Shown: one piece after another, positions 1 to 64,000 of the stretch | How positions within the stretch are numbered: position 1 is the first letter of the stretch | Layout: every line of letters starts with the position of its first letter | Origin: Sneathiella sp. HT1-7 | GTDB taxonomy: Bacteria; Pseudomonadota; Alphaproteobacteria; Sneathiellales; Sneathiellaceae | Length of the DNA stretch: 64,000 bases | Reading direction: 5' to 3' | NCBI RefSeq assembly: GCF_020731145.1 | Contig: NZ_JAJFZN010000001.1 | Coordinates: 682,001 to 746,000, forward strand | The notes under the pieces: generated by a model | What the model saw: the letters and a program-made list of their open reading frames with translations, nothing else | Told to the model about the DNA's origin: nothing | The model's database searches: none | Program-made: the position numbers and the translations under genes

Positions 1-1164
1 CACAAATGGGCCGAGGAGCAGGGTGCTATCTTCGTTGAGGCGGGCAACTGGCTGCGGGCGCAATGGTTTCCGATAGAAGGGGAAACCCATTGGCGGCAAT
101 CCGTCGACCGGGAGGTGCTGGCGGTGCGAAAATCCGTCGGCATCTGCGATGTGACGACGTTGGGCAAGATCGACGTGCAGGGGGCGGATGCGGCAAAATT
201 CCTCAACCATGTATATTGCAATGGTTTCGCCAAGCTGCCCGTTGGCAAGACACGTTATGGCCTGATGTTGCGCGAGGACGGCATGGCCATGGATGACGGG
301 ACCGCAGCGCGGCTCGCAGAGGATCATTTTGTTGTCACGACGACAACCGCTAATGCAGTTTCCGTCTTCCGTCATATGGAATTTTGCCGCCAATGCCTCT
401 GGCCGGGGCTCGACGTCCAGCTGATCTCGACAACCGAGGCCTGGGCGCAATTTGCCGTTGCCGGACCGAATTCCCGCCAGCTCCTTCAGAAAATAGTCGA
501 CCCGGAGCATGACATTTCGAACGAGGCCTTTACCTATATGGCCTGCGGGGAGATCACTATATGCAGCGGTTTGCGCGCAAGGCTATTCCGGATTTCCTTC
601 TCCGGCGAGCTTGCCTATGAGATTGCCGTGCCGGCGCGCTATGGAGACGCGCTCATCCGCCGGCTGATGGACGTGGGCGAGGAGTTTGATATTGTCCCCT
701 ATGGCACAGAAGCTCTTGGTGTGTTGCGGATCGAGAAGGGGCATGCCGCGGGGAATGAGCTGAACGGCCAGAGCACCGCCGCCATGCTCGGCTTGGGGCG
801 CATGGTTTCGCAAAAGAAAGACAGCATTGGTCGGGTTCTCGCAGGACGCCCGCATCTTATGCGGGAGGATGATTATCGGCTGGTCGGGCTGAGACCAGTA
901 TACGCCGAAGATACAATCCTATCCGGCGCGCATCTCATGAGCGTCGGAGATCCCGCCAATGCGAAGAATGATCAGGGTTGGGTCACCTCTGCCGCCTATT
1001 CGCCGCATATCGGCTCTTCCATTGCTCTCGCCTTTCTTAAAAAAGGGGAGAACCGCCATGGCGAGGTGCTCCGGATCGTGAGTCCGCTCGACAACATGGA
1101 TATTCAGATAACCGTCACTATTCCTCATTTCATCGACCCGGAAGGAGTGCGACTCCGTGTCTGA
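1..1164 (+). CDS. soxA: Sarcosine oxidase alpha subunit, C-terminal part (5' end outside window)
   Basis: The frame is open from the first base, so this is the last 387 residues of a longer gene; heterotetrameric SoxA is normally about 1,000 residues. What remains is the GcvT-like folate-binding domain that passes the methyl-derived carbon of sarcosine to tetrahydrofolate. Visible family motifs are FVEAGNWLRAQWFP near the start, GICDVTTLGKIDVQG, REDGMAMDDGT and AVAGPNSRQLL. The N-terminal FAD/NAD part lies to the left of the window. The stop overlaps the start of soxG by 8 bases, which suggests translational coupling. A dimethylglycine dehydrogenase has a related domain, but the adjacent gamma subunit makes SoxA the better call. 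Confidence 0.9.
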   Translation, partial: HKWAEEQGAIFVEAGNWLRAQWFPIEGETHWRQSVDREVLAVRKSVGICDVTTLGKIDVQGADAAKFLNHVYCNGFAKLPVGKTRYGLMLREDGMAMDDGTAARLAEDHFVVTTTTANAVSVFRHMEFCRQCLWPGLDVQLISTTEAWAQFAVAGPNSRQLLQKIVDPEHDISNEAFTYMACGEITICSGLRARLFRISFSGELAYEIAVPARYGDALIRRLMDVGEEFDIVPYGTEALGVLRIEKGHAAGNELNGQSTAAMLGLGRMVSQKKDSIGRVLAGRPHLMREDDYRLVGLRPVYAEDTILSGAHLMSVGDPANAKNDQGWVTSAAYSPHIGSSIALAFLKKGENRHGEVLRIVSPLDNMDIQITVTIPHFIDPEGVRLRV

Positions 1165-1729
1165 AAATTTGCTTGCTCCATTGACTGCGCTTGGAAAAAC
1201 CGTCCCTGTGATTAAGAAAATCGGCGGGATTACCATCAGCGAAAACCCCGATCTTGCCATCGTTTCTCTGTCTGCCCGTATGGGTACGGAGCAGGACTTA
1301 CAAAACCTTCTCAAGCCATTACTGGGAGCCTGCCTGCCGGGTCCTGGCCAAGCCCAATTCGCTGAAGATATAACGGCCATATGGGTGGGGGTGCATCAGT
1401 GGTTCCTGATGGCATCGCTGTCAGACCATCCTGATTATGCCGACGAGATAAATAATTTCGTCACCGACGCCGCAAGCGTCACAGAGCAGTCCGATGGCTG
1501 GGCCGTTTTCGACATTACAGGCGATAACCTTGTTCCGCTTCTGGAACGGATTTGCAACCTAAATAGCAAAGCAATGTCGTCGGGCGATGCCACGCGATGC
1601 CTAATCGAGCATTTGGGCTGCTTGATTATTTGCCGTGAATCAGTTAGGAATTTCACAATTCTTGGACCACGTTCCTCAGCGGCTTCACTTCATCATACCT
1701 TCGTCACAGCGGCGCATAGTGTTGCCTGA
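1157..1729 (+). CDS. soxG: Sarcosine oxidase gamma subunit
   Basis: A 190-residue protein starting with GTG at 1157, inside the end of soxA. Its size, position directly after soxA and overall pattern (GVHQWFLMA, ITGDNLVPLLERI) fit the gamma subunit of heterotetrameric sarcosine oxidase, a small GcvT-fold-like subunit. The complex oxidises sarcosine to glycine and gives H2O2 plus methylene-THF or formaldehyde. The beta and delta subunits would be expected to the left of the window. This family is poorly conserved, so the call leans on context. Confidence 0.8.
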   Translation: MSENLLAPLTALGKTVPVIKKIGGITISENPDLAIVSLSARMGTEQDLQNLLKPLLGACLPGPGQAQFAEDITAIWVGVHQWFLMASLSDHPDYADEINNFVTDAASVTEQSDGWAVFDITGDNLVPLLERICNLNSKAMSSGDATRCLIEHLGCLIICRESVRNFTILGPRSSAASLHHTFVTAAHSVA

Positions 1730-1758
1730 CGACCGATCTCTCAGGAAAGTAAATACCC

Positions 1759-2643
1759 ATGCAATCATTTGCGCTCACCGTAAAATGCAAATCTACGCGC
1801 GGAATTGTTGCTGCTATTTCCGAATTTCTCGCCGCAAACGGCTGCAATATCACGGACAGCGCCCAATTCGATGATCAGGAAACCGGTAACTTTTTCATGC
1901 GGATCAGCTTCCAGAGCGAAGAGGGAAAGGGCTTGGCTGAACTGACTGGTGAATTTGCAGAGATTGGCGAACGCCTGAGTATGGAATTTAGCTTCCATGA
2001 TGAATCGGAGAAGATGAAAGTCGTAATCATGGTGTCCCGTTTCGGGCACTGCCTCAACGATCTATTATATCGCTGGCGGATCGGCGCGCTACCGATCGAG
2101 ATTGTCGCGGTCATTTCCAATCATTTCGAGTATCAAAAAGTCGTCGTTAATCACGATATCCCCTTCCATCATATCAAGGTGACGAAGGAGAATAAGAAAG
2201 AAGCCGAAGCCCGGCAAATGGCAATAGTCGAGGAAACGGGCGCCGAGCTTATTGTCCTTGCTCGTTACATGCAGGTTCTGTCCGATGAGATGTGCAAGAA
2301 GATGTCCGGTCGGATCATAAATATCCACCATTCCTTCCTGCCAAGCTTCAAGGGCGCCAACCCCTATAAGCAGGCGTTCGAGCGAGGGGTCAAACTGATC
2401 GGGGCAACGTCCCATTATGTGACAGCTGATCTCGACGAAGGTCCAATTATCGAACAGGACACTGTTCGTGTCAGCCATGCGCAAAGTCCGGCAGATTACG
2501 TCAGCCTTGGTCGCGATGTGGAAAGCCAAGTCCTCTCCCGAGCCATTCATGCGCATATTCATCGGCGAGTTTTTATAAACGGCAGCAAGACGGTCGTCTT
2601 TCCAGCAAGCCCGGGAAGCTATGCATCCGAGAGGATGGGATAA
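1759..2643 (+). CDS. purU: Formyltetrahydrofolate deformylase
   Basis: A 294-residue cytoplasmic enzyme that hydrolyses 10-formyl-THF to formate and THF. Residues 1-80 form an ACT-type regulatory domain (ALTVKCKSTRGIVAAISEFL). Residues about 85-285 are the formyltransferase-fold hydrolase domain. The catalytic set is visible: N188 and H190 in INIHHSFLP, and D226 in ATSHYVTADLDEGPII. A Shine-Dalgarno-like AGGAAAG precedes the ATG. It follows soxG by 29 bases. Placing PurU after sarcosine oxidase fits recycling of the one-carbon folates made from sarcosine. Confidence 0.95.
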   Translation: MQSFALTVKCKSTRGIVAAISEFLAANGCNITDSAQFDDQETGNFFMRISFQSEEGKGLAELTGEFAEIGERLSMEFSFHDESEKMKVVIMVSRFGHCLNDLLYRWRIGALPIEIVAVISNHFEYQKVVVNHDIPFHHIKVTKENKKEAEARQMAIVEETGAELIVLARYMQVLSDEMCKKMSGRIINIHHSFLPSFKGANPYKQAFERGVKLIGATSHYVTADLDEGPIIEQDTVRVSHAQSPADYVSLGRDVESQVLSRAIHAHIHRRVFINGSKTVVFPASPGSYASERMG

Positions 2644-2680
2644 GACAGCTCACTTCTGCGCCAAGACATTAGGCCATCAG

Positions 2681-3583
2681 TCAGACATCATAGCGTTCTT
2701 CAAGAATTGCTGCGATTCGCAGAGCAAATCGAGCAGAAGCAACCGGGAGTGTACGCCCTTTTAACTGGCCCAGGAAAAGATTACCGACAGGAATATCCTT
2801 ACTTGAAATTTCTTTCGTAACATAAGGCCGTGCAGGATCGTCTTTCAAGCCGATCGGAATCTGAAAACCAATACATTTTTCCCGCAACACATAATGTCGC
2901 ATAAACTCGAAGGAATCCGTTTCAACAATTGGCGCGGTTGTTCTGGAAAGGCGGTGTGCCGATGCCTCTATCAAATGTCGAATTGCGATATGAGTTGTGG
3001 GCAAGACATGTGGGTAGTCTAAACAATCTCGCAATCGGATCTCATCCGCTCTCGCTAAGGGGTGGTCCGGCGACATTAAAACGGTAACCGGCTGGGGAAT
3101 CGCACAAATCACCTCAAAGTCCACAAGGTGAACAGGCTCGAACACCAAAGCCAAATCACTGGCGAATGTGCTTAGCTCCTCTTCCGCTTGTGCTCTATCC
3201 CTTACATTTACTGAAAAACTGACCCGAGGATGTTCAGTGCGATACCTCGCTATTTCAGCGGGCAGGAAATACGGAAGAAGTGCTTGTGAGCAAGCAATTG
3301 AAATATGTCCCCGGCGCTCCCCTGAAAGATCGGCCACCTGATTCTGGACTCTAGTCAAATCCGAAATTTGACTCCGAATATGCTGTAACACCAGCTCACC
3401 GGCCGGATTCAAGCGGACGCCACGGGGGAGTCGCTCGAATATTTGCGAACCAAATTCTGACTCAAACCGCTGTATCCGCCGATTCAGGGCGGACGCCGTA
3501 ATATTCATATCTTCAGCCGCTTTCCGAATAGAACCTGCTCGGCTCACGGCTTCGATCAAATGAAACGTCTGTAAGTGCTTCAC
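2681..3583 (-). CDS. LysR-family transcriptional regulator
   Basis: A 300-residue regulator with the usual LysR layout. A winged helix-turn-helix spans residues about 1-60 (TFHLIEAVSRAGSIRKAAE, ALNRRIQRFESEFG, LPRGVRLNPAGE). A periplasmic-binding-protein-like effector domain spans about 90-295. It is divergent from the ABC transporter/allophanate hydrolase operon and separated by 143 bases that carry a T-N11-A dyad (3604-3622). This is the standard arrangement for a LysR protein controlling the neighbouring operon and itself. The inducer cannot be told from sequence; an allophanate- or urea-related compound is only an inference from the target operon. Confidence 0.9.
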   Translation of the reverse strand: MKHLQTFHLIEAVSRAGSIRKAAEDMNITASALNRRIQRFESEFGSQIFERLPRGVRLNPAGELVLQHIRSQISDLTRVQNQVADLSGERRGHISIACSQALLPYFLPAEIARYRTEHPRVSFSVNVRDRAQAEEELSTFASDLALVFEPVHLVDFEVICAIPQPVTVLMSPDHPLARADEIRLRDCLDYPHVLPTTHIAIRHLIEASAHRLSRTTAPIVETDSFEFMRHYVLREKCIGFQIPIGLKDDPARPYVTKEISSKDIPVGNLFLGQLKGRTLPVASARFALRIAAILEERYDV

Positions 3584-3603
3584 AATCGCCCCTCATTTTT
3601 AAC

Positions 3604-3622
3604 CGGTGCAAAAAATGCACCG
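3604..3622. promoter_or_regulatory. Probable LysR operator: 7-bp inverted repeat with T-N11-A
   Basis: CGGTGCA and TGCACCG flank five A residues. Within the dyad, T3607 and A3619 give the T-N11-A spacing typical of LysR binding sites. It lies 21 bases upstream of the LysR start codon and 104 bases upstream of the transporter operon, as expected for the regulator's own site. No strong sigma-70 hexamers were found for either direction. Confidence 0.6.
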
Positions 3623-3726
3623 CTTTTGTGAATTTATAGCATTGGAAATACCACGAAGAAAGAGGCACGGTTTAATCCAATACGCAAGAATCCCCATTCG
3701 AGTTTTATGCGCTGAAAGGAATTACG

Positions 3727-5340
3727 ATGACTCTATCAACGTCCAGAAGGAATTTTCTTAAAATGTCAGGTGGGGCGCTGGGTGTGGCCAGCTTACCTTT
3801 CCTGAAGGTATTGCCCGCACAGGCGGCCAGTGGCGATGTCATTGTCGCTGTGACAGGCCAAACAATAAATAGTCTTGATCTGCACCGCAAAGGAACTAAC
3901 AGAGCCAGCTATCAGGTCGCCGTTAATTGCTATGACCGCTTGGTATCCTTTGGAACGAAAGAAGCCCCTGGCGGTGGACTTTCTTACGATTACACTAAAA
4001 TCGAACCAGAACTGGCGGAGAGCTGGAGTGTCTCTGACGACGGATTAAAGCTCACCTTCAAGATTAAGCCGGACGCAACATTCTGGGACGGAACAAAAGT
4101 AACCGCAGCGGATGTCAAATGGTCCTTTGACCGGGCTGTTTCTGTTGGCGGATTTCCGAGTGTACAAATGAAGGCCGGCGGTCTGGTCAAGCCAGAGCAG
4201 TTTGAGGCAATTGATGATGAAACCTTCGTCATTACATTAGAAAAAGCCTCGAAACTCACTTTGCCGGACTTAGCTGTGCCTGTGCCTATTGTAATTAACT
4301 CAAAGGTCGCGAAAGCTCATGCAACGGAGAAAGATCCCTGGGCTACCGAGTATCTTCACAAAACAGCCGCCGGATCTGGTGCCTTTAAGGTTCTGAAGTG
4401 GAACCCCGGAGAACAGCTTGTATACGAACGCAATGACAATTGGGTCGGCGGGCCACTTCCTGCGATTAAACGCGTCATTGTCAGGGAAGTACCTAACCCT
4501 TCCACGCGTCGTGCTCTGATCGAAAAAGGGGACGTCCAGCTATCATTCAACATTCCAAATAAAGATGCAAAGGAGTTAGCGGAAAAACTAGACGTCTATT
4601 CAACGCCGATAGAAAACTGCATGCATTGTGTTGGTCTGAATAATACATTCGAGCCGTTCCAGGACTCCAATGTTCGAAAAGCGGTCGCTTACTCCATTCC
4701 ATATGAAGAAATCTTCCAGACAGCCGCTTATGGTAGAGGGGCCCGCTTATGGGGAGGTCCGGACACGATCGACTCAATCGAGTGGCCGCGCAAATCTCCA
4801 TATTTTACGGATTTGGATAAAGCGAAAGAACTTATGGCCCAATCCGGTTTTGCCGACGGGTTTTCCGTTCCGTTCTCCATCAGCCTTGGGCTGGCGGACT
4901 GGATGGAGCCAACAGCATTGCTAATTCAGGAAAACTTGGAAAAGATTGGTATTTCAACAGAAATTGAGAAGATACCTGGCGCCAACTGGAGAACCGCCGC
5001 GTTGGTTGAGAAGAAGCTCCCGCTTCATCTCGAAAACTTCGGTGGATGGCTTAATACACCCGATTACTATTTCTTCTGGGCGTATAAAAAAGGACATCTA
5101 TTCAATTCCTCAAACTACATGAACCCGGAAATTGAAAGCCTTGTCGACACCACTCTGCATATGCCGATGGATGACCCACAATACGCACCAAAAATTATGC
5201 GTATGTTCGAGATTGCCTTCGAGGACCTTCCGCGTATACCGCTTTGGCAGCCCGCGCTCAATGTCGCAGCTAATGGTGCCAAGGATTACGAATTCTGGTT
5301 CCATCGCCAACTGGATATTCGTCCGTTGAAAGGGGCTTGA
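3727..5340 (+). CDS. ABC transporter substrate-binding protein, peptide/opine/nickel (family 5) type
   Basis: A 537-residue periplasmic solute-binding protein of the DppA/OppA class. The N-terminus is a Tat-type signal peptide: twin arginine at residues 7-8 in TSRRNFLKMSG, a hydrophobic stretch, then a cleavage site near PAQA/AS (about residue 34). Family signatures include PELAESWSVSDDGLKLTFKI, GTKVTAADVKWSFDRAV and GSGAFKVLKWNPGEQLVYERN. AAGGA precedes the ATG. It is the first gene of a five-gene operon ending in allophanate hydrolase, so the ligand may be a small nitrogen compound rather than a peptide; that is inference. Confidence 0.93.
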   Translation: MTLSTSRRNFLKMSGGALGVASLPFLKVLPAQAASGDVIVAVTGQTINSLDLHRKGTNRASYQVAVNCYDRLVSFGTKEAPGGGLSYDYTKIEPELAESWSVSDDGLKLTFKIKPDATFWDGTKVTAADVKWSFDRAVSVGGFPSVQMKAGGLVKPEQFEAIDDETFVITLEKASKLTLPDLAVPVPIVINSKVAKAHATEKDPWATEYLHKTAAGSGAFKVLKWNPGEQLVYERNDNWVGGPLPAIKRVIVREVPNPSTRRALIEKGDVQLSFNIPNKDAKELAEKLDVYSTPIENCMHCVGLNNTFEPFQDSNVRKAVAYSIPYEEIFQTAAYGRGARLWGGPDTIDSIEWPRKSPYFTDLDKAKELMAQSGFADGFSVPFSISLGLADWMEPTALLIQENLEKIGISTEIEKIPGANWRTAALVEKKLPLHLENFGGWLNTPDYYFFWAYKKGHLFNSSNYMNPEIESLVDTTLHMPMDDPQYAPKIMRMFEIAFEDLPRIPLWQPALNVAANGAKDYEFWFHRQLDIRPLKGA

Positions 5341-5343
5341 TTT

Positions 5344-6369
5344 ATGTCTCCTCGTTTGCGCGCCATTCTCCTTCGGCTCGTTCAGGCTATTCCTGTTGTC
5401 ATTGGAGTGGTTGTCATCAGCTTTGTGTTGACGCGCGCACTTCCCGGGGATCCTGCAGTCTATTTCGCAGGAGCGGCCGCAGACGAGGAGTCAATTGCCC
5501 AAATCAGAACATCAATGGGTCTGGATAAACCCCTGCCTATTCAGTTCCTACAATATGTCGCAGATTTGTTGCAGGGTGACTTCGGTCAATCCGTATACAG
5601 TGGACAGCCGGTCGCAGAAGACCTGGCGAACCGGCTTCCAGCTTCATTGGAACTTACCCTGACCGCGTTGATCCTCTCTTGCGCCATCGCCATTCCAATC
5701 GGCGTACTTGCCGCCAAGAACCCTGGATCATTTGTCGATCAATTGTGCCGAATATTGGTAACCGCCGGTGTATCCCTGCCCACATTTTTTACAGGGATAC
5801 TACTCATCTATGTTTTCTATTACCTCCTTGGATTGGCCCCGTCTCCTCTTGGGCGGTTGGATTTCTTATATATCGAACCAGACAACGTGACGGGATTCTA
5901 TTTAATTGACGCGTTGATTGCCGGGGACTGGGAAACCTGGTTTGCCTCCCTCAAGCAACTTATCCTTCCCGCAATCACACTGGCTCTTTTCACTCTGGCG
6001 CCAATTGCACGAATGACACGTGCCGCCATGCTGAGTGCCCTGTCATCAGATTTCATTCGGACAGCAAGAGCAGCCGGGTTAAGTGACCACAAAGTTACAT
6101 ACGGATATGCCTTCCGGAATGCGCTTCTTCCGATCATTACCACGTTAGGGATGGTCTTCTCATTCTCCCTCGGTGCGAATGTATTGGTAGAAAAAGTCTT
6201 TGCATGGCCCGGCATTGGATCTTACGCCGTTGAGGCTCTCGTCGTTTCGGATTACGCCGCCGTTCAAGGATTTGTTCTTGCCATGGCGCTCCTTTTTGTA
6301 ACTCTCAATCTCGTGATCGATTTGACATACAGCGTTATCGATCCCCGTATAGGATTCGACACAAAATGA
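5344..6369 (+). CDS. ABC transporter permease, DppB-like
   Basis: A 341-residue inner-membrane protein with the DppB/OppB layout: an N-terminal helix (IPVVIGVVVISFVLTRALPGDPA), a periplasmic segment and about five further helices. The EAA-type coupling loop is at TARAAGLSDHKVTYGYAFRNALLPI, and VEKVFAWPGIGSYAVEA is a typical DppB motif. It starts three bases after the binding-protein stop and overlaps the next permease by four bases (ATGA), so it is translationally coupled. It would form the translocation pore with the following permease. Confidence 0.94.
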   Translation: MSPRLRAILLRLVQAIPVVIGVVVISFVLTRALPGDPAVYFAGAAADEESIAQIRTSMGLDKPLPIQFLQYVADLLQGDFGQSVYSGQPVAEDLANRLPASLELTLTALILSCAIAIPIGVLAAKNPGSFVDQLCRILVTAGVSLPTFFTGILLIYVFYYLLGLAPSPLGRLDFLYIEPDNVTGFYLIDALIAGDWETWFASLKQLILPAITLALFTLAPIARMTRAAMLSALSSDFIRTARAAGLSDHKVTYGYAFRNALLPIITTLGMVFSFSLGANVLVEKVFAWPGIGSYAVEALVVSDYAAVQGFVLAMALLFVTLNLVIDLTYSVIDPRIGFDTK

Positions 6370-7253
6370 CAGTATTCAGCGGAAATACGGATCCAGGAGC
6401 TGATAATACTTCAAACAGCATTACCCATATCCTTTATATAATGAAGGAAAACCCTGTTACGCTGATCGCCTTTGCCCTGTTCGGCTTCTATGTTCTTTCC
6501 GCTCTCTTCGGACAGCAACTGGTTCCCTATGATCCGCTTGCATCAGATTCAGAAAATGTCCTGCAACCACCCAGCTTACAGCATTGGTTTGGAACCGACC
6601 CGCTAGGCAGGGATGTCTTTAGCCGGGTAATTTCCGCGACCAGGCTGGATCTTCTTATCGCTGTCTCGGCCGTTGCCATTTCATTTGTTGTTGGATCTTT
6701 CCTTGGTAGCGTTGCTGGTTACTGGGGCGGTAAATTAGACATTATCCTGAGTCGCACACTCGATACCATTATGGCCTTCCCCATCTTTGTGCTGGCCATG
6801 GGGATTGTTGCCGCACTCGGAAATACTGTCGAAAATATCGTGTATGCGACCGCCATCATTAATGTCCCTTTCTATGCCCGGCTGGTGCGGGCAGAAGTCA
6901 ACATCCGGCGCAATGCAGGCTTTGTCCAATCAGCAAAACTCTCCGGAAATTCAGATATTCGAATATTGGCACTTCATATTTTCCCCAACACGCTCCCGCC
7001 CATGATGGTCCAGATTTCACTTAATCTGGGATGGGCTATCCTGAATGCTGCCGGGCTGAGCTTTATTGGGTTGGGCGTGCGACCCCCGACCCCCGAATGG
7101 GGCATCATGGTCGCCGAAGGCGCTAATTTCATCGTTTCTGGGGAATGGTGGCTTGCCGTTTTTCCAGGTCTTTGGCTCATGCTGGCAGTCTTCACCTTTA
7201 ATCTACTCGGCGATGGCCTGCGCGATATGGTTGATCCGCGGCAAAGGACCTGA
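6366..7253 (+). CDS. ABC transporter permease, DppC-like
   Basis: A 295-residue inner-membrane protein and the second pore subunit. The DppC signature WFGTDPLGRDVFSRVISATR follows the first membrane segment. The coupling loop (FVQSAKLSGNSDIRILALHIFP) and the C-terminal GVRPPTPEWGIMVAEG are both present. It overlaps the upstream permease by four bases, and its stop is two bases before the ATPase start. Confidence 0.94.
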   Translation: MTVFSGNTDPGADNTSNSITHILYIMKENPVTLIAFALFGFYVLSALFGQQLVPYDPLASDSENVLQPPSLQHWFGTDPLGRDVFSRVISATRLDLLIAVSAVAISFVVGSFLGSVAGYWGGKLDIILSRTLDTIMAFPIFVLAMGIVAALGNTVENIVYATAIINVPFYARLVRAEVNIRRNAGFVQSAKLSGNSDIRILALHIFPNTLPPMMVQISLNLGWAILNAAGLSFIGLGVRPPTPEWGIMVAEGANFIVSGEWWLAVFPGLWLMLAVFTFNLLGDGLRDMVDPRQRT

Positions 7254-7255
7254 TC

Positions 7256-8887
7256 ATGCTGTCAATCAAAGATCTAAATGTATCTTTCAATACCCGGCGG
7301 GGCAGAGTCGATGCTGTCTGCGGTGTCTCTTTGGAAGTTGCAAAAGGACAGATCCTGGGGATTGTCGGTGAATCCGGTTCGGGTAAATCAGTTACGTCAT
7401 ATGCCCTGATGCGTATTCTCGACAGAGGCGGGATTATCCGTCAGGGCGAGATTATCTATAGCGGCATTGATTTACGCAATGCCTCCGAGCAACAAATGAC
7501 GGAAATCCGCGGCCGTGAAATATCGATGATATTTCAAAACCCTCGGGCGGCGCTAAACCCCATAAGGAAGGTCGGACACCAATTAGAAGATGTCCTACGC
7601 CAACATGCCCAAGCCACGCGATACACTGCAAAAGAAAAAGCAATTGAAGCGCTTGAGGCCGTAAAAATCAGAGATGCGGCGGAACGCTACGATGCCTACC
7701 CCTTTGAGCTTTCCGGCGGCATGTGTCAACGTGTCGTTATAGCCATTGCGCTCGCCTGCAACCCTCGCCTTTTGATAGCCGATGAACCGACGACCGGGCT
7801 GGATATCACCACTCAAAAAGCGGTGATGGACCTGGTTCTGGAATTAATCCGCGATCGTGAAATGAGCGCGATCCTGATCACTCATGATCTGGGCTTGGCT
7901 ACAGAATATTGCGACCAAATCTCTGTTATGAAAAACGGGGAAGTTGTTGAAAAAGGGACCCCTCAAAAAATATTTTCGTCGCCAGAGCATCCCTATACCC
8001 AAAAGCTCGTGAAGGCGACACCCTCGAAAGGCAGCTCTATTCGAGATTTGTTACCGGACGGTGGGAATTTACCTTTAGCACCGCGTCAAATCAGTGAATT
8101 TCCTTTACTTGCGGTTCAGGATCTCAAAAAAACCTATAAAGGTAAATCAGGACCGATCGACGCAGTTAATGGGGTCTCCTTCAAAATTTTTGAAGGCCAA
8201 ACCGTTGGTCTAGTCGGAGAATCCGGCTGCGGAAAATCGACGACCTCATCCATGCTGGTGCGACTTCTGGATAGCAGTTCGGGCAGGATATTATTTAATG
8301 GCGACGATCTGACCGAAATTTCTGCCAAAGCTTTCGCGAAGGACCCACGACGCACCGATATCCAGATGGTCTTTCAGGACGCCACCGATAGTCTTAACCC
8401 CCGATTTACCGCACGCCAATCCATAGCAGACCCTCTCAAGCAATTAGTGAAGCTGCGAGGCTCGGCTTTAAATAGTCGAATTGAGGAGCTCGCCGACCTT
8501 GTTGGTCTGCCCATCCATCTCCTCGACCGCTTTCCGCACCAACTCTCCGGAGGGCAGAAAGCGCGTGTGGGCATCGCAAAAGCGATTTCAGTCAATCCGA
8601 AATTCCTAATCCTCGATGAACCAACAGCCGCCCTCGATGTCTCCATTCAGGCTATCGTTCTCAATCTCCTCGCAGATTTGAGAGCAAAGCTTGGAATGAG
8701 TTTCCTCTTTGTCAGTCACGACCTGCAGGTGGTTCGGCTCTTGAGTGACTATGTCATTGTCATGCGGGATGGTGAAATTGTTGAACAGGGTCCTACTGAA
8801 ATTGTCATGGGCCAGCCCTCTTCGGATTATACCCGCACTCTTTTATCCACAGTACCAAAACCACCCAGCGGTTTGACAGCAGCCTAA
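7256..8887 (+). CDS. ABC transporter ATP-binding protein with two fused ATPase domains (DppD-DppF type)
   Basis: A 543-residue cytoplasmic protein carrying both nucleotide-binding domains in one chain. Domain 1 (about 1-255) has Walker A GESGSGKS, signature LSGGMCQRV and Walker B LLIADEPTTGLD. Domain 2 (about 285-535) has GESGCGKS, LSGGQKARV and FLILDEPTAALD. All expected catalytic motifs are present, so both halves look active. The oligopeptide-transporter C-terminal element (EHPYTQKLVKATP) follows domain 1. Such fusions are common in this transporter family. Confidence 0.94.
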   Translation: MLSIKDLNVSFNTRRGRVDAVCGVSLEVAKGQILGIVGESGSGKSVTSYALMRILDRGGIIRQGEIIYSGIDLRNASEQQMTEIRGREISMIFQNPRAALNPIRKVGHQLEDVLRQHAQATRYTAKEKAIEALEAVKIRDAAERYDAYPFELSGGMCQRVVIAIALACNPRLLIADEPTTGLDITTQKAVMDLVLELIRDREMSAILITHDLGLATEYCDQISVMKNGEVVEKGTPQKIFSSPEHPYTQKLVKATPSKGSSIRDLLPDGGNLPLAPRQISEFPLLAVQDLKKTYKGKSGPIDAVNGVSFKIFEGQTVGLVGESGCGKSTTSSMLVRLLDSSSGRILFNGDDLTEISAKAFAKDPRRTDIQMVFQDATDSLNPRFTARQSIADPLKQLVKLRGSALNSRIEELADLVGLPIHLLDRFPHQLSGGQKARVGIAKAISVNPKFLILDEPTAALDVSIQAIVLNLLADLRAKLGMSFLFVSHDLQVVRLLSDYVIVMRDGEIVEQGPTEIVMGQPSSDYTRTLLSTVPKPPSGLTAA

Positions 8888-8904
8888 TTCCCACAGGTAT
8901 TTTC

Positions 8905-10695
8905 ATGAATAGTATTCCCTTTACAATTTCGGCACTACACGACTCCTATCGAAATGGCATGAAGGCCACGGAAATCGTAGAGCAGGCATTTTCGCGCATT
9001 CAGGCGGTCAATGATCCGGGTATCTTTATCCATATGCTGGATAGAGAAGAAGTGCTGGCGGCGGCCCGAGAGCTTGGGGAATTTGATGATAGCAGACCCT
9101 TATGGGGAATTCCTTACGTTATTAAGGACAACATTGATGCCGGAGGAAAACCAACGACTGCGGCCTGCCCCGCCTACAGCTACGTTGCCAAAGAGGATGC
9201 ATTCGTCGTCAAATGCTTAAAAGAAGCTGGCGCTCTATTATTGGGAAAAGTGAATTTAGATCAATTTGCAACCGGCCTCGTTGGAGTCCGGTCGCCCTAT
9301 AGCCCGCCTAAAAATGCGATCGATCCAGAAATTGTACCGGGCGGATCGTCTTCAGGATCCGCAGTTTCTGTCGCTCATGGTTTCGCCTGTTTCTCCCTTG
9401 GAACAGACACAGCTGGCTCCGGTCGTGTACCGGCCGCTCTTAACAATATTGTCGGATTGAAACCAACACTTGGCGCTTTGTCTGCGTCGGGCGTAGTTCC
9501 TGCCTGCCGGACACTGGATACCATTTCCGTGTTCGCACTAACCGTCGGTGATGCCTACAAAGTCTTTGAAGTCGCTTGTAAATTTGATGCTGCGGATAGC
9601 TATTCCCGAAAAATTACAGCTAAACCTTTGTCTGCTATTCCGCCCCGGTTCAAGGTGGGAATCCCTGATTCAAAATCTATCAAATTTTTCGGAGACAAAG
9701 TACAGGAGGTCTCTTTTCGCAAGGGGCTTGAGGAACTTACGAAACTAGGTGCAGAAATTATCGAAATTGATTTCACTCCTTTTTATAATGTGGCGCAAAT
9801 GTTGTATGAAGGGGCTTGGGTCGCTGAACGCTACACAACTATCGAAGAGTTGTTGAGTTCGAACCCTGACGCCATTCACCCTGTCACACGCGATATCATT
9901 TCCGTTGCGGAGAAGTTCTCATCAGCAGACGTTTTCCGCGGCATGTACAAGCTGGAACACCTAAAACGATTAGCGGAGCCAATACTGGCGACCTTGGACT
10001 ATTTATGCGTTCCGACCATCCCGACATTTTATAAAGTGGAAGACTTGGAGAAAGATCCTGTAACACCGAACTCAAATTTTGGGACTTATACCAACTTTGT
10101 CAATTTATTGGATATGTGCGCCCTTTCCTTCCCGACCGGCCCTAGAAGTGACGGTCGACCGGGCAGCCTGACCCTTCTTGCGCCGGCAGGACAAGACGCG
10201 GAAATTGCAGTGATCGGCCAGGAAATTCAATCTCGGACGCAACCCAAATTGGGAGCAACAGATTGGATCATTCCGTCCTCAACAAAACAATCTGCTGCTT
10301 CTCTCAGCGGCAATGAAATTGAGATTGTCGTTTGCGGCGCGCATATGTCTGGCTTACCGCTAAACAAAGAGCTTACCTCACGCGGCGGACGCTTCATCCG
10401 AACAGCATCGACAACAAATGACTACCAGTTTTTTGCCTTGGCTGGAGGCCCGCCGGATCGCCCAGGATTGGTTCGAACTGACCCCGGAATGGGTTTTGAA
10501 ATAGATCTTGAGGTCTGGGCTCTGCCAAAAGAGAATATGGGGCTTTTCATGGAAAACATCCCATTTCCACTTGCAATTGGGACGATATCCTTAAGCGATG
10601 GGAGCAGAGTAAAAGGCTTTGTCTGTGAAGCCGCAGGCACCCACGGCGCGACAGACATCAGCAGCCTGAAAACCTGGCGCCGATACGTAGCCTGA
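8905..10695 (+). CDS. atzF: Allophanate hydrolase (amidase plus C-terminal domain)
   Basis: A 596-residue cytoplasmic enzyme. Residues about 20-440 form an amidase-signature domain. By spacing against the family, the Ser-cisSer-Lys triad is K74, S148 (GGSSSGS) and S172 (GTDTAGSGR). Residues about 465-595 form the AtzF/DUR1-type C-terminal domain (VVCGAHMSGLPLN, FFALAGGPPDRPGLVR, FVCEAAGTHGATDIS). Having both domains at full length separates it from simple amidases. The reaction is allophanate to CO2 and ammonia. It is usually paired with urea carboxylase or cyanuric-acid/biuret enzymes. None is visible here; its only partners are the ABC transporter and the LysR gene. Confidence 0.88.
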   Translation: MNSIPFTISALHDSYRNGMKATEIVEQAFSRIQAVNDPGIFIHMLDREEVLAAARELGEFDDSRPLWGIPYVIKDNIDAGGKPTTAACPAYSYVAKEDAFVVKCLKEAGALLLGKVNLDQFATGLVGVRSPYSPPKNAIDPEIVPGGSSSGSAVSVAHGFACFSLGTDTAGSGRVPAALNNIVGLKPTLGALSASGVVPACRTLDTISVFALTVGDAYKVFEVACKFDAADSYSRKITAKPLSAIPPRFKVGIPDSKSIKFFGDKVQEVSFRKGLEELTKLGAEIIEIDFTPFYNVAQMLYEGAWVAERYTTIEELLSSNPDAIHPVTRDIISVAEKFSSADVFRGMYKLEHLKRLAEPILATLDYLCVPTIPTFYKVEDLEKDPVTPNSNFGTYTNFVNLLDMCALSFPTGPRSDGRPGSLTLLAPAGQDAEIAVIGQEIQSRTQPKLGATDWIIPSSTKQSAASLSGNEIEIVVCGAHMSGLPLNKELTSRGGRFIRTASTTNDYQFFALAGGPPDRPGLVRTDPGMGFEIDLEVWALPKENMGLFMENIPFPLAIGTISLSDGSRVKGFVCEAAGTHGATDISSLKTWRRYVA

Positions 10696-10756
10696 TTTTT
10701 CCTGACGGCATTGTCTGCTTTACTCAATCAAAGCAAATGTATGTTTTTCAGGGAAA

Positions 10757-10832
10757 TGGTGCCGCTGGCCTGACTCGAACAGGCGACCTACGCATTACGA
10801 ATGCGGTGCTCTACCAACTGAGCTACAGCGGC
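10757..10832 (-). tRNA. tRNA-Thr (anticodon CGT)
   Basis: The reverse strand folds as a complete cloverleaf. The acceptor GCCGCTG pairs with CAGCGGC, with discriminator A and an encoded CCA. The D-arm is GCTC-AGTTGGTA-GAGC. The anticodon arm is CCGCA-TTCGTAA-TGCG(T), giving anticodon CGT for ACG codons, and the T-arm is GCCTG-TTCGAGT-CAGGC. It has 76 bases with CCA and lies downstream of hemY on the same strand, with its own likely promoter. Confidence 0.97.
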
Positions 10833-10851
10833 ACATCGTGAATTTCGGCAA

Positions 10852-10880
10852 CATATAGTCTGTCCCGAAAAGAAGAGCAA
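10852..10880 (-). promoter_or_regulatory. Likely sigma-70 promoter of tRNA-Thr
   Basis: On the reverse strand TTGCTC (-35) and TATATG (-10) are separated by 17 bases. The -10 ends 19 bases before the mature tRNA 5' end, leaving a short leader for RNase P to remove. The -35 matches consensus at three positions and the -10 at four. Confidence 0.5.
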
Positions 10881-10914
10881 GCGTTTCGTGCGGCTATCCC
10901 AGATTGCCCCGCGA

Positions 10915-12267
10915 TTAGCTGCTCGCGCTGATTTCGCGGACAATCTCCGCCTCAATCATGTCGGGACTATGGGCCCCGCGATCTGCCGTTCGCCAAGTGA
11001 AACTATCAAAACTGTCACAGGCCGGGCAATGCGCCTGCCATTTCTCTTCCTGCCGACCACAGGAATCGCAAATCCACAGCGGATCCTGCGGGGCGACGGA
11101 ACTTTTGACTATCCATTCGCGGGCCGCAAAAGCATCAGCATTGGCCTTTTCCTCTAGCTCCGCCAGCATTCGCAAGATACCAGCTGAGGGGTTGGCCCCG
11201 CCCGCTTTCATCAGATGCTCCCGCGCCGGTCCCCAATCGCGCGAAGCAAGCGCTGCCTTGGCCAGCATCAAATGGGTCTCAACATGCTCCGGATTATGTG
11301 GCGCCACGGTTTCTTTCGCCCGGCGGAACCAGTCGGCTGGTTGTTCGCCGGAGACCGTATTACGGATCGCCTCCGCCAGATCTCGGTGCGGTGCATGGTT
11401 CCAGGCTTCCCCGATCAGCTTGTGTAGCTTACGGCTTGATCCCTGCTCCGCCGTTAGCTTCACATCAAGCGCCGCGGCGGGCACGAAGGTCGGATCGAGA
11501 TCGTGAGCCTGCTGTGCAAGAGAGAGGGCGTCCGCTTCGCGCTTCTCCTTTGTTGCGATAAGAGCCTGCTCATAGGTAATAACAGCTTTGGCACGCCGGA
11601 CTATATCGCCCTTTGCCTTCTTCCCGCGGGCAAGTCGCGTAAGGGCGCTCTCTGCGCCTTCCCAGTCCCGGAGTTTCAGGGCAAGTTCATAAAGTTTTTT
11701 TAACACCCAAGCCGTGCCGGGTCGCAACTCATCCGCCCGTTTGGCGAGGTCACGTGCTTTTTCAAGGTCGCCTTCCTTAATTGCCCGGTTAATCAGACCC
11801 CGCAACCCGAGAAATTCCGTATCCTCACGCGCCATCATGCGATCATAATAGATGCTGGCCGCGCGATTATCGTCATTGAGCTCAGCAGCCTGCGCCGCGA
11901 GCAATAATGTCATTGGCTCTCCGGAGAGGTGTTTTTCCGCTGCGATTGCCTGACGGCGTGCCTCATCCGCATCCCCGGCGGCGATAGCCACCATGCCGCT
12001 GGAAATCGCCTCAAGCCCTTTATCGCGACGACGTGCCGAGAAAATTTCACCGATCCGTCCGGGGCCATGCTTGATCCATATCCAGAATCGGTAAGCCAGC
12101 GCCACCAGCACCGCAAAGACAAGCGCTATTGCGCCCACGACTACCACCGACGTCTCAACCACATAGCCGCCCCACGTCAGGCGGACATCTCCGGGATAAT
12201 CGGAGAGCCAGACAGCCGCCATCGCGATGATAACGATCAGGGCGAAGACGAAGATTGTGCGTATCAT
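10915..12267 (-). CDS. hemY: HemY-like membrane TPR protein with C-terminal zinc ribbon
   Basis: A 450-residue protein. The start chosen is the ATG at 12267 with AAGGGG just upstream; an in-frame start further out (12318) would run into the upstream gene. Two N-terminal membrane helices (residues about 1-20 and 38-64) and the HemY_N pattern WLSDYPGDVRLTWGGY are followed by TPR-type helical repeats to about residue 385. The tail has two CxxC pairs (CDSC, CPAC) around residue 400-415, a likely zinc ribbon. It is last in the hemC-hemD-hemY operon. This HemY is not protoporphyrinogen oxidase; its exact job in haem synthesis is unsettled. Confidence 0.85.
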   Translation of the reverse strand: MIRTIFVFALIVIIAMAAVWLSDYPGDVRLTWGGYVVETSVVVVGAIALVFAVLVALAYRFWIWIKHGPGRIGEIFSARRRDKGLEAISSGMVAIAAGDADEARRQAIAAEKHLSGEPMTLLLAAQAAELNDDNRAASIYYDRMMAREDTEFLGLRGLINRAIKEGDLEKARDLAKRADELRPGTAWVLKKLYELALKLRDWEGAESALTRLARGKKAKGDIVRRAKAVITYEQALIATKEKREADALSLAQQAHDLDPTFVPAAALDVKLTAEQGSSRKLHKLIGEAWNHAPHRDLAEAIRNTVSGEQPADWFRRAKETVAPHNPEHVETHLMLAKAALASRDWGPAREHLMKAGGANPSAGILRMLAELEEKANADAFAAREWIVKSSVAPQDPLWICDSCGRQEEKWQAHCPACDSFDSFTWRTADRGAHSPDMIEAEIVREISASS

Positions 12268-12277
12268 GTCGACCCCT

Positions 12278-14359
12278 TTAGTTAGATGAAGGCTTGGAAA
12301 TTGCTGTCGCAGTGGCATCCTGCAGTAGTCCGGCGATGGATTGCTCCACCGTCAAGCGCGTTTTGGCTTTTTCGAGCCAAGGCGCCGCGACGTCAGCCGC
12401 CGCCCCAGAGAGCTTCTCCAGTTCCGCGACGGCTTTATCGAGGTCACTGTCAGCCAGATCCTGTTCGGCCCGGGCAACCACCGCGTCCACATCGTTACCC
12501 TCTACATCATCCACGCGACGGAACTTGATAGCAGATGCAATCCGGTGCAGCGCTTCGCCATACCATGTCTCCTCCGAGGGAAGCCGCGCCGCCTGGCTGA
12601 TATCTGACGCAATGACAGTAAAGTCCCTCTGTAAGGTTGCCAGGGTCGGTGCGCCAACCGAAGCAATCGGCTCCAGCTTTTCGACCAATCCCTTGAACTT
12701 GTCATTGGCAACGGCAGAGACCTGTTTCAAACCATTTTCAAACGGCTCGCTTCCCCGGGTTTCACGTTGAAGCTGTCCGATAGCAAGAAGCATCAAGGTG
12801 CGTTGATTTTCCGCTTCCTCTGCCGACTTGCTAGCAATTTCCGTTTTGAGCGTGCCTTCAAGGGAGGATAGCTGCTCTGCTTGAGACTTAACTGTAGCCC
12901 GATCCGTCGCAATCGTCTTTTCAAGGCCGGTTATCTGCGTCTTAATATCCAATAGAGCCGTTTTTAGATCGACGATCTGATTCTGTATTTCCGGGCTTGG
13001 GTCTGCGACAACCGGGTCAGCTGTCTCAAGCTTTCCGAGAGTTTCCTTTTGCTGCGTCAATTCTTCCAGAGCGGCGGAAAGTTTGTTCTGTTGTTCCGCA
13101 AGCTCACTGGAAAGCTCACTGAGTTCCTGCTTTAGCGATCCAGAAAGTTCATCAAGTTTGCCGTCACCGGCATCAGTCGTTTTACTTACGACTGGTACTT
13201 CTGTCTCCAATTTAGCAACCCGTTCCGACAGAGCGGTATAGTCCGATTTCAGATTATCCCTGACCGCCTCAATCGCTGCGGTGACGTCAGACGCATCAGC
13301 GCCTGTCGTCTTTCCGAACTGACCAGAGATAATCGCCGCTGTCTCCGCTGGCAGATAAGGTTCAACCTTTGGATAAAGAAGCGGCCAAACGGCAAGGCCA
13401 AGGCAGAATACAACCAACAATGCCATCAGGACAAGCCCAGCGCGGGACTTCGGTGCCGCTGCCTCCGATTTTACAGGCGGCTCCGCCCTAGCGGTTTCTG
13501 TATCAGTCTTTTGCGCGTCTGCAGTCTTTTTTCTATCCGTGCCGGCAGAAGGGACAGCACTTTTGCCTGTATCCTCGGTCTTGCCAGAATTTTTATCGGA
13601 CATGTTTTGCTCCCTTGGCATATCGGAGTTATCTTCCTGTTTCCTAGCTTGGCTGACAGCCGTCAGCAAGGCAAGCAGGTTTTCCTGATCGGGCGTCTTC
13701 GCAATATGAACGCCCGCAAATGACAATGTTTCAAGTTTCGCGGCCACTGCTTCACTTAAACAATAGACGGTTATCTTTTCCATATGTGCCGTCAGCCCCG
13801 CCGCCGTCACCAGCCCGACAAATATAGCGGCCGTGCGGGGCGAATAGAACATCACCGCCTGAATAGCGCCGTTTTTTATATCTTTCACGATCTTCGCATC
13901 AAGAGACGTTACCGGCAGCGCTTCATAAAGGACAACGCGTTCGCACTGAAATCCCTTATCAACAAGCATTCCGGAAAGATCACCGGCCACTTCCGTTCCG
14001 GCCACATGGATAAGCCGGCCATGTTCCGGCTGGCATTCGGCGGCGACTTTCTCGGCAAGCGAATTGACGTCCCCACCAGCGGCAGCGACATCGGTAAAGC
14101 CTTCCTGGTGTAAAGCATCGGCCGTTGCCGCACCAACGGCAAAAACCTTTATCTTTCTATCCTTTAAGGCCGGGCCGAGTGCCCGCGCACCATTCGCACT
14201 TGTTACCAGTAGCCCCTGCGCACCGGTGATATCCACCTTTCGGGCTGAGAAGGTCTCAATGTGCATCATGGGAGCAAGGCGCGTTTCGTGCCCCATCTTT
14301 TTCAGGATACGAGCAAGTCGACTGCCGTCCGGCTCAGGTCTGGTAATCAGTATTTTCAT
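12278..14359 (-). CDS. hemD: Uroporphyrinogen-III synthase in one frame with a Mic60/mitofilin-like protein
   Basis: A 693-codon open frame with two parts. Residues 1-240 are HemD (ILITRPEPDGSRLARILKK, LLVTSANGARAL, FYSPRTAAIFVGL), which cyclises hydroxymethylbilane to uroporphyrinogen III. Residues 253-693 resemble alphaproteobacterial mitofilin (COG4223/Mic60). They comprise a charged Ser/Thr/Lys-rich cytoplasmic segment, one membrane helix at about 306-329, a coiled coil at about 355-520 and a C-terminal helical domain. There is no stop between the parts. Methionine 253 has a good ribosome-binding site, so the second part may be made separately, as a fusion, or both. It starts 11 bases after hemC ends and stops 10 bases before the hemY start. 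Confidence 0.85.
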   Translation of the reverse strand: MKILITRPEPDGSRLARILKKMGHETRLAPMMHIETFSARKVDITGAQGLLVTSANGARALGPALKDRKIKVFAVGAATADALHQEGFTDVAAAGGDVNSLAEKVAAECQPEHGRLIHVAGTEVAGDLSGMLVDKGFQCERVVLYEALPVTSLDAKIVKDIKNGAIQAVMFYSPRTAAIFVGLVTAAGLTAHMEKITVYCLSEAVAAKLETLSFAGVHIAKTPDQENLLALLTAVSQARKQEDNSDMPREQNMSDKNSGKTEDTGKSAVPSAGTDRKKTADAQKTDTETARAEPPVKSEAAAPKSRAGLVLMALLVVFCLGLAVWPLLYPKVEPYLPAETAAIISGQFGKTTGADASDVTAAIEAVRDNLKSDYTALSERVAKLETEVPVVSKTTDAGDGKLDELSGSLKQELSELSSELAEQQNKLSAALEELTQQKETLGKLETADPVVADPSPEIQNQIVDLKTALLDIKTQITGLEKTIATDRATVKSQAEQLSSLEGTLKTEIASKSAEEAENQRTLMLLAIGQLQRETRGSEPFENGLKQVSAVANDKFKGLVEKLEPIASVGAPTLATLQRDFTVIASDISQAARLPSEETWYGEALHRIASAIKFRRVDDVEGNDVDAVVARAEQDLADSDLDKAVAELEKLSGAAADVAAPWLEKAKTRLTVEQSIAGLLQDATATAISKPSSN
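13601..13616 (-). promoter_or_regulatory. Internal ribosome-binding site and ATG for the mitofilin-like part
   Basis: On the reverse strand AAGGGAG sits six bases before the ATG at 13603 (residue 253 of the hemD frame), followed by MSDKNSGK. This looks like the original start of a separate mitofilin gene whose upstream hemD stop codon is absent. Confidence 0.5.
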
Positions 14360-14370
14360 TATGACTTAGT

Positions 14371-15345
14371 CTACAGTCCAAAAGACAAATTGGCACCCCT
14401 TGCCTGCGCCTTTAGATTCGCGCCGATGCTTTCACCCAGTTCCATCGCTTCGGCGAGGGTACCACGCCCGCTCGCGTCAAGGCGGATAGAGCCATCCTCC
14501 GCAAGCAGGCTCGCCCGGAAATAAAGGCTGTTCCCCTCAACAAGTTCCGCATAGCCCGCGATGGGCGTCCGGCAGGAACCGTCGAGCACAGCAAGCATCG
14601 CGCGCTCACAGGTAACGCGCGCGAGACTGACCGAATCATTGATCGGTCCAAGCAGAGACGCAATCTCTTCATCCGCCTCCCGCCGTTCAATCCCGATTGC
14701 CCCTTGTGCCACAGCCGGCAACATATCATCAACGTTAATTAATTCCGTGATCACACTCTCATTCCCGAGTCGCTTGAGCCCTGCGAGCGCGAGCAGAGTC
14801 GCATCGGCCTGCCCTTCCGCGAGTTTGCGCAGGCGTGTTTGAACACTGCCGCGAAAAATGCCAACGCGAAGATCGGGCCGCCGGTTCAGGACCTGTGCCT
14901 GACGGCGAAGGCTGGCCGTACCGACGAGCGAGCCCGGCGGCAAGTCAGCAAGGCTCTTTCCGCTCGCAGAAATAAAGGCATCGCGCGCATCTTCGCGCGG
15001 CAGGATACAGTCAATTATCAGGCTCGGTGGTAGCGACGTTTCCATATCCTTCATGGAATGTACGGCAAAATCTATCCTGTCCGCGAGCAGCGCCTCCTCT
15101 ATCTCCTTAACGAACAAACCCTTGCCGCCTGCCTCACTGAGCGCACGATCCTGGATCTGGTCCCCTGTCGTCTTAATCACCACAATCTCCAACTGCTCCG
15201 GGTCGAGGGCGTCTTTATGCGCCTCCAGAAGCCGGGTGCGGGTCTCCTCGGCTTGCGCGATCGCGAGCGGGCTTCCCCGGGTGCCTATCCTGTATTTTTT
15301 GACAAAGGTCATGTTGCGGGATATTCCGTCAGATGTTAGAGCCAT
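14371..15345 (-). CDS. hemC: Porphobilinogen deaminase (hydroxymethylbilane synthase)
   Basis: A 324-residue cytoplasmic enzyme that polymerises four porphobilinogens. Motifs are RIGTRGSPLAIAQAEE, GGKGLFVKEIEEAL, DFAVHSMKD and GTASLRRQAQ. The dipyrromethane-cofactor cysteine is C258 in LDGSCRTPIAGY. The frame stays open much further upstream, but that extension is only the antisense of tsaD. I therefore start at the ATG at 15345; the ATG at 15312 (MTFVKK) is a possible alternative, and neither has a strong ribosome-binding site. It is the first gene of the haem operon and divergent from tsaD with a 33-base gap. Confidence 0.93.
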   Translation of the reverse strand: MALTSDGISRNMTFVKKYRIGTRGSPLAIAQAEETRTRLLEAHKDALDPEQLEIVVIKTTGDQIQDRALSEAGGKGLFVKEIEEALLADRIDFAVHSMKDMETSLPPSLIIDCILPREDARDAFISASGKSLADLPPGSLVGTASLRRQAQVLNRRPDLRVGIFRGSVQTRLRKLAEGQADATLLALAGLKRLGNESVITELINVDDMLPAVAQGAIGIERREADEEIASLLGPINDSVSLARVTCERAMLAVLDGSCRTPIAGYAELVEGNSLYFRASLLAEDGSIRLDASGRGTLAEAMELGESIGANLKAQARGANLSFGL

Positions 15346-15378
15346 ATGCAATTTGCACCGCTTTGTAATAGATAACAA

Positions 15379-16449
15379 ATGCCAAACCAACAAATAATCG
15401 TCCTCGGGCTGGAAAGCAGCTGCGATGAAACGGCTGCTGCGGTCGTGACGGCGGAGAAGGAAATTCTCTCGAATGTCGTCCTGTCGCAAAATGACGCCCA
15501 TGCGCCTTTTGGCGGCGTAGTGCCGGAAATCGCGGCCCGCGCCCATGTGACCGAGATGGACCGGCTGGTCGATCAGGCGATGACGGAGGCCGGAGTTTCC
15601 TATGACGATTTGTCCGCCGTTGCGGCGACAGCGGGGCCGGGACTGATCGGCGGCGTCCTTGTCGGGCTGATGACGGCGAAAGCCATTGCTTCTGTCGCGG
15701 GCGTGCCGCTGATCGGCGTCAACCATCTGGAGGGGCATGCCCTTACGGCACGGCTGACGGACGATGTGGCGTTTCCCTACCTTCTGTTGCTGGTCTCCGG
15801 TGGGCATTCACAAGTGTTGGTGGTCGAAGGGGTAGGAAAATATCGGCGTCTTGGGACCACGATTGACGATGCCGTGGGTGAGGCCTTTGATAAAACCGCG
15901 AAGATGCTAGAGCTTGGCTTTCCGGGTGGGCCGGCCGTTGAGAAAACCGCGGCAACCGGCAACCCGGACCGATTCAACTTCCCTCGCCCAATGAAGGGGC
16001 GGGAGGGTTGCAATTTCTCCTTTTCCGGCCTTAAGACGGCCGTACGGCAGGCGCGTGAGAAGATGGGCGAAAAAGTCAGCGAAACAGACATTGCCGATCT
16101 CGCCGCCAGCTTTCAGAAGGCCGCAGTGGAAAGCCTGATGGACCGGGTGGCCAAGGCCCTTGATCTTTTTATCGAGGAATATGGTGGAGGCGGCACACTA
16201 GTCGTTGCCGGGGGCGTCGCCGCCAATCAATATTTGAAAGGCGCGTTGGAGACACTCGCAAGAGAAAAGAGCGTTGCGCTTAAAGTACCCCCGCCGAAAC
16301 TCTGCACCGATAATGGCGCAATGATCGCCTGGGCGGGAATTGAACGTCTCAAATGCGGATTTTCGGATGGGCTGGACCTTGCTGCGCGGGCACGCTGGCC
16401 GCTTGACCCCAACGCCGAGCCGGCCCCCTTCGCCGGATACAAAGCTTGA
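15379..16449 (+). CDS. tsaD: tRNA N6-threonylcarbamoyladenosine transferase
   Basis: A 356-residue ASKHA-fold protein that transfers threonylcarbamoyl to A37 of ANN-decoding tRNAs, together with TsaB and TsaE. The N-terminus is [16 protein letters not shown]. The metal-binding pair H116/H120 is in VNHLEGH, and LLVSGGHSQ and [12 protein letters not shown] are present. Length is normal for the family. The hemC-divergent position is common in alphaproteobacteria. The promoter must overlap the first codons of hemC. Confidence 0.97.
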
Positions 16450-16462
16450 CCATAGAATTGGA

Positions 16463-17167
16463 ATGATGACGATGACAGAAGACGAACAAAAACAGGCAGC
16501 AGCAGAAAAAGCTGTTGAGTATATTGAGGACGGCATGGTCGTTGGCCTCGGAACAGGATCCTGCGCAGCGAAGATGGTTGACCTGTTGGGAAAACGGGTC
16601 GCCCACGGACTCTACGTCACAGGCGTTCCAACGTCGGAGGCAACAGCACAGCAGGCCCGCAACCTTGGCATTCCCGTCGTTGGTCTTGATGAAGTAGGTG
16701 TCATTGACCTCACCATTGATGGCACTGATGAGGTAGACCCGGCAGGCCGCCTGATCAAAGGTGGTGGTGGCGCGCATTTACGCGAGAAAATTGTCGCGTC
16801 TCTGTCAGACAGGATGATTGTGATTGCCGAAGCGAAAAAGAAGGTCGCCCAGCTTGGCACCTTCAAGCTGCCGGTTGAGGTTATCCAATTTGCTGCACCT
16901 GCGTTGAAACCCCGGCTCGAGGCGCTCGGTTCAACGCCAACACTCCGCCTCGCAAAAGACGGTACGCCCTTCACCACCGACGAAGGCAACTATATTTACG
17001 ATTGCGATTTCGGGAAAATTGCCGAGCCAGAGGAGCTAGCTCTGACACTTAGTACAATGCCCGGTGTTGTAGAGCATGGTCTCTTTATTGGCTTTGCCGA
17101 TCTTGTCCTGATTGGAACGGATGCGGGCGTAGAGGTGATTGAGATCGAGACGAAAAAAGCCGGATGA
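16463..17167 (+). CDS. rpiA: Ribose-5-phosphate isomerase A
   Basis: A 234-residue enzyme interconverting ribose-5-phosphate and ribulose-5-phosphate. Signatures are GLGTGSCAAKMVDLL, TSEATAQQA, IDGTDEVDP, KGGGGAHLREKIVA (active-site Glu) and TDEGNYIYD. The frame extends upstream into tsaD; the family N-terminus fits the ATG cluster at 16463, 16466 or 16472, of which the first is listed. It lies between tsaD and gpsA, 13 bases after tsaD. Rpe, the other phosphopentose enzyme, is also in this window (24731). Confidence 0.95.
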   Translation: MMTMTEDEQKQAAAEKAVEYIEDGMVVGLGTGSCAAKMVDLLGKRVAHGLYVTGVPTSEATAQQARNLGIPVVGLDEVGVIDLTIDGTDEVDPAGRLIKGGGGAHLREKIVASLSDRMIVIAEAKKKVAQLGTFKLPVEVIQFAAPALKPRLEALGSTPTLRLAKDGTPFTTDEGNYIYDCDFGKIAEPEELALTLSTMPGVVEHGLFIGFADLVLIGTDAGVEVIEIETKKAG

Positions 17168-17275
17168 AAAAGATGGCCTCTGGCCGTATCGCGTTATTCT
17201 GCACTTCTTGTCAGGCGCCGATCATGCTAATCAGTCCTTAACTTGATGGCTGACAGAGCAGGATATGCTGGGCGG

Positions 17276-18277
17276 ATGACTAAGGTAAGTGTAATTGGTG
17301 CGGGAGCTTGGGGTACGGCGTTGGCGATTGTCGCGGGAAAAGGCGGCAACGAAGTGCTGCTCTGGACACGGCACGCGGACCATGCGGATGCGCTTAACCG
17401 GGATAAGACCAACCGGAAATATCTTCCGAATGTCCCGCTTCCCCCGGGCATAGTAGCAACGAATGACCTCGCCAAGGCCGGGGACGCGGATATCGTTCTG
17501 TTGGTCGTTCCCGCCCAAAAAACCAGAGAAACCCTGGCTCGACTAAAGCCCTCGCTCGCTCCGGATACTGCTCTCGTCATGTGCGCCAAAGGGATCGAGC
17601 AGGACAGCGGCCGCCTGATGAGTGAAGTGGTCAGTGAGATAACACCCAATAGTCCGCTGGCCATCCTCTCTGGACCCAACTTCGCGAAAGAAATAGCTGT
17701 CGGATTGCCGGCGGCGGCCACCCTCGCAATCAGTGATAAGGAAATCGGCGAAAACCTCGTCAAAGCTATCGGCCTTCCAACCTTTCGGCCTTATTTGACG
17801 GACGATGTCATCGGCGCGCAGATCGGTGGCGCCGTCAAAAATGTACTGGCCATTGCCTGCGGTGTTGTCTCCGGCGGCAAGCTCGGCGAGAATGCCCGCG
17901 CCGCCCTGATTACACGCGGAGTGGCGGAAATTCTGAGGCTTGGCGAAAAACTGGGCGCGCGAGCCGAAACGCTGATGGGACTCTCCGGACTCGGCGATCT
18001 GGTACTGACTTGTAGTTCTCCCGCCTCGCGGAATTTTTCCCTCGGCGCTGCGCTTGGCCAAGGTGACATCCTCGGCGAGATATTGCAGCAACGCACTGCT
18101 GTAACCGAAGGGGTTTACACCGCGTCAGCAATCTGCCGTCTGGCCGAAAAATACAATATCGAAATGCCAATCTGCTTCGCCGTCGATGAAATTTTAAATG
18201 GAGGCGTCGCCGTCTCCAGCGCTGTCGAGGAACTACTGGCCCGACCGTTCAGGGATGAACGGCTTGCAGGCTTCTAA
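17276..18277 (+). CDS. gpsA: Glycerol-3-phosphate dehydrogenase [NAD(P)+]
   Basis: A 333-residue cytoplasmic enzyme making sn-glycerol-3-phosphate for phospholipids. It has the nucleotide-binding motif VIGAGAWGTALA, LSGPNFAKEIA, GAVKNVLAIACGV, the LMGLSGLGDLVLTC segment, and a C-terminal EGVYTASA region. The start follows the family N-terminus MTKVSVIGAG; an ATG ten codons upstream (17246) lacks a clear ribosome-binding site. YciI and EVE genes downstream are a common alphaproteobacterial neighbourhood. Confidence 0.95.
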   Translation: MTKVSVIGAGAWGTALAIVAGKGGNEVLLWTRHADHADALNRDKTNRKYLPNVPLPPGIVATNDLAKAGDADIVLLVVPAQKTRETLARLKPSLAPDTALVMCAKGIEQDSGRLMSEVVSEITPNSPLAILSGPNFAKEIAVGLPAAATLAISDKEIGENLVKAIGLPTFRPYLTDDVIGAQIGGAVKNVLAIACGVVSGGKLGENARAALITRGVAEILRLGEKLGARAETLMGLSGLGDLVLTCSSPASRNFSLGAALGQGDILGEILQQRTAVTEGVYTASAICRLAEKYNIEMPICFAVDEILNGGVAVSSAVEELLARPFRDERLAGF

Positions 18278-18300
18278 AGATCGTAAAAGGAGAACTGAGA

Positions 18301-18588
18301 ATGCTGTTTATTGCCCATTGTACTGACAAAGCCGATCATTTGCAGGTCCGCCTCGACACCCGACCGGCACATCTGGACTTTCTGAAGGCAAAAGGAAACG
18401 CACTTAAACTTGCGGGACCGACCCTAGATGCCGATGGGGAAGTCCCAACCGGCAGCCTATTGATTTTTGAAGATACAGATTTGGCGACCGCAAAAGCGTG
18501 GGCAGCAAAGGACCCTTATGCCGCAGCAGGCCTCTTCGAAAGCGTCATCGTAAAGCCCTGGAAACATGCAATCGGCGGCGGGCTTTAA
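18301..18588 (+). CDS. YciI-family protein
   Basis: A 95-residue single-domain protein of the YCII dimeric alpha-beta-barrel family. The N-terminus is MLFIAHCTDKADHLQVRLDT. The family's conserved His is followed by Leu (RPAHLDFLK), and it has an Asp-Pro pair (AKDPYAAAGLF). A strong AAGGAGA precedes the ATG, 23 bases after gpsA, so it is probably cotranscribed. Biochemical function is unknown for most members. Confidence 0.9.
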   Translation: MLFIAHCTDKADHLQVRLDTRPAHLDFLKAKGNALKLAGPTLDADGEVPTGSLLIFEDTDLATAKAWAAKDPYAAAGLFESVIVKPWKHAIGGGL

Positions 18589-18603
18589 CCTCCCTGGCGA
18601 TGA

Positions 18604-18673
18604 TTGCGTTTCGTGTAATATTATGATGTAGTGACCACCGTAAATAATAATAAAAACCCAAAAAGGTGGTCAC
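18604..18673 (+). promoter_or_regulatory. Promoter-like hexamers and a 9-bp inverted repeat that includes the ribosome-binding site of the acyl-CoA dehydrogenase gene
   Basis: TTGCGT and TGTAGT are 17 bases apart (18604-18632). A perfect repeat follows: GTGACCACC at 18631-18639 and GGTGGTCAC at 18665-18673, with an A-rich 25-base loop. The right arm contains the Shine-Dalgarno-like AGGTGG and ends on the base before the ATG. As RNA it would hide the ribosome-binding site; as DNA it could be a repressor operator at the transcription start. The repeat is certain; the promoter is tentative. Confidence 0.55.
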
Positions 18674-19837
18674 ATGCAATTCTCACAAGAGCATATCGCG
18701 CTTAAAGATACCGTTAACCGGATTATTGACGAGCACATCAACCCCCATGTTGATCAGTGGGAAGAAGAAGGCATTTTCCCGGCCCATGACGTGATGAAGC
18801 TTCTGGCAGAGGCCGGTCTTCTCGGCATCGGTAAGCCGGTGCAATATGGTGGGCTGGATCTCGACTTTTCTTATGAAATGGTCTTTGCAGAAGCGCTTGG
18901 CAGTATTCGGGCGAACGGTGTTTCCACGTCAATCGGTGTTCAGACCACCATGTGTACCCCTGCCCTCACCAACTATGGTAGCGAGGAACTCAAGCAGGAG
19001 TTTCTTGTGCCAACAATCGCCGGGGAAATGATCGGCTGTATCGGCGTGAGCGAGGAAGCGGCCGGGTCGGATGTTGCCAATACCCGCACCTATGCAAAGC
19101 GCGATGGTGATGACTATGTGATCAATGGCTCAAAAATGTGGATCACCAACGGGGTGCAGGGTGACTGGATTTGCTTGCTTGTGAACACTTCCGAGGAAGA
19201 CGGGCCGCACCGGAATAAATCGCTGATCATTGTGCCGCTTAAAACCAAAGGCGTTACTGTCGCCCGCAAGCTCGACAAAATGGCACTGCGATGTTCAGAC
19301 ACGGCACAGCTATTCTTTGATGATGTCCGTGTACCGGTCCGGAACCGGATAGGCGAAGAAAATATGGGCTTTACCTATCAGATGCGACAGTTTCAGGAGG
19401 AAAGATTGTACGTGGCGGCGCGAGCGCTGCGTGGCTGCGAGATGGCGATCGAAGATACGATCGAATATACGAGCCAACGCAAGGTGTTTGGCGAAACTCT
19501 TCTCGACAAGCAAGTTGTCTATCATAAGATGGCCGAGTTGCAGACACTGGTCGAATCCGCCCGGTCGCTGCTATACCGTTCTATCGAAGAATACATCAAT
19601 GGCAATGATGTGACCAAGCTCGCGTCAATGACTAAATATCTTGTCGGCACGCTCTGCAATAAAGTTCCGAGCGAATGCTTGCAATATTGGGGTGGACAGG
19701 GCTTTATGTCCGAGAACTGGATTTCCCGTGGGTATCGCGATCTTCGACTTTCTTCGGTCGGTGGCGGCGCGAATGAGATCATGCTCGAAATCGTCGCCAA
19801 GCAGATGGGCATCTTCCCGGGCAAACGCAAAAAATAG
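18674..19837 (+). CDS. Acyl-CoA dehydrogenase (LCAD/IVD-like active site)
   Basis: A 387-residue FAD enzyme introducing a 2,3 double bond into an acyl-CoA. Family motifs are CIGVSEEAAGSDVANTRTYA, GSKMWITNG and SQRKVFGETLLDKQ. The place where medium-chain enzymes carry the catalytic Glu (EGT) reads GGGANEIM here. A Glu is instead present at 243 in QEERLYVAARAL, the position used by long-chain and isovaleryl-CoA dehydrogenases. The enzyme is therefore probably active with that alternative base. Substrate unknown. It interrupts the common YciI-EVE pairing. Confidence 0.9.
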   Translation: MQFSQEHIALKDTVNRIIDEHINPHVDQWEEEGIFPAHDVMKLLAEAGLLGIGKPVQYGGLDLDFSYEMVFAEALGSIRANGVSTSIGVQTTMCTPALTNYGSEELKQEFLVPTIAGEMIGCIGVSEEAAGSDVANTRTYAKRDGDDYVINGSKMWITNGVQGDWICLLVNTSEEDGPHRNKSLIIVPLKTKGVTVARKLDKMALRCSDTAQLFFDDVRVPVRNRIGEENMGFTYQMRQFQEERLYVAARALRGCEMAIEDTIEYTSQRKVFGETLLDKQVVYHKMAELQTLVESARSLLYRSIEEYINGNDVTKLASMTKYLVGTLCNKVPSECLQYWGGQGFMSENWISRGYRDLRLSSVGGGANEIMLEIVAKQMGIFPGKRKK

Positions 19838-19845
19838 GAGCCTTG

Positions 19846-20259
19846 ATGAAATACTGGCTGATAAAATCGGAACCGGGGACCTGGTCCTGGCAGGATCAAC
19901 TCGACGCAGGAGAAGAGGGTACCTTCTGGGATGGGGTGCGGAATTATCAGGCGTCGAACAACATGAAAGAAATGAAAATCGGCGACCTTTGTTTCTTTTA
20001 CCATTCCGTCAAGGAGAAACAAATCGTTGGTATCGTCGAGGTGATTAAAGAATACTACCCCGATCATACCGACGAAAAGGGGCGCTTCGGCATGGTGGAC
20101 GTCAAGGCCGTCAAATCTGTCCCAAACCCGGTAACGCTCGCGGATATCAAGGCCGAACCACGCCTTGAAAATCTCGCGCTTGTTCGCCAAAGTCGTCTGT
20201 CCGTTGTGCCAGTGGACGGACCATCCTGGCACCTGATTTGCAAGATGGGCGGCCTATAA
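19846..20259 (+). CDS. EVE-domain protein (thymocyte nuclear protein 1-like)
   Basis: A 137-residue single EVE domain, a PUA-like fold proposed to bind modified bases in RNA or DNA. The N-terminus YWLIKSEPGTWSW, the WDGVRNYQASNNMKEMKIGD segment and the C-terminal LSVVPVDGPSWHLI are all typical. AGGAG lies five bases before the ATG at 19846 (a TTG one codon earlier is less likely). It begins eight bases after the acyl-CoA dehydrogenase stop. Confidence 0.93.
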   Translation: MKYWLIKSEPGTWSWQDQLDAGEEGTFWDGVRNYQASNNMKEMKIGDLCFFYHSVKEKQIVGIVEVIKEYYPDHTDEKGRFGMVDVKAVKSVPNPVTLADIKAEPRLENLALVRQSRLSVVPVDGPSWHLICKMGGL

Positions 20260-20281
20260 CTGCCGTTTTCTTGCGGGGCGC

Positions 20282-20310
20282 TTGACGGAGCTATGGTCAA
20301 CCCATAGTAT
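20282..20310 (+). promoter_or_regulatory. Sigma-70-like promoter of the halogenase gene with an inverted repeat in the spacer
   Basis: TTGACG (five of six to consensus) and TAGTAT (four of six) are exactly 17 bases apart, 33 bases upstream of the start codon. A 6-bp inverted repeat, CTATGG-TCAAC-CCATAG (20291-20307), fills the spacer and enters the -10, a position typical of a repressor site. A strong GGGGGGAG ribosome-binding site precedes the ATG. Confidence 0.6.
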
Positions 20311-20342
20311 TTTCCGACCATATTCGCGCGGGGGGAGCTGGC

Positions 20343-22091
20343 ATGGACAACCAGATCAACGAAGTAACGATTGTTGGCGGGGGTACTGCGGGCTGGCTTA
20401 CGGCCGCCTTCCTGGTTCGCTTTATGAACCTGTGTGATGAGGAAAACCCCACTAAAATTACCCTGATAGAGTCGCCTAATGTCCCCACCGTCGGCGTCGG
20501 CGAGGCAACTGTTCCAACGATGGCGGCTCTCCTGAAAAGTCTTGGGATTTCGGAAAAAGAGTTTTTTATTCGATGTAATGCCTCTTTCAAAATGGGGGTC
20601 CGTTTTACGAACTGGAGCCATGATGAAAAGGGACAGTCAACGTCCTTTATTCATCCATTCGAAGCCATCCGCACCCAACTTGGCGGACAAAACCCGGCTT
20701 ATCATTTTCATAAATATGGCGGTCCCCCCGGCCGTGAAGGTATTGATGATTGCATGTCGTTCAGCGGCACAGCGATCAAAAAGAAACTTGGCCCCAAATT
20801 CCTGAGCCATGGGGATTACGAAACACAGCTAAATTACGCCTACCATCTCGATGCTGGCAAATTTGCCGAATTTTTGCGTGATATCTCCATTGAACGCGGG
20901 GTCAATCATGTACTCGATGATGTTGAGGAAGTAGAACAGGACGAGCGCGGATATATTTCCGCCTTGAAATTACAACGGCAAGGACGGCGGCCGGTCGATC
21001 TGGTTATTGATTGCACGGGGTTCAAGGGCGTAATCATCAATCAGGTAATGAAAGTTCCTTTCCACGATTATAGCAAGTACCTCTTGAACAACCGCGCCAT
21101 GGCTGTTCAAATCCCTCATAAGGATGTTAGCCAGATTGAGCCCTGCACCAATTCAACTGCGTTAGGCGCGGGTTGGGTTTGGCGCGTTCCGCTCTATAAT
21201 CGAATTGGAACCGGCTACGTTTTTTCCAGCCATTTCCGCACAGATGACGAGGCACGAGAAGAATTCCTCCAACATCTCGGCGAGGACGGAAAGGATGCCG
21301 AACCCCGAATTATCCCTGTTCGCATCGGCCGGATGGAGCGAGCATGGGAGAAAAACTGTATTGCTATAGGCCTGTCTGCTGGATTTATCGAACCACTGGA
21401 ATCGACGGCAATCTATATGATCGAGAACTTTGTGAAGCTTCTATTGATCAACTTTCCGGATAAGAGCTTCGCCCCAATCCTTGCCCAGAGATTCAATGAA
21501 AAAACCGAGAAAATGATGCAATCCATTCGGGATTTCATCATCTTGCATTATTGCATGAATAACCGAGAGGATAGTGAATACTGGCGTGTTGCACGCGAGG
21601 AGATGGTCATCCCGGACAGCGTTAAAGACATGCTCGATGAATATCGTCATGCGTTGCCGGTTAACACAGATTTTGATGGCACCTATCTGTTCAACTATTT
21701 CAATTATAATGTCATTCTTTTCGCGAAGGGGTATCTGAAGGATATCCGATATCCAGCAGAGCGTTTTATCGCCCGCAAGGATTGGGAACAGCGTATGGCC
21801 GAGTTCATTCGATATGAGCAGAACCAGCTAAATGGATTACCAAATCACTATGAGTTGCTTCGTAAAATACGTGGGGAAGACGAAGTCGTGGCGCCGCAAG
21901 GCGGCGTGTCCTTCGGTGGGTTTAATGGACCGATGTTCGGCGCGCAGGCAGGTGGCATTCAAGTTCCGCAACCGACAGTGCAAATTGGTGGCGGACAGAT
22001 AAAACCAAGTATTAAGTTTGCCCTGAAAAAAGATAGTGACCAAACAAAAGAGCCAGAGAAGGAAGACCTTTCCGGATCTAACATCCTCTAG
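20343..22091 (+). CDS. Flavin-dependent halogenase (tryptophan-halogenase family)
   Basis: A 582-residue enzyme of the FADH2-dependent halogenase family. It has the FAD motif VGGGTAGW at residues 11-18, the conserved VGVGEATVPT at 50-59, and a lysine (K83, in CNASFKMGVRF) at the position of the catalytic Lys79 of PrnA. WVWRVP at 278-283 fits the WxWxIP motif. FIEPLEST at 348-355 carries the conserved acidic residue. The last ~65 residues are Gly/Gln-rich, then charged, and are not part of the usual domain. It stands alone, without a partner flavin reductase or a natural-product cluster, so substrate and halogen are unknown. Confidence 0.88.
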   Translation: MDNQINEVTIVGGGTAGWLTAAFLVRFMNLCDEENPTKITLIESPNVPTVGVGEATVPTMAALLKSLGISEKEFFIRCNASFKMGVRFTNWSHDEKGQSTSFIHPFEAIRTQLGGQNPAYHFHKYGGPPGREGIDDCMSFSGTAIKKKLGPKFLSHGDYETQLNYAYHLDAGKFAEFLRDISIERGVNHVLDDVEEVEQDERGYISALKLQRQGRRPVDLVIDCTGFKGVIINQVMKVPFHDYSKYLLNNRAMAVQIPHKDVSQIEPCTNSTALGAGWVWRVPLYNRIGTGYVFSSHFRTDDEAREEFLQHLGEDGKDAEPRIIPVRIGRMERAWEKNCIAIGLSAGFIEPLESTAIYMIENFVKLLLINFPDKSFAPILAQRFNEKTEKMMQSIRDFIILHYCMNNREDSEYWRVAREEMVIPDSVKDMLDEYRHALPVNTDFDGTYLFNYFNYNVILFAKGYLKDIRYPAERFIARKDWEQRMAEFIRYEQNQLNGLPNHYELLRKIRGEDEVVAPQGGVSFGGFNGPMFGAQAGGIQVPQPTVQIGGGQIKPSIKFALKKDSDQTKEPEKEDLSGSNIL

Positions 22092-22173
22092 ACGAACGCC
22101 CTTAAAAGTGGTTGGCGATAGCAACCATATCGCGTAAGGTCATTTCCACCCTTGGTACCCACCGAAAGTCATC

Positions 22174-23088
22174 ATGCCCCCAACTGAGTCAACGGCGAAC
22201 CAAGCCTCGAACATGCGCGCCTATTTGCTGCTGACCCTAACAACCACTTGCTGGGGGATGAATGCGATTTTGGGCCGCCTTGCTGTTGGAGAGATATCTC
22301 CGATGGCTCTGGTCTGCCTGCGCTGGATGCTGGTAGTGATTATTCTTTCTATCTTTGCCCGTCGGCATCTTCAACGCGACTGGGCCGTTCTCAAAAAGCA
22401 TATTGGCTACATGATGGCAATGGGCGCTATTGGTTTCACCGGATTTAATATGTTGTTCTATCTCGCGGCCCATTCGACAACGGCAGTGAACATTGGCATT
22501 CTACAGGGATCTATTCCGGTTTTTGTGCTGATCGGAGCGTTTCTGGTTCTACGGACCAAAGTGTCTCTCATGCAATCGATCGGCGTGGTTGTAACCATCC
22601 TTGGTGTCGGTATCGTTGCCTCTGGCGGCTCTATTGCTCGGCTTGCTACTTTCGAGGTTAATATCGGGGATGCCCTCATGCTCCTCGCCTGCATTCTTTA
22701 TTCTGGCTACACTGTGGCACTACGATACCGGCCGGAGATATCGCCGCTGTCTTTTCTTTCTATGATGGCCCTTGCGGCGTTTATAACGTCCCTTCCCTTC
22801 GTTTACATCGAAATCGAATTGGAACATTTCCTACCGCCGACTACTAAGGGTTGGCTCATTGTCGCCGCCGCGTCTGTATTTCCTTCCATCGTTGCCCAGA
22901 TTTCCTTTATTGTCGGCGTGAGTATACTCGGGCCCGGGCGGGCGGGAATTTTCGTCAATCTGGTACCCATATTTGCATCGATTTTCGCCGTTACCTTCCT
23001 CGATGAACCGTTTGAGTTCTTTCAAGGCGCCGCGCTTGGGCTTGTATTATTTGGCATCTGGCTATCAGAAAAAGGAAAGCCCGCGTGA
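22174..23088 (+). CDS. DMT-superfamily (EamA) transporter
   Basis: A 304-residue inner-membrane protein with about ten hydrophobic helices arranged as two EamA repeats. The first begins near LLTLTTTCWGMNAILGRLAVG and the second near GDALMLLACILYSGYTVALRYR. The family's VPIFASIFAVTFLDEPF motif is near the C-terminus. Substrate cannot be inferred. A 6-bp inverted repeat (TGGTTG/CAACCA, 22109-22127) lies in the 82-base upstream gap. The stop codon is in the loop of a terminator hairpin. Confidence 0.9.
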   Translation: MPPTESTANQASNMRAYLLLTLTTTCWGMNAILGRLAVGEISPMALVCLRWMLVVIILSIFARRHLQRDWAVLKKHIGYMMAMGAIGFTGFNMLFYLAAHSTTAVNIGILQGSIPVFVLIGAFLVLRTKVSLMQSIGVVVTILGVGIVASGGSIARLATFEVNIGDALMLLACILYSGYTVALRYRPEISPLSFLSMMALAAFITSLPFVYIEIELEHFLPPTTKGWLIVAAASVFPSIVAQISFIVGVSILGPGRAGIFVNLVPIFASIFAVTFLDEPFEFFQGAALGLVLFGIWLSEKGKPA

Positions 23089-23102
23089 CGGGCTCAGTTT
23101 TT
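23078..23102 (+). terminator. Rho-independent terminator overlapping both convergent stop codons
   Basis: AGCCCG-CGTGA-CGGGCT followed by CAG and five T residues. The loop contains the TGA of the transporter gene, and the T run overlaps the stop of the convergent 52-residue gene. The opposite strand also has a T-rich tract after the stem, so it may work both ways. Confidence 0.7.
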
Positions 23103-23259
23103 AAAAATCGCTGACAATGCCTTTGCGTTCCCAATCACCGTAACGTGTCGGCTCTAGCCCAGATGGGCCGCCGATTTCGCCCTTCGCTTGCTTCTGCTTG
23201 ATGGCTGGGTCTTTCTTGTTTTTTCTCTCGGTGTCGCTCTGGGTCTTTTTTTCGGTCAT
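23101..23259 (-). CDS. DUF1674 protein, SDHAF4-like succinate dehydrogenase assembly factor
   Basis: A 52-residue protein. The first half is charged and Lys/Gln-rich; the second half carries the DUF1674 block EIGGPSGLEPTRYGDWERKG and ends in DF. In eukaryotes and alphaproteobacteria this family helps mature the flavoprotein subunit of succinate dehydrogenase. The ATG is at 23259. It is divergent from rsmB. Confidence 0.88.
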   Translation of the reverse strand: MTEKKTQSDTERKNKKDPAIKQKQAKGEIGGPSGLEPTRYGDWERKGIVSDF

Positions 23260-23368
23260 CTGTGTCTAAAGCCCGACTGTTAATTGGCGGAAAGAGTGTT
23301 CTGTAGGGTCTTTCAGTATTTCTGAACCATCTATAGACCGCAAGACAAATTTCCGCTAGAAGCCGCAG

Positions 23369-24655
23369 ATGACAACATCACCTGCTAATTCACGGGCCGC
23401 CGCGGTCCGGCTTCTCACGCGTGTACTTCAAAAACGCCAACCGCTGGAAGAAGCGCTTGATCCAGTGCTACAAGGATTTCCGCCGCGCGATCGGGCCCTG
23501 GCGCGAGCCATCACTTCGACTGCGCTTCGCCATCTTGGGGTGATCGACGCTCTGATTGATAAAATGCTGGACCGACCCCTTCCGGAAAAAGCGCTGGATG
23601 TTCGTCATATCTTGCGGATTGGGATTACGCAGATCCTGTATTTGAACATTCCATCCCATGCCGCAGTTCATGACACCGTCGCACTAGTACCAGATCGCAG
23701 CAAGCATAAAGGTCTCGTCAATGCACTCCTCCGGCGGATTGACCGACAGGGAGAAAAGCTTCTCTCAAAAATCGATATTCCTCGCAAAAATACGCCCCTA
23801 TGGCTTTGGGATGCTTGGACTGTCCATTATGGGGAAGAGACCGCGCGGCGAATTGCAGAAGCGCATCTGACGGAAGCCGCGCTCGATATTTCGGTCAAAT
23901 CAGACCCAAAAAAATGGGCAGAAGCCCTCGACGCTGAAATCCTGCCGACAGGCTCTCTCCGCCGGGCGACAACAGCTACGCTTGTCGATCTTCCCGGATT
24001 TGAGGAGGGCGACTGGTGGGTACAGGACGCCGCCGCGGCAATCCCCGCCGCACTTCTGGGGAATGTCGCAGGGAAGCAGATCATTGATCTCTGCGCCGCG
24101 CCCGGGGGCAAGACCGCGCAGTTTGCAGCGGCAGGCGCAGAAGTCATCGCCCTCGACCGCTCCAAAAACAGGCTGAAGCGACTCGAACAAAATCTGGAGC
24201 GGTTGAATCTTACTGTAACAGTTAAAGTCGGCGATGCCGAAAGCTTTACACCGGATCAACAACCCGACGGTATTCTGTTGGATGCACCCTGCACCAGCAC
24301 CGGAACACTCCGTCGTCATCCTGATGTCGCTTATCTGAAATCCCAGGCGGATGTTGACAAGCTCAGCGAACTACAGACCCGGCTTCTCGATCATGCCTGC
24401 GCAATACTCAAACCCGGCGGCGTGCTGGTATATAGTGTCTGCTCCTTGCAATCGGAAGAAGGCGAAGCTCAGATTGAGGCTCTTCTCAGCCGGAACCCGG
24501 CTATTCAGCGGGAGCCGGTCCAGGCAGAGGAAGTCGGCGGTGTATCCGATCTGATTAATTCCGATGGAGATATTCGCACTTTGCCGTACCATATGGGCGG
24601 CATGGATGGATTTTACGCAGCACGCCTTCGGAAAATATCTACGCCCTCCGCTTGA
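23369..24655 (+). CDS. rsmB: 16S rRNA (cytosine-5)-methyltransferase RsmB
   Basis: A 428-residue enzyme methylating C967 of 16S rRNA. An N-terminal NusB-like RNA-binding domain (about 1-130) precedes a Rossmann methyltransferase. The SAM site is LCAAPGGKTAQ at 241-251. The two family cysteines are present: C308 in DAPCTSTG (motif IV) and C358 in YSVCSLQSEEGE (motif VI, the nucleophile). It is followed by rpe and a heparinase-like gene. Confidence 0.95.
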   Translation: MTTSPANSRAAAVRLLTRVLQKRQPLEEALDPVLQGFPPRDRALARAITSTALRHLGVIDALIDKMLDRPLPEKALDVRHILRIGITQILYLNIPSHAAVHDTVALVPDRSKHKGLVNALLRRIDRQGEKLLSKIDIPRKNTPLWLWDAWTVHYGEETARRIAEAHLTEAALDISVKSDPKKWAEALDAEILPTGSLRRATTATLVDLPGFEEGDWWVQDAAAAIPAALLGNVAGKQIIDLCAAPGGKTAQFAAAGAEVIALDRSKNRLKRLEQNLERLNLTVTVKVGDAESFTPDQQPDGILLDAPCTSTGTLRRHPDVAYLKSQADVDKLSELQTRLLDHACAILKPGGVLVYSVCSLQSEEGEAQIEALLSRNPAIQREPVQAEEVGGVSDLINSDGDIRTLPYHMGGMDGFYAARLRKISTPSA

Positions 24656-24730
24656 GCCGCCTATTCTGTCATGGTAAAGACAAGCTTAACTGGCGCCACT
24701 GCAGAAAATATTTTGGTTGAAGGACCCCTT

Positions 24731-25396
24731 ATGCGTAAACCGGTCAGAATATCCCCTTCCATCCTTGCGGCTGATTTTGCAAAACTTGGCGAGGAAGTCA
24801 GTAATGTCGCGAAAGCCGGCGCTGATTTTATCCATGTCGATGTCATGGATGGCCATTTCGTCCCAAATATCAGTTTTGGACCCGCGGTGACCAAATCCGT
24901 GCGTGGCTACACGGATATCCCGTTTGATTGCCATCTGATGATTACCCCGGTCGATCCCTTTATCACTGAATTTGTTGACGCAGGCGCGAATATTATTACC
25001 CTGCATCAGGAAGCTGGCCCACATCTGCATCGCAGCCTGCAGCTCATTAAATCCCATGGCGTCAAGGCTGGGGTTTCTCTGAACCCGTCGACACCGGCGG
25101 CAACGCTGGAACATGTGATGGATGAGGTTGACCTTATTCTGGTGATGAGCGTCAATCCCGGGTTTGGCGGGCAGAAATTTATCCCCTCCCAGCTTGATAA
25201 AATCCGCACTCTACGTGAGATGATCGACGCCTCCGGGCGGGATATCGATCTGGAGGTCGACGGCGGAATTAATGCCGAGACAGCCCCACTGGTGATTGAG
25301 GCGGGCGCGGATCTTCTGGTCGCGGGAAGTGCGGTCTTCAAGGGCGGTCCCGAACAATATGCTGCCAATATAAACGCGGTGCTGGGCCGGACATGA
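24731..25396 (+). CDS. rpe: Ribulose-phosphate 3-epimerase
   Basis: A 221-residue TIM-barrel enzyme converting ribulose-5-phosphate to xylulose-5-phosphate. It shows [58 protein letters not shown] and [12 protein letters not shown], which include the metal ligands and acidic catalytic residues. Start chosen at 24731 because GAAGGA lies six bases upstream; the frame is open 20 codons further. Its stop overlaps the next start by four bases (ATGA). Confidence 0.96.
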
Positions 25397-27045
25397 GCAA
25401 AGCCGCGTTAACGCCTGCGAAAGGAGGCTTACCATCGCGGCGACTGATTTCCGATGTGATATACGCAAGCGGAGCGTATCAAGCACTTTTAAAAAGTCGG
25501 GTGCCAAAGCGCCTTGTCCATACACCCGTTGAAATTTTCCCGGGTAATGGGGAACGGGCGGACAGCATCTATCAAGGGCATTTCGAATTTGCCGGCTTCA
25601 GTCTGGAGCAAGATGATCAGGTGCCTTGGGAAGCAGAGAGCATGCCCCTCGCCTGGCACAAGAAATTACACCAATTTGGTTGGATTCGGGATTTCTACGC
25701 CAACGGGACAGAAGCGGCACGACGCCATTCGCGCGCGCTAATCCTTTCCTGGATCGAAAAATTTGACGGCTATCGTCCTTATGTTTGGGACGAGGATGTG
25801 CTGGCCCATCGGCTTATCTCCTGGTTTTGTTACAGCAGCATCCTTCTCGAGGAAGAGAAAAGTGAATTCAATTTCAAATTCCTCCGGTCCTTGCGCCGCC
25901 AATATATCCATTTAGGCCGCATTACCAAAAATAAACCGGAGGGCGAAGACAGGGTAGCAAGCTGGCAAGCTTTGCTATATGGCGCGCTTTCCTTCCCGGA
26001 TATGGGTAAAAGCAGCGGGAAATACCTCGCCTCCCTGGAAGCGGAACTAAGCCGCGTCGTCCTGGCTGACGGTTGCCATATCTCCCGAAATCCGGAACGC
26101 CATCTGATCCTGATCGGTGATCTTATTGGCATTCGTAATACGCTAATGGCCGCGAACGAGATGGTGCCCGTTGCAATCAATAACGCGATCGACAGATTGG
26201 CCCCGGCGATCCGTTTTTTCCAACATGGCGACGGTCGTCTGGCGCTCTTTAACGGGGGCCTCAAACTGCCGGAAGGCTATTGCGATAATATTCTCTCCCT
26301 CTCCGATGCAACAGGACGTGCGCCGCAGCGCTTTCCGCAAGGCGGGTTCGAACGGATTAAGGCGGGCCGTGCCTTGTTGATACTGGAAAGCGGAGAAGGC
26401 GGACGTCGCGCAGGCGAGCAATCCCATGCCGGGCTCATGAGTTTTGAATTCAGCTATGGACGGGAACGGTTGATCGTGAATTGCGGGGCTGTTCGTGATC
26501 CGGAATCAGCTTGGGGCAATGCGCTCGCGGCGACTGCGGCGCATTCAACACTTGGCTTTGATAATATCAATGCCGTTTTCCCGGCCCGCCACGCGTCCGG
26601 GGAAGAACATAAACTTGCCGTCCGCAATGAGGATGAGGGAAATATTTGGCTTGATCTGGAAAGCAACGGCTATCTCGATACGGTTGGCGTTCTTCATCGC
26701 CGGCGGCTATATCTGGACGCCAGCGGCATGGCACTCCGTGGGGAGGACCAGATCATCCCGGAAAGAATGCCGCCCTCCGGCCGATCCCATTTCAGCCTGC
26801 GCTTTCACCTGCATCCGGAATTGAGCATATCAAGGAGTGCAAGCGGGAAGAATATCTTGATCCGCACGCCAAGCGGCACGGGATGGAAGTTCCTGACGGC
26901 CGCGCCGCGGTTATCGCTAGAAGAAAGCGTCTATTGCAGCGAACCCGGGGAACGCCGTCATAATCAGCAGATCGTGATTTCAGGCCAGCTTATCGATCAA
27001 GAGCCAATCCTGATCAAATGGGCGATGACCCGTCTTTCAGACTAA
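25393..27045 (+). CDS. Heparinase II/III-family protein
   Basis: A 550-residue protein without a clear signal peptide, of the alphaproteobacterial heparinase II/III-like family. The N-terminal alpha/alpha-toroid part includes [14 protein letters not shown], and the C-terminal beta part (about 300-540) includes [22 protein letters not shown]. It is translationally coupled to rpe by an ATGA overlap. As I recall, relatives sit between rsmB and purH in many alphaproteobacteria, which points to a conserved, possibly envelope-related role rather than degradation of external heparin. Substrate unknown. Confidence 0.85.
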
Positions 27046-27048
27046 AAA

Positions 27049-28359
27049 TTAAAGCTGCCAGCGCTTTATTTGCGGTGAAAATTCAGTATCGCGCCAAATT
27101 CCCTTTACATCGGCGACCAATCCATCCCCGCCCATCATCTCTTCCAGCGCCGCTGGCGACAGATCACGGTAAACGGAATGGGCAACAGCCCCCACTATAG
27201 CGTTATAGCCGCTCAAATCAGAAAGGCTTTCGATAAGATCGATGCCGAGGAACTGCTGCGCCTCATCCTTATCAGCGAGTGGATCATGCACATCAACTTC
27301 ATGCCCATGATCGCGCAGCACCTGAATGATATCGACAACCTTGGTGTTGCGAAGGTCCGGGACATTTTCCTTAAAGGTCACACCGAGGACGAGGATCTTG
27401 CTTTTACCGTTAAGATTTTCATGGATGCTGTCGGCGATGAACTTGCCCATATTCTCGTTAATCCGGCGACCGGTCAGGATAAGATCGGCAAAATGGCCAA
27501 CCTCGTTGGCCCGATGCGCGAGGTAAAAGGGATCTACGCCGATGCAATGTCCACCAACAAGACCCGGTGTAAAATTAAGGAAATTCCATTTCGTGCCCGC
27601 CGTTTCGAGAACGTCATAGGCAGAAATGCCAAGTTTCTGGAAAATCATCGTCGCTTCATTGACGAAGGCAATATTGATATCGCGCTGCGCATTCTCGATC
27701 ACCTTCGCCGCTTCGGCGGTTTTGATGTTACGCGCGCGATAGGTGCCGCCTGTCGTCGCGGAGCCATAAATATCAGCGAGAATATCAGTCACTTCTTCGG
27801 TCTGACCGGAGACAACCTTGATAATTTTATCGACTGTATGGACCTTGTCGCCGGGGTTAATCCGCTCCGGTGAATAACCAAGGTAAAAATCCTCTCCAGA
27901 TTTCAGGCCGGAGGTTTCCTCCAATATCGGGCCGCAGACATCTTCCGTCACACCCGGATAGACCGTGCTTTCTATGACAACGATTGCGCCTTTTTTTAGA
28001 ACTGGTCCAACCGCGGTGCAAGCACCTTTCAGCGGGCTCAGATCAGGCTTGTCGTTGTCATCCACGGGTGTCGGTACAGTTACAATATGTACATCGGCAT
28101 CGCGCGTGTCGTTAATATCCGTCGTGAAGCGGACACTGCTGGCCCGCAAGGCAGGTGTATCGATTTCCATCGTCCGGTCATGGCCATGGCGAAGTTCTTC
28201 AACCCGATCTTTATTGACGTCAAAGCCAACTACGTCAAAGCTCTTCGCCAGCGCCACGGCAAGCGGTAACCCGACATAGCCTAGGCCTACAATCGAAAGT
28301 TTTGTCTTGCCGCTTACCTTGTCGCCGCCCTTCAGGGCCGCCGGTGCTGAATTCGCCAT
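27049..28359 (-). CDS. Nucleotide-sugar dehydrogenase, TviB/WbpO-like (UDP-N-acetylhexosamine type)
   Basis: A 436-residue enzyme that oxidises the C6 hydroxyl of a UDP-sugar to a carboxylate in two NAD-dependent steps. The NAD motif is SIVGLGYVGLPLAVALA near residue 20. The catalytic Cys is in GGHCIGVDPFYLAHRA, and GVTFKENVPDLRNTKV is in the C-terminal domain. The sequence is closer in style to Vi/WbpO enzymes than to UDP-glucose dehydrogenase; the exact sugar is inference. The start is placed at 28359 because the longer frame is antisense and leader sequence. It would supply uronic acids for surface polysaccharide, whose genes lie 15-20 kb away. It is convergent with the heparinase-like gene. 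Confidence 0.87.
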   Translation of the reverse strand: MANSAPAALKGGDKVSGKTKLSIVGLGYVGLPLAVALAKSFDVVGFDVNKDRVEELRHGHDRTMEIDTPALRASSVRFTTDINDTRDADVHIVTVPTPVDDNDKPDLSPLKGACTAVGPVLKKGAIVVIESTVYPGVTEDVCGPILEETSGLKSGEDFYLGYSPERINPGDKVHTVDKIIKVVSGQTEEVTDILADIYGSATTGGTYRARNIKTAEAAKVIENAQRDINIAFVNEATMIFQKLGISAYDVLETAGTKWNFLNFTPGLVGGHCIGVDPFYLAHRANEVGHFADLILTGRRINENMGKFIADSIHENLNGKSKILVLGVTFKENVPDLRNTKVVDIIQVLRDHGHEVDVHDPLADKDEAQQFLGIDLIESLSDLSGYNAIVGAVAHSVYRDLSPAALEEMMGGDGLVADVKGIWRDTEFSPQIKRWQL

Positions 28360-28446
28360 AGGATATACTGTCCTGTAAAAAAAATGGGTCCGTTGTTTGG
28401 TAACGTCGAGATAGTAGTTTGTCCAAGTTTTTTTTTCGTTAAAAGG

Positions 28447-28494
28447 TTCCGCAAATTCGTGTTGCGTGCTATAGGGCGCATACTCCCGCAACAC
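28447..28494 (+). promoter_or_regulatory. Likely purH promoter spanned by an 8-bp inverted repeat
   Basis: TTCCGC (28447-28452) and TATAGG (28470-28475) are 17 bases apart. GTGTTGCG (28459-28466) and CGCAACAC (28487-28494) form a perfect repeat whose centre falls at the end of the -10, as for a repressor operator. As RNA only the right arm would lie in the transcript, so a DNA-binding role is more likely. Confidence 0.45.
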
Positions 28495-28519
28495 CTGTTT
28501 TAGAGGATGTATTTCATCG

Positions 28520-30118
28520 ATGTCCCGCACCGATCTGCAACCTGTTTCCCGTGCCCTTATTTCCGTTTCCGATAAATCCGGTCTGGTCGATCTCGGAAAG
28601 GCGCTGGCGGCACTTAATGTTGAAATTCTTTCTACTGGCGGCAGCGCCAAAATGTTGATGGACGCCGGCGTTAAAGTGACCGAAGTCGCTGATCATACCG
28701 GCTTTCCGGAAATGATGGACGGCCGGGTTAAAACACTGCATCCAACAATCCATGGCGGAATTCTCGCGCTGCGCGATAACCCAGACCATATAAAAGCGAT
28801 GACGGATCATGAGATCGGCGGCATTGATCTGGTCGTCGTCAATCTCTATCCGTTTGAAGAAACAGTTGCCAAGGGCGCAGATTTCCATACCTGCATCGAG
28901 AATATCGATATCGGTGGCCCCGCCATGATCCGATCTGCTGCCAAGAATTACGGCTTCGTCAACGTCGTCGTCGATGCGAGTGACTATCAAGCTGTCATTG
29001 ATGAACTTACGGAGACCAGCGGAAAAACAAGCATCGAGCTTCGCAAAAAACTCGCCGCGAAAGCCTATGCCCGCACCGGTGCCTATGACGCAGCAATCTC
29101 CAACTGGTACGCTGCGCAACTTGGCGAGACTTATCCCGACCGTCTGATCCTTGCTGGATCGCGCCAACAAATTTTGCGCTATGGGGAAAATCCGCATCAA
29201 TCTGCTGCTTTTTATGCCAATGATGAAAAGCGCACCGGTGTCGCGACAGCAACGCAGGTACAAGGGAAGGAACTTTCCTACAATAACTTCAACGACACCG
29301 ACGCTGCGTTCGAACTGGTCGCGGAATTCGATCCGAAGGTAAGCGGTCCGGCCTGTGCCATTATCAAACATGCTAACCCATGCGGGGTTGCGACGGCACA
29401 AACTCTCGCGGAAGCTTATAAAACCGCGTTCGCCTGCGATACGACGTCGGCCTTCGGCGGGATTATCGCGCTTAACCAGACTTTGGACGCGGCAACCGCC
29501 GAAGAGATCGTCAAAATTTTCACCGAGGTGATCATTGCGCCCGATGCAGATGAAGCCGCGAAGGAAATTATCGCAGCGAAGAAGAACCTCCGCCTGTTGC
29601 TGACTGGCGGCTTGCCCGATCCAAGTATTCCGGGGCGGCTCGTGAAGTCGCTGGCAAGCGGCTATCTCATTCAGGATCGCGACAATGCGCTGACTGCCTT
29701 GCCTGAGTTGAAGGTTGTCACCAAGCGCGCGCCAAGCGATCAGGAAATGAAGGACCTCAGATTCGCCTTCACCGTCGCCAAACATGTGAAATCGAATGCC
29801 ATTGTCTATGTTCGGGATGGCGCCACGGTCGGCGTCGGTGCCGGGCAGATGAGTCGGGTCGATTCGTCGAAAATCGCCGCCAGTAAATCATTGGAGGCCG
29901 CGCAGAATGCGGGTGAGACAATCGCTTGGGCAAAAGGCTCTGTCGTTGCTTCCGATGCGTTCTTCCCATTTGCGGACGGCTTGCTCGCGGCGGCGGAGTC
30001 GGGGGCGACAGCGGTGATCCAGCCGGGCGGCTCCATGCGCGACGATGAAGTGATTGCCGCCGCAGATGAGGCCGGGCTTGCCATGGTCTTTACCGGCATG
30101 CGACATTTCCGCCATTAA
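28520..30118 (+). CDS. purH: Bifunctional AICAR formyltransferase/IMP cyclohydrolase
   Basis: A 532-residue cytoplasmic enzyme for the last two steps of purine synthesis. The N-terminal MGS-like cyclohydrolase domain (about 1-200) shows [31 protein letters not shown] and [15 protein letters not shown]. The C-terminal transformylase domain has [14 protein letters not shown], the [11 protein letters not shown] catalytic segment and [14 protein letters not shown]. Length is normal. It uses 10-formyl-THF, the pool that PurU (1759) drains. Confidence 0.97.
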
Positions 30119-30143
30119 GTTTTCTGGTTAAAGGAGCACGGCA

Positions 30144-30458
30144 ATGATTATTACCACAACCGGATCCGTTGAGGGACACACAATCGCCTCCTACCTGGGT
30201 GTTGTTGGTGGCGAGGCCGTCATGGGCTCCAATTTTATCCGCGATTTCTTCGCGCGGGTGTCCGATACGCTCGGCGGACGGTCCGGTGCCTATCAGAAGG
30301 AAATCCGCAATGCCCGCGCCCATGCGCTTTCAGATATGAAAGAGGAGGCCGCCGAAATCGGCGCCGATGCCATTGTCGGGATCAGTCTCGACGTCGAGGT
30401 GATCGGCGACAGTATGTTGATGGTCACGGTGTCTGGCACCGCTGTCAAACTGGCCTAG
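30144..30458 (+). CDS. YbjQ-family (UPF0145) protein
   Basis: A 104-residue single-domain protein of the YbjQ/UPF0145 family, which forms pentameric beta-barrels. It has the typical VEGHTIASYLGVVGGEAVMG, the RSGAYQKEIRNARAHAL helix and ADAIVGISLDVEVIG. A good AAGGAG precedes the ATG. Function is not established. It follows purH by 25 bases and may be cotranscribed. Confidence 0.9.
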   Translation: MIITTTGSVEGHTIASYLGVVGGEAVMGSNFIRDFFARVSDTLGGRSGAYQKEIRNARAHALSDMKEEAAEIGADAIVGISLDVEVIGDSMLMVTVSGTAVKLA

Positions 30459-30461
30459 TCT

Positions 30462-31820
30462 CTATTCATGCTCCGGCTCACGCACGAAACTCATCAATGC
30501 CGCGCCGATCATCAGAAGTGAAAAAATCACAATCATCGCCGGGCGCTGCTGCCCGGTTAGAGAAGTAACAATCCCGATCAAAAGTGGGGCGACAAATGCC
30601 GTTGCCTTACCGGAAAGCGCGAAGAGACCAAAAAACTCCCCTGCCTTTTCTAGTGGAGCCATGCGCGCAATGAGAGTCCGGCTCGCGGCCTGGGCAGGTC
30701 CGAAGAAAAAGCCCATGATGAAGGCAAAGACCATGAAGACCATCTCGGCCGGGCTGGCGAATAAGGCGCTCCCCTCTACCGGCATGGCAGCGGGCAGCCC
30801 GAACAGAACCTGACCATCGCTGATTGATAATACCCCGACAGATGCAAAGGCGAGTCCAAGAACGGAAATAACAATTGTCGGTTTCGAGCCGAGCTTGTCA
30901 TCTAACGCCCCACCGATAAAACACCCGGCAATTGCAAAGAAATTGATCAGTATTCCGAAGATACCTAGTTCGGTCGTACCCCATTTAAAGAGACCCGCGG
31001 CATAAATCCCGGAAAACCCGATAAGGGCAAGGATGCCATCGTTATAGAACATCCGGGCAATCAGAAAGTAGACAACATTGCGGAAGTTCTTCAATGACCG
31101 AAGTGTTGTCATCAGGGCGTTCAGACCCTGTCGCACAGCTTCCCGCTTTGGTAAGTCGCTCGCTGGTCGATCCGGTGTGAACAGTAGCATCGGAATAATA
31201 AATACCATTAGCCATATAGCGGCCATCGGCCCTGTGATCCGATCAGGTTCATGCAGGGCTTTGCTGAGGCCGAAGAGCGGTACTTCCGGCAACGAAAAAC
31301 CGAGCAGCACAATAAAGAGGGCGATCAGCCCCCCGATATAGCCAAGGCCCCAACCAAAGCCGCTTAAACGGCCCATACGCTGTGGCGGCACAAGTGTCGG
31401 AAGCATCGAATTGTTAAAGACAATGCTGAACTCCACCCCGATCGTACCGACGACAATGCCTGCCAATATCCAGAATATGCCACTTTGCATGCCCGGTACG
31501 GCCCACCAGAGTGAGAACGCCCCAATTGCGCAGAGAATGGAGAAGATTAAGATCCAAGGCTTTCGCGCACCGCCCGCATCGGCGATGGAACCAAACACAG
31601 GGCTTAAAATCGCAATCAGTATCCCGGCAATCGCCTGGGTATAGCCCCAGTATGCCTGCCCTTCCGCAGGACTGGACGCCACGAATGACGTGAAATAGGG
31701 CGCGAAAATGAAGGTGGTGACGACGGTAAAGAAGGGCTGGTTCGCCCAGTCAAACAACGCCCAGGAAAACTTCCCGAGCTTGCCTGCCTCCTTTGGCGCC
31801 CCCTCACTGATAAAGCTCAT
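30462..31820 (-). CDS. MFS transporter, UMF1/Atg22-like
   Basis: A 452-residue inner-membrane protein with about twelve hydrophobic helices. The start region FSWALFDWANQPFFTVVTTF is diagnostic of the UMF1 (Atg22-like) branch of the major facilitator superfamily. A second landmark is GPAQAASRTLIARMAPLEKAGEFFGLFAL near the C-terminus. Atg22 in yeast exports amino acids from the vacuole; bacterial substrates are unknown. It is convergent with YbjQ and lies downstream of the glutamate dehydrogenase gene on the same strand. Confidence 0.9.
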   Translation of the reverse strand: MSFISEGAPKEAGKLGKFSWALFDWANQPFFTVVTTFIFAPYFTSFVASSPAEGQAYWGYTQAIAGILIAILSPVFGSIADAGGARKPWILIFSILCAIGAFSLWWAVPGMQSGIFWILAGIVVGTIGVEFSIVFNNSMLPTLVPPQRMGRLSGFGWGLGYIGGLIALFIVLLGFSLPEVPLFGLSKALHEPDRITGPMAAIWLMVFIIPMLLFTPDRPASDLPKREAVRQGLNALMTTLRSLKNFRNVVYFLIARMFYNDGILALIGFSGIYAAGLFKWGTTELGIFGILINFFAIAGCFIGGALDDKLGSKPTIVISVLGLAFASVGVLSISDGQVLFGLPAAMPVEGSALFASPAEMVFMVFAFIMGFFFGPAQAASRTLIARMAPLEKAGEFFGLFALSGKATAFVAPLLIGIVTSLTGQQRPAMIVIFSLLMIGAALMSFVREPEHE

Positions 31821-31885
31821 GCCGTCTCCCTTACCTTCAACCCCGTAGACGACGTCACGCTACGACAATGAACCAGATTAGACAA

Positions 31886-34800
31886 TCATGTAATCATCGC
31901 GCGAAATTGCTGATTGGCAAAAACAAGCTTTGAGATATCCAGCGCACCAGCTGATCTCAGCTCCTTAATCATTTCCGCAGATCGCTTGATTCTTGTCTGG
32001 TTATTACCGCGCCAGAAATCGAAAGCTTCCCGTCCCTTATGGCCGTTGGCGCCGCCAAAAACCGAAGTGGTAATTGCCCGTTGCTGACCGTAAAGATCGT
32101 CGATGATTGCCGTGATAGCGAGCCGGTCCCAATTATTATCCGGCTCGATCGTTTCGGCAGCGCTGCGCAACCAGTCAAGATTGAGCTCCGCACCAACGGC
32201 AAAATAAACTTCCCCAACCTCCGTGATCGGTCGGCCGGAAGTCTTGCCCGCCTGGATAACATCGAGAGAGGAACGAAGCGGCCCCAGCGCCGCGATCCGA
32301 CGCGCAAGTGGTTCCGGCACCCCGTCCGCGACCAACTGGTTCGCGCGGGAGACAAAGCGGTTTTTACCTTCCTCACTCAACAGGCCGTCGAGACCCTTTT
32401 CGAGCTTGCGCATATCGGTCGCCAGCCCCTTAACCTCATCGGCAATATTATCCTCTTGAGAAAGATGACGCAGGCACCAAAGTGTGGCGCGGCGTGCCAG
32501 TTTCTGGATGACATCAATCATTCGACCTTGAATGTCCGTACTGACTTTGTTGTCGAGCGCCTCAATCCCAGACCAGAGTTTTTCAAGATCGAACACCGCA
32601 CAGACGATGGCAAATGCCCGCGCAACATCTTCCGCCTTGCACCCTTGCTCTTCGCGCATCTGCAAAACGAAAGTCGGGCCGCCCCGGTTAACCAGCTGAT
32701 TAACGATAATCGTCGTGATAATTTCCCGGCGCAAGCGGTGACTTGCCACATACGGGGCATATTTCTCGCGAAGTTGTGGCGGGAAATACTGAGCCAACCA
32801 CGTATCATAATAAGGATCATCCGGCAGCTTTGTCTCAAGGATATCCTCATAAAGCGTCATCTTCGCATAGGCGAGAAGTACCGACATTTCCGGCCGTGGA
32901 AAGCCGATATTGGCTGCTTGGCGATGCGCAATCTCCTCATCATCCGGCAGGTTTTCTACTGCCCGATCAAGCCGACCCTTCTTTTCAAGATCGCGCATGA
33001 AAAGAACATCATCGGTGAAGTTATCAACGCTCTGCCTCTCCGCCGTTGTCAGCGCCTGTGTTTGAAGGTAGTTGTCCATCAGGACATGATCACCGACATC
33101 TTCCGTCATATCCACAAGCAGGCGATCCCGCTGCTTTTCCGTCATTTCACCGTCATCAAGAACGGCGCGAAGCAGGATCTTGATATTTACTTCATGGTCA
33201 GAGCAATCAACCCCTGCGGAGTTATCGATGGCATCCGTGTTCAAGCGCCCACCATTGAGCGCATATTCGATCCGACCGAGCTGCGTCACCCCGAGGTTGC
33301 CACCCTCTCCGATAACTTTTGCGCGCACTTCCTTACCATTGACGCGAATGGAATCATTTGCGCGATCCCCCACATCGCCATTGCTCTGATGTGTGGATTT
33401 TATATATGTACCGATCCCACCAAACCAAAGCAGATCCACCTTCATCTTCAAAATGGCAACCATCAACTCATTTGGCGTTATTGTATCTGCCTTAATGTCG
33501 AGAAGTTTCTTGATTTCGGGCGTCAGGGAGACGGATTTGGCCTTGCGGTCAAAGATACCGCCGCCTGTTGAGATCAACTTGGGATTATAGTCTTCCCATG
33601 AAGAGCGAGGCAGGGCGAACATGCGCTCGCGCTCCTTAAAGCTTTTCGCGGTGTCCGGTGTTGGGTCAATAAAGATGTTCCGATGATCGAAGGCGGCGAC
33701 AAGCCGAATTTTTTTCGACAGCAGCATCCCGTTGCCAAAAACATCGCCGGACATGTCGCCAATACCCGCCACGTCAAATTCCTGAGACTGGGTATCAACA
33801 CCCATTTCCCGGAAATGGCGCTTCACCGATTCCCATGCACCGCGCGCGGTAATGCCCATTTTCTTATGGTCATACCCCGCCGCACCACCGGAAGCGAAGC
33901 CATCCCCGAGCCAGAAGCCATAGGAAATGGCCACTTCATTCGCGATGTCCGAGAAGGTTGCCGTTCCCTTGTCCGCCGCAACGACGAGGTAGGGGTCATC
34001 GCCATCATGTCGGATGACATTTTCCGGTGGCACCACGTCACTACCGACATAGTTATCCGTAATATCCAACAGACCGGAGATGAAAATCTTGTAGCAGTTG
34101 ATGCCTTCCGCGAGATATTCCTCCCGCGTACCAGTTGTCGGAAGGTTCTTAGGATAAAACCCGCCCTTGGAGCCGACCGGAACGATAACCGTGTTTTTTA
34201 CCATTTGGGCTTTCATCAGGCCGAGAACCTCTGTCCTGAAATCCTCCCGCCGGTCCGACCAGCGCAATCCCCCGCGGGCAACCTTGCCACCGCGCAGATG
34301 CACGCCCTCAACCCTTGGACTGTACACGAATATCTCAACGAATGGCCGCGGAAGGGGAAGCTCGTCCAGCTTCTGACTATCCAGCTTGAACGAATAATAA
34401 GGTTTTCCCTGTTCGTCCTGACAGCCCTGAAAAACATTCGTTCGCAGGGTGTTGACGATCAGATTAACGAAACGGCGCAGAATTCTGTCTTCATCAAGGC
34501 TGGTAACCTCATCCAGCAGGAGCCATATCTTCTCCACGATGCGAGCAACATTTTCGTCCCTTACGCCGTCCTTTGCAGGATCGCAACGGGCGTGAAACAA
34601 CTCGATTAGTCGACGGGACGTTTCTGGATTGCCCGACAATGTGTTCATCATATAGGTCTGACTGAATGTGATACCGGCCTGACGCAGATATTTCGCATAG
34701 GCACGCAGCACGACAACACTCGACCAATCAAGCCCGGCGCGCATCACCAAACGGTTGAACCCGTCATTCTCCATACTGCCAGTCCAGACGCGACGGAAAG

Positions 34801-36721
34801 TCTCTTCGAATTTTGCTTTCAAATCATGCAGGTCCAGCGCATAGCCGCCGGGTTCGATCAACTCAAAATCATGGATCCACACTTTGCCGTCAAGTTCATC
34901 CGAGGCCACAAGATACGGGTTTTCAGAGAGTACCTTGAGTCCCATATTCTCCAGCATCGGCAGGCAATCGGACAGCGTCAGTGGTGTCTCTCGGCTATAG
35001 ACCTTGAAGCGGACCTTGTTTTCCGGATCCTCTACCCAGCGATAGAGATTAAGGCCAAGTTCCTTGGATTTTAAAACCGCGTCAATTTTCTCAATATCAT
35101 AGAGAGCCAGATCCGCATTGAAGCGTTCCTTATAACCGGCAGGAAAAGCATTGCCATAGCGTGAGCGGAGGCGAAGACCCTTTTCTTCACCCCATTTTTC
35201 CAACAAAACATCCATAAGATCATCGGCCCAATCGCGAGAGGCCTCGATCAGGCGACGTTCCAGTTCCTCTTCTTCGACGACGGGCTTATGCTTGCTTTTA
35301 AGAGAAATGATATAGTGAATTCGCGCAAGCACGTCATCGCCAACAAGAGCGTAATGAGATGACAGCGAACCATTATGCTCTTCGGCCAACAGTTCACCGA
35401 ATTTTCGGCGCAGGTCCGTATTGAACTTTTCCCGTGGAATATAAACGATGACCGAGACAAATCTCTCGAACCGGTCCCGCCGCAGCAGCACGCCAATACG
35501 CGGCCTTTCCTGCAGCGACATGATCCGCGTTGCGTTTTCACACAGGTCGTCAACTGAAATCTGGAAGAGCTCATCACGCGGATAGCTCTCCAGAATATGG
35601 GTGAAGGCCTTCTCATCATGGCTGTTTTTCTGGAAACCCGCCAGATCCAGTGTCTGGTTTACCTTGCGCCGCAAATAGGGGATATCCCGGGGTATCCGGT
35701 TATAGGCGGCAGAGGTGAACAGTCCTGTAAAGCGCTGCTCCCCGATAACCTCTCCCTTGTCATTGAATTTTTTCACGCCCACATAATCAAGATGGACGGC
35801 GCGATGAACAGTGGATCGGACGTTGGCCTTGGTGACAATGATCAATTCACGGCGGCGAAGGAAATCCTTTACCTCCGGTGACATCTCTGTCCCGCCGGTC
35901 ATGATCCGCCGCGTCGGATCGCGCAAAACACCAAGACCCGAACCGTCGACCAGTTTCCATTTGTCGGACCGGCCTTTGCCGTCAGAGGCAAATTCAAACT
36001 CCCGATACCCCAGGAATGTAAAATGGTCGTCCGACATCCATTGTAACAGGGCCAGCGCCTCATCGATTTCTTCTTTATCCAACGGTGGCGGGTTCTTTTT
36101 CAGGTTCTTGCTAATAGCATCGACCTTGGCGAGAACCGGTTTCCAATCGGCAACCGAAATGCGGACATCATCCAGGGTTTCCTGAAGACTTTTCTCAATT
36201 TCCTTTAGCACTTTCGGATCAGACTGCTCGTCAATCTCGAAATGCATGATGCTTTCACGGATGGCTTTTTTCTTATCCTTCGGTTCACCTGCATAAGTCT
36301 GAACACGATTCCCATCGGCATCACGTTCTGTATAAACTACCGGATGGATAACCTGATGAACGGTGAGACCACGCCGGTTTAGCGCCGCCGTCACACTGTC
36401 GACAAGGAAAGGCATGTCATCATTGACAATTTCAATGACCGAATGGGTTGTCTTCCATCCATGTTCCTCAAGATCGGGAGTAAAAACTCGAAGCTTTGTT
36501 TTTCCCGGAGTTCTTTGCGAAGCAAATTTATACAGAGAAATGGCCGAGCCATAGAGATGCTCCGGCGCGATCCCGATAAGGTCTTCCGGCGCCGGGCGCT
36601 CATAGAAAAGACGCACAAAGTTTATTGCATCGGCCGCTGTTTTCTTGTCTAGCCGGCCTTCAACTATTCCGAGAATTTTATCAACATGCTCTAACTTGAG
36701 ATCTTGCGCCTTTGCGACCAT
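31886..36721 (-). CDS. gdhB: NAD-specific glutamate dehydrogenase, large (approx. 180 kDa) class
   Basis: A 1,611-residue enzyme oxidising glutamate to 2-oxoglutarate and ammonia, with the size typical of the GDH-180 class. A long N-terminal region (about 1-700) includes ACT-like regulatory segments. The dehydrogenase core holds KVARGGLRWSDRREDFRTEV at about residue 815, the catalytic-lysine segment VPVGSKGGFYPKN at about 850, and the NAD-fold region FFGNG-like DMSGDVFGNGMLLS. A conserved C-terminal domain follows. It is probably monocistronic, with a 397-base gap upstream. It would release ammonia and carbon from glutamate. Confidence 0.95.
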   Translation of the reverse strand: MVAKAQDLKLEHVDKILGIVEGRLDKKTAADAINFVRLFYERPAPEDLIGIAPEHLYGSAISLYKFASQRTPGKTKLRVFTPDLEEHGWKTTHSVIEIVNDDMPFLVDSVTAALNRRGLTVHQVIHPVVYTERDADGNRVQTYAGEPKDKKKAIRESIMHFEIDEQSDPKVLKEIEKSLQETLDDVRISVADWKPVLAKVDAISKNLKKNPPPLDKEEIDEALALLQWMSDDHFTFLGYREFEFASDGKGRSDKWKLVDGSGLGVLRDPTRRIMTGGTEMSPEVKDFLRRRELIIVTKANVRSTVHRAVHLDYVGVKKFNDKGEVIGEQRFTGLFTSAAYNRIPRDIPYLRRKVNQTLDLAGFQKNSHDEKAFTHILESYPRDELFQISVDDLCENATRIMSLQERPRIGVLLRRDRFERFVSVIVYIPREKFNTDLRRKFGELLAEEHNGSLSSHYALVGDDVLARIHYIISLKSKHKPVVEEEELERRLIEASRDWADDLMDVLLEKWGEEKGLRLRSRYGNAFPAGYKERFNADLALYDIEKIDAVLKSKELGLNLYRWVEDPENKVRFKVYSRETPLTLSDCLPMLENMGLKVLSENPYLVASDELDGKVWIHDFELIEPGGYALDLHDLKAKFEETFRRVWTGSMENDGFNRLVMRAGLDWSSVVVLRAYAKYLRQAGITFSQTYMMNTLSGNPETSRRLIELFHARCDPAKDGVRDENVARIVEKIWLLLDEVTSLDEDRILRRFVNLIVNTLRTNVFQGCQDEQGKPYYSFKLDSQKLDELPLPRPFVEIFVYSPRVEGVHLRGGKVARGGLRWSDRREDFRTEVLGLMKAQMVKNTVIVPVGSKGGFYPKNLPTTGTREEYLAEGINCYKIFISGLLDITDNYVGSDVVPPENVIRHDGDDPYLVVAADKGTATFSDIANEVAISYGFWLGDGFASGGAAGYDHKKMGITARGAWESVKRHFREMGVDTQSQEFDVAGIGDMSGDVFGNGMLLSKKIRLVAAFDHRNIFIDPTPDTAKSFKERERMFALPRSSWEDYNPKLISTGGGIFDRKAKSVSLTPEIKKLLDIKADTITPNELMVAILKMKVDLLWFGGIGTYIKSTHQSNGDVGDRANDSIRVNGKEVRAKVIGEGGNLGVTQLGRIEYALNGGRLNTDAIDNSAGVDCSDHEVNIKILLRAVLDDGEMTEKQRDRLLVDMTEDVGDHVLMDNYLQTQALTTAERQSVDNFTDDVLFMRDLEKKGRLDRAVENLPDDEEIAHRQAANIGFPRPEMSVLLAYAKMTLYEDILETKLPDDPYYDTWLAQYFPPQLREKYAPYVASHRLRREIITTIIVNQLVNRGGPTFVLQMREEQGCKAEDVARAFAIVCAVFDLEKLWSGIEALDNKVSTDIQGRMIDVIQKLARRATLWCLRHLSQEDNIADEVKGLATDMRKLEKGLDGLLSEEGKNRFVSRANQLVADGVPEPLARRIAALGPLRSSLDVIQAGKTSGRPITEVGEVYFAVGAELNLDWLRSAAETIEPDNNWDRLAITAIIDDLYGQQRAITTSVFGGANGHKGREAFDFWRGNNQTRIKRSAEMIKELRSAGALDISKLVFANQQFRAMIT

Positions 36722-37118
36722 TTTCTGAATCCCACTTCTTCAGATTTTGCAGTAATATTTACCAAGATTGACAATATATGCTTAAATTATCGATTAAGAG
36801 TTAATTTGCAACGAATTATAGTAAATAAAATTTCGTCATTTTTTCAATGTGTTATTTGAATGCTGCTATGAAATTTGCATATTTGGACCGATGATTGGCG
36901 GATTATTGGAGCAATGACCCGCTCAAGAGGTTTTCATATGCGGGGTAACACGCAAGGCATAGCCCGTCAGTAAGTATCCGCCCTTACATTAGAGAATTAT
37001 CTTGTAAAAATAACGAACGTTTGCCTAATAATTTCACGGCCAAATTGCACCAGATATGCCCCCATGCCACCTGCCGGTCGGTTTTGATTTTAGGTCTGGG
37101 GAAAGTCCGATCAACTAG
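36722..37118. other. Intergenic region without a recognisable gene
   Basis: An AT-rich stretch upstream of the glutamate dehydrogenase gene and downstream of the glycosidase-like gene. It must hold the gdh promoter. On the reverse strand only a weak TTGCAA-N16-TAATTT pair is visible around 36784-36812. No coding frame, tRNA or strong terminator was found. A GGGGAAAGTCCG near 37100 resembles RNase P RNA but the rest does not. Confidence 0.5.
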
Positions 37119-38315
37119 CTACTCACAGCCCGGCTCATCCTTTGCTATTTTATAAAGATGAGTTGCATAGGGGCCAAAATTATCCCGGAAAGATCTTGTG
37201 TCAGGAGAGAGTTCACGCGCCTCATCAAGCACTTCAATTCGATCAGTATTGAGGCCCTCCGGAAGACTGAACGACACTTCAGCAGGAAATTTACTGAGCG
37301 AGCCTGCAAAAATGTAGAGATGACAGTCATCCTGTTTCACCAGCGCAGAGACATGATTATAGGCATTTGAAACTGGCTTAACCGAGACGGCGTCCAGTAG
37401 ATTTTCGCTTTTCAAAACACCTGCCAGACTTTGCAGGCGTTGATTGATCGCCGTAATGGCATCCCGCAAGGCTAAATTATCCAGAAGAGACGCCTCGACA
37501 AATGTCGGAACAAACTCATGTACGAAATAAATGATCCCCTTCGCCCCGTGAATAATGCTGAGCCAGACGAGGCTTCGAACCTGGTCTCCTGTGAGCGTTA
37601 TCTCAGGATTTGAAACCCGGCTCGCCTCGATAACACTCCAGACAGGCTTTCTACCTCCCGACCAGCCAATCAGCCGATCGACGCCGCGGGCGACATAATC
37701 CAGACGTCCGCGGATCGCGGCATCCCGGTGCGAAACGGGGTAAATATCAAATGAAAGAATATCCGCCGCCCTTACATAGTCTTCATAGTCCTCCGGATGG
37801 TTGGTCCGTGTGCCGCGTCCATGCCATTGATCCCAAGCAACCCCCTGCCCAAGGTTTAGAAGAATTGGTCTTTTCGGATCGCGCGCCTTCATTTCCTGAT
37901 AATGCTGCAACAGGAAGTCGGGAGGAACCGGCGGACCAAGTCCGCCTCCGGTACGGGCCTGCGCATTGTCTGGCTCATCCGGCATCATCCATCCGGCAAT
38001 AATGTCGCGGTACTTTTCCTGCAGCGCGAGGTCATTCTGAGGCGTAAAAACGGGCATGTTCGCCGCCTGTAATTGCATCAGCTGCCGTTTTGTCGGACCA
38101 TCCCAAAGACCGGCGTAGAAATTTATCCCAATAGTTTTATAGCGTGCCGCATTTATCGGATCCTGTAGCCAGACCCCCACGGGAAATACGTCAGGCTGAT
38201 CCAGGAACCGGGCGGGCGAGAAGTCTTCTTGTTGCGCAAGGACTGAATGAAATGGAATGACAGCAAGGGAGGAAAGAAGAGCCGGTAACAATAAAAGACG
38301 AAGCCGCACCCTCAT
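37119..38315 (-). CDS. Secreted glycosidase-like (TIM-barrel) protein of unknown substrate
   Basis: A 398-residue protein. The first ~28 residues are a signal peptide (MRVRLRLLLLPALLSSLAV, cleavage near VLA/QQ). The body alternates strands and helices like a glycoside-hydrolase barrel and has acidic motifs near strand ends: IAGWMMPDEPDNAQ, DILSFDIYPVSH and PVWSVIEASRVSNPE. A C-terminal part (VSALVKQDDCHLYIFAG) looks like a small beta domain. The start at 38315 overlaps the phosphatase stop by four bases (ATGA); the longer frame to 38492 is antisense to the phosphatase gene. I cannot name the family. A periplasmic or outer-surface glycosidase role is inference. Confidence 0.6.
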   Translation of the reverse strand: MRVRLRLLLLPALLSSLAVIPFHSVLAQQEDFSPARFLDQPDVFPVGVWLQDPINAARYKTIGINFYAGLWDGPTKRQLMQLQAANMPVFTPQNDLALQEKYRDIIAGWMMPDEPDNAQARTGGGLGPPVPPDFLLQHYQEMKARDPKRPILLNLGQGVAWDQWHGRGTRTNHPEDYEDYVRAADILSFDIYPVSHRDAAIRGRLDYVARGVDRLIGWSGGRKPVWSVIEASRVSNPEITLTGDQVRSLVWLSIIHGAKGIIYFVHEFVPTFVEASLLDNLALRDAITAINQRLQSLAGVLKSENLLDAVSVKPVSNAYNHVSALVKQDDCHLYIFAGSLSKFPAEVSFSLPEGLNTDRIEVLDEARELSPDTRSFRDNFGPYATHLYKIAKDEPGCE

Positions 38316-39109
38316 AGGATTTCCTTGGATTCCCCTTCGAGAACAAGACAGGTCAGTATATTTGAATAAAAGGCCCCCGTATCGATTCCAATACGGTTTT
38401 CCTTGAACTCCGGCTCCGGAATGATGCTGTGCCCATGCACGATAACCTTGTCGAAAAGTCCCGTATGCTCCAAAAATTCGTCGCGGATCCACAGAAGATC
38501 ATGCTCTTTCTGATCATCGAGGGCTCGATCGGGCTCAATTCCGGCATGAACAAAAAGGTAATCGCCCATCATGTAGCTCGCTTCAAGTGAGCTTATGAAT
38601 TGCAAATGGGAATCAGGAAGGTTCTTTTTAAGCTTTTTTCCTGCCTCCCTGATCTTTTCTTCCGTCATTGCAGCAAGAGGCAGGTCAATGCCATAACTTC
38701 TAAGCGTTGCATCGCCCCCGTAATGGAGCCAGCGCTTGCCCCTCATCGGTCCTTGCAGAAAGGACGTCATCGCTGACTCATGATTTCCTTTCAGCGTAAT
38801 AACATTCATATCTGATTTTTTAAGCTCAATCAGCATATCGAGAACGCCGGAGCTATCGGGTCCACGATCCACATAGTCTCCGAGAAAAATAAGATGTGCC
38901 GCCATCTCTTTTCGCTGCGCCTGGTCTGCGGCGATCCGCTCCAGCAAGGAGGAGAGAAGATCCTTACGACCGTGAATATCGCCAATCACGTAGGCGCGAT
39001 GGCCGTCGGGCATCTTTGCCGCTCCAACTGAAACAAGCGACGACGGCTCGGTTTCGCACTCTTCCACCGATCGTCTGGAGATAAACTTGTTAAGCCTGGC
39101 TAAAGGCAT
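38312..39109 (-). CDS. Calcineurin-like Ser/Thr-type protein phosphatase (PrpA-like)
   Basis: A 265-residue cytoplasmic metallophosphoesterase. The metal-binding motifs are in order: GDIHG at 43-47, GDYVDRG at 77-83, GNHE at 108-111, then LFVHAGI and the C-terminal HGHS. WLHYGGDATLRSYGI and RIGIDTGA are typical of the PrpA/lambda phosphatase family. It is upstream of and coupled to the glycosidase-like gene by an ATGA overlap. Such phosphatases act on phosphoproteins or small phosphoesters; the target here is unknown. Confidence 0.9.
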   Translation of the reverse strand: MPLARLNKFISRRSVEECETEPSSLVSVGAAKMPDGHRAYVIGDIHGRKDLLSSLLERIAADQAQRKEMAAHLIFLGDYVDRGPDSSGVLDMLIELKKSDMNVITLKGNHESAMTSFLQGPMRGKRWLHYGGDATLRSYGIDLPLAAMTEEKIREAGKKLKKNLPDSHLQFISSLEASYMMGDYLFVHAGIEPDRALDDQKEHDLLWIRDEFLEHTGLFDKVIVHGHSIIPEPEFKENRIGIDTGAFYSNILTCLVLEGESKEIL

Positions 39110-39221
39110 TCAATTCCTCTTTCAGTTTTGCAGCGTCGAGAAATAAATTTCCCATCAATTTCCACCCCCCAAGGCTAGCGCCATCGACTAAGGAATTCCA
39201 CTTACAAGAACGTGAACAGCC

Positions 39222-39252
39222 AAAAAAAAGTGGCGGTCTTTCGACCACCACT
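39222..39252 (-). terminator. Rho-independent terminator of the small CTERM-like gene
   Basis: Read on the reverse strand: AGTGGTGGTC-GAAA-GACCGCCACT followed by eight T residues. The stem is 10 bp with one G-T wobble and a GNRA loop. It lies about 100 bases after the stop at 39350, so the 118-residue gene is its own unit and transcripts should not run into the phosphatase gene. Confidence 0.85.
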
Positions 39253-39349
39253 CTATATAGGTACTGATATGGTACTTTTGAAGCGCTGCCCGTGAAAGCC
39301 TTGCTTCATGTTAAAAATTTGCTTTTTAAAATTCCGTCTGTATTTAAAC

Positions 39350-39706
39350 TCACTGTTCCCAGTTCGAAATTGCCGCCTTACGGCGGCGGCCAAGCCAGAA
39401 AATTGCGCCCAACGCTCCGCCAAACAATAGTAGGGCTGGCGACAGGGGAACCAAATTCAAAAGCCCGTCACTTGCCGCATTCTCAACTATGCTACTTGTC
39501 GTCTGATCCTGAACAAGAGCGAAAGCCGCAGCCTGATGCGTGGAAGCCGCCGCCCCCGACTCGATAGGTCGGTTGACACTGGTGACGCCCGCAACAACCG
39601 TGTCGGCTGCATTTCCGTCAAGCGCAAGAGGCGCGCCGACGGCAACAGATACATATGCGAACAGCAGGGTCAGCATTGTCACTGTAATTTTACGAAAAAC
39701 CACCAT
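39350..39706 (-). CDS. Small exported protein with a PEP-CTERM-like C-terminal sorting tail (VPLSP)
   Basis: A 118-residue protein. The N-terminus is a signal peptide (KITVTMLTLLFAYVSVAVG, cleavage near residue 24). The middle (25-85) is small-residue-rich and low in complexity. The C-terminus has the three-part exosortase-type tail: VPLSP at 86-90, a hydrophobic helix at about 91-105 (ALLLFGGALGAIFWLG) and basic RRRK at 107-110. This resembles VPxxx-CTERM substrates. The XrtA-type exopolysaccharide genes lie 11-18 kb away, and the exosortase itself is not in the window. GGGAG precedes the ATG. It could also be just a membrane-anchored protein. Confidence 0.7.
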   Translation of the reverse strand: MVVFRKITVTMLTLLFAYVSVAVGAPLALDGNAADTVVAGVTSVNRPIESGAAASTHQAAAFALVQDQTTSSIVENAASDGLLNLVPLSPALLLFGGALGAIFWLGRRRKAAISNWEQ

Positions 39707-39723
39707 TTCACTCCCGGTTACGG

Positions 39724-39768
39724 TGCCGGTTCAATCTTCACCGGCAATTAGGATTACTTCCAATTGCC
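39724..39768 (-). promoter_or_regulatory. Two overlapping, mutually exclusive hairpins in the leader of the CTERM-like gene
   Basis: The 7-bp stem TGCCGGT/ACCGGCA (39724-39730 with 39740-39746) and the 7-bp stem GGCAATT/AATTGCC (39743-39749 with 39762-39768) share bases 39743-39746, so only one can form at a time. They lie 18-62 bases upstream of the start codon, in a leader of about 150 bases if the promoter below is right. The repeats are certain; a switching role is inference. Confidence 0.45.
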
Positions 39769-39865
39769 TACATGAATATGATGGCGCGCAAGATCGTGCA
39801 TCCCTCATATGGGGTATGGTTCTAAATAAATTTCAGCCAACACAAGAAATATGCCTTGCCGTAAA

Positions 39866-39889
39866 ATTATAATGACAAAAAATTTGTCA
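39866..39889 (-). promoter_or_regulatory. Possible promoter and palindromic operator for the CTERM-like gene
   Basis: On the reverse strand a perfect TATAAT (39866-39871) is immediately preceded by the palindrome TGACAAA-TTT-TTTGTCA (39873-39889). No good -35 is present, which fits an activator-dependent promoter. TATAAT can also be read on the forward strand one step over (39868-39873), so direction is not certain. Confidence 0.4.
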
Positions 39890-40538
39890 CATTTTCCCGC
39901 ATAACGCGGCAATGCGCCCTAGAATAAGACCCGTTTGATCCAATAGTGGTCGCCCCTATTTCGTTGGTTGAAACGTAAATAAAAATATGTTTGACGCCCT
40001 ACAATATATTCAAAAAAAAATATCAAGACGGAGGACAATAATTGGCCAAACTAAAAGGCAAGTTTGACTCATATTATTTGTAAAAATACTGTCTCAAAAA
40101 TGAAGATATCTTATTATTAACAAAAAATTTACCTATAACTACATTTTATTAAATAAAAAAATCGTTTTCTAAGAAAAAATACCAATATTAATAAAAGGTT
40201 TATAAACAAATTGCCACAAAATTCCCCCTCAAGTGCCATAATGTGGCCTTATTCATAGAGATACTGGCATCATCGTAGATTTTTTGAATGAATTCGACTT
40301 TGCAAGTTTGATGATACTTTCAAGAAGAAGAAAATTTTAAATATTTATGAACTTTTTGTTAATATTGAGCAAAATGCTCGAGTAAAGATTAAGAAATTAA
40401 TTTCATGTTAATAAATATACTGTCTATTGGACGCACTGTAAAAATGGCTGAAGTATTAAAGAGTTATAGTAAAAGTGCTGCTGATTTTCAGATTTAATTA
40501 ATTCCGGACTATTCTGGTAAAGAGCGAGCAAAAATAAA
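39890..40538. other. Long AT-rich intergenic region upstream of the large beta-helix gene
   Basis: About 650 bases, much more AT-rich than the flanking genes, with long A and T runs. No frame of useful length, tRNA or strong hairpin was found. The only short frame with a ribosome-binding-like GGAGGA is about 13 codons (from a TTG near 40042). It probably contains regulatory DNA for the 903-residue surface protein. AT-rich, curved DNA of this kind is often bound by H-NS-like proteins (inference). Confidence 0.4.
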
Positions 40539-43250
40539 ATGGCAAACACGACAATTACAGTCTCTAATAGCGCGCAACTCAGTGCAGCACTTAGTAGCGC
40601 CACCGGTGGCGAAACTATTGTTTTGAACAGCGGCTACTATGGCGACTTAAATATATACAATGCGAACTTCAGTTCAGAAGTGACGATCACTTCCGCCAAC
40701 CCCGATAATATGGCGGTTTTCGAGACGATCACTTTTAATAATTCTTCAAACCTTACGCTTGATGCGATTGAGGTGGATTTCAACCCCACGGTCAATACAT
40801 ACTCGCATGAAAGCGGCGTACTGATTTCAAATTCGTCAGATATCACGATCCGCAACTCTCACGTAGAGGGCGACGTCGCCACACAGGACGGTGTCGGCAG
40901 CGTTGCTGGATATCCTGTTGGCCGTGGTATCACAGCCGAATATTCCCAGAATATAACTTTTGAGAACAACGACATCTCATACTTCCAGAAGGGCATTATC
41001 CTTATCGAAGCTGAGAATATCGATATCCTCAACAACTCGATCGAGAACCTTCGCCTTTCCCATATTGCTGGCGCAGATGTTCATGATGTAAATATTGATG
41101 GTAACTATCTTGGTGCCGTAACGCCTTACAACTATGGCGGCACAGGCGACCATGGCGACTACATCCATTTCTGGATTAACACCGGGCAGTCGCAGAACAG
41201 CAGCGACATCTCCATCACCAACAACTTCTTCGCAGAGGCCGAAGGTGACCGGATGATGGGCGTCTATCTTGAAGATCACTGGGGTGAGAGCGCCTCTTTC
41301 GAAGATGTCGTTATTGACAACAACGTTTTCCACCTTGCCGACCATCAGTCCATACTGGTCGAAGGCGCCCAGGGTATCGACATTACCAACAACACCATGT
41401 TGCAGAGTAGCGGCGAGCCAAATGATGCGCCGGGCGTTGTCTTGTCATTGGGTGTTTCCGGTGCAGTAATCACGGACAATATCTTCTCTGCCCCGATCGC
41501 CGAACTTACCAGCGATATTCAGATTGTCTCGGAATCGAACAACATCATTGTTCAGAACACTAACCCGAACGGCAGCAACTATGTCGGCGATCTTTTCGTC
41601 AACGCGCTGTCCTATAACCCAAGTCTTGCCGACTTGCAGGAAGCATATAACCTGAACACAGGCGCAGACCTGACTGAAGCCGGTACTGGCACGTCTAGCG
41701 GTGGAAATAACAATACGCCGGAAGAGCCTGTTGACGAAACTCCGGATGAGCCTGTTGACGAGACTCCCGATGAGCCCGTTGATGAGACTCCGGAAGAGCC
41801 AGTTGATGAAACCCCGGAAGAACCTAGCACCCCAGTTCCGCCAACGGATGATAATACGGAACCGACAACACCTGTTGAAACGTCTGTACTCATCAACGCG
41901 GCAATGAACGGTTCTGCTGCGAATGCGGCCGACGCGAATAGCAACGATGACACGGTTTCAAACAGTGTCTCCTTCGAACAGGTTGGAAACCGGGCTGCGG
42001 CGAAACTGAATGATGGAGTTATTATCTATGACGCCAACGACAAGTTTATCAATAACGAAGCCTACACCCTGACCTTCGATTTCAAGAAGGAAGCCGGCGC
42101 GGAAGATGCATCGGGATATGCGATCTATTATTCCTCCAGCTTCGTTGTGAAAATCAATGCCGACTCGATTATGGCAGCAGTTGTAACGTCAAACGGCACG
42201 AGCTGGGTCACCATCGATGATGTCGACGTCAACAACACAGACTGGCATCAGATGACTTTGACCTTCTCCGGAGAGGCTGGCGAAGCAGTTTTCTACGTCG
42301 ATGGCGAAGAAGTCGCGATGGTCTCCGGGCTTGAAGGTGCGACCCAGACTGGGAGTGCCTGGCATGACTTCTATGTCGGTGGCGAATTCGGCGATTCATT
42401 CGACGGCCTAGTCGACAATGTAATGTTTGCCCAAGGCGCCATCACGGCGGATCAGGCGACAGAAGCATACGAGGCGATGCTGGACGGCACCGAAACGCCG
42501 GAAGAGCCCGTTGATGAAACTCCGGAAGAGCCCGTTGATGAGACGCCGGACGAGCCCGTTGACGAAACTCCGGAAGAGCCGGAAGAACCCGAAGAACCTG
42601 TCGACGATGGCACCGGTAACACGGATATTCCTTCTCTGGATGACGAGCTTGAAATTGCTGCTCTTGATGAGTCTGCCGCCAATATTGGTGACGGAATAAT
42701 TAATCTTGGAATGGACGATGAATATTTCGGGATGGATGATTTCACGGCAAGCATCACTTTCTCATTGGATGGACTTGATGACGGCCGCCAGAGACTGCTT
42801 TGGAACCATACCAACTATGGCGTTCAGATCGAAGACGACGACCTTGTTGTCTATTTCTCTGAGGATGGCGGTCAGTTAAAGGTCTATACCTTTGCGAATG
42901 CCATTACGGATACGGACTGGCATGACGTTCAGTTAGTGCTTGATGATGACGCGGACACCTTCTCGATATTCCTGGATGGTCAAGCCCTGCAGGTCGATAA
43001 CGCCGTTACTGGCAGCGTCGCAGATGCCTCATGGTGGAATGTAACCGTCGGCGGGACCGAGTTCCAGAACACGGATGAGTTCCAGGGCAAGATTGCCGAC
43101 TACTCGATTATCGACGAGGCTCTTTATATCGATGAGAGTCAGTCAGTTTACGAACGGACAGCCTATATTGACTCTCACGATGACCTAAACGGGTCAAGCC
43201 TCGACGTCATTGGCGTTGCCTTGACGGAAGATTCACTAGACTTTGCCTAA
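40539..43250 (+). CDS. Large beta-helix/LamG surface protein, probable type I secretion substrate
   Basis: A 903-residue acidic protein with no signal peptide (it starts MANTTITVSNSAQLSAAL). Residues about 1-385 form a right-handed parallel beta-helix with many Asn-rich turns (SSDITIRNSHVEG, ENIDILNNSIENL). A Pro/Glu/Asp linker with 8-residue repeats covers 395-426. A LamG/ConA-like domain follows at about 450-640 (DWHQMTLTFSG, AVFYVDGEEV). A second linker is at 655-687 and a second LamG-like domain at about 700-890. The C-terminus ends EDSLDFA, acidic then hydrophobic, like some type I secretion tails. No RTX nonapeptides were seen. It could be a polysaccharide lyase/epimerase or an adhesin. 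Confidence 0.75.
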   Translation: MANTTITVSNSAQLSAALSSATGGETIVLNSGYYGDLNIYNANFSSEVTITSANPDNMAVFETITFNNSSNLTLDAIEVDFNPTVNTYSHESGVLISNSSDITIRNSHVEGDVATQDGVGSVAGYPVGRGITAEYSQNITFENNDISYFQKGIILIEAENIDILNNSIENLRLSHIAGADVHDVNIDGNYLGAVTPYNYGGTGDHGDYIHFWINTGQSQNSSDISITNNFFAEAEGDRMMGVYLEDHWGESASFEDVVIDNNVFHLADHQSILVEGAQGIDITNNTMLQSSGEPNDAPGVVLSLGVSGAVITDNIFSAPIAELTSDIQIVSESNNIIVQNTNPNGSNYVGDLFVNALSYNPSLADLQEAYNLNTGADLTEAGTGTSSGGNNNTPEEPVDETPDEPVDETPDEPVDETPEEPVDETPEEPSTPVPPTDDNTEPTTPVETSVLINAAMNGSAANAADANSNDDTVSNSVSFEQVGNRAAAKLNDGVIIYDANDKFINNEAYTLTFDFKKEAGAEDASGYAIYYSSSFVVKINADSIMAAVVTSNGTSWVTIDDVDVNNTDWHQMTLTFSGEAGEAVFYVDGEEVAMVSGLEGATQTGSAWHDFYVGGEFGDSFDGLVDNVMFAQGAITADQATEAYEAMLDGTETPEEPVDETPEEPVDETPDEPVDETPEEPEEPEEPVDDGTGNTDIPSLDDELEIAALDESAANIGDGIINLGMDDEYFGMDDFTASITFSLDGLDDGRQRLLWNHTNYGVQIEDDDLVVYFSEDGGQLKVYTFANAITDTDWHDVQLVLDDDADTFSIFLDGQALQVDNAVTGSVADASWWNVTVGGTEFQNTDEFQGKIADYSIIDEALYIDESQSVYERTAYIDSHDDLNGSSLDVIGVALTEDSLDFA
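41721..41816 (+). repeat. Four tandem 24-bp units coding [ED]EPVDETP
   Basis: Units start at 41721, 41745, 41769 and 41793 and differ mainly in the first residue (Glu or Asp) and at third codon positions. They form the acidic linker between the beta-helix and the first LamG-like domain. Confidence 0.9.
42501..42599 (+). repeat. Second array: three 24-bp [ED]EPVDETP units plus an EEP run
   Basis: Units start at 42501, 42525 and 42549, followed by three EEP triplets. It is the same motif as the first array, now between the two LamG-like domains. This suggests that the linker plus LamG module was duplicated. Confidence 0.9.
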
Positions 43251-43280
43251 GGCTTTAGCAAAATAGGCCAAGACACAAGA

Positions 43281-43327
43281 AACGGCCCGGCGAACATCAA
43301 ATTTGAAGGTTCGCCGGGCCGTTTTTC
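43281..43327. terminator. Strong bidirectional rho-independent terminator
   Basis: AACGGCCCGGCGAAC (43281-43295) pairs perfectly with GTTCGCCGGGCCGTT (43309-43323) over 15 bp, with a 13-base loop. A T-rich tail follows on the forward strand and a shorter T run on the reverse. It separates the beta-helix gene from the convergent glycosyltransferase operon. Confidence 0.92.
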
Positions 43328-43339
43328 TTTGAGCCACTG

Positions 43340-44317
43340 CTATTTAATAATGCTACCGCGCCAGTCACCCTGCTTTTGTGATTGCTTCCGAAAGGAAATA
43401 CCCAGCGCAATAAAAATCAGCAGAACAATGGTTTTCAGGCTGGGACAATCCAAGAATTCCCGCATGAGGATTTTTATCGCCTGGCCGCGCCGTCCAGACC
43501 ACGCTAGAATCTTAGCGCAATATCTGATTGATCCATGCTGATTATCGACCAGCAACTTTCGACCTGCGGCAGATGCCGATGCTGCCGCAGGTGTTTTCAG
43601 GACAGCCTTCAGGCTATCCACCCTGCTCTCCCACAATGCCAGCTGATCCTGTGACATGCTGTTTGCCCTGAGACGCCATATGCCGCAGGGATTCTCGATG
43701 GTGATGAGATCGAATTGAAGAAACAATTCAAGAAGATAATTGAAATCCACGGTCAGCTTGATTGTTGGGTCAAAGACGAGACCATCTTTCAGAATCTGCT
43801 CAATTGCCCGACGCCTGACCAAGCCGAAATTAATCAACGGCGACGTGGAATCATACAAATATGCAGGTAATATTTCTTCGGGTTTGTAGAAATGGATATC
43901 CGGTATCGTAGGAATGCTGCGGTCTTTAATCCTAGCAAACTGGTTGTCATGGGCACTGTGAAAAGCTCCAAAACAAAGCTCCACATCCGGTCTGTCGCTT
44001 AAAATGCGGACGGCCGTCTCGATAAACTGGGGGAAAAAAATATCATCCGCGTCAAGAAACGCAATCAGGCTTCCCGTTGATGCCTGATACCCCGTATTGC
44101 GAGCGCCGCCGACACCTTTATTGAACTCATGACGAATATATTTTACCCGTTCTATCCGGTCTCCAAGCGCGGCGACAACATCCTCAGGTCCGCAGTCATC
44201 AACAACAATGATTTCGTCCGGGACGCGCGTCTGATTTAATACGGAATCGACCGTCTCTGCAATGGTGGCGGAGGAGTTATATGCCGGGATGATGACGGAT
44301 ACTGTTTCTGAAGTCAT
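43340..44317 (-). CDS. Family 2 glycosyltransferase
   Basis: A 325-residue GT-A-fold enzyme. The N-terminal nucleotide-sugar domain shows VSVIIPAYNSSATIAETVDS, EIIVVDDCGPEDV, GVGGARNTGYQ and the DXD-type LIAFLDADDIFFPQF. A C-terminal hydrophobic segment (TIVLLIFIALGIS) may anchor it to the membrane. It is the last gene of the leftward type I secretion/glycosyltransferase operon and a close paralogue of the gene just upstream, including the C-terminal region. Donor and acceptor are unknown. Confidence 0.9.
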   Translation of the reverse strand: MTSETVSVIIPAYNSSATIAETVDSVLNQTRVPDEIIVVDDCGPEDVVAALGDRIERVKYIRHEFNKGVGGARNTGYQASTGSLIAFLDADDIFFPQFIETAVRILSDRPDVELCFGAFHSAHDNQFARIKDRSIPTIPDIHFYKPEEILPAYLYDSTSPLINFGLVRRRAIEQILKDGLVFDPTIKLTVDFNYLLELFLQFDLITIENPCGIWRLRANSMSQDQLALWESRVDSLKAVLKTPAAASASAAGRKLLVDNQHGSIRYCAKILAWSGRRGQAIKILMREFLDCPSLKTIVLLIFIALGISFRKQSQKQGDWRGSIIK

Positions 44318-44326
44318 TCACTAGCT

Positions 44327-45286
44327 CTAATATTTCATGCCGCCATATTCAATCTTCTTTTTTTGCAGCCCGAAGAAAACGAGAAACAAAAGAACCAATG
44401 TCTTGATCTGCGGCGATCGTTTGAACTCATTGAACAAATGTTCTGTTGCTTGTTTTCGCGCCCCGCTATTGGCGAGAACCCTCGCATACAGCCGGGCCGC
44501 CGATCCTCTCATTTTCTTTAATAGACTTATATGAAAGGCGGATAGCGAAAGTTCATCAGATATATCAATCAATGAATCAAGCGCAATTGCGCGGGAGGAC
44601 CAAATTTTTGCCTGATCGCGCGAAATACTATTGGGACGCAGGAAATAAACGCCCATCGGATTTTGGATATAAAGAGCATCAAATTTGGCAAGAACACGGA
44701 CGAACATCTGAAAATCTTCATTGCTCACAAGAGACGTTGAAAACAGGTCACTGTTTCGGCTTATCTGGTCAAGGGCGGATTTTCGAAAAATACTGAAGGA
44801 TGGAATGAAAGCACCGGTGTGATCCAGATAAAAGGTCAGTCCCTCTCCCTTGGAAAGTGATTTTATTTCCGGTTCTTGTTCCTTATGTTCATATAAGATT
44901 GGTTCAGCATTGCCATCAAAACACTTATAGAAACTGCCAAAAGCCGCCGCTGCACTCGGGTTCTCTTCCAGCGCCCTCACTGTCACTTTCATGTACTCAG
45001 GGCAAAGGATATCGTCTGCATCCAGGAAATAGACAAATTCTCCTGTGGCCTCGGCAAAACCGGTGTTTCGGGCATGGTGAACGCCCTTATTTGTATCATG
45101 TCGGATAACCCGAACATCTGGATAGCGGTTCCCAAGGATCTCGCTGACCGGTGTCGTGCTATGATCATCGACAACAATAATCTCGTCCGGAGGGAGTTGT
45201 TGGTTGATCAGGGAATCGAGCGTAACGCATATAGTCGCGTCACTATTGTACGCCGGCATAATGACGGAAATTCGGTTATTCGACAT
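44327..45286 (-). CDS. Family 2 glycosyltransferase (tandem paralogue)
   Basis: A 319-residue GT-A enzyme with the same plan as its downstream neighbour: ISVIMPAYNSDATICVTLDS, DEIIVVDDHSTTPV, GVHHARNTGFAEA and FVYFLDADDILCPEY. Both end in a Lys-Thr-(Ile/Leu)-Val-Leu-Leu hydrophobic tail. It is nine bases from the next gene, so the two are probably cotranscribed. The pair most likely arose by tandem duplication. Confidence 0.9.
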   Translation of the reverse strand: MSNNRISVIMPAYNSDATICVTLDSLINQQLPPDEIIVVDDHSTTPVSEILGNRYPDVRVIRHDTNKGVHHARNTGFAEATGEFVYFLDADDILCPEYMKVTVRALEENPSAAAAFGSFYKCFDGNAEPILYEHKEQEPEIKSLSKGEGLTFYLDHTGAFIPSFSIFRKSALDQISRNSDLFSTSLVSNEDFQMFVRVLAKFDALYIQNPMGVYFLRPNSISRDQAKIWSSRAIALDSLIDISDELSLSAFHISLLKKMRGSAARLYARVLANSGARKQATEHLFNEFKRSPQIKTLVLLFLVFFGLQKKKIEYGGMKY

Positions 45287-45348
45287 ACACTAATTGTCCA
45301 ATACACTAGTTCTCGAAACAGCAAGTTCAGTGATCCCCAACATGCCAG

Positions 45349-46518
45349 TCAACCCGTTGACGCCTTCTTTTCTGGTGGGGTTTTTTGTAAATTCTCGAGC
45401 AAAACGCCAAAATCGTCTCGCCATTTGTCCCAATTTAGCTCATTGACATATTTATCGTGGGCATAAGTCGCCATTTCGTGCAGCTTTTCTTTATCCCGCC
45501 AAAGTGTCAGGATACTTTCCGCATACACCTTACCATCTGCCGAAAGTGGCAGCAAAAGGCCCGACTTCCCATCATCAACGACAGAGGGTATTCCACCAGT
45601 GGCCGGCGCAATTACCGGCGTTGCAAAGGCTGCCGCCTCAGCAAATACAAGCCCATAGGCTTCTGCCTGAGTTGGCAGCACAAAAAGAGAAGCTTCCGAA
45701 AAAAGCTTGTTATACAGCTCGAACTGTCGCGGATCACTCTTCTGAATAGATGCATAAACAGTCACGCCCTTAGGTGGAGCGCCCAAGAATGGGTCACATC
45801 CAACAATATAAAGATGCGCATCCACGCCGGTTTTAAGGATATGTTCAAAGGCAGACAGAACAATGTCTCCCCCCTTGCGGCCCCAGTCCTTCCCCATAAA
45901 CAGGATGTTACATCTGTTGTTGAATTTAGTGGCGAGATATTCCTTGGTCACCGTCGGTAACGCGCCAACATTTGCACCCAAACGGATAAGCTTCAGCTTG
46001 TCCAGATTAGTACTATAGTCCTTTTGCGCGGAATCGAGTGCCCATTGGGAGGGGAAAATAGAGTAAGAGGAATTCTCAATTACTTTGTGCTCTATTTCGT
46101 TGGCTTCCCGCCAAAGCCAGCGAGGCACCTGGCTCATCTCCGGGTAATAGTCAGTCATAACCGCGAATGTTGCATCAGAAATATGCAAGATTGGTGCGCG
46201 AGATTTTACATTCGCTAGTTCGGGCGATGCTGCAATTCCGACAACAACGTCCGGCTCCAAATGTTCAAGCTTCTTCTGGATTTCCCTACCTGCTGCCCGG
46301 CTGTAGGCATTTGTAACCGATAAGTCCAAGCTTGATCCGAACTTCTTGAATACATAACGGAGAACTCTTGTCAGTGCCAGAATCCATGCCATCTTGGTCG
46401 CCCGGACCACGGTTACATCGTCAGAAATTTTCTGAATTTCACGCGTGATGAAAAACGGAGTTCCCGACCAAGCAGAAACATTCGTCGGATCATGACGGGA
46501 AACTATGGCGATTTTCAT
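45349..46518 (-). CDS. Family 4 (GT-B) glycosyltransferase
   Basis: A 389-residue GT-B-fold enzyme. It begins MKIAIVSRHDPTNVSAWSG, with the start taken at 46518 rather than five codons upstream. The donor-binding half has NILFMGKDWGRKGGDIVLSA. The E-x7-E-type motif is ASLFVLPTQAEAYGLVFAEAAAFATPVIA. The type I secretion genes are upstream and two GT2 genes downstream on the same strand. Confidence 0.9.
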   Translation of the reverse strand: MKIAIVSRHDPTNVSAWSGTPFFITREIQKISDDVTVVRATKMAWILALTRVLRYVFKKFGSSLDLSVTNAYSRAAGREIQKKLEHLEPDVVVGIAASPELANVKSRAPILHISDATFAVMTDYYPEMSQVPRWLWREANEIEHKVIENSSYSIFPSQWALDSAQKDYSTNLDKLKLIRLGANVGALPTVTKEYLATKFNNRCNILFMGKDWGRKGGDIVLSAFEHILKTGVDAHLYIVGCDPFLGAPPKGVTVYASIQKSDPRQFELYNKLFSEASLFVLPTQAEAYGLVFAEAAAFATPVIAPATGGIPSVVDDGKSGLLLPLSADGKVYAESILTLWRDKEKLHEMATYAHDKYVNELNWDKWRDDFGVLLENLQKTPPEKKASTG

Positions 46519-46744
46519 TACTGACGCTTTCAAATCAAGATCTAGTGAAACTTAGCCTAGAGCTCTTCTCTTTAAAAAGAGTAAAATCCAGCTCTTTCTA
46601 TTTCGCTACTCGCCCAAATTGCCGAGCAAATGTTACGCAAAGAACACGGCCTTACGTCAGAAATTTGCGAATCCATGACGACAACTATGTGGGAAAGCCT
46701 GTTTTCACACAACCGGAGAAAATATTTTCTCTTGTCGCCTTCGA

Positions 46745-48028
46745 TCAATCTTCACGCAACGCGCGGTTAAAACTGAGGATAATCGGATTGACGAAATAGT
46801 CCAAGGCGGTTCGCTCTCCGGTCAAAATCATGACATCCGCCTGCATGCCAGGGCGAAGCTGAGTGACCATAATTTCCGCATTCTCCAAATTCTCAATCTG
46901 GACGCGGGCCAGATAATAATAGCTGCCGGTGCGCTCATCCTCAATACTATCAGCGGACACGCTGAGCACCTTGCCCTCAGCAGGCAATGAAAACCGCTGG
47001 CTAAAAGCGGGGAAACGTATCTGGGCGGGAGCGCCGATATAAACAGAGTCAATATCTTTGGTATTGACCTGCGCCTCCACGATAAGTTGTACATTGTCCG
47101 GGACGATATCAAGGATCGTCTCACCTGGCTTGATGACGCCACCAGTCGTATGAACCTGAAGATTGACGACATAACCATCTGTCGGCGCCCGGATTTCCGT
47201 TCTGTCGAACACATCTTCGGAAGCGCGGGTCTGTTCTTCCAAATCAAAAATCTGCGCTTGCACATCCCGAAGTTCTGAAACAACTTCGTCAATCATCGCA
47301 TTGGAAAGCTCGTTTATCTGGAGTTCAACTTCGCCAATGGCCTGCCGGGTTTGTGCAATTCTTGAGATATTCTGGCTGCGGTTCCCGCTGAGCTCTGCAA
47401 GGTTACGTTGCAGCGCGCGAAGTCGGGGCCGTTTTGCAAGGCTCTTTTTAACAAGGCTTTCGACGTCCTTGATCTCCTCACGGATAAGGGAAATCTGTCG
47501 GTCGGACGAAGTGACCTGCCCTTCCAGGCCCTTGATTTCCTCTTCCAGCTGAGAGGCTTTTTGTTTCAGGATCGTGATTTGCCCTTCACGCGATGTCCGG
47601 CGGGAATCAAAAATATTCCGCTGCCCTTCCATCGCCTCCTTAATATTGGGCTCGTCTTTTCGTTCAAGCAGCCATTTGGGGAAAGTGATAGAGTCAAGAT
47701 TGTCCCGTTCTGCAATCAGGCGGGCTTTTTGCGCCAATGCAATAGCGCGACGGCTGCGGATAATTTCTACCGATGCTTTCGACTGTACTTCATCGAGAAC
47801 AATCAACACATCACCTTCGCTTACAAAGTCACCGTCCTTGATCTTGATTTCTGACACGATGCCGCCTTCAAGATGTTGGACAGATTTCCGGTTGCCTTCA
47901 ACGCTGACAACTCCCTGGGCTATAGCCGCGCTCCCGAGGGGGGCGAAAGCTGCCCAGCCGACAAATGCGCCAAAGAACAGAAAAATAATCACCAAGCCAA
48001 ACAAAACTGGCCCGCGCACATTCATCAT
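46745..48028 (-). CDS. Type I secretion periplasmic adaptor (HlyD/PrtE/PrsE family)
   Basis: A 427-residue membrane-fusion protein linking the inner-membrane ATPase to an outer-membrane TolC channel. One N-terminal helix (about 5-28) is followed by the lipoyl-type half motifs (RKSVQHLEGGIVSEIKIKDG), a long coiled coil at about 140-270, and the C-terminal barrel (EIRAPTDGYVVNLQVHTTGG). The ATG overlaps the upstream ATPase stop by four bases. No TolC gene is in the window. Confidence 0.93.
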   Translation of the reverse strand: MMNVRGPVLFGLVIIFLFFGAFVGWAAFAPLGSAAIAQGVVSVEGNRKSVQHLEGGIVSEIKIKDGDFVSEGDVLIVLDEVQSKASVEIIRSRRAIALAQKARLIAERDNLDSITFPKWLLERKDEPNIKEAMEGQRNIFDSRRTSREGQITILKQKASQLEEEIKGLEGQVTSSDRQISLIREEIKDVESLVKKSLAKRPRLRALQRNLAELSGNRSQNISRIAQTRQAIGEVELQINELSNAMIDEVVSELRDVQAQIFDLEEQTRASEDVFDRTEIRAPTDGYVVNLQVHTTGGVIKPGETILDIVPDNVQLIVEAQVNTKDIDSVYIGAPAQIRFPAFSQRFSLPAEGKVLSVSADSIEDERTGSYYYLARVQIENLENAEIMVTQLRPGMQADVMILTGERTALDYFVNPIILSFNRALRED

Positions 48029-50094
48029 CGTTTGATTTCCTCAATATATTTCAAGGCACCTGCCTGATCGCCTTTGACGAACAAGGAGTATATTTTTGAA
48101 ATATCTGCATCAGTTAGGGGTTGCGCTGTCAGAGATTGAATCTTGGCCTTGATTTTATCGCTCGGGCCCATGGTCAGCACAGCAGCCCGTGCTTTCGGCT
48201 TTGCCGCACTTCCATTTAGATGGGTACCATTGGTTTTGTGCAGCGTCGGTGCCTTCATCGGTTCGCGATAGGGCGCCCTATATTTCTTTGACACTTTGAT
48301 GTCCGATGTGGGGGTATAATCCCCCGTTCTTGTCGTTGGTGCGGCAGGCCGCGCCTCTTTTGATTGGTTTTTCTTGACCTGTACTGCCTGATTACCAGGC
48401 CCCGGCAATGCTCTTTGGACGCCTTGCAGCTTCATCATCACATCATCACGCGGCCCAAATTCCTGCATGATTCCGTCTTTCAAGACAAGGATCTTGTCGA
48501 CATGTTTCAAGATATTCGGGCGATGCGCAATAACAACAATCGTCATGCCCTCGGCACGGAGGTTATCCATCGCCCGCATTAGCGCCGACTCTCCAACACT
48601 GTCTAGATTGGCATTCGGTTCATCCAGAACGAGAAGGCTGGGATTTCCGTAAAGGGCGCGAGCAAGTGCAATGCGCTGCCGCTGACCGCCGGAAAGTGCC
48701 GCACCACTCTCACCGATTTCCGTCTCATAGCCCTTGTCCATCCGCAAGACCATGTCATGAATTCCGGCTTTTTTCGCAGACGCAATAACAAGTGCCGGGT
48801 CCCCATCATTCATCCGTGCGATATTTTCGCGAATGGTACCGGAGAAAAGCTCGATATCCTGTGGTAGGTAGCCGATATATTGGCCGCGGTCATCCGCGCT
48901 CCATTCCGCCACATCCATTTCATCAAGTCGGGCGTGGCCAAAGCGTGGCTTCAAATTGCCGACTAGCAACCGTACAAGCGTCGTTTTACCTGCTGCCGTC
49001 GGTCCGATGATGCCAAGAATTTCACCGGGCTCAATCCGGAAGTTGATATTACGGAGGATCGGCTCCTTGGTATTTGGATGGGTATAGCTCAAGCCCTCCA
49101 CCGCGACCACACCTTGCGGTCGGGGAAGTGGCATCAGATCCGTACCGGGCGGCGAGCTTTGTTCCAGCTGCGTTTTCAGCCGACTATAAGCTGCGCGTGC
49201 ACCCAGGAATCCTTTCCAGGAACCAATTGCTTGTTCAACCGGGGCTAGCGCGCGTCCCATAATAATGGAGCCGGCGATCATTGCACCCGGGCTCATCTCA
49301 GCCTGAATTACCAGCCAGGCGCCCGCCCCCGTCACCCCGATCTGCAACATCACCCGGACGAATTTGGAGGCCGCAGAGATAACGCCGCCCCGATCGCTTG
49401 CCTGCGCCTGCAGCGCAAGAGAATCTGCATGGCGGGTATTCCAGCGATTGATAAGCTGGGGCATCATGCCCATCGCCTCAATCACATCTGCATTACGCGA
49501 GGCGGTCTCCGCCTGCTTCATCGCCACCATCTGGTGACCATTAGATTCAGCAAGCAGCTTGCGCGTCGCCCGTTCATTGACAATTCCCAGAATGAGTAGA
49601 ATGATCGCACCGATGAGGGAAATCCATCCAAGGACCGGATGCAGCAGGAACATAACGCCAAGGAAAATTGGAGCAAAAGGTGCATCCAGAATCGGGAAAA
49701 TACCGGGACCCGTCAGGAATGACCGGAAATTGCCAAGATCACGAAGAGCCTGAACACTGGCTTCCCGACCTGTGGTCAATGTTGACATAATGCTTGCGGT
49801 GAGCGCCGCGCCACCGATCTGACTATCCAGCCAACGACTCATTCGCACAAGAATGAATGTCCGGACCCCCTCCAGCAGCGCCATGGTTAACAAAGCAAGG
49901 CCCGCAATCAGCATCAATAGGACGAGTGTATCAGTATTGCGGCTGGTAATAACGCGATCAAACACCTGCATCATGAACAGCGGTGCCGTTAACATCAGTA
50001 GATTAATGGCGAGGCCAAAAACTGCCAGGATTATGAAGACCCGGGAACATTTATCCAAAGTTTCCTTTAGAAGCGGGTTATTCTGTATGCTCAC
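48025..50094 (-). CDS. Type I secretion ABC transporter (PrtD/PrsD family) with a C-terminal extension
   Basis: A 689-residue inner-membrane export ATPase. Residues about 15-300 carry six membrane helices. The ATPase domain (about 330-560) has Walker A GPTAAGKTT, signature LSGGQRQRIALARAL and Walker B LLVLDEPNANLDS. There is no C39 peptidase domain, so the cargo is not a double-glycine peptide. PrtD-type proteins normally end about residue 575. The extra ~115 residues are Lys/Pro/Thr-rich and end in a helical segment (LTDADISKIYSLFVKGDQAG). It is first in an operon with HlyD and three glycosyltransferases. Confidence 0.93.
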   Translation of the reverse strand: MSIQNNPLLKETLDKCSRVFIILAVFGLAINLLMLTAPLFMMQVFDRVITSRNTDTLVLLMLIAGLALLTMALLEGVRTFILVRMSRWLDSQIGGAALTASIMSTLTTGREASVQALRDLGNFRSFLTGPGIFPILDAPFAPIFLGVMFLLHPVLGWISLIGAIILLILGIVNERATRKLLAESNGHQMVAMKQAETASRNADVIEAMGMMPQLINRWNTRHADSLALQAQASDRGGVISAASKFVRVMLQIGVTGAGAWLVIQAEMSPGAMIAGSIIMGRALAPVEQAIGSWKGFLGARAAYSRLKTQLEQSSPPGTDLMPLPRPQGVVAVEGLSYTHPNTKEPILRNINFRIEPGEILGIIGPTAAGKTTLVRLLVGNLKPRFGHARLDEMDVAEWSADDRGQYIGYLPQDIELFSGTIRENIARMNDGDPALVIASAKKAGIHDMVLRMDKGYETEIGESGAALSGGQRQRIALARALYGNPSLLVLDEPNANLDSVGESALMRAMDNLRAEGMTIVVIAHRPNILKHVDKILVLKDGIMQEFGPRDDVMMKLQGVQRALPGPGNQAVQVKKNQSKEARPAAPTTRTGDYTPTSDIKVSKKYRAPYREPMKAPTLHKTNGTHLNGSAAKPKARAAVLTMGPSDKIKAKIQSLTAQPLTDADISKIYSLFVKGDQAGALKYIEEIKR

Positions 50095-50432
50095 GCGTCC
50101 CTCTATAAGTCTTAACCAGCCTTAAGCTGGATCATATTGAATGACAGCGTCTTTGCCAATGCTCGATGAACCTGCATCGTACATAAAAATGCTGAAATAA
50201 GGATTAAAATATCTACTAATAAAACGTCCAAACTCAGGGTAATGTGATATCACCGCAGCGAGGAGCGTACAAACTAATGTTGCATTATGGCCATTTTTAG
50301 GGAAATACTGGAAAAAAATATGGCGTTACCCTTAGAATTAGCGGAAATGCTGTGTTACAAGGCGTTATTGTAGATTTAAACCAACTCTGATAATCATATC
50401 AGAAGCTTTTTGACTAAGGGGGAGGCACTTAC
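50095..50432. promoter_or_regulatory. Divergent intergenic region with a possible promoter for the export lipoprotein
   Basis: 338 AT-rich bases between the secretion ATPase (leftward) and the export lipoprotein (rightward); no gene was seen. GATAAT (50389-50394) lies 38 bases before the GTG start and overlaps the dyad CTGATA-ATCA-TATCAG (50387-50402). A second dyad, CCAGC-CTTAA-GCTGG, is near 50110. No convincing -35 is visible. AAGGGGGAGG precedes the GTG. Confidence 0.35.
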
Positions 50433-51065
50433 GTGTTTACACTTCTAAAGATAAAGTCCGTTGCCACTCGGACAATCTTGATTTCACTGGCACTGTTTGT
50501 TTCGGCCTGTGCGGCGCAAAATCAGGCGGCCTCGGATGCACCGGCTTCCTTGGGCACCGCGCCCCAGTATGTTATCGGACCACAGGATGAACTGGACGTT
50601 TTTGTCTGGCAGAATCCGGATCTATCCGTCACTGTTCCGGTTCGTCCCGACGGTCGTATCTCTACACCGCTGGTTGACGACATGGTGGCAGCGTCCAAAA
50701 CTTCTCAGGAGTTGGCACGTGACATCGAAAAATCTCTCTCCAAATATGTGAAAGATCCGCTCGTAACCGTGACTGTCCGTTCCTTCAACGGCCCGTATGA
50801 TCAGCAAATTCGTATTGTTGGACAGGCTTCCGAGCCCAAGGCCATTCCTTACCGCAACGACATGACAGTCCTTGATGCCATCATTGCGGTTGGCGGTATG
50901 ACTGAGTTTGCCGCTGGTAACCGTGCTGTTATCGTTCGTAACGAAGATGGTACAAAGAAATCCTATAGTGTTCGCCTTGATGACCTGATTGTTGATGGTG
51001 ATGTATCGGCGAACGTACCGCTGCTGCCCGGCGATATTCTCATCATCCCGCAAAGCTGGTTCTAG
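50433..51065 (+). CDS. Polysaccharide export lipoprotein (Wza-like, XrtA/PEP-CTERM-associated type)
   Basis: A 210-residue lipoprotein with GTG start. The signal sequence ends in LFVSAC, with lipidated C26. A Poly_export domain (about 45-120: YVIGPQDELDVFVWQNPDLS, VRPDGRISTPLVDDM) is followed by one SLBB-type domain (IRIVGQASEPKAIPYRNDMTVLDAI). The short form with one SLBB domain is typical of the exporters found with exosortase loci. It would form the periplasmic/outer-membrane exit channel. The beta-barrel gene follows 62 bases later. Confidence 0.9.
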   Translation: MFTLLKIKSVATRTILISLALFVSACAAQNQAASDAPASLGTAPQYVIGPQDELDVFVWQNPDLSVTVPVRPDGRISTPLVDDMVAASKTSQELARDIEKSLSKYVKDPLVTVTVRSFNGPYDQQIRIVGQASEPKAIPYRNDMTVLDAIIAVGGMTEFAAGNRAVIVRNEDGTKKSYSVRLDDLIVDGDVSANVPLLPGDILIIPQSWF

Positions 51066-51072
51066 GATTGGC

Positions 51073-51096
51073 GGCAATTTAGATTGCCGTTTGTTG
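51073..51096 (+). terminator. Weak hairpin between the export and beta-barrel genes, possible attenuator
   Basis: CGGCAAT-TTAG-ATTGCCG (7-bp stem, 4-base loop) followed by TTTGTT. The short T run suggests partial termination or mRNA processing rather than a full stop. Confidence 0.4.
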
Positions 51097-51127
51097 AGGG
51101 TGGAATAAAATAGAAGGTAGTCGCATT

Positions 51128-52594
51128 GTGCTAAATGCAAACCAGCTCGTTTTCGGAAAAAAATCACGCGTATCGCTGGCGATCGGATGTATCGTCGCCA
51201 GCGGAATGCTGATTCCGTCCGGAAACGCCCGGGCCGCAGAATGGATGTTCAGTCCCTATATCGGCTTGGGTGAAACATACACGGATAATGCTTTCGGCAC
51301 CTCTTCAGACAGAAAAGATGATTTTATAACAAACCTGAATGCCGGATTCACGATTGAAGGTGTCGGTCGCCGCATGCAGCTTACCGCCTCCTATGATCTT
51401 GGTTACGATATGTACGCGGAATATTCAGATTTGAATGGGTTCACACATAACCTATTAGGATCTGCAAAAACAGAACTGTTGGAAGAACATCTGTTTCTTG
51501 ATACGGAAATCGCCATAACGCAGGAGCGTTTTTCCAGTGACGGGGATACATCCTTTTCTGACCGGACAACATCCGGCGACAGTACGCGCGTCCTAAACAC
51601 ACGGATAAGCCCTTATTATCAGCATGACTTTGGCGGCTATGCGACAGGTATCGCACGCTATACCCACAGCATGGTCACTTTCACTGACACGAATTCCGAC
51701 ATTGCTTCGACGGAACCGTCTGATTCACAAACCAATAGGATTGATCTCAGCCTGCTGAGCGGGCGTGCTTTCTCCCGGACGAAGTGGGCAGCGGAAGCCT
51801 TTGCTCTCGACAACCAGGTCAACGACGGAGACGATTTCAAGCGTGCCACGTTCAAGGGCTCGGGCCAAATGCCGATCAATCGGTATGTTGCCCTGCTCGC
51901 ATCGGCGGGTTGGGATGAGTTCGACGGCGAAAATATTGACAACAATCAAATCAGCGGTGCCTTTTACAGTGGTGGCGTACGCCTCACTCCGGGTCCAAGA
52001 ACTGATTTGAGCGTTCAGGTCGGCCATCGTTTTGGCGGCGGCATGGTGGATGCAGATCTGACCTACCTGATCTCCAGCGAAGCAAGCCTTATTGCCGGAT
52101 ATCATGTGGACGTCGCTGGCTCTGGCGGAGATGCTTTTGCCAACACCGCAGTTCTGGACACGAATGGCAGTCTTTCCAACCCGAATTATTTCCCAGGCGG
52201 CTACACAGACGCCATTACCAAGTCCAAAATAGCAACGGTAGGACTGACCGGGGAAAAGGGACGCAATATATACTCTGCAACCGCCAGCTATATCACTCGC
52301 GATTTCTTGAGCGACGGCACGGATGAAGAAGTCATTTCCTTTGATGGTAGTTACTCAAGGCAGTTATCTCGCCGTCTCGAATGGTCTTTACTCGGCGGAT
52401 ATGCTGAAATCCTAGACTCGCAGGTTACTGGCGGCAAGGAAACAGCTTATTACGGGCAGACTGGCGTTAATTATCAGTTCTCGGCCACCCTGATAGGATC
52501 GCTTTCCTACGGCTATTACAATCGGGATGCAGAAACCGATATTGACGATCTTCGGGAAAATACGGTTTCCATTTCTGTTCGGAAAGAATTTTAA
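51128..52594 (+). CDS. Outer-membrane beta-barrel protein, PEP-CTERM-system-associated (TIGR03016-like)
   Basis: A 488-residue protein with GTG start. A signal peptide (SLAIGCIVASGMLIPSG, cleavage near ARA/AE, about residue 37) is followed by alternating beta-strands. The first is a diagnostic element (WMFSPYIGLGETYTDNAF). The last strand ends in a C-terminal Phe (ENTVSISVRKEF), as in outer-membrane barrels. This matches the family of barrels found next to the ExeA-like ATPase in XrtA exopolysaccharide loci; that ATPase is the next gene, convergent. It is probably the outer-membrane pore for the polysaccharide. Confidence 0.85.
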   Translation: MLNANQLVFGKKSRVSLAIGCIVASGMLIPSGNARAAEWMFSPYIGLGETYTDNAFGTSSDRKDDFITNLNAGFTIEGVGRRMQLTASYDLGYDMYAEYSDLNGFTHNLLGSAKTELLEEHLFLDTEIAITQERFSSDGDTSFSDRTTSGDSTRVLNTRISPYYQHDFGGYATGIARYTHSMVTFTDTNSDIASTEPSDSQTNRIDLSLLSGRAFSRTKWAAEAFALDNQVNDGDDFKRATFKGSGQMPINRYVALLASAGWDEFDGENIDNNQISGAFYSGGVRLTPGPRTDLSVQVGHRFGGGMVDADLTYLISSEASLIAGYHVDVAGSGGDAFANTAVLDTNGSLSNPNYFPGGYTDAITKSKIATVGLTGEKGRNIYSATASYITRDFLSDGTDEEVISFDGSYSRQLSRRLEWSLLGGYAEILDSQVTGGKETAYYGQTGVNYQFSATLIGSLSYGYYNRDAETDIDDLRENTVSISVRKEF

Positions 52595-52601
52595 GGCTTA
52601 C

Positions 52602-52659
52602 ACGCCGTCTGAAGCGAATGTGCGGTTAGACCGTCGATATGCTTCAGGCGGCGTTTGTT
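52602..52659. terminator. Hairpin terminator between convergent genes
   Basis: ACGCCGTCTGAAGC (52602-52615) pairs with GCTTCAGGCGGCGT (52641-52654) over 14 bp with one G-T wobble, then TTGTTTG. It lies between the barrel gene and the convergent ATPase gene and can serve both. Confidence 0.7.
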
Positions 52660-52663
52660 TGAC

Positions 52664-53614
52664 TTAGCCGTGCGAACGGAGCTTCTTGGCGATCAACTTT
52701 GCAAGCTCCTTGTCATGAATGACAAGCGCCGGTTGCTCTTTTTCCATTTCCTCTTTTGACTGAACCGGCAACCGGCGTGTATCTTCGGCCCCTTTCGGGG
52801 CGCCGACATCAAAAATACCATGAGTCTGCTTGTCGCGGATCACTTCATCGACGATGCCCCCGTCAATTTCTGGCGCCATGCGCGCGAACCCATATACCAG
52901 GCATGTATCGGCGAGGATATTAATTATCCGCGGAATACCACGACTTGCCTCGAACAGTTTTTCACAGGCATCCATAGTAAATAATGGCAAATCGCGTCCC
53001 GCAGTAGAAAGACGGTGCTTGATATAGGCATCGATATCCTCTGCGGTCAGCGGCGCAAGATGAAAATCTGACGCGATACGCTGCGCGAACTGGGTCAGTT
53101 CCGGCGCCTGCAACAACCCCTTCAACTGCGGCTGACCTACCAGGATCAACTGCAGGAGCTGGTCATTATCGGCATTGATATTGGAAAGAAGACGCAATTG
53201 TTCCAAAAGCTTAGGGCCCAGGTTTTGTGCCTCATCAACGATCAGAATTGTTCGGCGTCCCTCCGCATATTCGCGAATCAAAAACTGTTGTAGTTCATCA
53301 TGCAGCCCAACGTGGGACTTGCCTTCATACGCTTGACCAAAGGCCATCAGAACCCATTGCAGCAAATCTCCATCCTGAATATTTGATACCAGGCCAACAG
53401 TGAAATCTTCATCCAGCCGATCAAGAAGATGGCGGATAAGTGTTGTTTTACCACACCCGATTTCACCAGTAACAACCGTAAACCCCGCCCGGTTCATCAC
53501 CCCATATTCAAGCATGGAATAGGCGAGGGAATGGCTATGCCCCCAATAGAGATAGTTTGGGTCGGGCAGGATAGAAAAAGGTTTCTGATCCAGTCCATAA
53601 AATTCTCTATACAT
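52664..53614 (-). CDS. ExeA-like AAA ATPase, XrtA/PEP-CTERM-associated
   Basis: A 316-residue ATPase. The N-terminus MYREFYGLDQKPFSILPDP is typical of the ExeA/PEP-CTERM ATPase family. Walker A is GEIGCGKT at 50-57 and Walker B is ILIVDEAQ at about 123-130, with sensor and arginine segments downstream (LVGQPQL, FAQRIASDFHLAPL, SRGIPRIINILAD). In exosortase loci a gene of this family sits beside the polysaccharide export genes; its role is presumed to be assembly or gating. It lies downstream of the PrsT-like gene with a 53-base gap. Confidence 0.9.
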   Translation of the reverse strand: MYREFYGLDQKPFSILPDPNYLYWGHSHSLAYSMLEYGVMNRAGFTVVTGEIGCGKTTLIRHLLDRLDEDFTVGLVSNIQDGDLLQWVLMAFGQAYEGKSHVGLHDELQQFLIREYAEGRRTILIVDEAQNLGPKLLEQLRLLSNINADNDQLLQLILVGQPQLKGLLQAPELTQFAQRIASDFHLAPLTAEDIDAYIKHRLSTAGRDLPLFTMDACEKLFEASRGIPRIINILADTCLVYGFARMAPEIDGGIVDEVIRDKQTHGIFDVGAPKGAEDTRRLPVQSKEEMEKEQPALVIHDKELAKLIAKKLRSHG

Positions 53615-53667
53615 CTATATTTGCTTTCACCAGTCGTACCGGATTAATAAAAAAACATTGCTTCAAA

Positions 53668-56103
53668 TTAGTTCGTTTTGGGAATTGCGCGCAACTCCGA
53701 GAGAGTCTTTTCCGCATCCTTAATCTGTGAAAACGGTTGCGTCTTGCCCAGCGTTACCGCTTGGTCAAGCTCCCTGATCGCATTATTGCGATTCCCTTCC
53801 GCCTTGTAGGCCATTCCGAGATGATAGCGGAGAATTGCTACATTCGGTTCTTTATCAACAGCGCTTCGGAGCAGCGGGGTGGCCATATTATATTCGCCCC
53901 GCCGATAATGAACCCAGCCCAGAGTATCCTGAAAATAGGGAACTTTCGAGTTCCGAAAGCGTTTCGCCAAGGTATAGGCCCACTGCAATTCATCTTCATT
54001 CTCTGCATGCTCCGCGACCAGGCTGGCGAGGTTGTTAACCACAATCTCCGAGTTCGGCTTCGCTTCAAGAAGCATCTCATATACCTCGATCGCGGCGGAA
54101 TAGTCGCCTTCGGATTCATAAAGACCCGCCTGGATCATATTAAGCATAAACCCATCCGGTGTCACCTTCAGCCCTTCACCCAGAACCGCCTCTGCATCTT
54201 TTTTATTCCCGGTCGTCAGAAAATGTTTTACGAGAATGACGTAACCCGACTCTTCTTGCGGATCACCGGCAATGGCATCCCGGATCAGTTTTATCGCCTC
54301 CTGCGGCTCGTTCTTGCTAAACTTGATTTCGGCCAAAAGCTTACTTGCAAGATAGTTACTTTGGCTGCTGGCGAGAACATTGGTGAGGAAAGCTTCCGCC
54401 TTGTCGACATCACCATCCCGAAGATATGCCTGAACCAGTAACTGCATGGCCTGTCCCGCTTCGGGTGTTACTTCGTAAGCCTTCTCAAAAGCATTCCGGC
54501 TCTCTTCCAGGTTTTGCATGCCCGCCAGTGCTGCGCCGCTTATCTGATATCCTGCCGAATCCGTTTCATTTAGCGTTTGCAACCGCGCCGCCAACTCTTC
54601 CGCCGCGATCCAGTCTTGCTTGCGAAGCTTGACCTCGGCCAGCAGTTTCAAGGCGTTTATTTCGTTCGGGTTTTTCAATACTAGCTTTTCTAGAAGTCTT
54701 TCTGCTCGCCGCAATTCTCCATGGCGAATAAAAAACTGGGCATAGACCATGCCGACTCGGGGCGACTCATTACTGAACCGGTACGCCGCGGCAAAGCGGT
54801 CTTCTGCAAGTTCCAGGCTGCCATTAATTTCATGAGCTTTGGCGAGCAGCAAGGCCGCCCGCGCGGACCGAGGTTGCTGCCATATTGAAGAGCGAAGGTT
54901 CGAAATCGCCAAGTCTATTTCGCCCTCATCAATTAACAGCGCGCCGATAAGGATCAGCGCGTCGGTATTAGTCGGATCCATATCCAGGACGGTACGGGTC
55001 AGACTTTCCGCTTCTTCCAAGTCCCCGCGGGTGAAATGAAGCTGTGCCAGCTTGTTTCTGGCAACGATCTCATCTTCAACAGTTCGGGCGCGGTCGATGA
55101 TGGACCCTAGAATGACCATCGCCCGTTCGTCATCGTCCCCGGCTTCTGCCAGTGCTGCTAGTGCAAAACGATAATCGACAACATCCGGATACTTCTCAAT
55201 CAACTGCTCTAGCTCGAGAGCGGCGGCTTCATCCCCCTTTGCTGACTTAACAAACCGAACCACATCCAGGCTGGCATCGACATCTTCCGGATTCTCTGCT
55301 GCAATCTGACGGATTTCTTTTTCCGCCTCTTCCTGTCGATCGATTTTTAGATAGAAACGGACAAGACTCTTACGAAAAGCCGTGTTCTCCGGATTGTTGG
55401 CAATCAGCTGCGAGAACACGTCAATAATTTCTTCTGACCGGCCAAGGTTTTCCAGCGCGCGAATCTTTACGACCTGCAGCTGGGCATTATTTGTATTGTG
55501 CACAAGGCCATCATCAAGAATTTTAACAGCAGCGGCGGGCTCACTCACGGAAAGTTTTTCCGCTGAAAGAATAAGGATTGAATCAATATTAGACGGATCT
55601 AGTTCGAGGGACTTCTCTGCCGCCGCGATGGCGCCCGTCTTATCGCCCAAACGAAACATGACAGCTGATTTCAGGGCAAGTGCATCGGGGTTATTCGGCG
55701 CAAGCTCCATAACGAGATCGCTGGTTTCCAGCGCATCCTCCAACTTTCCCGACAACAGCATAATCTTGCCGTAGCGCACCTGCGCCTTAAGATGTTTTGG
55801 GTCAATCTCAATTGCCTTGAGAATATCGCCCGTATACTTCCGCCAGTTCCCGTCGTTTTCCTCGACGAGAGCGAGGCCGTACCAACCATCCGCAAAATTT
55901 TCCTTGAGTTGCAGGGCATTGCGAAACTCGATGCCCGCCTTAGCATAATTGCCCTGCTCTACAAATGCCATTCCAGCCGAATAGTGAGCTAGAGCCTTTT
56001 CCTCCGGTGTATCACAGGCGGCAAGGGTTAAAAGGATGATCGCCAACGCGACAACGCTTGTCAGCCGTGACTTAAAACACGCAATTTTACTTCCAAGCGC
56101 CAT
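53668..56103 (-). CDS. TPR-repeat lipoprotein, PrsT-like
   Basis: An 811-residue protein with lipoprotein signal (LLTLAAC, lipidated C30) and more than fifteen TPR-type helical repeats through to the C-terminus (for example YAKAGIEFRNALQLKENF, LEDALETSDLVMELAPNNPDALAL, GDYSAAIEVYEMLLEAKPNS). Length and architecture fit the PEP-CTERM-system protein PrsT, which in exosortase loci is thought to scaffold the envelope complex. It is followed by the ATPase on the same strand. Confidence 0.82.
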   Translation of the reverse strand: MALGSKIACFKSRLTSVVALAIILLTLAACDTPEEKALAHYSAGMAFVEQGNYAKAGIEFRNALQLKENFADGWYGLALVEENDGNWRKYTGDILKAIEIDPKHLKAQVRYGKIMLLSGKLEDALETSDLVMELAPNNPDALALKSAVMFRLGDKTGAIAAAEKSLELDPSNIDSILILSAEKLSVSEPAAAVKILDDGLVHNTNNAQLQVVKIRALENLGRSEEIIDVFSQLIANNPENTAFRKSLVRFYLKIDRQEEAEKEIRQIAAENPEDVDASLDVVRFVKSAKGDEAAALELEQLIEKYPDVVDYRFALAALAEAGDDDERAMVILGSIIDRARTVEDEIVARNKLAQLHFTRGDLEEAESLTRTVLDMDPTNTDALILIGALLIDEGEIDLAISNLRSSIWQQPRSARAALLLAKAHEINGSLELAEDRFAAAYRFSNESPRVGMVYAQFFIRHGELRRAERLLEKLVLKNPNEINALKLLAEVKLRKQDWIAAEELAARLQTLNETDSAGYQISGAALAGMQNLEESRNAFEKAYEVTPEAGQAMQLLVQAYLRDGDVDKAEAFLTNVLASSQSNYLASKLLAEIKFSKNEPQEAIKLIRDAIAGDPQEESGYVILVKHFLTTGNKKDAEAVLGEGLKVTPDGFMLNMIQAGLYESEGDYSAAIEVYEMLLEAKPNSEIVVNNLASLVAEHAENEDELQWAYTLAKRFRNSKVPYFQDTLGWVHYRRGEYNMATPLLRSAVDKEPNVAILRYHLGMAYKAEGNRNNAIRELDQAVTLGKTQPFSQIKDAEKTLSELRAIPKTN

Positions 56104-56330
56104 TTTCTAACCTTTTGTCCCTTTTTCTCATATAAGCCGAAGCTTCACTATTACACATATATGCAACCATTTGTGGCTTCAAACACTCAATTTCATTGCA
56201 CAGCTGCAAAATATATCAGACGGCGGGAAACATAATACCCTCCGACCGGATAACGTGGATCGCCATAGATATCCAGTTTATCCTCGATATCTCAAAATAT
56301 GCTTAATGATCCGTTCAGAATTGCAGGCGC

Positions 56331-56846
56331 TCACATATTTTCCGGCGCCTGTCCGTCATATATAAAACTGCGCAGTGCCTGAAGGAGGTCTGGTTCCGCA
56401 AACTCACTGGCCGCCTCATCAATTTTAGAAGGAGGATTGGCGAGAAGATCATCAAGAACTGAGCCGAGTTCAGTCTCGTCATTTGCGACGTAAATTCCAC
56501 TTCGTCGGGCGAACTGTTCCGCCGTTGCAATCTGGTGATCGTTGCGGGTTTCTTTAAACGCGCCTCTGCGCGGCATGATCAATAGCGGCTTCTTCATCGT
56601 CAGGGCAGTAATGATCGTACCCATGCCTGCATGAGCGACAATCAGATCCGCCTCTTCAAACCGGCTTTTGAAGCTGTCAGGATCGAGAAAACTCTGCCAG
56701 GCAAAATTTCGGGGCTTGTATCCCTCCTCACCCAACTCTGCCACTTGCGCAAACATATCCTTATATCCAGATTCCAGCGCCCAGCTATCAAGCCCCTTGA
56801 TCAGGCGGTCAAAGCGCAGTTCATGTCCGACAGTTACGAATATCAT
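56331..56846 (-). CDS. PssE/Alg13-like glycosyltransferase subunit (donor-binding half)
   Basis: A 171-residue GT28 C-terminal domain. It starts MIFVTVGHELRFDRLIKGLD and carries the UDP-sugar-binding stretch ADLIVAHAGMGTIITAL and KPLLIMPRRGAFKETRNDHQ. On its own it lacks the acceptor/membrane half, which is the preceding gene; the two overlap by four bases. Together they resemble PssD/PssE of rhizobial EPS synthesis and eukaryotic Alg14/Alg13. The sugar transferred is not known here. Confidence 0.88.
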   Translation of the reverse strand: MIFVTVGHELRFDRLIKGLDSWALESGYKDMFAQVAELGEEGYKPRNFAWQSFLDPDSFKSRFEEADLIVAHAGMGTIITALTMKKPLLIMPRRGAFKETRNDHQIATAEQFARRSGIYVANDETELGSVLDDLLANPPSKIDEAASEFAEPDLLQALRSFIYDGQAPENM

Positions 56847-57337
56847 ACAACTGACCCCTTAAATTCCGGACCTTTTTTGCCATCTCGATCACCGGCTAGA
56901 TGCTCCCACTGCGTGAGCCAGAGGTCGGCGCAGCCCCCTGCTTTCTGACCGGACAGGGATAACGCCCCCGCATTGGCGATGCTGTCCACCCAGATTGTGC
57001 GTGCGCCCATTAGTTTGCCAATTTTAAAGGCGAAGAAGCCCGCCGCAGCTCCCGTAGACACAATAACATCGGGTCGTTCACGGATCAGGATCATCAAAAT
57101 TCCTGCCAATTGTCGTAAAAGCCTGAACTTCTGCCATCGGTTGGCATCCACCACGCGGTAAAAGCGGGGCGTTGATTGTCCGCGGCGTTCTGCATCTGCG
57201 ATCAGATCCTCCCGATAACCTTCCTTCGTGGTTACGTAAACGGCATCACAATCGTCCCAGGCCGCGCGTAGCCGCTGCAGCTGAACCCAGTGGCCGCCGG
57301 CCGAGGAAATCGCCAGTATTTTCGGTTTGTCAGACAT
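56843..57337 (-). CDS. PssD/Alg14-like glycosyltransferase subunit (membrane/acceptor half)
   Basis: A 164-residue Alg14-family protein: ILAISSAGGHWVQLQRLR at the N-terminus, the RERPDVIVSTGAAAGFFAFKIGKLMG helix-loop, and TIWVDSIANAGALSLSG. It recruits the PssE-like subunit to the membrane, where the lipid-linked acceptor is. It is coupled to the PssE-like gene by an ATGA overlap and follows the deacetylase gene by 33 bases. Confidence 0.88.
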   Translation of the reverse strand: MSDKPKILAISSAGGHWVQLQRLRAAWDDCDAVYVTTKEGYREDLIADAERRGQSTPRFYRVVDANRWQKFRLLRQLAGILMILIRERPDVIVSTGAAAGFFAFKIGKLMGARTIWVDSIANAGALSLSGQKAGGCADLWLTQWEHLAGDRDGKKGPEFKGSVV

Positions 57338-57370
57338 GGATACTCAATCTCTTTACTACTAAAATCTATG

Positions 57371-58075
57371 TCAGGCGTTCTGTTGAAGCTGGCCAAATGT
57401 CCGGACGGAAAAATTCTCCGCCTTCGCCATTTCAAGCAGCTGCCTCGTCGCCTCCAGTACGAATTTATTTCGGTCTTCGTTATTCTTGCGTTCGAAATCA
57501 TGCAGAAGGACAACGCCGCCACCGGCATTCTTTACAGTTTCGACCAGCTTTTCAGGCGGAATTGTTTCCGGGCAGGTATCGGTTGAATCAATCGTCCACC
57601 AAGCCATCCGGCGACCCTTCAGCAAAGTCTGAAGGAGTGTCGCAAGTGTGATTTTCCCATTCGGCGGGCGGAAGTAGGTAATATTGACATCGTTCCGGTT
57701 TAGGCAATCTACGCCTGCCTCTATGTCATTTGCGACTTTCCAGGGAAGATCTTTCCATGCATTCAGATGTGCGTAAGAATGGCTGCCGATTTCATGCCCG
57801 TTCGCGGCAATTTTCGGTATCACCTCCGAATTACTATCTGCCTGCACGCCAAGGACGAAGAAAGTAGCGGGCGCATTATATTCGGCCAGCAGACCAAGAA
57901 GCTCTGGCGTGAAATGGGCGCTCGGTCCATCATCATAGGTCAGCACTACTGTATTGGAGGCCCTGCATCGCGCTTCCAGGTTTCTGACATTGGCGCGCCT
58001 GTATAAATAGGGAAGTACAATCCAGATTCCCAAAGCGGCAAGTACCACCAGACCAAGCGTAATTACTGCAAGCAT
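57371..58075 (-). CDS. Membrane-anchored polysaccharide deacetylase (NodB fold)
   Basis: A 234-residue protein with an N-terminal membrane helix (about 3-25) and a CE4/NodB domain. Catalytic and metal residues are visible: TYDDG at 46-50 (Asp48/Asp49) and HSYAH at 99-103 (His99, His103). FRPPNGK and the C-terminal VLLHDFE are also present. It probably removes acetyl groups from N-acetylated sugars of the exported polymer in the periplasm. It is first in the leftward group with PssD/PssE, PrsT and the ATPase. Confidence 0.88.
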   Translation of the reverse strand: MLAVITLGLVVLAALGIWIVLPYLYRRANVRNLEARCRASNTVVLTYDDGPSAHFTPELLGLLAEYNAPATFFVLGVQADSNSEVIPKIAANGHEIGSHSYAHLNAWKDLPWKVANDIEAGVDCLNRNDVNITYFRPPNGKITLATLLQTLLKGRRMAWWTIDSTDTCPETIPPEKLVETVKNAGGGVVLLHDFERKNNEDRNKFVLEATRQLLEMAKAENFSVRTFGQLQQNA

Positions 58076-58287
58076 TCTCGAATCCTGATAAGTTCGTCAC
58101 GTTCTCTGACATTAAGCTTCAATATAGGTAACAGAATCTCGATATTTAGTTAATTTGTTTAAAACTGCATTGCTGTAATTGTTTTTAACAAAGCGAAAAT
58201 CATTTTTTGCAACAGGATTTTAATTAAATTCGGCGATAGTTTTCCCTGCCCAAAGGCGATTAGCGGAAGGCCATCCCGAAATTCCGT

Positions 58288-58293
58288 TATAAT
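58288..58293 (+). promoter_or_regulatory. Perfect TATAAT -10 upstream of the GT2 gene
   Basis: TATAAT lies 31 bases before the ATG at 58325, with GGAG five bases before that ATG. No recognisable -35 is at the right distance, so activation may be needed. The 248-base gap upstream is AT-rich, divergent, and holds no gene. Confidence 0.4.
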
Positions 58294-58324
58294 ATGTACT
58301 TTATAAGTCTAGGATCTGGAGTTT

Positions 58325-59302
58325 ATGAGCCTTTCATCGCAGCAAAATGCAGAGCTGGCAAAAACGCCCGCCGTTTCCATTATCGTCATCAGTTACAATA
58401 CGCGCGAGATGACGCTAAAAGCCCTTGAAACGACTTTTGCGGAAACCCGGGAAACACCTTTCGAGATTATTGTCATCGACAATGCGTCAACGGATGGGTC
58501 GGCCGAGGCACTCACAGAACAATATGCGGACAAAGCGAAAGTTATGTGCCTGGATGAGAATCTTGGTTTTGCTGCCGCTAACAACCTCGCCGCAAAGGAT
58601 GCGACGGGCGAGTTTCTATTGCTGCTCAACCCGGATACGGAAGTACTTGATGGCGCGATCGACAAATTAATGGCCTTCGCGGAAACCTATCCCGATGCGG
58701 GCATCTGGGGCGGGCGCACCCTGTTCGCAGACAGAACGCTCAACCCGACATCCTGCTGGACCAACATGAGCCTTTGGAGCCTGACAAGCCAGGCACTTGG
58801 CTTTTCTTCGATGTTTCGTAATTCCAGTTTTTTTAATCCGGAAGGCATGGGCAGCTGGGACCGGGAAGGGATCCGGCAGGTTGACGTGGTCACCGGTTGC
58901 TTTTTTCTTATCCGGCGGGACTTCTGGAACAGCCTAGGCGGGTTCGATAAAGCCTTTTTTATGTATGCAGAAGAAGCGGACCTCTGTGCACGCGCGGCAA
59001 AAGCCGGAGCGAAACCCATGGTCACATCAGAAGCCACAATCATTCACCACGGCGGCGCATCGGAAACGGTCCAATCAGACAAGCTTGTGCGGCTGATAAA
59101 GGCAAAAATGACGCTTATATATAAGCACTTTCCCGCAGCAACGCGGGGACTGGCCATGTGGCTGATGAAACTTTGGCCACTATCGCGTTATCTCGCGCAT
59201 CTCATCCTTGCCAAGATCGGGCGCCAAAGTTCAAAGGAATCGGTTAAAGTCTGGAAGAGTGTATGGGACCGACGGGATATTTGGACGGATGTGACCGACT
59301 AG
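58325..59302 (+). CDS. Family 2 glycosyltransferase, rhamnosyltransferase-like
   Basis: A 325-residue GT-A enzyme: VSIIVISYNTREMTLKALE, IIVIDNASTDGSAEAL, NLGFAAANNLAAKDATGEF and the DXD region LLNPDTEVLDGA. The central FDKAFFMYAEEADLCARA motif is typical of the WbbL/rhamnosyltransferase group. Hydrophobic C-terminal segments suggest membrane association. It starts a rightward pair with the second beta-helix gene. Confidence 0.9.
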   Translation: MSLSSQQNAELAKTPAVSIIVISYNTREMTLKALETTFAETRETPFEIIVIDNASTDGSAEALTEQYADKAKVMCLDENLGFAAANNLAAKDATGEFLLLLNPDTEVLDGAIDKLMAFAETYPDAGIWGGRTLFADRTLNPTSCWTNMSLWSLTSQALGFSSMFRNSSFFNPEGMGSWDREGIRQVDVVTGCFFLIRRDFWNSLGGFDKAFFMYAEEADLCARAAKAGAKPMVTSEATIIHHGGASETVQSDKLVRLIKAKMTLIYKHFPAATRGLAMWLMKLWPLSRYLAHLILAKIGRQSSKESVKVWKSVWDRRDIWTDVTD

Positions 59303-59341
59303 ATCCGCCGCCTTTTTAACCAACCAGATTTATAAGAAATT

Positions 59342-59356
59342 GTGCATTCCCTGCAC
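59342..59356 (+). promoter_or_regulatory. GTGCA-N5-TGCAC dyad upstream of the second beta-helix gene
   Basis: This dyad has the same arms and the same five-base spacing as the core of the LysR operator at 3604-3622, and also contains T-N11-A. A TATAGTAATAT stretch follows directly. A 43-base gap separates the dyad from the GTG start, and an AGGGAC ribosome-binding-like element precedes that GTG. Confidence 0.35.
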
Positions 59357-59398
59357 TATAGTAATATCAATCAAAATAACTAAAAGGGCGACAGGGAC

Positions 59399-61276
59399 GT
59401 GACTTCTCGACATCTGATATTTTCATTCATGGCAATGGCTTGCGTTTGGACGACCCCCGCCATTGCACAGGATCTGTTCGTCGATTTCGAAAAAGGCAAG
59501 GACAGTAACAGTGGTATTACGAAGTCAGCGCCATGGCAGCATGCACCCGGTGATGCGAACGCGGCTTCGAATGCGGGTAGTTATAAACTACGCCCCGGCG
59601 ACGTCGTCAATTTCAAAGGCGGCGTTGAGTATCTGGGAAGCATCGCAATTCCGGCCGGCGGTTCAGACTCTCAACCCATCACCTATAAGGGTAACGGATG
59701 GGGAGAGGGTCGCGCAATCTTAAGCGGCGCCAAGGAGTTGAAAGCGACCTTCACACCCTGCGCCTCCGCCAGCGACTGCCACAACAACCCCAATTGGGAA
59801 AAACTGTTCAAATCCAGCTTGGAAGAAGATGTCAATCCCTTCACACCCATGTTCCTCTCTGACCGGCGAGTATGGATTGCGCGTGAACCTAATCAGCCGG
59901 ACCCATTCTGGTTTGACGATTATGAGCATTACAATGTAGTCGGCGGGGATGTTAATCGCTCTGTCATGGGCGCGGACTATCTCACCCTCGATAACGGTCT
60001 CGATAACACGGACGAAAAGAATTGGCAGAACGCGCGGATTGCGGTCTGGATGAAACCCAATCTTGTCTTGCTGACGGAAGTTACCGGAATTGATACGGCA
60101 TCAAACACGATAAAGTTCAATCCACCCGGCAATGATCCTTACACCGATCGCGAATCATACTATGCCCTGTTCAATCGCCCATCTGACGTCGACCAACCGG
60201 GGGAGTATTTTATCGATAATGAAGCGCGCCGGATCGTGATCTGGCCGGAAAACCCGGAGACGATGGAGAACAGCCGCCTCTATATCAACGAATTAGCCGC
60301 CGGCTTTAATATCAACGGGAGCAGCAATCTCGTGATAGAAGGGTTTCACATCCGCCACTATTTCGGCGATCATGACGGCTGGGCCAGCGGAACTGCAATT
60401 ATCAATTCGGATCATCCGGTCCGCAATGTTGTCATTCGCGACAACTATATCGACCATCTCCGCTCTGTTGAGGGAATTGGCGCGATCCAGCTTCACAAGG
60501 CACAGGATGTGGTTGTCAGCAACAATACGGTCACCAACAGTCAGAAAAGCTCGGGCATCCGGTTCGGTTTTTCAAAAGACATCATCATTCGCGACAATGT
60601 GATTCACAAGATAGGCCGGACGGGAATTCGCCTGATCGAGACAGAAAACATTCAGGTAACCGGCAATACTCTTTCGGACATTCTCGGTGTCCATGGCAAC
60701 GGCATGTCCGTTTACCTGAAGAACAAGGCGATCCTTGTTGCCGAAAATATGTTCGATAATGTGCCCTTTGCCTTCACCTATCACGGTACAGGGAATATCG
60801 AGGAAGCCAACAGCATGTGGCTTCTGAGCAATATTTTCCTGGGGCGCGTTCGCAGCTGGGGCAGCCAGTTCGGATCGATGCATTTTCTACATAATATGAT
60901 ACTGGCGGAAGTGGAGCCCGGCAAATCTATCCAGATTCCCGGCCATGAACCCTCTACCGTCTTCAAAAATAACATTATTGATGGCTTGATCGTCTCACCG
61001 GCGCCGGAGGATTGGGTTTTCTCCCATAATATCTATTCCGGGCTGAGCTGGTTGCAATCGTCGAAATATGGCTGGACCCTGGAGCCCGGCGGCGATATCG
61101 ACGAGGGAATTACGGATGAAATCTGGGGTTTCTTTTCAGAGAAGCAAGCGAACGTCGCGCGCGGACAGGGCGATAATATTTACAAACTGTTGCCCGTGGC
61201 CCGGTTTAAGGCCTATGATTTCAGCCACTGGAAAGAGGCGCGCGCCATTGGTCCCCGCGCCATCCCTAGTCCATAA
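59399..61276 (+). CDS. Exported right-handed beta-helix protein (NosD-like), possible polysaccharide-active enzyme
   Basis: A 625-residue protein with GTG start. The signal peptide covers about 1-24 (HLIFSFMAMACVWTTPAIAQ). A first part includes DLFVDFEKGKDSNSGITKS, the entry motif of many beta-helix polysaccharide lyases, and YKLRPGDVVNFKGG. Residues about 290-520 give the repeat-bearing helix (NVVIRDNYIDHL, DVVVSNNTVTNS, DIIIRDNVIHKI, NIQVTGNTLSDI). Unlike the 903-residue beta-helix protein it would use Sec. Its place in the polysaccharide locus suggests trimming or epimerising the polymer; no catalytic residues can be assigned. Confidence 0.8.
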   Translation: MTSRHLIFSFMAMACVWTTPAIAQDLFVDFEKGKDSNSGITKSAPWQHAPGDANAASNAGSYKLRPGDVVNFKGGVEYLGSIAIPAGGSDSQPITYKGNGWGEGRAILSGAKELKATFTPCASASDCHNNPNWEKLFKSSLEEDVNPFTPMFLSDRRVWIAREPNQPDPFWFDDYEHYNVVGGDVNRSVMGADYLTLDNGLDNTDEKNWQNARIAVWMKPNLVLLTEVTGIDTASNTIKFNPPGNDPYTDRESYYALFNRPSDVDQPGEYFIDNEARRIVIWPENPETMENSRLYINELAAGFNINGSSNLVIEGFHIRHYFGDHDGWASGTAIINSDHPVRNVVIRDNYIDHLRSVEGIGAIQLHKAQDVVVSNNTVTNSQKSSGIRFGFSKDIIIRDNVIHKIGRTGIRLIETENIQVTGNTLSDILGVHGNGMSVYLKNKAILVAENMFDNVPFAFTYHGTGNIEEANSMWLLSNIFLGRVRSWGSQFGSMHFLHNMILAEVEPGKSIQIPGHEPSTVFKNNIIDGLIVSPAPEDWVFSHNIYSGLSWLQSSKYGWTLEPGGDIDEGITDEIWGFFSEKQANVARGQGDNIYKLLPVARFKAYDFSHWKEARAIGPRAIPSP

Positions 61277-61285
61277 GGCCCGAAA

Positions 61286-63178
61286 CTAAGCGTCCATCAT
61301 CTGCTCGGCCCAAAGCTCCGCCGTGAGGAGCTGATATATACGGGCAGAATTATCAAGGCGACCTGACTTATGGTCCTTGATCAACTGCTGCACATAGTCG
61401 GCGTCGAACCAGCCACGGGACTTCAGCCGTGCCGGGCTTAGGGTGTCCTGTAACAATTCAGACAACTCACCGGAGATCCAACTTCGGATCGGGACAGCGA
61501 AGTTTGATTTGGGCCGGTAGATAATTTCCTGCGGCAGATATTTTTCGGCGACCTTTTTCAACAGGTATTTCGATGTGCCGTTCTTGTATTTCATATGCCC
61601 AGGCAGGTTCATGCTACTGGCGACAAACTCACGGTCAATAAAGGGCACCCGCACTTCAACCGACTCAGACATGGAGGACCGATCCGTATAGGTGAGGTTT
61701 AGTCCGCACATGAAGAGCTTGATATCTGTTTGGCAGAGCTTGTTATAGGGGTCATCCTGATAGGCAGATTCCATGACGCTGTCATGATATTCGGCAAGGG
61801 CGCCAAGCTCACTTTCCGCGACATCGGGCATCAGTTGCGACAGAGATTGCTGGTCATACTGCGCGTAGCTTCTGAGGTAGGCCTCATTAGAGGGAAGCTC
61901 CGCGAAGGAGAGGAATTTCTTCGCCCAGCGCCCCAAACGAAAGCCCCGACCACCAATCTGAACCGGTAATGCATTGGTCACGGCGCGGACAGGTCCGCGC
62001 ACAATTTCGGGCAATTTCCGGTATTTCTCCGCCATCAGCCAGGCTTTTTGCCGGCGATATCCAAAATGCATCTCATCCGCGCCCATGCCGGAGAGTAACA
62101 CCTTAATCCCCATATCTTTCGCTGATTTACAGATCAGCTTGGTATTGAGTGCGGCGGGGTCGCCTATCGGTTCATCCAGGCTGTAAATGACTTTCGGCAG
62201 CAATGACATTAGATCGGGGTTGACGACAATCGACTCGTGATCGAACCCTTCTTTCTCGGCGAGCATTTCCGCATATTTCTGGTCATCGGCCATTTGCTCG
62301 ACACGTTTGTCCGCTTCCGACATGCCAATTGTGAAGGTTTTGAGTTTCCCGAGTTTGCGCCGCGCGATTGTACTGACCAATGACGAATCGAGCCCGCCAC
62401 TCAAGAAGCTTCCGACTTCAACATCGGACACCAGATGCCGGTCGATGGAACTTTCGAAGCTTTTTGTTAGTTCCTCCACCGCGTCCCGCTCATCAATCGG
62501 ACCCGCGTGATAGTCAGGCAGCTCCCAATAAGTGCTTTCCTTGATATTCCCGTCTGTATCGACAACCAGATATTGCCCCGGCTGCACCTTGTGAACACCT
62601 TCGAAAATACAGAAGTGATCCGGCAACCAAAGGAGCTGCATACTAGAGGCAAGGGCCGCAAAGTTTACCTGAAACGACTCGTCAATGATTTTTGCAATGG
62701 TTTTAAGTTCGGACGAGAAGCAGAAATTCTTACCCTTCTTAAAGAAAAACATTGGCTTGATACCAAAATGATCACGGGCGAGAAAAAGCTCCTTCTTCTC
62801 GCGGTCATAAATCGCAAAAGCAAACATGCCGATGAAATCTTCAAGACATTTCGGTCCCTTCAGGCGGAACAGTTCCAACACCACCTCAGTATCTGACCCG
62901 GTTTTGAATTCGACCCCATGTTCCGTCTCAAGTGTCTTTTTGATCTCTTTATAGTTATAGATCTCGCCATTATAGACCATGACATACTGATGTTTCTGCA
63001 TCGGCTGATCCGATCGCGCGTCGACATCAATGATCGACAAGCGCTGATGGGCGAGCGAGATATTCCCCTCCGACCAGACGTCCTGCGAATCCGGTCCGCG
63101 ATGCTGCTGGATCACAGACGCGGCGTTCGCATGTTCAACATGGTTCGGGAAATTCAAAAATCCGGCTAAACCGCACAT
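61286..63178 (-). CDS. asnB: Asparagine synthase (glutamine-hydrolysing)-type amidotransferase
   Basis: A 630-residue two-domain enzyme. The N-terminal class II glutaminase starts MCGLAGF with nucleophile Cys2 (HRGPDSQD, LAHQRLSIID, YNGEIYNY). The C-terminal synthetase has the pyrophosphate loop SFLSGGLDSS, SGMGADEMHFGY and SVEVRVPFIDREF. In exopolysaccharide loci such enzymes often amidate uronic-acid carboxylates or another sugar acid rather than making asparagine. That would fit the nucleotide-sugar dehydrogenase at 27049, but is inference. It is convergent with the beta-helix gene, with nine bases between. Confidence 0.88.
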   Translation of the reverse strand: MCGLAGFLNFPNHVEHANAASVIQQHRGPDSQDVWSEGNISLAHQRLSIIDVDARSDQPMQKHQYVMVYNGEIYNYKEIKKTLETEHGVEFKTGSDTEVVLELFRLKGPKCLEDFIGMFAFAIYDREKKELFLARDHFGIKPMFFFKKGKNFCFSSELKTIAKIIDESFQVNFAALASSMQLLWLPDHFCIFEGVHKVQPGQYLVVDTDGNIKESTYWELPDYHAGPIDERDAVEELTKSFESSIDRHLVSDVEVGSFLSGGLDSSLVSTIARRKLGKLKTFTIGMSEADKRVEQMADDQKYAEMLAEKEGFDHESIVVNPDLMSLLPKVIYSLDEPIGDPAALNTKLICKSAKDMGIKVLLSGMGADEMHFGYRRQKAWLMAEKYRKLPEIVRGPVRAVTNALPVQIGGRGFRLGRWAKKFLSFAELPSNEAYLRSYAQYDQQSLSQLMPDVAESELGALAEYHDSVMESAYQDDPYNKLCQTDIKLFMCGLNLTYTDRSSMSESVEVRVPFIDREFVASSMNLPGHMKYKNGTSKYLLKKVAEKYLPQEIIYRPKSNFAVPIRSWISGELSELLQDTLSPARLKSRGWFDADYVQQLIKDHKSGRLDNSARIYQLLTAELWAEQMMDA

Positions 63179-63215
63179 GGCTATAATCCTAAATTCAGCA
63201 TTTCGCTGAGTAAAT

Positions 63216-64000
63216 TTACGTGTTGGTCCAATATTTATTGGGGTCTATGTGATCAAGTCCACTGAAATAAAACCCCACCATAATCTTCGCGCGAAAAAAC
63301 CGACACCAGAACAATATCAAAATCGATTTCAGCTTGTCTGCAAAATATGGAAGCTTCCTGTCCTTCAGCGCCCGGATGCTGTGCGGAACGGCGGAAACAG
63401 CCGTCGCCACGCAAAGGGCCGGCCATTTAAGCGCGAAGCCCGGTTCTTTCTTCCACATGTTAAACGTCATCGCCGATTGTCGTTTCCATTTCGCCCGCAA
63501 CTCATCAAGCGTGGCACGGGCGGGATGTTTGGCAATACAATCCCCGCCGAAATGAAACTTCGCGCCAATGGCGTAGGCGCGTTGGCACCAGTCCGTATCC
63601 TCGGCAACATCGGCATGAAAAGTACCGACTTCCTCGAATAGCGCACGACTCGTCCACATATTGCCGGTCGCGGCATCGCCCTTCTTGGTATAGCCTTCCT
63701 GATCCATGGAGTAGGTAATCTCGAACGCCTCAACACTATTGGGCCGGTCATGCTCCGGATAGATGATGATTTCTCCGGCCATGACGCTGCGTTCGCCTTC
63801 GTCCCGCATATGGTTGAGGCCATTTTTCACAAAGTCCGGATCCAGCAGGCAATCACAATCAGTAAAGGCTAGGAATTTTCCCTTGGCAATCGCCGCGCCA
63901 GCATTTCGGGCGGGTCCAGCACCGCGAGCTGTTTCAACCACGAGGGAGACAGTCAGGTTATAGGCGTCCAGCCCTACGACCGCTTCTTTCGAGTTGTTAT
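63216..64000 (-). CDS. Family 2 glycosyltransferase, partial (5' end outside window)
   Basis: The reverse-strand frame is open to the window edge (NNSKEAVVGLDAY, then VVETARGAGPARNAG), so the N-terminal sheet with VxxP and DD motifs is missing. About 261 residues remain, including FLAFTDCDCLLDP (the DXD region) and EDTDWCQRAYAIGAKFHFGGD. A C-terminal hydrophobic segment follows. It lies 37 bases upstream of the amidotransferase gene on the same strand and is probably cotranscribed. Confidence 0.85.
   Translation of the reverse strand, partial: NNSKEAVVGLDAYNLTVSLVVETARGAGPARNAGAAIAKGKFLAFTDCDCLLDPDFVKNGLNHMRDEGERSVMAGEIIIYPEHDRPNSVEAFEITYSMDQEGYTKKGDAATGNMWTSRALFEEVGTFHADVAEDTDWCQRAYAIGAKFHFGGDCIAKHPARATLDELRAKWKRQSAMTFNMWKKEPGFALKWPALCVATAVSAVPHSIRALKDRKLPYFADKLKSILILFWCRFFRAKIMVGFYFSGLDHIDPNKYWTNT

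Follow-up and report, generated by a model that had tools for sequence, protein, structure and literature searches.

A shared hemD–mic60 reading frame with a conserved internal start in the haem operon of Sneathiella

Domain organization of the fused frame

The window, i.e., the whole 64,000-nucleotide stretch of Sneathiella sp. HT1-7 DNA that was analysed, contains one open frame that joins hemD to a mitofilin-like (Mic60) gene between hemC and hemY. The features of this region are as follows.

14371..15372, minus strand: hemC (porphobilinogen deaminase), ending 11 nt before hemD; the hemC start coordinate is provisional
12278..14359, minus strand: hemD-mic60 fused open frame, 693 aa, 73.6 kDa, conserved in the genus
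13655..14359, minus strand: HemD (uroporphyrinogen-III synthase) domain, residues 1–235, from Pfam HEM4 and Foldseek
13373..13429, minus strand: single transmembrane helix, residues ~311–329, from hydropathy; helix 307–335 in the model
12335..12934, minus strand: C-terminal mitofilin (Mic60) match, residues 476–675, Pfam PF09731
10915..12267, minus strand: hemY, directly downstream of the fused frame, with a Shine-Dalgarno (SD) energy of −7.4 kcal/mol

The 693 codons, read in the window from 14359 to 12278 on the minus strand, contain no internal stop, and the encoded parts follow the order HemD, linker, transmembrane helix, coiled coil, and mitofilin domain. Pfam HEM4 covers residues 14–229 (E = 1e-35, 123 bits against a curated cut-off of 27.5), and NCBIfam PRK09189 gives a full-length match to the HemD part that lies below its equivalog cut-off (151 vs 223). 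The predicted model has a HemD fold, with moderate confidence in this part: the top 12 Foldseek hits are all HemD structures (best E = 1.7e-10), and 3re1, 1wd7, and 3mw8 are among the HemD structures matched. Pfam PF09731 (Mitofilin) is matched at E = 5e-19 (69 bits against a curated cut-off of 27.4), and residues 619–682 show a sequence match to the Mic60–Mic19 structure (PDB 7pv1, E = 4e-4). The AlphaFold model was built from six close sequences and is poor outside HemD (mean pLDDT 50), so that the assessment of the Mic60 part relied on sequence alone. Hydropathy is maximal near residue 311. An N-terminal transmembrane helix followed by a coiled coil, as expected of Mic60, is present, with long helices downstream in the low-confidence model. 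The linker of ~75 residues between HemD and the membrane helix has low predicted confidence, and its sequence is very variable in the genus.

The window's genome is nearly complete and contains one HEM4 match and one Mitofilin match, which makes the fused frame the sole source of both HemD and Mic60. Indeed, no second hemD or mic60 that would render the fusion dispensable was found elsewhere in this genome, and the fused HemD, as the product of its only hemD, would be expected to have enzyme activity. The original prediction had placed HemD and a mitofilin-like part in one frame without a separating stop, and this holds: the frame is open throughout and both Pfam domains exceed their cut-offs.

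The neighbouring genes show features of their own. The C-terminus of HemY (10915-12267, minus strand) carries a LapB-like CxxC...CxxC zinc ribbon, for which the PF18073 match (E = 4e-5) is just under the cut-off. A divergent operon at window positions 15379-20259 has the order tsaD-rpiA-gpsA-yciI-acyl-CoA dehydrogenase-EVE, with genes named from their translations; this is the order given in PMC7641849 with rpiA and the acyl-CoA dehydrogenase-like gene inserted.

The internal start at codon 253

Within the frame, the following features mark a predicted second, internal initiation site.

13601..13603, minus strand: internal start codon, residue 253, ATG here and ATG or GTG genus-wide
13610..13616, minus strand: SD of the internal start, AAGGGAG, in which codons AGG GAG encode R249 and E250
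13598..13654, minus strand: segment of low synonymous change, codons 236–254, over the internal initiation region, from synonymous divergence
12278..13603, minus strand: predicted free Mic60 product from the internal start, 441 aa, 46.8 kDa

The ATG at 13603, claimed to have AAGGGAG six bases upstream, lies in frame as residue 253 exactly as described, and the anticipated product sizes of about 75 and 48 kDa are close to the calculated masses of the whole fusion (73.6 kDa) and of the product starting at residue 253 (46.8 kDa). A start codon (ATG or GTG) with an SD is found at this site in all 22 aligned genus sequences, and the SD duplex energy is −6.4 kcal/mol or lower in every one of them. 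Across 300 synonymous-codon shuffles, a null that does not fully remove relatedness, start and SD occurred together in 3.7 sequences on average and in 10 at most, compared with the 22 observed; the next-best alignment column reached 8 of 21. At locus L017, the internal ATG lies three codons further on in the alignment. Where residue 253 is valine, it is encoded by GTG in 12 of 12 cases, while the GTG usage among valine codons of these genes is 28%.

Synonymous conservation is concentrated at the same place. Residues 250, 253, and 249 rank 1, 2, and 4 of 530 columns, and the six-codon window from 248 is the highest of 620 such windows (0.79, i.e., ~6 sd above the mean of 0.09 with an sd of 0.11). 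When six close genomes are compared, codons 249–254 have a synonymous divergence of 0 and codons 236–248 one of 0.20, as opposed to 0.56–0.63 in the other tested regions; the low values upstream of the SD suggest that the initiation region is wider than the SD and start. A shared RNA structure was not seen at the internal start, where single-sequence folds differ between species and show a region less structured than average in some species only. Likewise, a search for a promoter or terminator at the hemD/mic60 join gave nothing above chance. Judging from this pattern of constraint, the internal SD and start are maintained in Sneathiella by selection at the DNA level, and the internal start is kept by selection rather than being a relic that survived by chance. 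Both elements are conserved beyond amino-acid constraint, which places the gene among those with an in-frame internal start.

Initiation at hemD itself appears to be different. The SD energy at the hemD start is near 0 in many close members, compared with −7.8 kcal/mol at the internal start and −7.4 kcal/mol at hemY. Since the hemD start mostly lacks an SD and is located 11 nt past the hemC stop, its translation is probably coupled to that of hemC.

Age and recurrence of the fused frame

The genus sample comprised 23 other genomes placed in Sneathiella, 22 of which had a match; with the window's own genome included, 22 of 23 matching genomes carry the fused frame. Among the 22 other genomes with a match, it lies in one piece in 19. 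The join is also intact in G009, where the frame is split between two contigs, and in G018, where it runs off the contig end. In G008 (L121), the frame is broken by two frameshifts in the assembly, which may reflect either decay or assembly error, and the SD and GTG are kept. The closest named records, Sneathiella sedimenti, S. litorea, and S. chungangensis, have the same frame open in their assemblies, and the fusion extends to G024, the sole sampled sister genus in the family. The genus sequences compared fall to 32–37% identity.

Independent assemblies agree on the open frame, which rules out an assembly error in this genome, and the occurrence of the fusion throughout the genus and in the sister genus excludes a recent stop loss. 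Thus, the recent event suggested in the original prediction must be abandoned, and so must readthrough, as there is no stop codon to be read through. Alignment of the junction in sister genomes, which had been proposed as a check, found the join intact in relatives, without a stop. From this distribution, the join is as old as the genus Sneathiella.

For the class as a whole, an even sample of 289 alphaproteobacterial genomes was surveyed, 242 of them with a match, and long frames were fetched. Beyond Sneathiella, HemD and Mic60 share one stop-free frame at no fewer than 44 loci, which belong to the sister genus and to at least 23 other families; weaker matches are unlisted, so that 44 is a lower bound. 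The earlier statement that Mic60 homologues sit by haem genes as separate genes is therefore correct for many alphaproteobacteria, but not for all. In separate-gene loci, free Mic60 usually begins with M-[STA]-[DE]. In 23 of these 44 fused loci, the part of the linker immediately following HemD contains a start codon with this motif behind it; ATG plus motif is 16-fold commoner there than in the remainder of these proteins (p = 7e-15), and its SD exceeds in strength those of other ATGs (p = 2e-8). Several further loci, among them L045-L047, L073, and L077, lack the motif but combine a strong SD with a start codon, and, taken together with the motif-bearing starts, about half to two thirds of fused loci keep a candidate internal start.

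Family f37 is fused in all 16 genomes with a match, with the internal SD and ATG kept in 10 and lost in 6. The six members without the internal start have no Mic60 match outside the fused frame, so that the fusion alone must serve there. A synonymous-constraint scan of f37 did not single out the internal start, and selection in this family is therefore argued from presence and absence only. The best tree requires 14 or more changes of fusion state, but support for its deep branches is weak, so that the number of independent fusions can be given only roughly. It is likely, on this comparison, that hemD and mic60 have fused and split repeatedly across the class.

Other observations were made in the same survey. 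In G052, three copies of the fusion locus (G052:C1:1774-2652, 3192-4070, and 4596528-4597406) are located at both contig ends, partly inverted; most likely, the two ends of a circular chromosome overlap in this assembly. In many Mic60 proteins of alphaproteobacteria, whether fused or encoded separately, the region from the start to the transmembrane helix contains a Cro/CI/YdaS-like helix-turn-helix ('FGGIRPMAxKL'). Carriers include L049, L052, and L057, with Pfam PF07022, PF15943, and PF14549 matches below cut-off, and, by eye, L053, L062, L065, L068, L073, L075, L076, L079, L081, L089, and L098. Such a DNA-binding-like cytoplasmic domain is unexpected on Mic60.

A proposed dual-product gene and its relation to known systems

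Collectively, we favour, with a probability of about 0.8, a dual-product gene from which a HemD–Mic60 fusion would be translated from the hemD start and free Mic60 from codon 253. That both proteins are made from the gene is what we infer from the open frame and the conserved SD and start, and to this extent the combination foreseen originally, a fusion plus free Mic60 beside hemY, has sequence-level support. Under this mechanism, HemD would be made only in a Mic60-tethered form and would be held on the cytoplasmic face of the inner membrane via the disordered linker, followed by the transmembrane helix, with the coiled coil and mitofilin domain of the fusion in the periplasm. Independent initiation at codon 253 behind the strong SD would yield free Mic60 from the same mRNA, presumably in excess, with HemD carried by a minority of subunits. 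Since Mic60 reportedly forms homo-oligomers (PMC12631773), the fusion and free Mic60 may co-assemble, probably as mixed oligomers. Uroporphyrinogen III synthesis would then be docked at Mic60 sites of the inner membrane with HemY alongside, and the HemC product would be delivered from the cytoplasm to the membrane-held HemD. Haem synthesis would in this way be tied to membrane shaping by the fusion. A recurrent in-frame HemD fusion, without another hemD or mic60 in the genome, constitutes direct sequence evidence of a physical link, and the conservation of the second start suggests a requirement for free Mic60 that persists in some lineages but is absent from others.

Three other readings were weighed against the dual-product gene. 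If only a single HemD–Mic60 protein were made, the internal SD and start would be a relic of an ancestral separate mic60, and the fusion alone must indeed suffice in the 6 of 16 f37 members without a start at that place. However, a relic is expected to decay, as the internal start did in f37, whereas the Sneathiella SD and start are under stronger synonymous constraint than any other part of the gene, among sequences as divergent as 32–37% identity, which makes this reading highly improbable. It is also conceivable, although unlikely, that the functional Mic60 is the product of the internal start and that the long protein is cleaved, or its translation drops off, in the linker to give free soluble HemD, with the shared frame only coupling translation. 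HemD enzymes are normally soluble monomers, and proteolytic release could take place in a linker as variable and as poorly predicted as this one. Yet, any single stop mutation would free HemD, and the stop-free frame is nevertheless kept in 22 genus sequences and at least 44 outside loci; moreover, the genus alignment revealed no conserved cleavage motif in this segment. As for the loss of a stop codon in one strain only, or a sequencing or assembly error, the same frame in 21 other genus genomes and the sampled sister genus, all independent assemblies, leaves it a negligible chance.

HemD–HemX fusions appear under database product names in other proteobacteria. As in the dual-product gene proposed here, HemD is joined in them to a single-pass membrane protein at the same operon position, but HemX (PF04375) is a different Pfam family from Mitofilin. 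HemX was rejected as the second part, as the window's genome has no PF04375 match. The sampled HemX frames were not clearly fused to HemD, and one possible HemD–HemX fusion (G355, L177) proved to be two separate frames.

The neighbourhood of mic60 and haem genes in alphaproteobacteria, as separate genes, is known from the gene order in PMC7641849. The Sneathiella locus shares with these loci the hemC-hemD-mic60-hemY order, divergent from tsaD-gpsA-yciI-EVE, as well as the N-terminal anchor and C-terminal mitofilin domain of Mic60, and it keeps the M-[STA]-[DE] N-terminus at the internal start. In contrast to them, it has one shared frame in which HemD lacks its own stop codon. The literature searched offered no explanation for the location of mic60 in the haem operon. 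In-frame internal translation starts are also known, from N-terminal proteoforms (PMC11005335) and Cas11b (PMC11899642), in which a long and a short protein likewise come from one frame. Here, however, the long form would be a two-function fusion and the short form a complete ancestral second gene, and the evidence is purely comparative. No description of a HemD–Mic60 fusion or dual start was found in the open-access literature, and the fusion with its dual start appears to be new here, although an earlier mention in the primary alphaproteobacterial Mic60 papers is possible.

Mic60 is the core cristae-organising protein and was inherited by mitochondria from alphaproteobacteria (PMC12631773). 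In mitochondria, MICOS, including Mic60, is reported to associate with ferrochelatase and to support haem synthesis (Dietz 2021 and Piel 2016, cited in PMC9133952 and PMC9163361), and by analogy this association makes a scaffold role of the fusion plausible. A wider proposal would be that Mic60 has repeatedly acted as a haem-synthesis scaffold in Alphaproteobacteria, with HemD on a minority of subunits and the two starts setting the ratio, as a forerunner of the MICOS–ferrochelatase link; this we put forward tentatively and with considerable doubt, and inheritance of the mitochondrial scaffold role from a HemD–Mic60 fusion is speculation. In both systems, Mic60 is physically linked to a haem-synthesis enzyme, which in the present case is read from the sequence. 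The mitochondrial association, however, is non-covalent and concerns the last enzyme, ferrochelatase, whereas the bacterial link would be covalent and concerns HemD.

Follow-up and report, generated by a model that had tools for sequence, protein, structure and literature searches.

PEP-CTERM proteins, in the original description, are exported proteins that combine a near-invariant PEP motif, a helix and a basic end, and that are paired with an EpsH-type enzyme (Haft 2006, PMC1569441). The small Sneathiella protein considered here resembles the PEP-CTERM proteins of exopolysaccharide (EPS) loci, PepA (PMC9850573) among them, in its tripartite C-terminus and, putatively, in being exported and associated with polysaccharide; unlike PEP-CTERM proteins, it has no Pro-Glu-Pro. 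Work on PepA records more bound and less soluble polysaccharide when this protein is overexpressed in an rpoN1 mutant, and its authors suppose flocs to persist at least partly without pepA (PMC9850573).

With the VPLPA-CTERM/XrtD system (TIGR03370/TIGR04152) the protein has in common a signal-peptide-like start, a tail of motif, helix and basic end, and an XrtD in the genome that scores over the model cut-off; it differs in that a serine breaks the PLP (VPLSP), so that VPLP does not precede the helix. The sorting-signal model TIGR03370 matches one of the 12 members of the protein's family (E 0.017) and not the protein itself, although such models are weak on short tails, a canonical 207-aa VPLPA protein also falling under the TIGR03370 cut-off (22 vs 25.35). 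EppA (NF046088) is, by its name, likewise a small EPS-associated membrane protein, but its model does not match our protein, and among the relatives only an orthologue of a second small family, in genome G020, is matched, weakly (14.6 bits, cut-off 90). Literature searches found no paper on exosortase together with XrtD, and a search for Sneathiella with exopolysaccharide gave neither term in any title or abstract. As the protein appears to show all PEP-CTERM features but the motif, we do not class it among the VPLPA-CTERM proteins; judged from its sequence, it nevertheless most likely works like one, as a substrate of XrtD.

The small protein and its conserved tail

The gene lies in the window, i.e. 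the whole 64,000-nucleotide stretch that was analysed, and is divided as follows.

39350 to 39706, minus strand: small-protein gene, 118 amino acids plus stop; open reading frame with ATG start, 12 orthologues, dN/dS below 0.3 in all regions
39635 to 39706, minus strand: signal-peptide-like N-terminus, residues 1-24, judged by eye; model helix 2-23
39455 to 39634, minus strand: low-complexity middle that looks disordered, residues 25-84; pLDDT below 50 at 23-73 and 75-84; the fastest-evolving part
39434 to 39451, minus strand: VPLSPA, a drifted sorting motif, residues 86-91; P90 and A91 are its sole invariant residues across the 12 members
39392 to 39436, minus strand: hydrophobic helix, residues 91-105; L94, F95, A98, A101, I102 and W104 invariant in 12 of 12; model helix 90-114
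39377 to 39391, minus strand: basic end GRRRK, residues 106-110; all 12 members keep G106 and R109
39353 to 39376, minus strand: extension AAISNWEQ, residues 111-118; W116 kept in the eight closest members

The open reading frame with a signal-peptide-like start, low-complexity middle and VPLSP-helix-GRRRK tail, first picked out in a preliminary description, is a real conserved gene, present in 12 genomes of the genus. Its product has a hydrophobic N-terminus and a low-complexity middle followed by VPLSPALLLFGGALGAIFWLGRRRK and then AAISNWEQ, the C-terminus as a whole reading LVPLSPALLLFGGALGAIFWLGRRRKAAISNWEQ; the RRRK tail described earlier is thus present but not terminal, the eight residues beyond the basic cluster having been absent from that account. 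An AlphaFold2 model built from eight sequences, of poor quality (mean pLDDT 55.3), places helices at 2-23, 33-41, 56-76 and, at modest confidence, 90-114. The helix followed by a basic cluster that characterises VPLPA-CTERM/XrtD substrates is nonetheless found here, both in the invariant residues (P90, A91, L94, F95, A98, A101, I102, W104, G106 and R109) and in model helix 90-114. The tail is the most constrained part of the protein: among the four closest members dN/dS (Nei-Gojobori) is 0.25 for residues 1-25, 0.26 for 26-84, 0.04 for 85-110 and 0.09 for 111-118, the last value resting on few sites.

No Pfam family matches the protein at E ≤1. A protein search of 60 genomes, comprising 24 of the genus (the 3.83 Mb genome that carries the gene included) and 36 others, gave matches in 19, all within Sneathiella, and none of the 36 non-genus genomes holds the family. 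Reading the proteins individually left 12 family members in the 24 genus genomes, the target genome counted, with identities to the target from 79% down to 23%; the remaining matches have the tail in common or, in two cases (L003/L020 type), resemble the second small family. A wider contig search returned 14 loci, several of them tail-only, annotated as Sneathiella, Sneathiellales or merely Alphaproteobacteria/Proteobacteria, and relatives on plasmids were not found. Among cultured species, S. sedimenti and S. litorea each have an orthologue. Used alone as query, the protein retrieves tails from proteins whose front parts are unrelated, e.g. in G008 (67% over residues 82-114, E 7.8e-8).

Genomic setting and upstream element

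The surroundings of the gene, and the elements upstream of it, are these.

38312 to 39109, minus strand: metallophosphatase-like neighbour (Pfam Metallophos), marking the conserved position; adjoins the family member in all 11 relatives
39775 to 39780, minus strand: CATATT, a possible -10 box, exact in 9 of 12 members
39798 to 39812, minus strand: CCATATGAGGGATGC, an element forming part of a palindrome; all 12 members carry it, with no more than one mismatch to a 14-base core
46745 to 50094, minus strand: type I secretion adaptor and ABC transporter genes (TIGR01843, TIGR01842, over cut-off)
50433 to 53614: start of an exosortase-type polysaccharide gene set; TIGR03027 and TIGR03016 on the plus strand, a TIGR03015-like ATPase on the minus strand

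By position the gene belongs to the exosortase/polysaccharide locus. The metallophosphatase homologue is followed in all 11 relatives by a homologue of the gene at 37119 and then, in 10 of the 11, by NAD-glutamate dehydrogenase, the available stretch of G022 ending short of that gene. On the opposite flank an HlyD gene is reached in six relatives (G001, G009, G013, G015, G020 and G022), the flanks covered in the remaining relatives being shorter; in G009 and G022 no homologous gene comes between HlyD and the family member, whilst in the target genome the two are separated by glycosyltransferases and a 903-aa protein. The exosortase sits on the family member's contig at equal distance in G017 and G021. 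Neither G002 nor G010 showed a family member; G002 has a rearranged junction, and in G010 XrtD directly adjoins HlyD. The EPS-type locus that the preliminary description placed nearby does begin there, at 50433, about 10.7 kb from the gene, and the synteny with it is kept; of the XrtA-system models, TIGR03027 and TIGR03016 score over cut-off in it, and TIGR03015, TIGR03007, TIGR03018 and TIGR03108 under.

Two larger proteins are encoded in the same region. The 903-aa protein (40539-43250, plus strand) has LamG and NosD-like (beta-helix) matches and EEPVDETP repeats and, lying near the type I secretion genes, is possibly their cargo; a 625-aa protein with a right-handed beta-helix match (59399-61276, plus strand) lies within the polysaccharide locus.

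Upstream of the gene is a palindromic element that is nearly private to the family. Its 14-base core CATATGAGGGATGC is exact in eight members and has one mismatch in the other four, starting 74 to 112 bases upstream of the chosen start codon, and CATATT may act as part of a promoter. The 15-mer YCAWATGRGGGATGC has 16 exact matches in the 24 genomes vs 0 for a reversed control, and in 12 cases a family member follows. The remaining four lie upstream of a glycosyltransferase-like ORF (G018), upstream of an uncharacterised ORF (G012), at a contig end (G005) and inside an ORF (target genome); the G018 case hints at a polysaccharide regulator. A large regulon was considered and rejected: with one mismatch allowed, a 12-base core gave 18 matches in the target genome vs 4 for the reversed control, most of them overlapping ORFs of at least 120 aa, and the best sites upstream of the three other tail genes of that genome have 3 to 5 mismatches of 12. 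The family differs from pepA (PMC9850573) as to sigma-54, a simple pattern having found no sigma-54 site in seven upstream regions; control by sigma-54/PrsR was discarded on this ground.

The exosortase and its association with the family

The genome encodes a single exosortase.

G000:C1:752510-754051: XrtD, 6.5 kb beyond the window end and about 31-31.5 kb from the small-protein gene

It is of XrtD type (TIGR04152, 455.9 bits vs a cut-off of 400) and carries its Cys, Arg and His motifs as CAGLR, NSIR and HLFEG; XrtA was rejected as partner, since TIGR03109 reaches 182.4 bits vs a cut-off of 208 and the XrtD model wins. The exosortase pairing proposed earlier, for which an enzyme-free genome would have been fatal, is accordingly supported by the presence of an enzyme in the genome but not as to its XrtA type.

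Exosortases were found in 17 of the 24 genus genomes, one in each, and the family occurs in 10 of these 17 and in two of the seven without a detected exosortase. In seven genomes family gene and exosortase share a contig, about 28-36 kb apart. The active-site motif of XrtD (loci L001, L037-L052) divides the genus into CAGLR (11 genomes) and CSGLR (six), and the family is present in 10 of the 11 CAGLR-type genomes and in none of the six CSGLR-type, an association that amounts to a single split of the exosortase tree, in which some of the nodes joining the 17 sequences are weak (e.g. 0.35, 0.47). Genome G018 (99% complete) has 30 tail proteins and no exosortase match, which is either evidence against strict pairing or an assembly gap.

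A 28-position tail profile gave four matches in the target genome at E ≤0.05, the first three being rows of the profile itself: the target, a second small protein (C4:753522), an IPLPA protein (C1:274342) and the 207-aa VPLPA protein (C1:646375). The preliminary description would have been undermined had no other protein borne the tail; three others do, two of them with the standard [VI]PLPA. Across the genus the number of profile matches per genome ranges from 0 to 30.

Readings of the drifted motif

The preliminary description took VPLSP for a possible new subtype, which the orthologues contradict: position 4 varies among the 12 (Ser in seven, Pro in four, His in one), position 2 is Pro in eight, and within the motif only the following Pro-Ala is invariant, whilst helix and basic end stay. 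The VPLSP tail is a variant of the known exosortase-tail kind and not a new system. The full PLP is retained in two of the 12 members (G001 and G012, both VPLPP), whereas it is present in 40 of 40 other tails read, these being the smaller part of those found by the profile, related to one another, and counted after L138 and L148 had been judged on reading not to be tails; Fisher values for the loss of PLP (4e-9, 8e-8) overstate the evidence, the tails being profile-picked, mutually related and a partial sample. In the second small family (G000:C4:753522-753596, L003:1189-1584, plus strand; 131 aa in the target genome, unlinked to the locus and ending in helix-RRRK) the motif is even more worn, PLP being present in two of 10 members grouped by eye; on the exosortase tree intact VPLP is seen in G002 and G020 and is lost in the clade of the target genome. 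Each of the eight copies read of the 207-aa family retains AVPLPAALPLYG, which leaves XrtD with strict candidate substrates in these genomes. Genome G013 had seemed, at E 0.05, to combine XrtD with motif-less substrates only, which proved false when an AVPLPA protein emerged at E 0.15.

We consider it somewhat better than an even chance that the protein is a small exported product of the XrtD locus and an XrtD substrate with a loosened signal. We count in favour of this the homology of its tail to the VPLPP tails of otherwise unrelated proteins, the low dN/dS of that tail (0.04 vs about 0.26 elsewhere), an XrtD over cut-off with its Cys, Arg and His motifs, the single-contig linkage in seven genomes, the co-occurrence with CAGLR-type and not CSGLR-type enzymes, the two members with full VPLPP, and genomes G006 and G023, which have neither exosortase nor tails. 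Against it count the absence of any matching NCBIfam family at E ≤10, the contrast in PLP with the other tails, the seven exosortase genomes without the family gene, and the two genomes with the family and no detected exosortase, G015 (94% complete) and G009 (65%). For archaeosortase, a related enzyme, permuting the PGF motif reportedly blocks cleavage, to go by the title of one paper, and this too weighs against an XrtD substrate.

On this reading the protein would be exported by Sec and lose its N-terminus to signal peptidase, the cut falling, at a guess, before APLALDG; the C-terminal helix and basic end would keep it in the inner membrane, its motif facing the periplasm, where XrtD would cut near VPLSP/A, and some 65 residues of flexible chain would be set free to the envelope or polysaccharide. 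By analogy with PepA, the chain might help to hold polysaccharide to the cell.

The main alternative, that this is a former exosortase substrate which is no longer cut, its motif worn and its helix a permanent inner-membrane anchor, perhaps contacting polysaccharide or the type I secretion machinery, is a serious but less probable one. Motif positions 1-4 drift in the 12 orthologues with helix and basic end kept, the second small family behaves alike, strict VPLPA substrates persist in the same genomes, and a conserved extension follows the basic end, all of which speak for such an anchor. However, the helix is very like that of canonical tails, a likeness that a mere anchor would not need, P90-A91 is invariant, and the position-4 Pro in G001, G015, G012 and G020 indicates that the motif is not simply decaying.

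Processing of the drifted tails by another intramembrane enzyme, e.g. rhombosortase, is highly improbable: one orthologue of the second family comes near the IPTL-CTERM cut-off (19.6 vs 20.5), so that tails can drift towards other signal classes, but none of the 12 family-bearing genomes has a rhombosortase over the TIGR03902 cut-off, which removes the GlyGly-CTERM system as partner, and the rhomboid matches that all 12 have under the cut-off of 84 bits (best 45.6) occur likewise in 14 of 14 control genomes.

Were XrtD to cut these tails, the two small Sneathiella-clade families would mean that an exosortase signal can lose its signature motif whilst the helix stays under strong selection, that XrtD reads chiefly the helix and a Pro-Ala cap, that motif searches miss real substrates, and that one of these families is controlled through a palindromic promoter element of its own, a combination that we advance only as a speculative, rather unlikely whole. 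Exosortase substrates are found by their short motif, and the results suggest that motif-only lists may be incomplete. With its drifting motif and steady helix, a conserved family bordering an XrtD locus lends itself to testing what XrtD recognises, and one genome holds canonical and drifted tails side by side.
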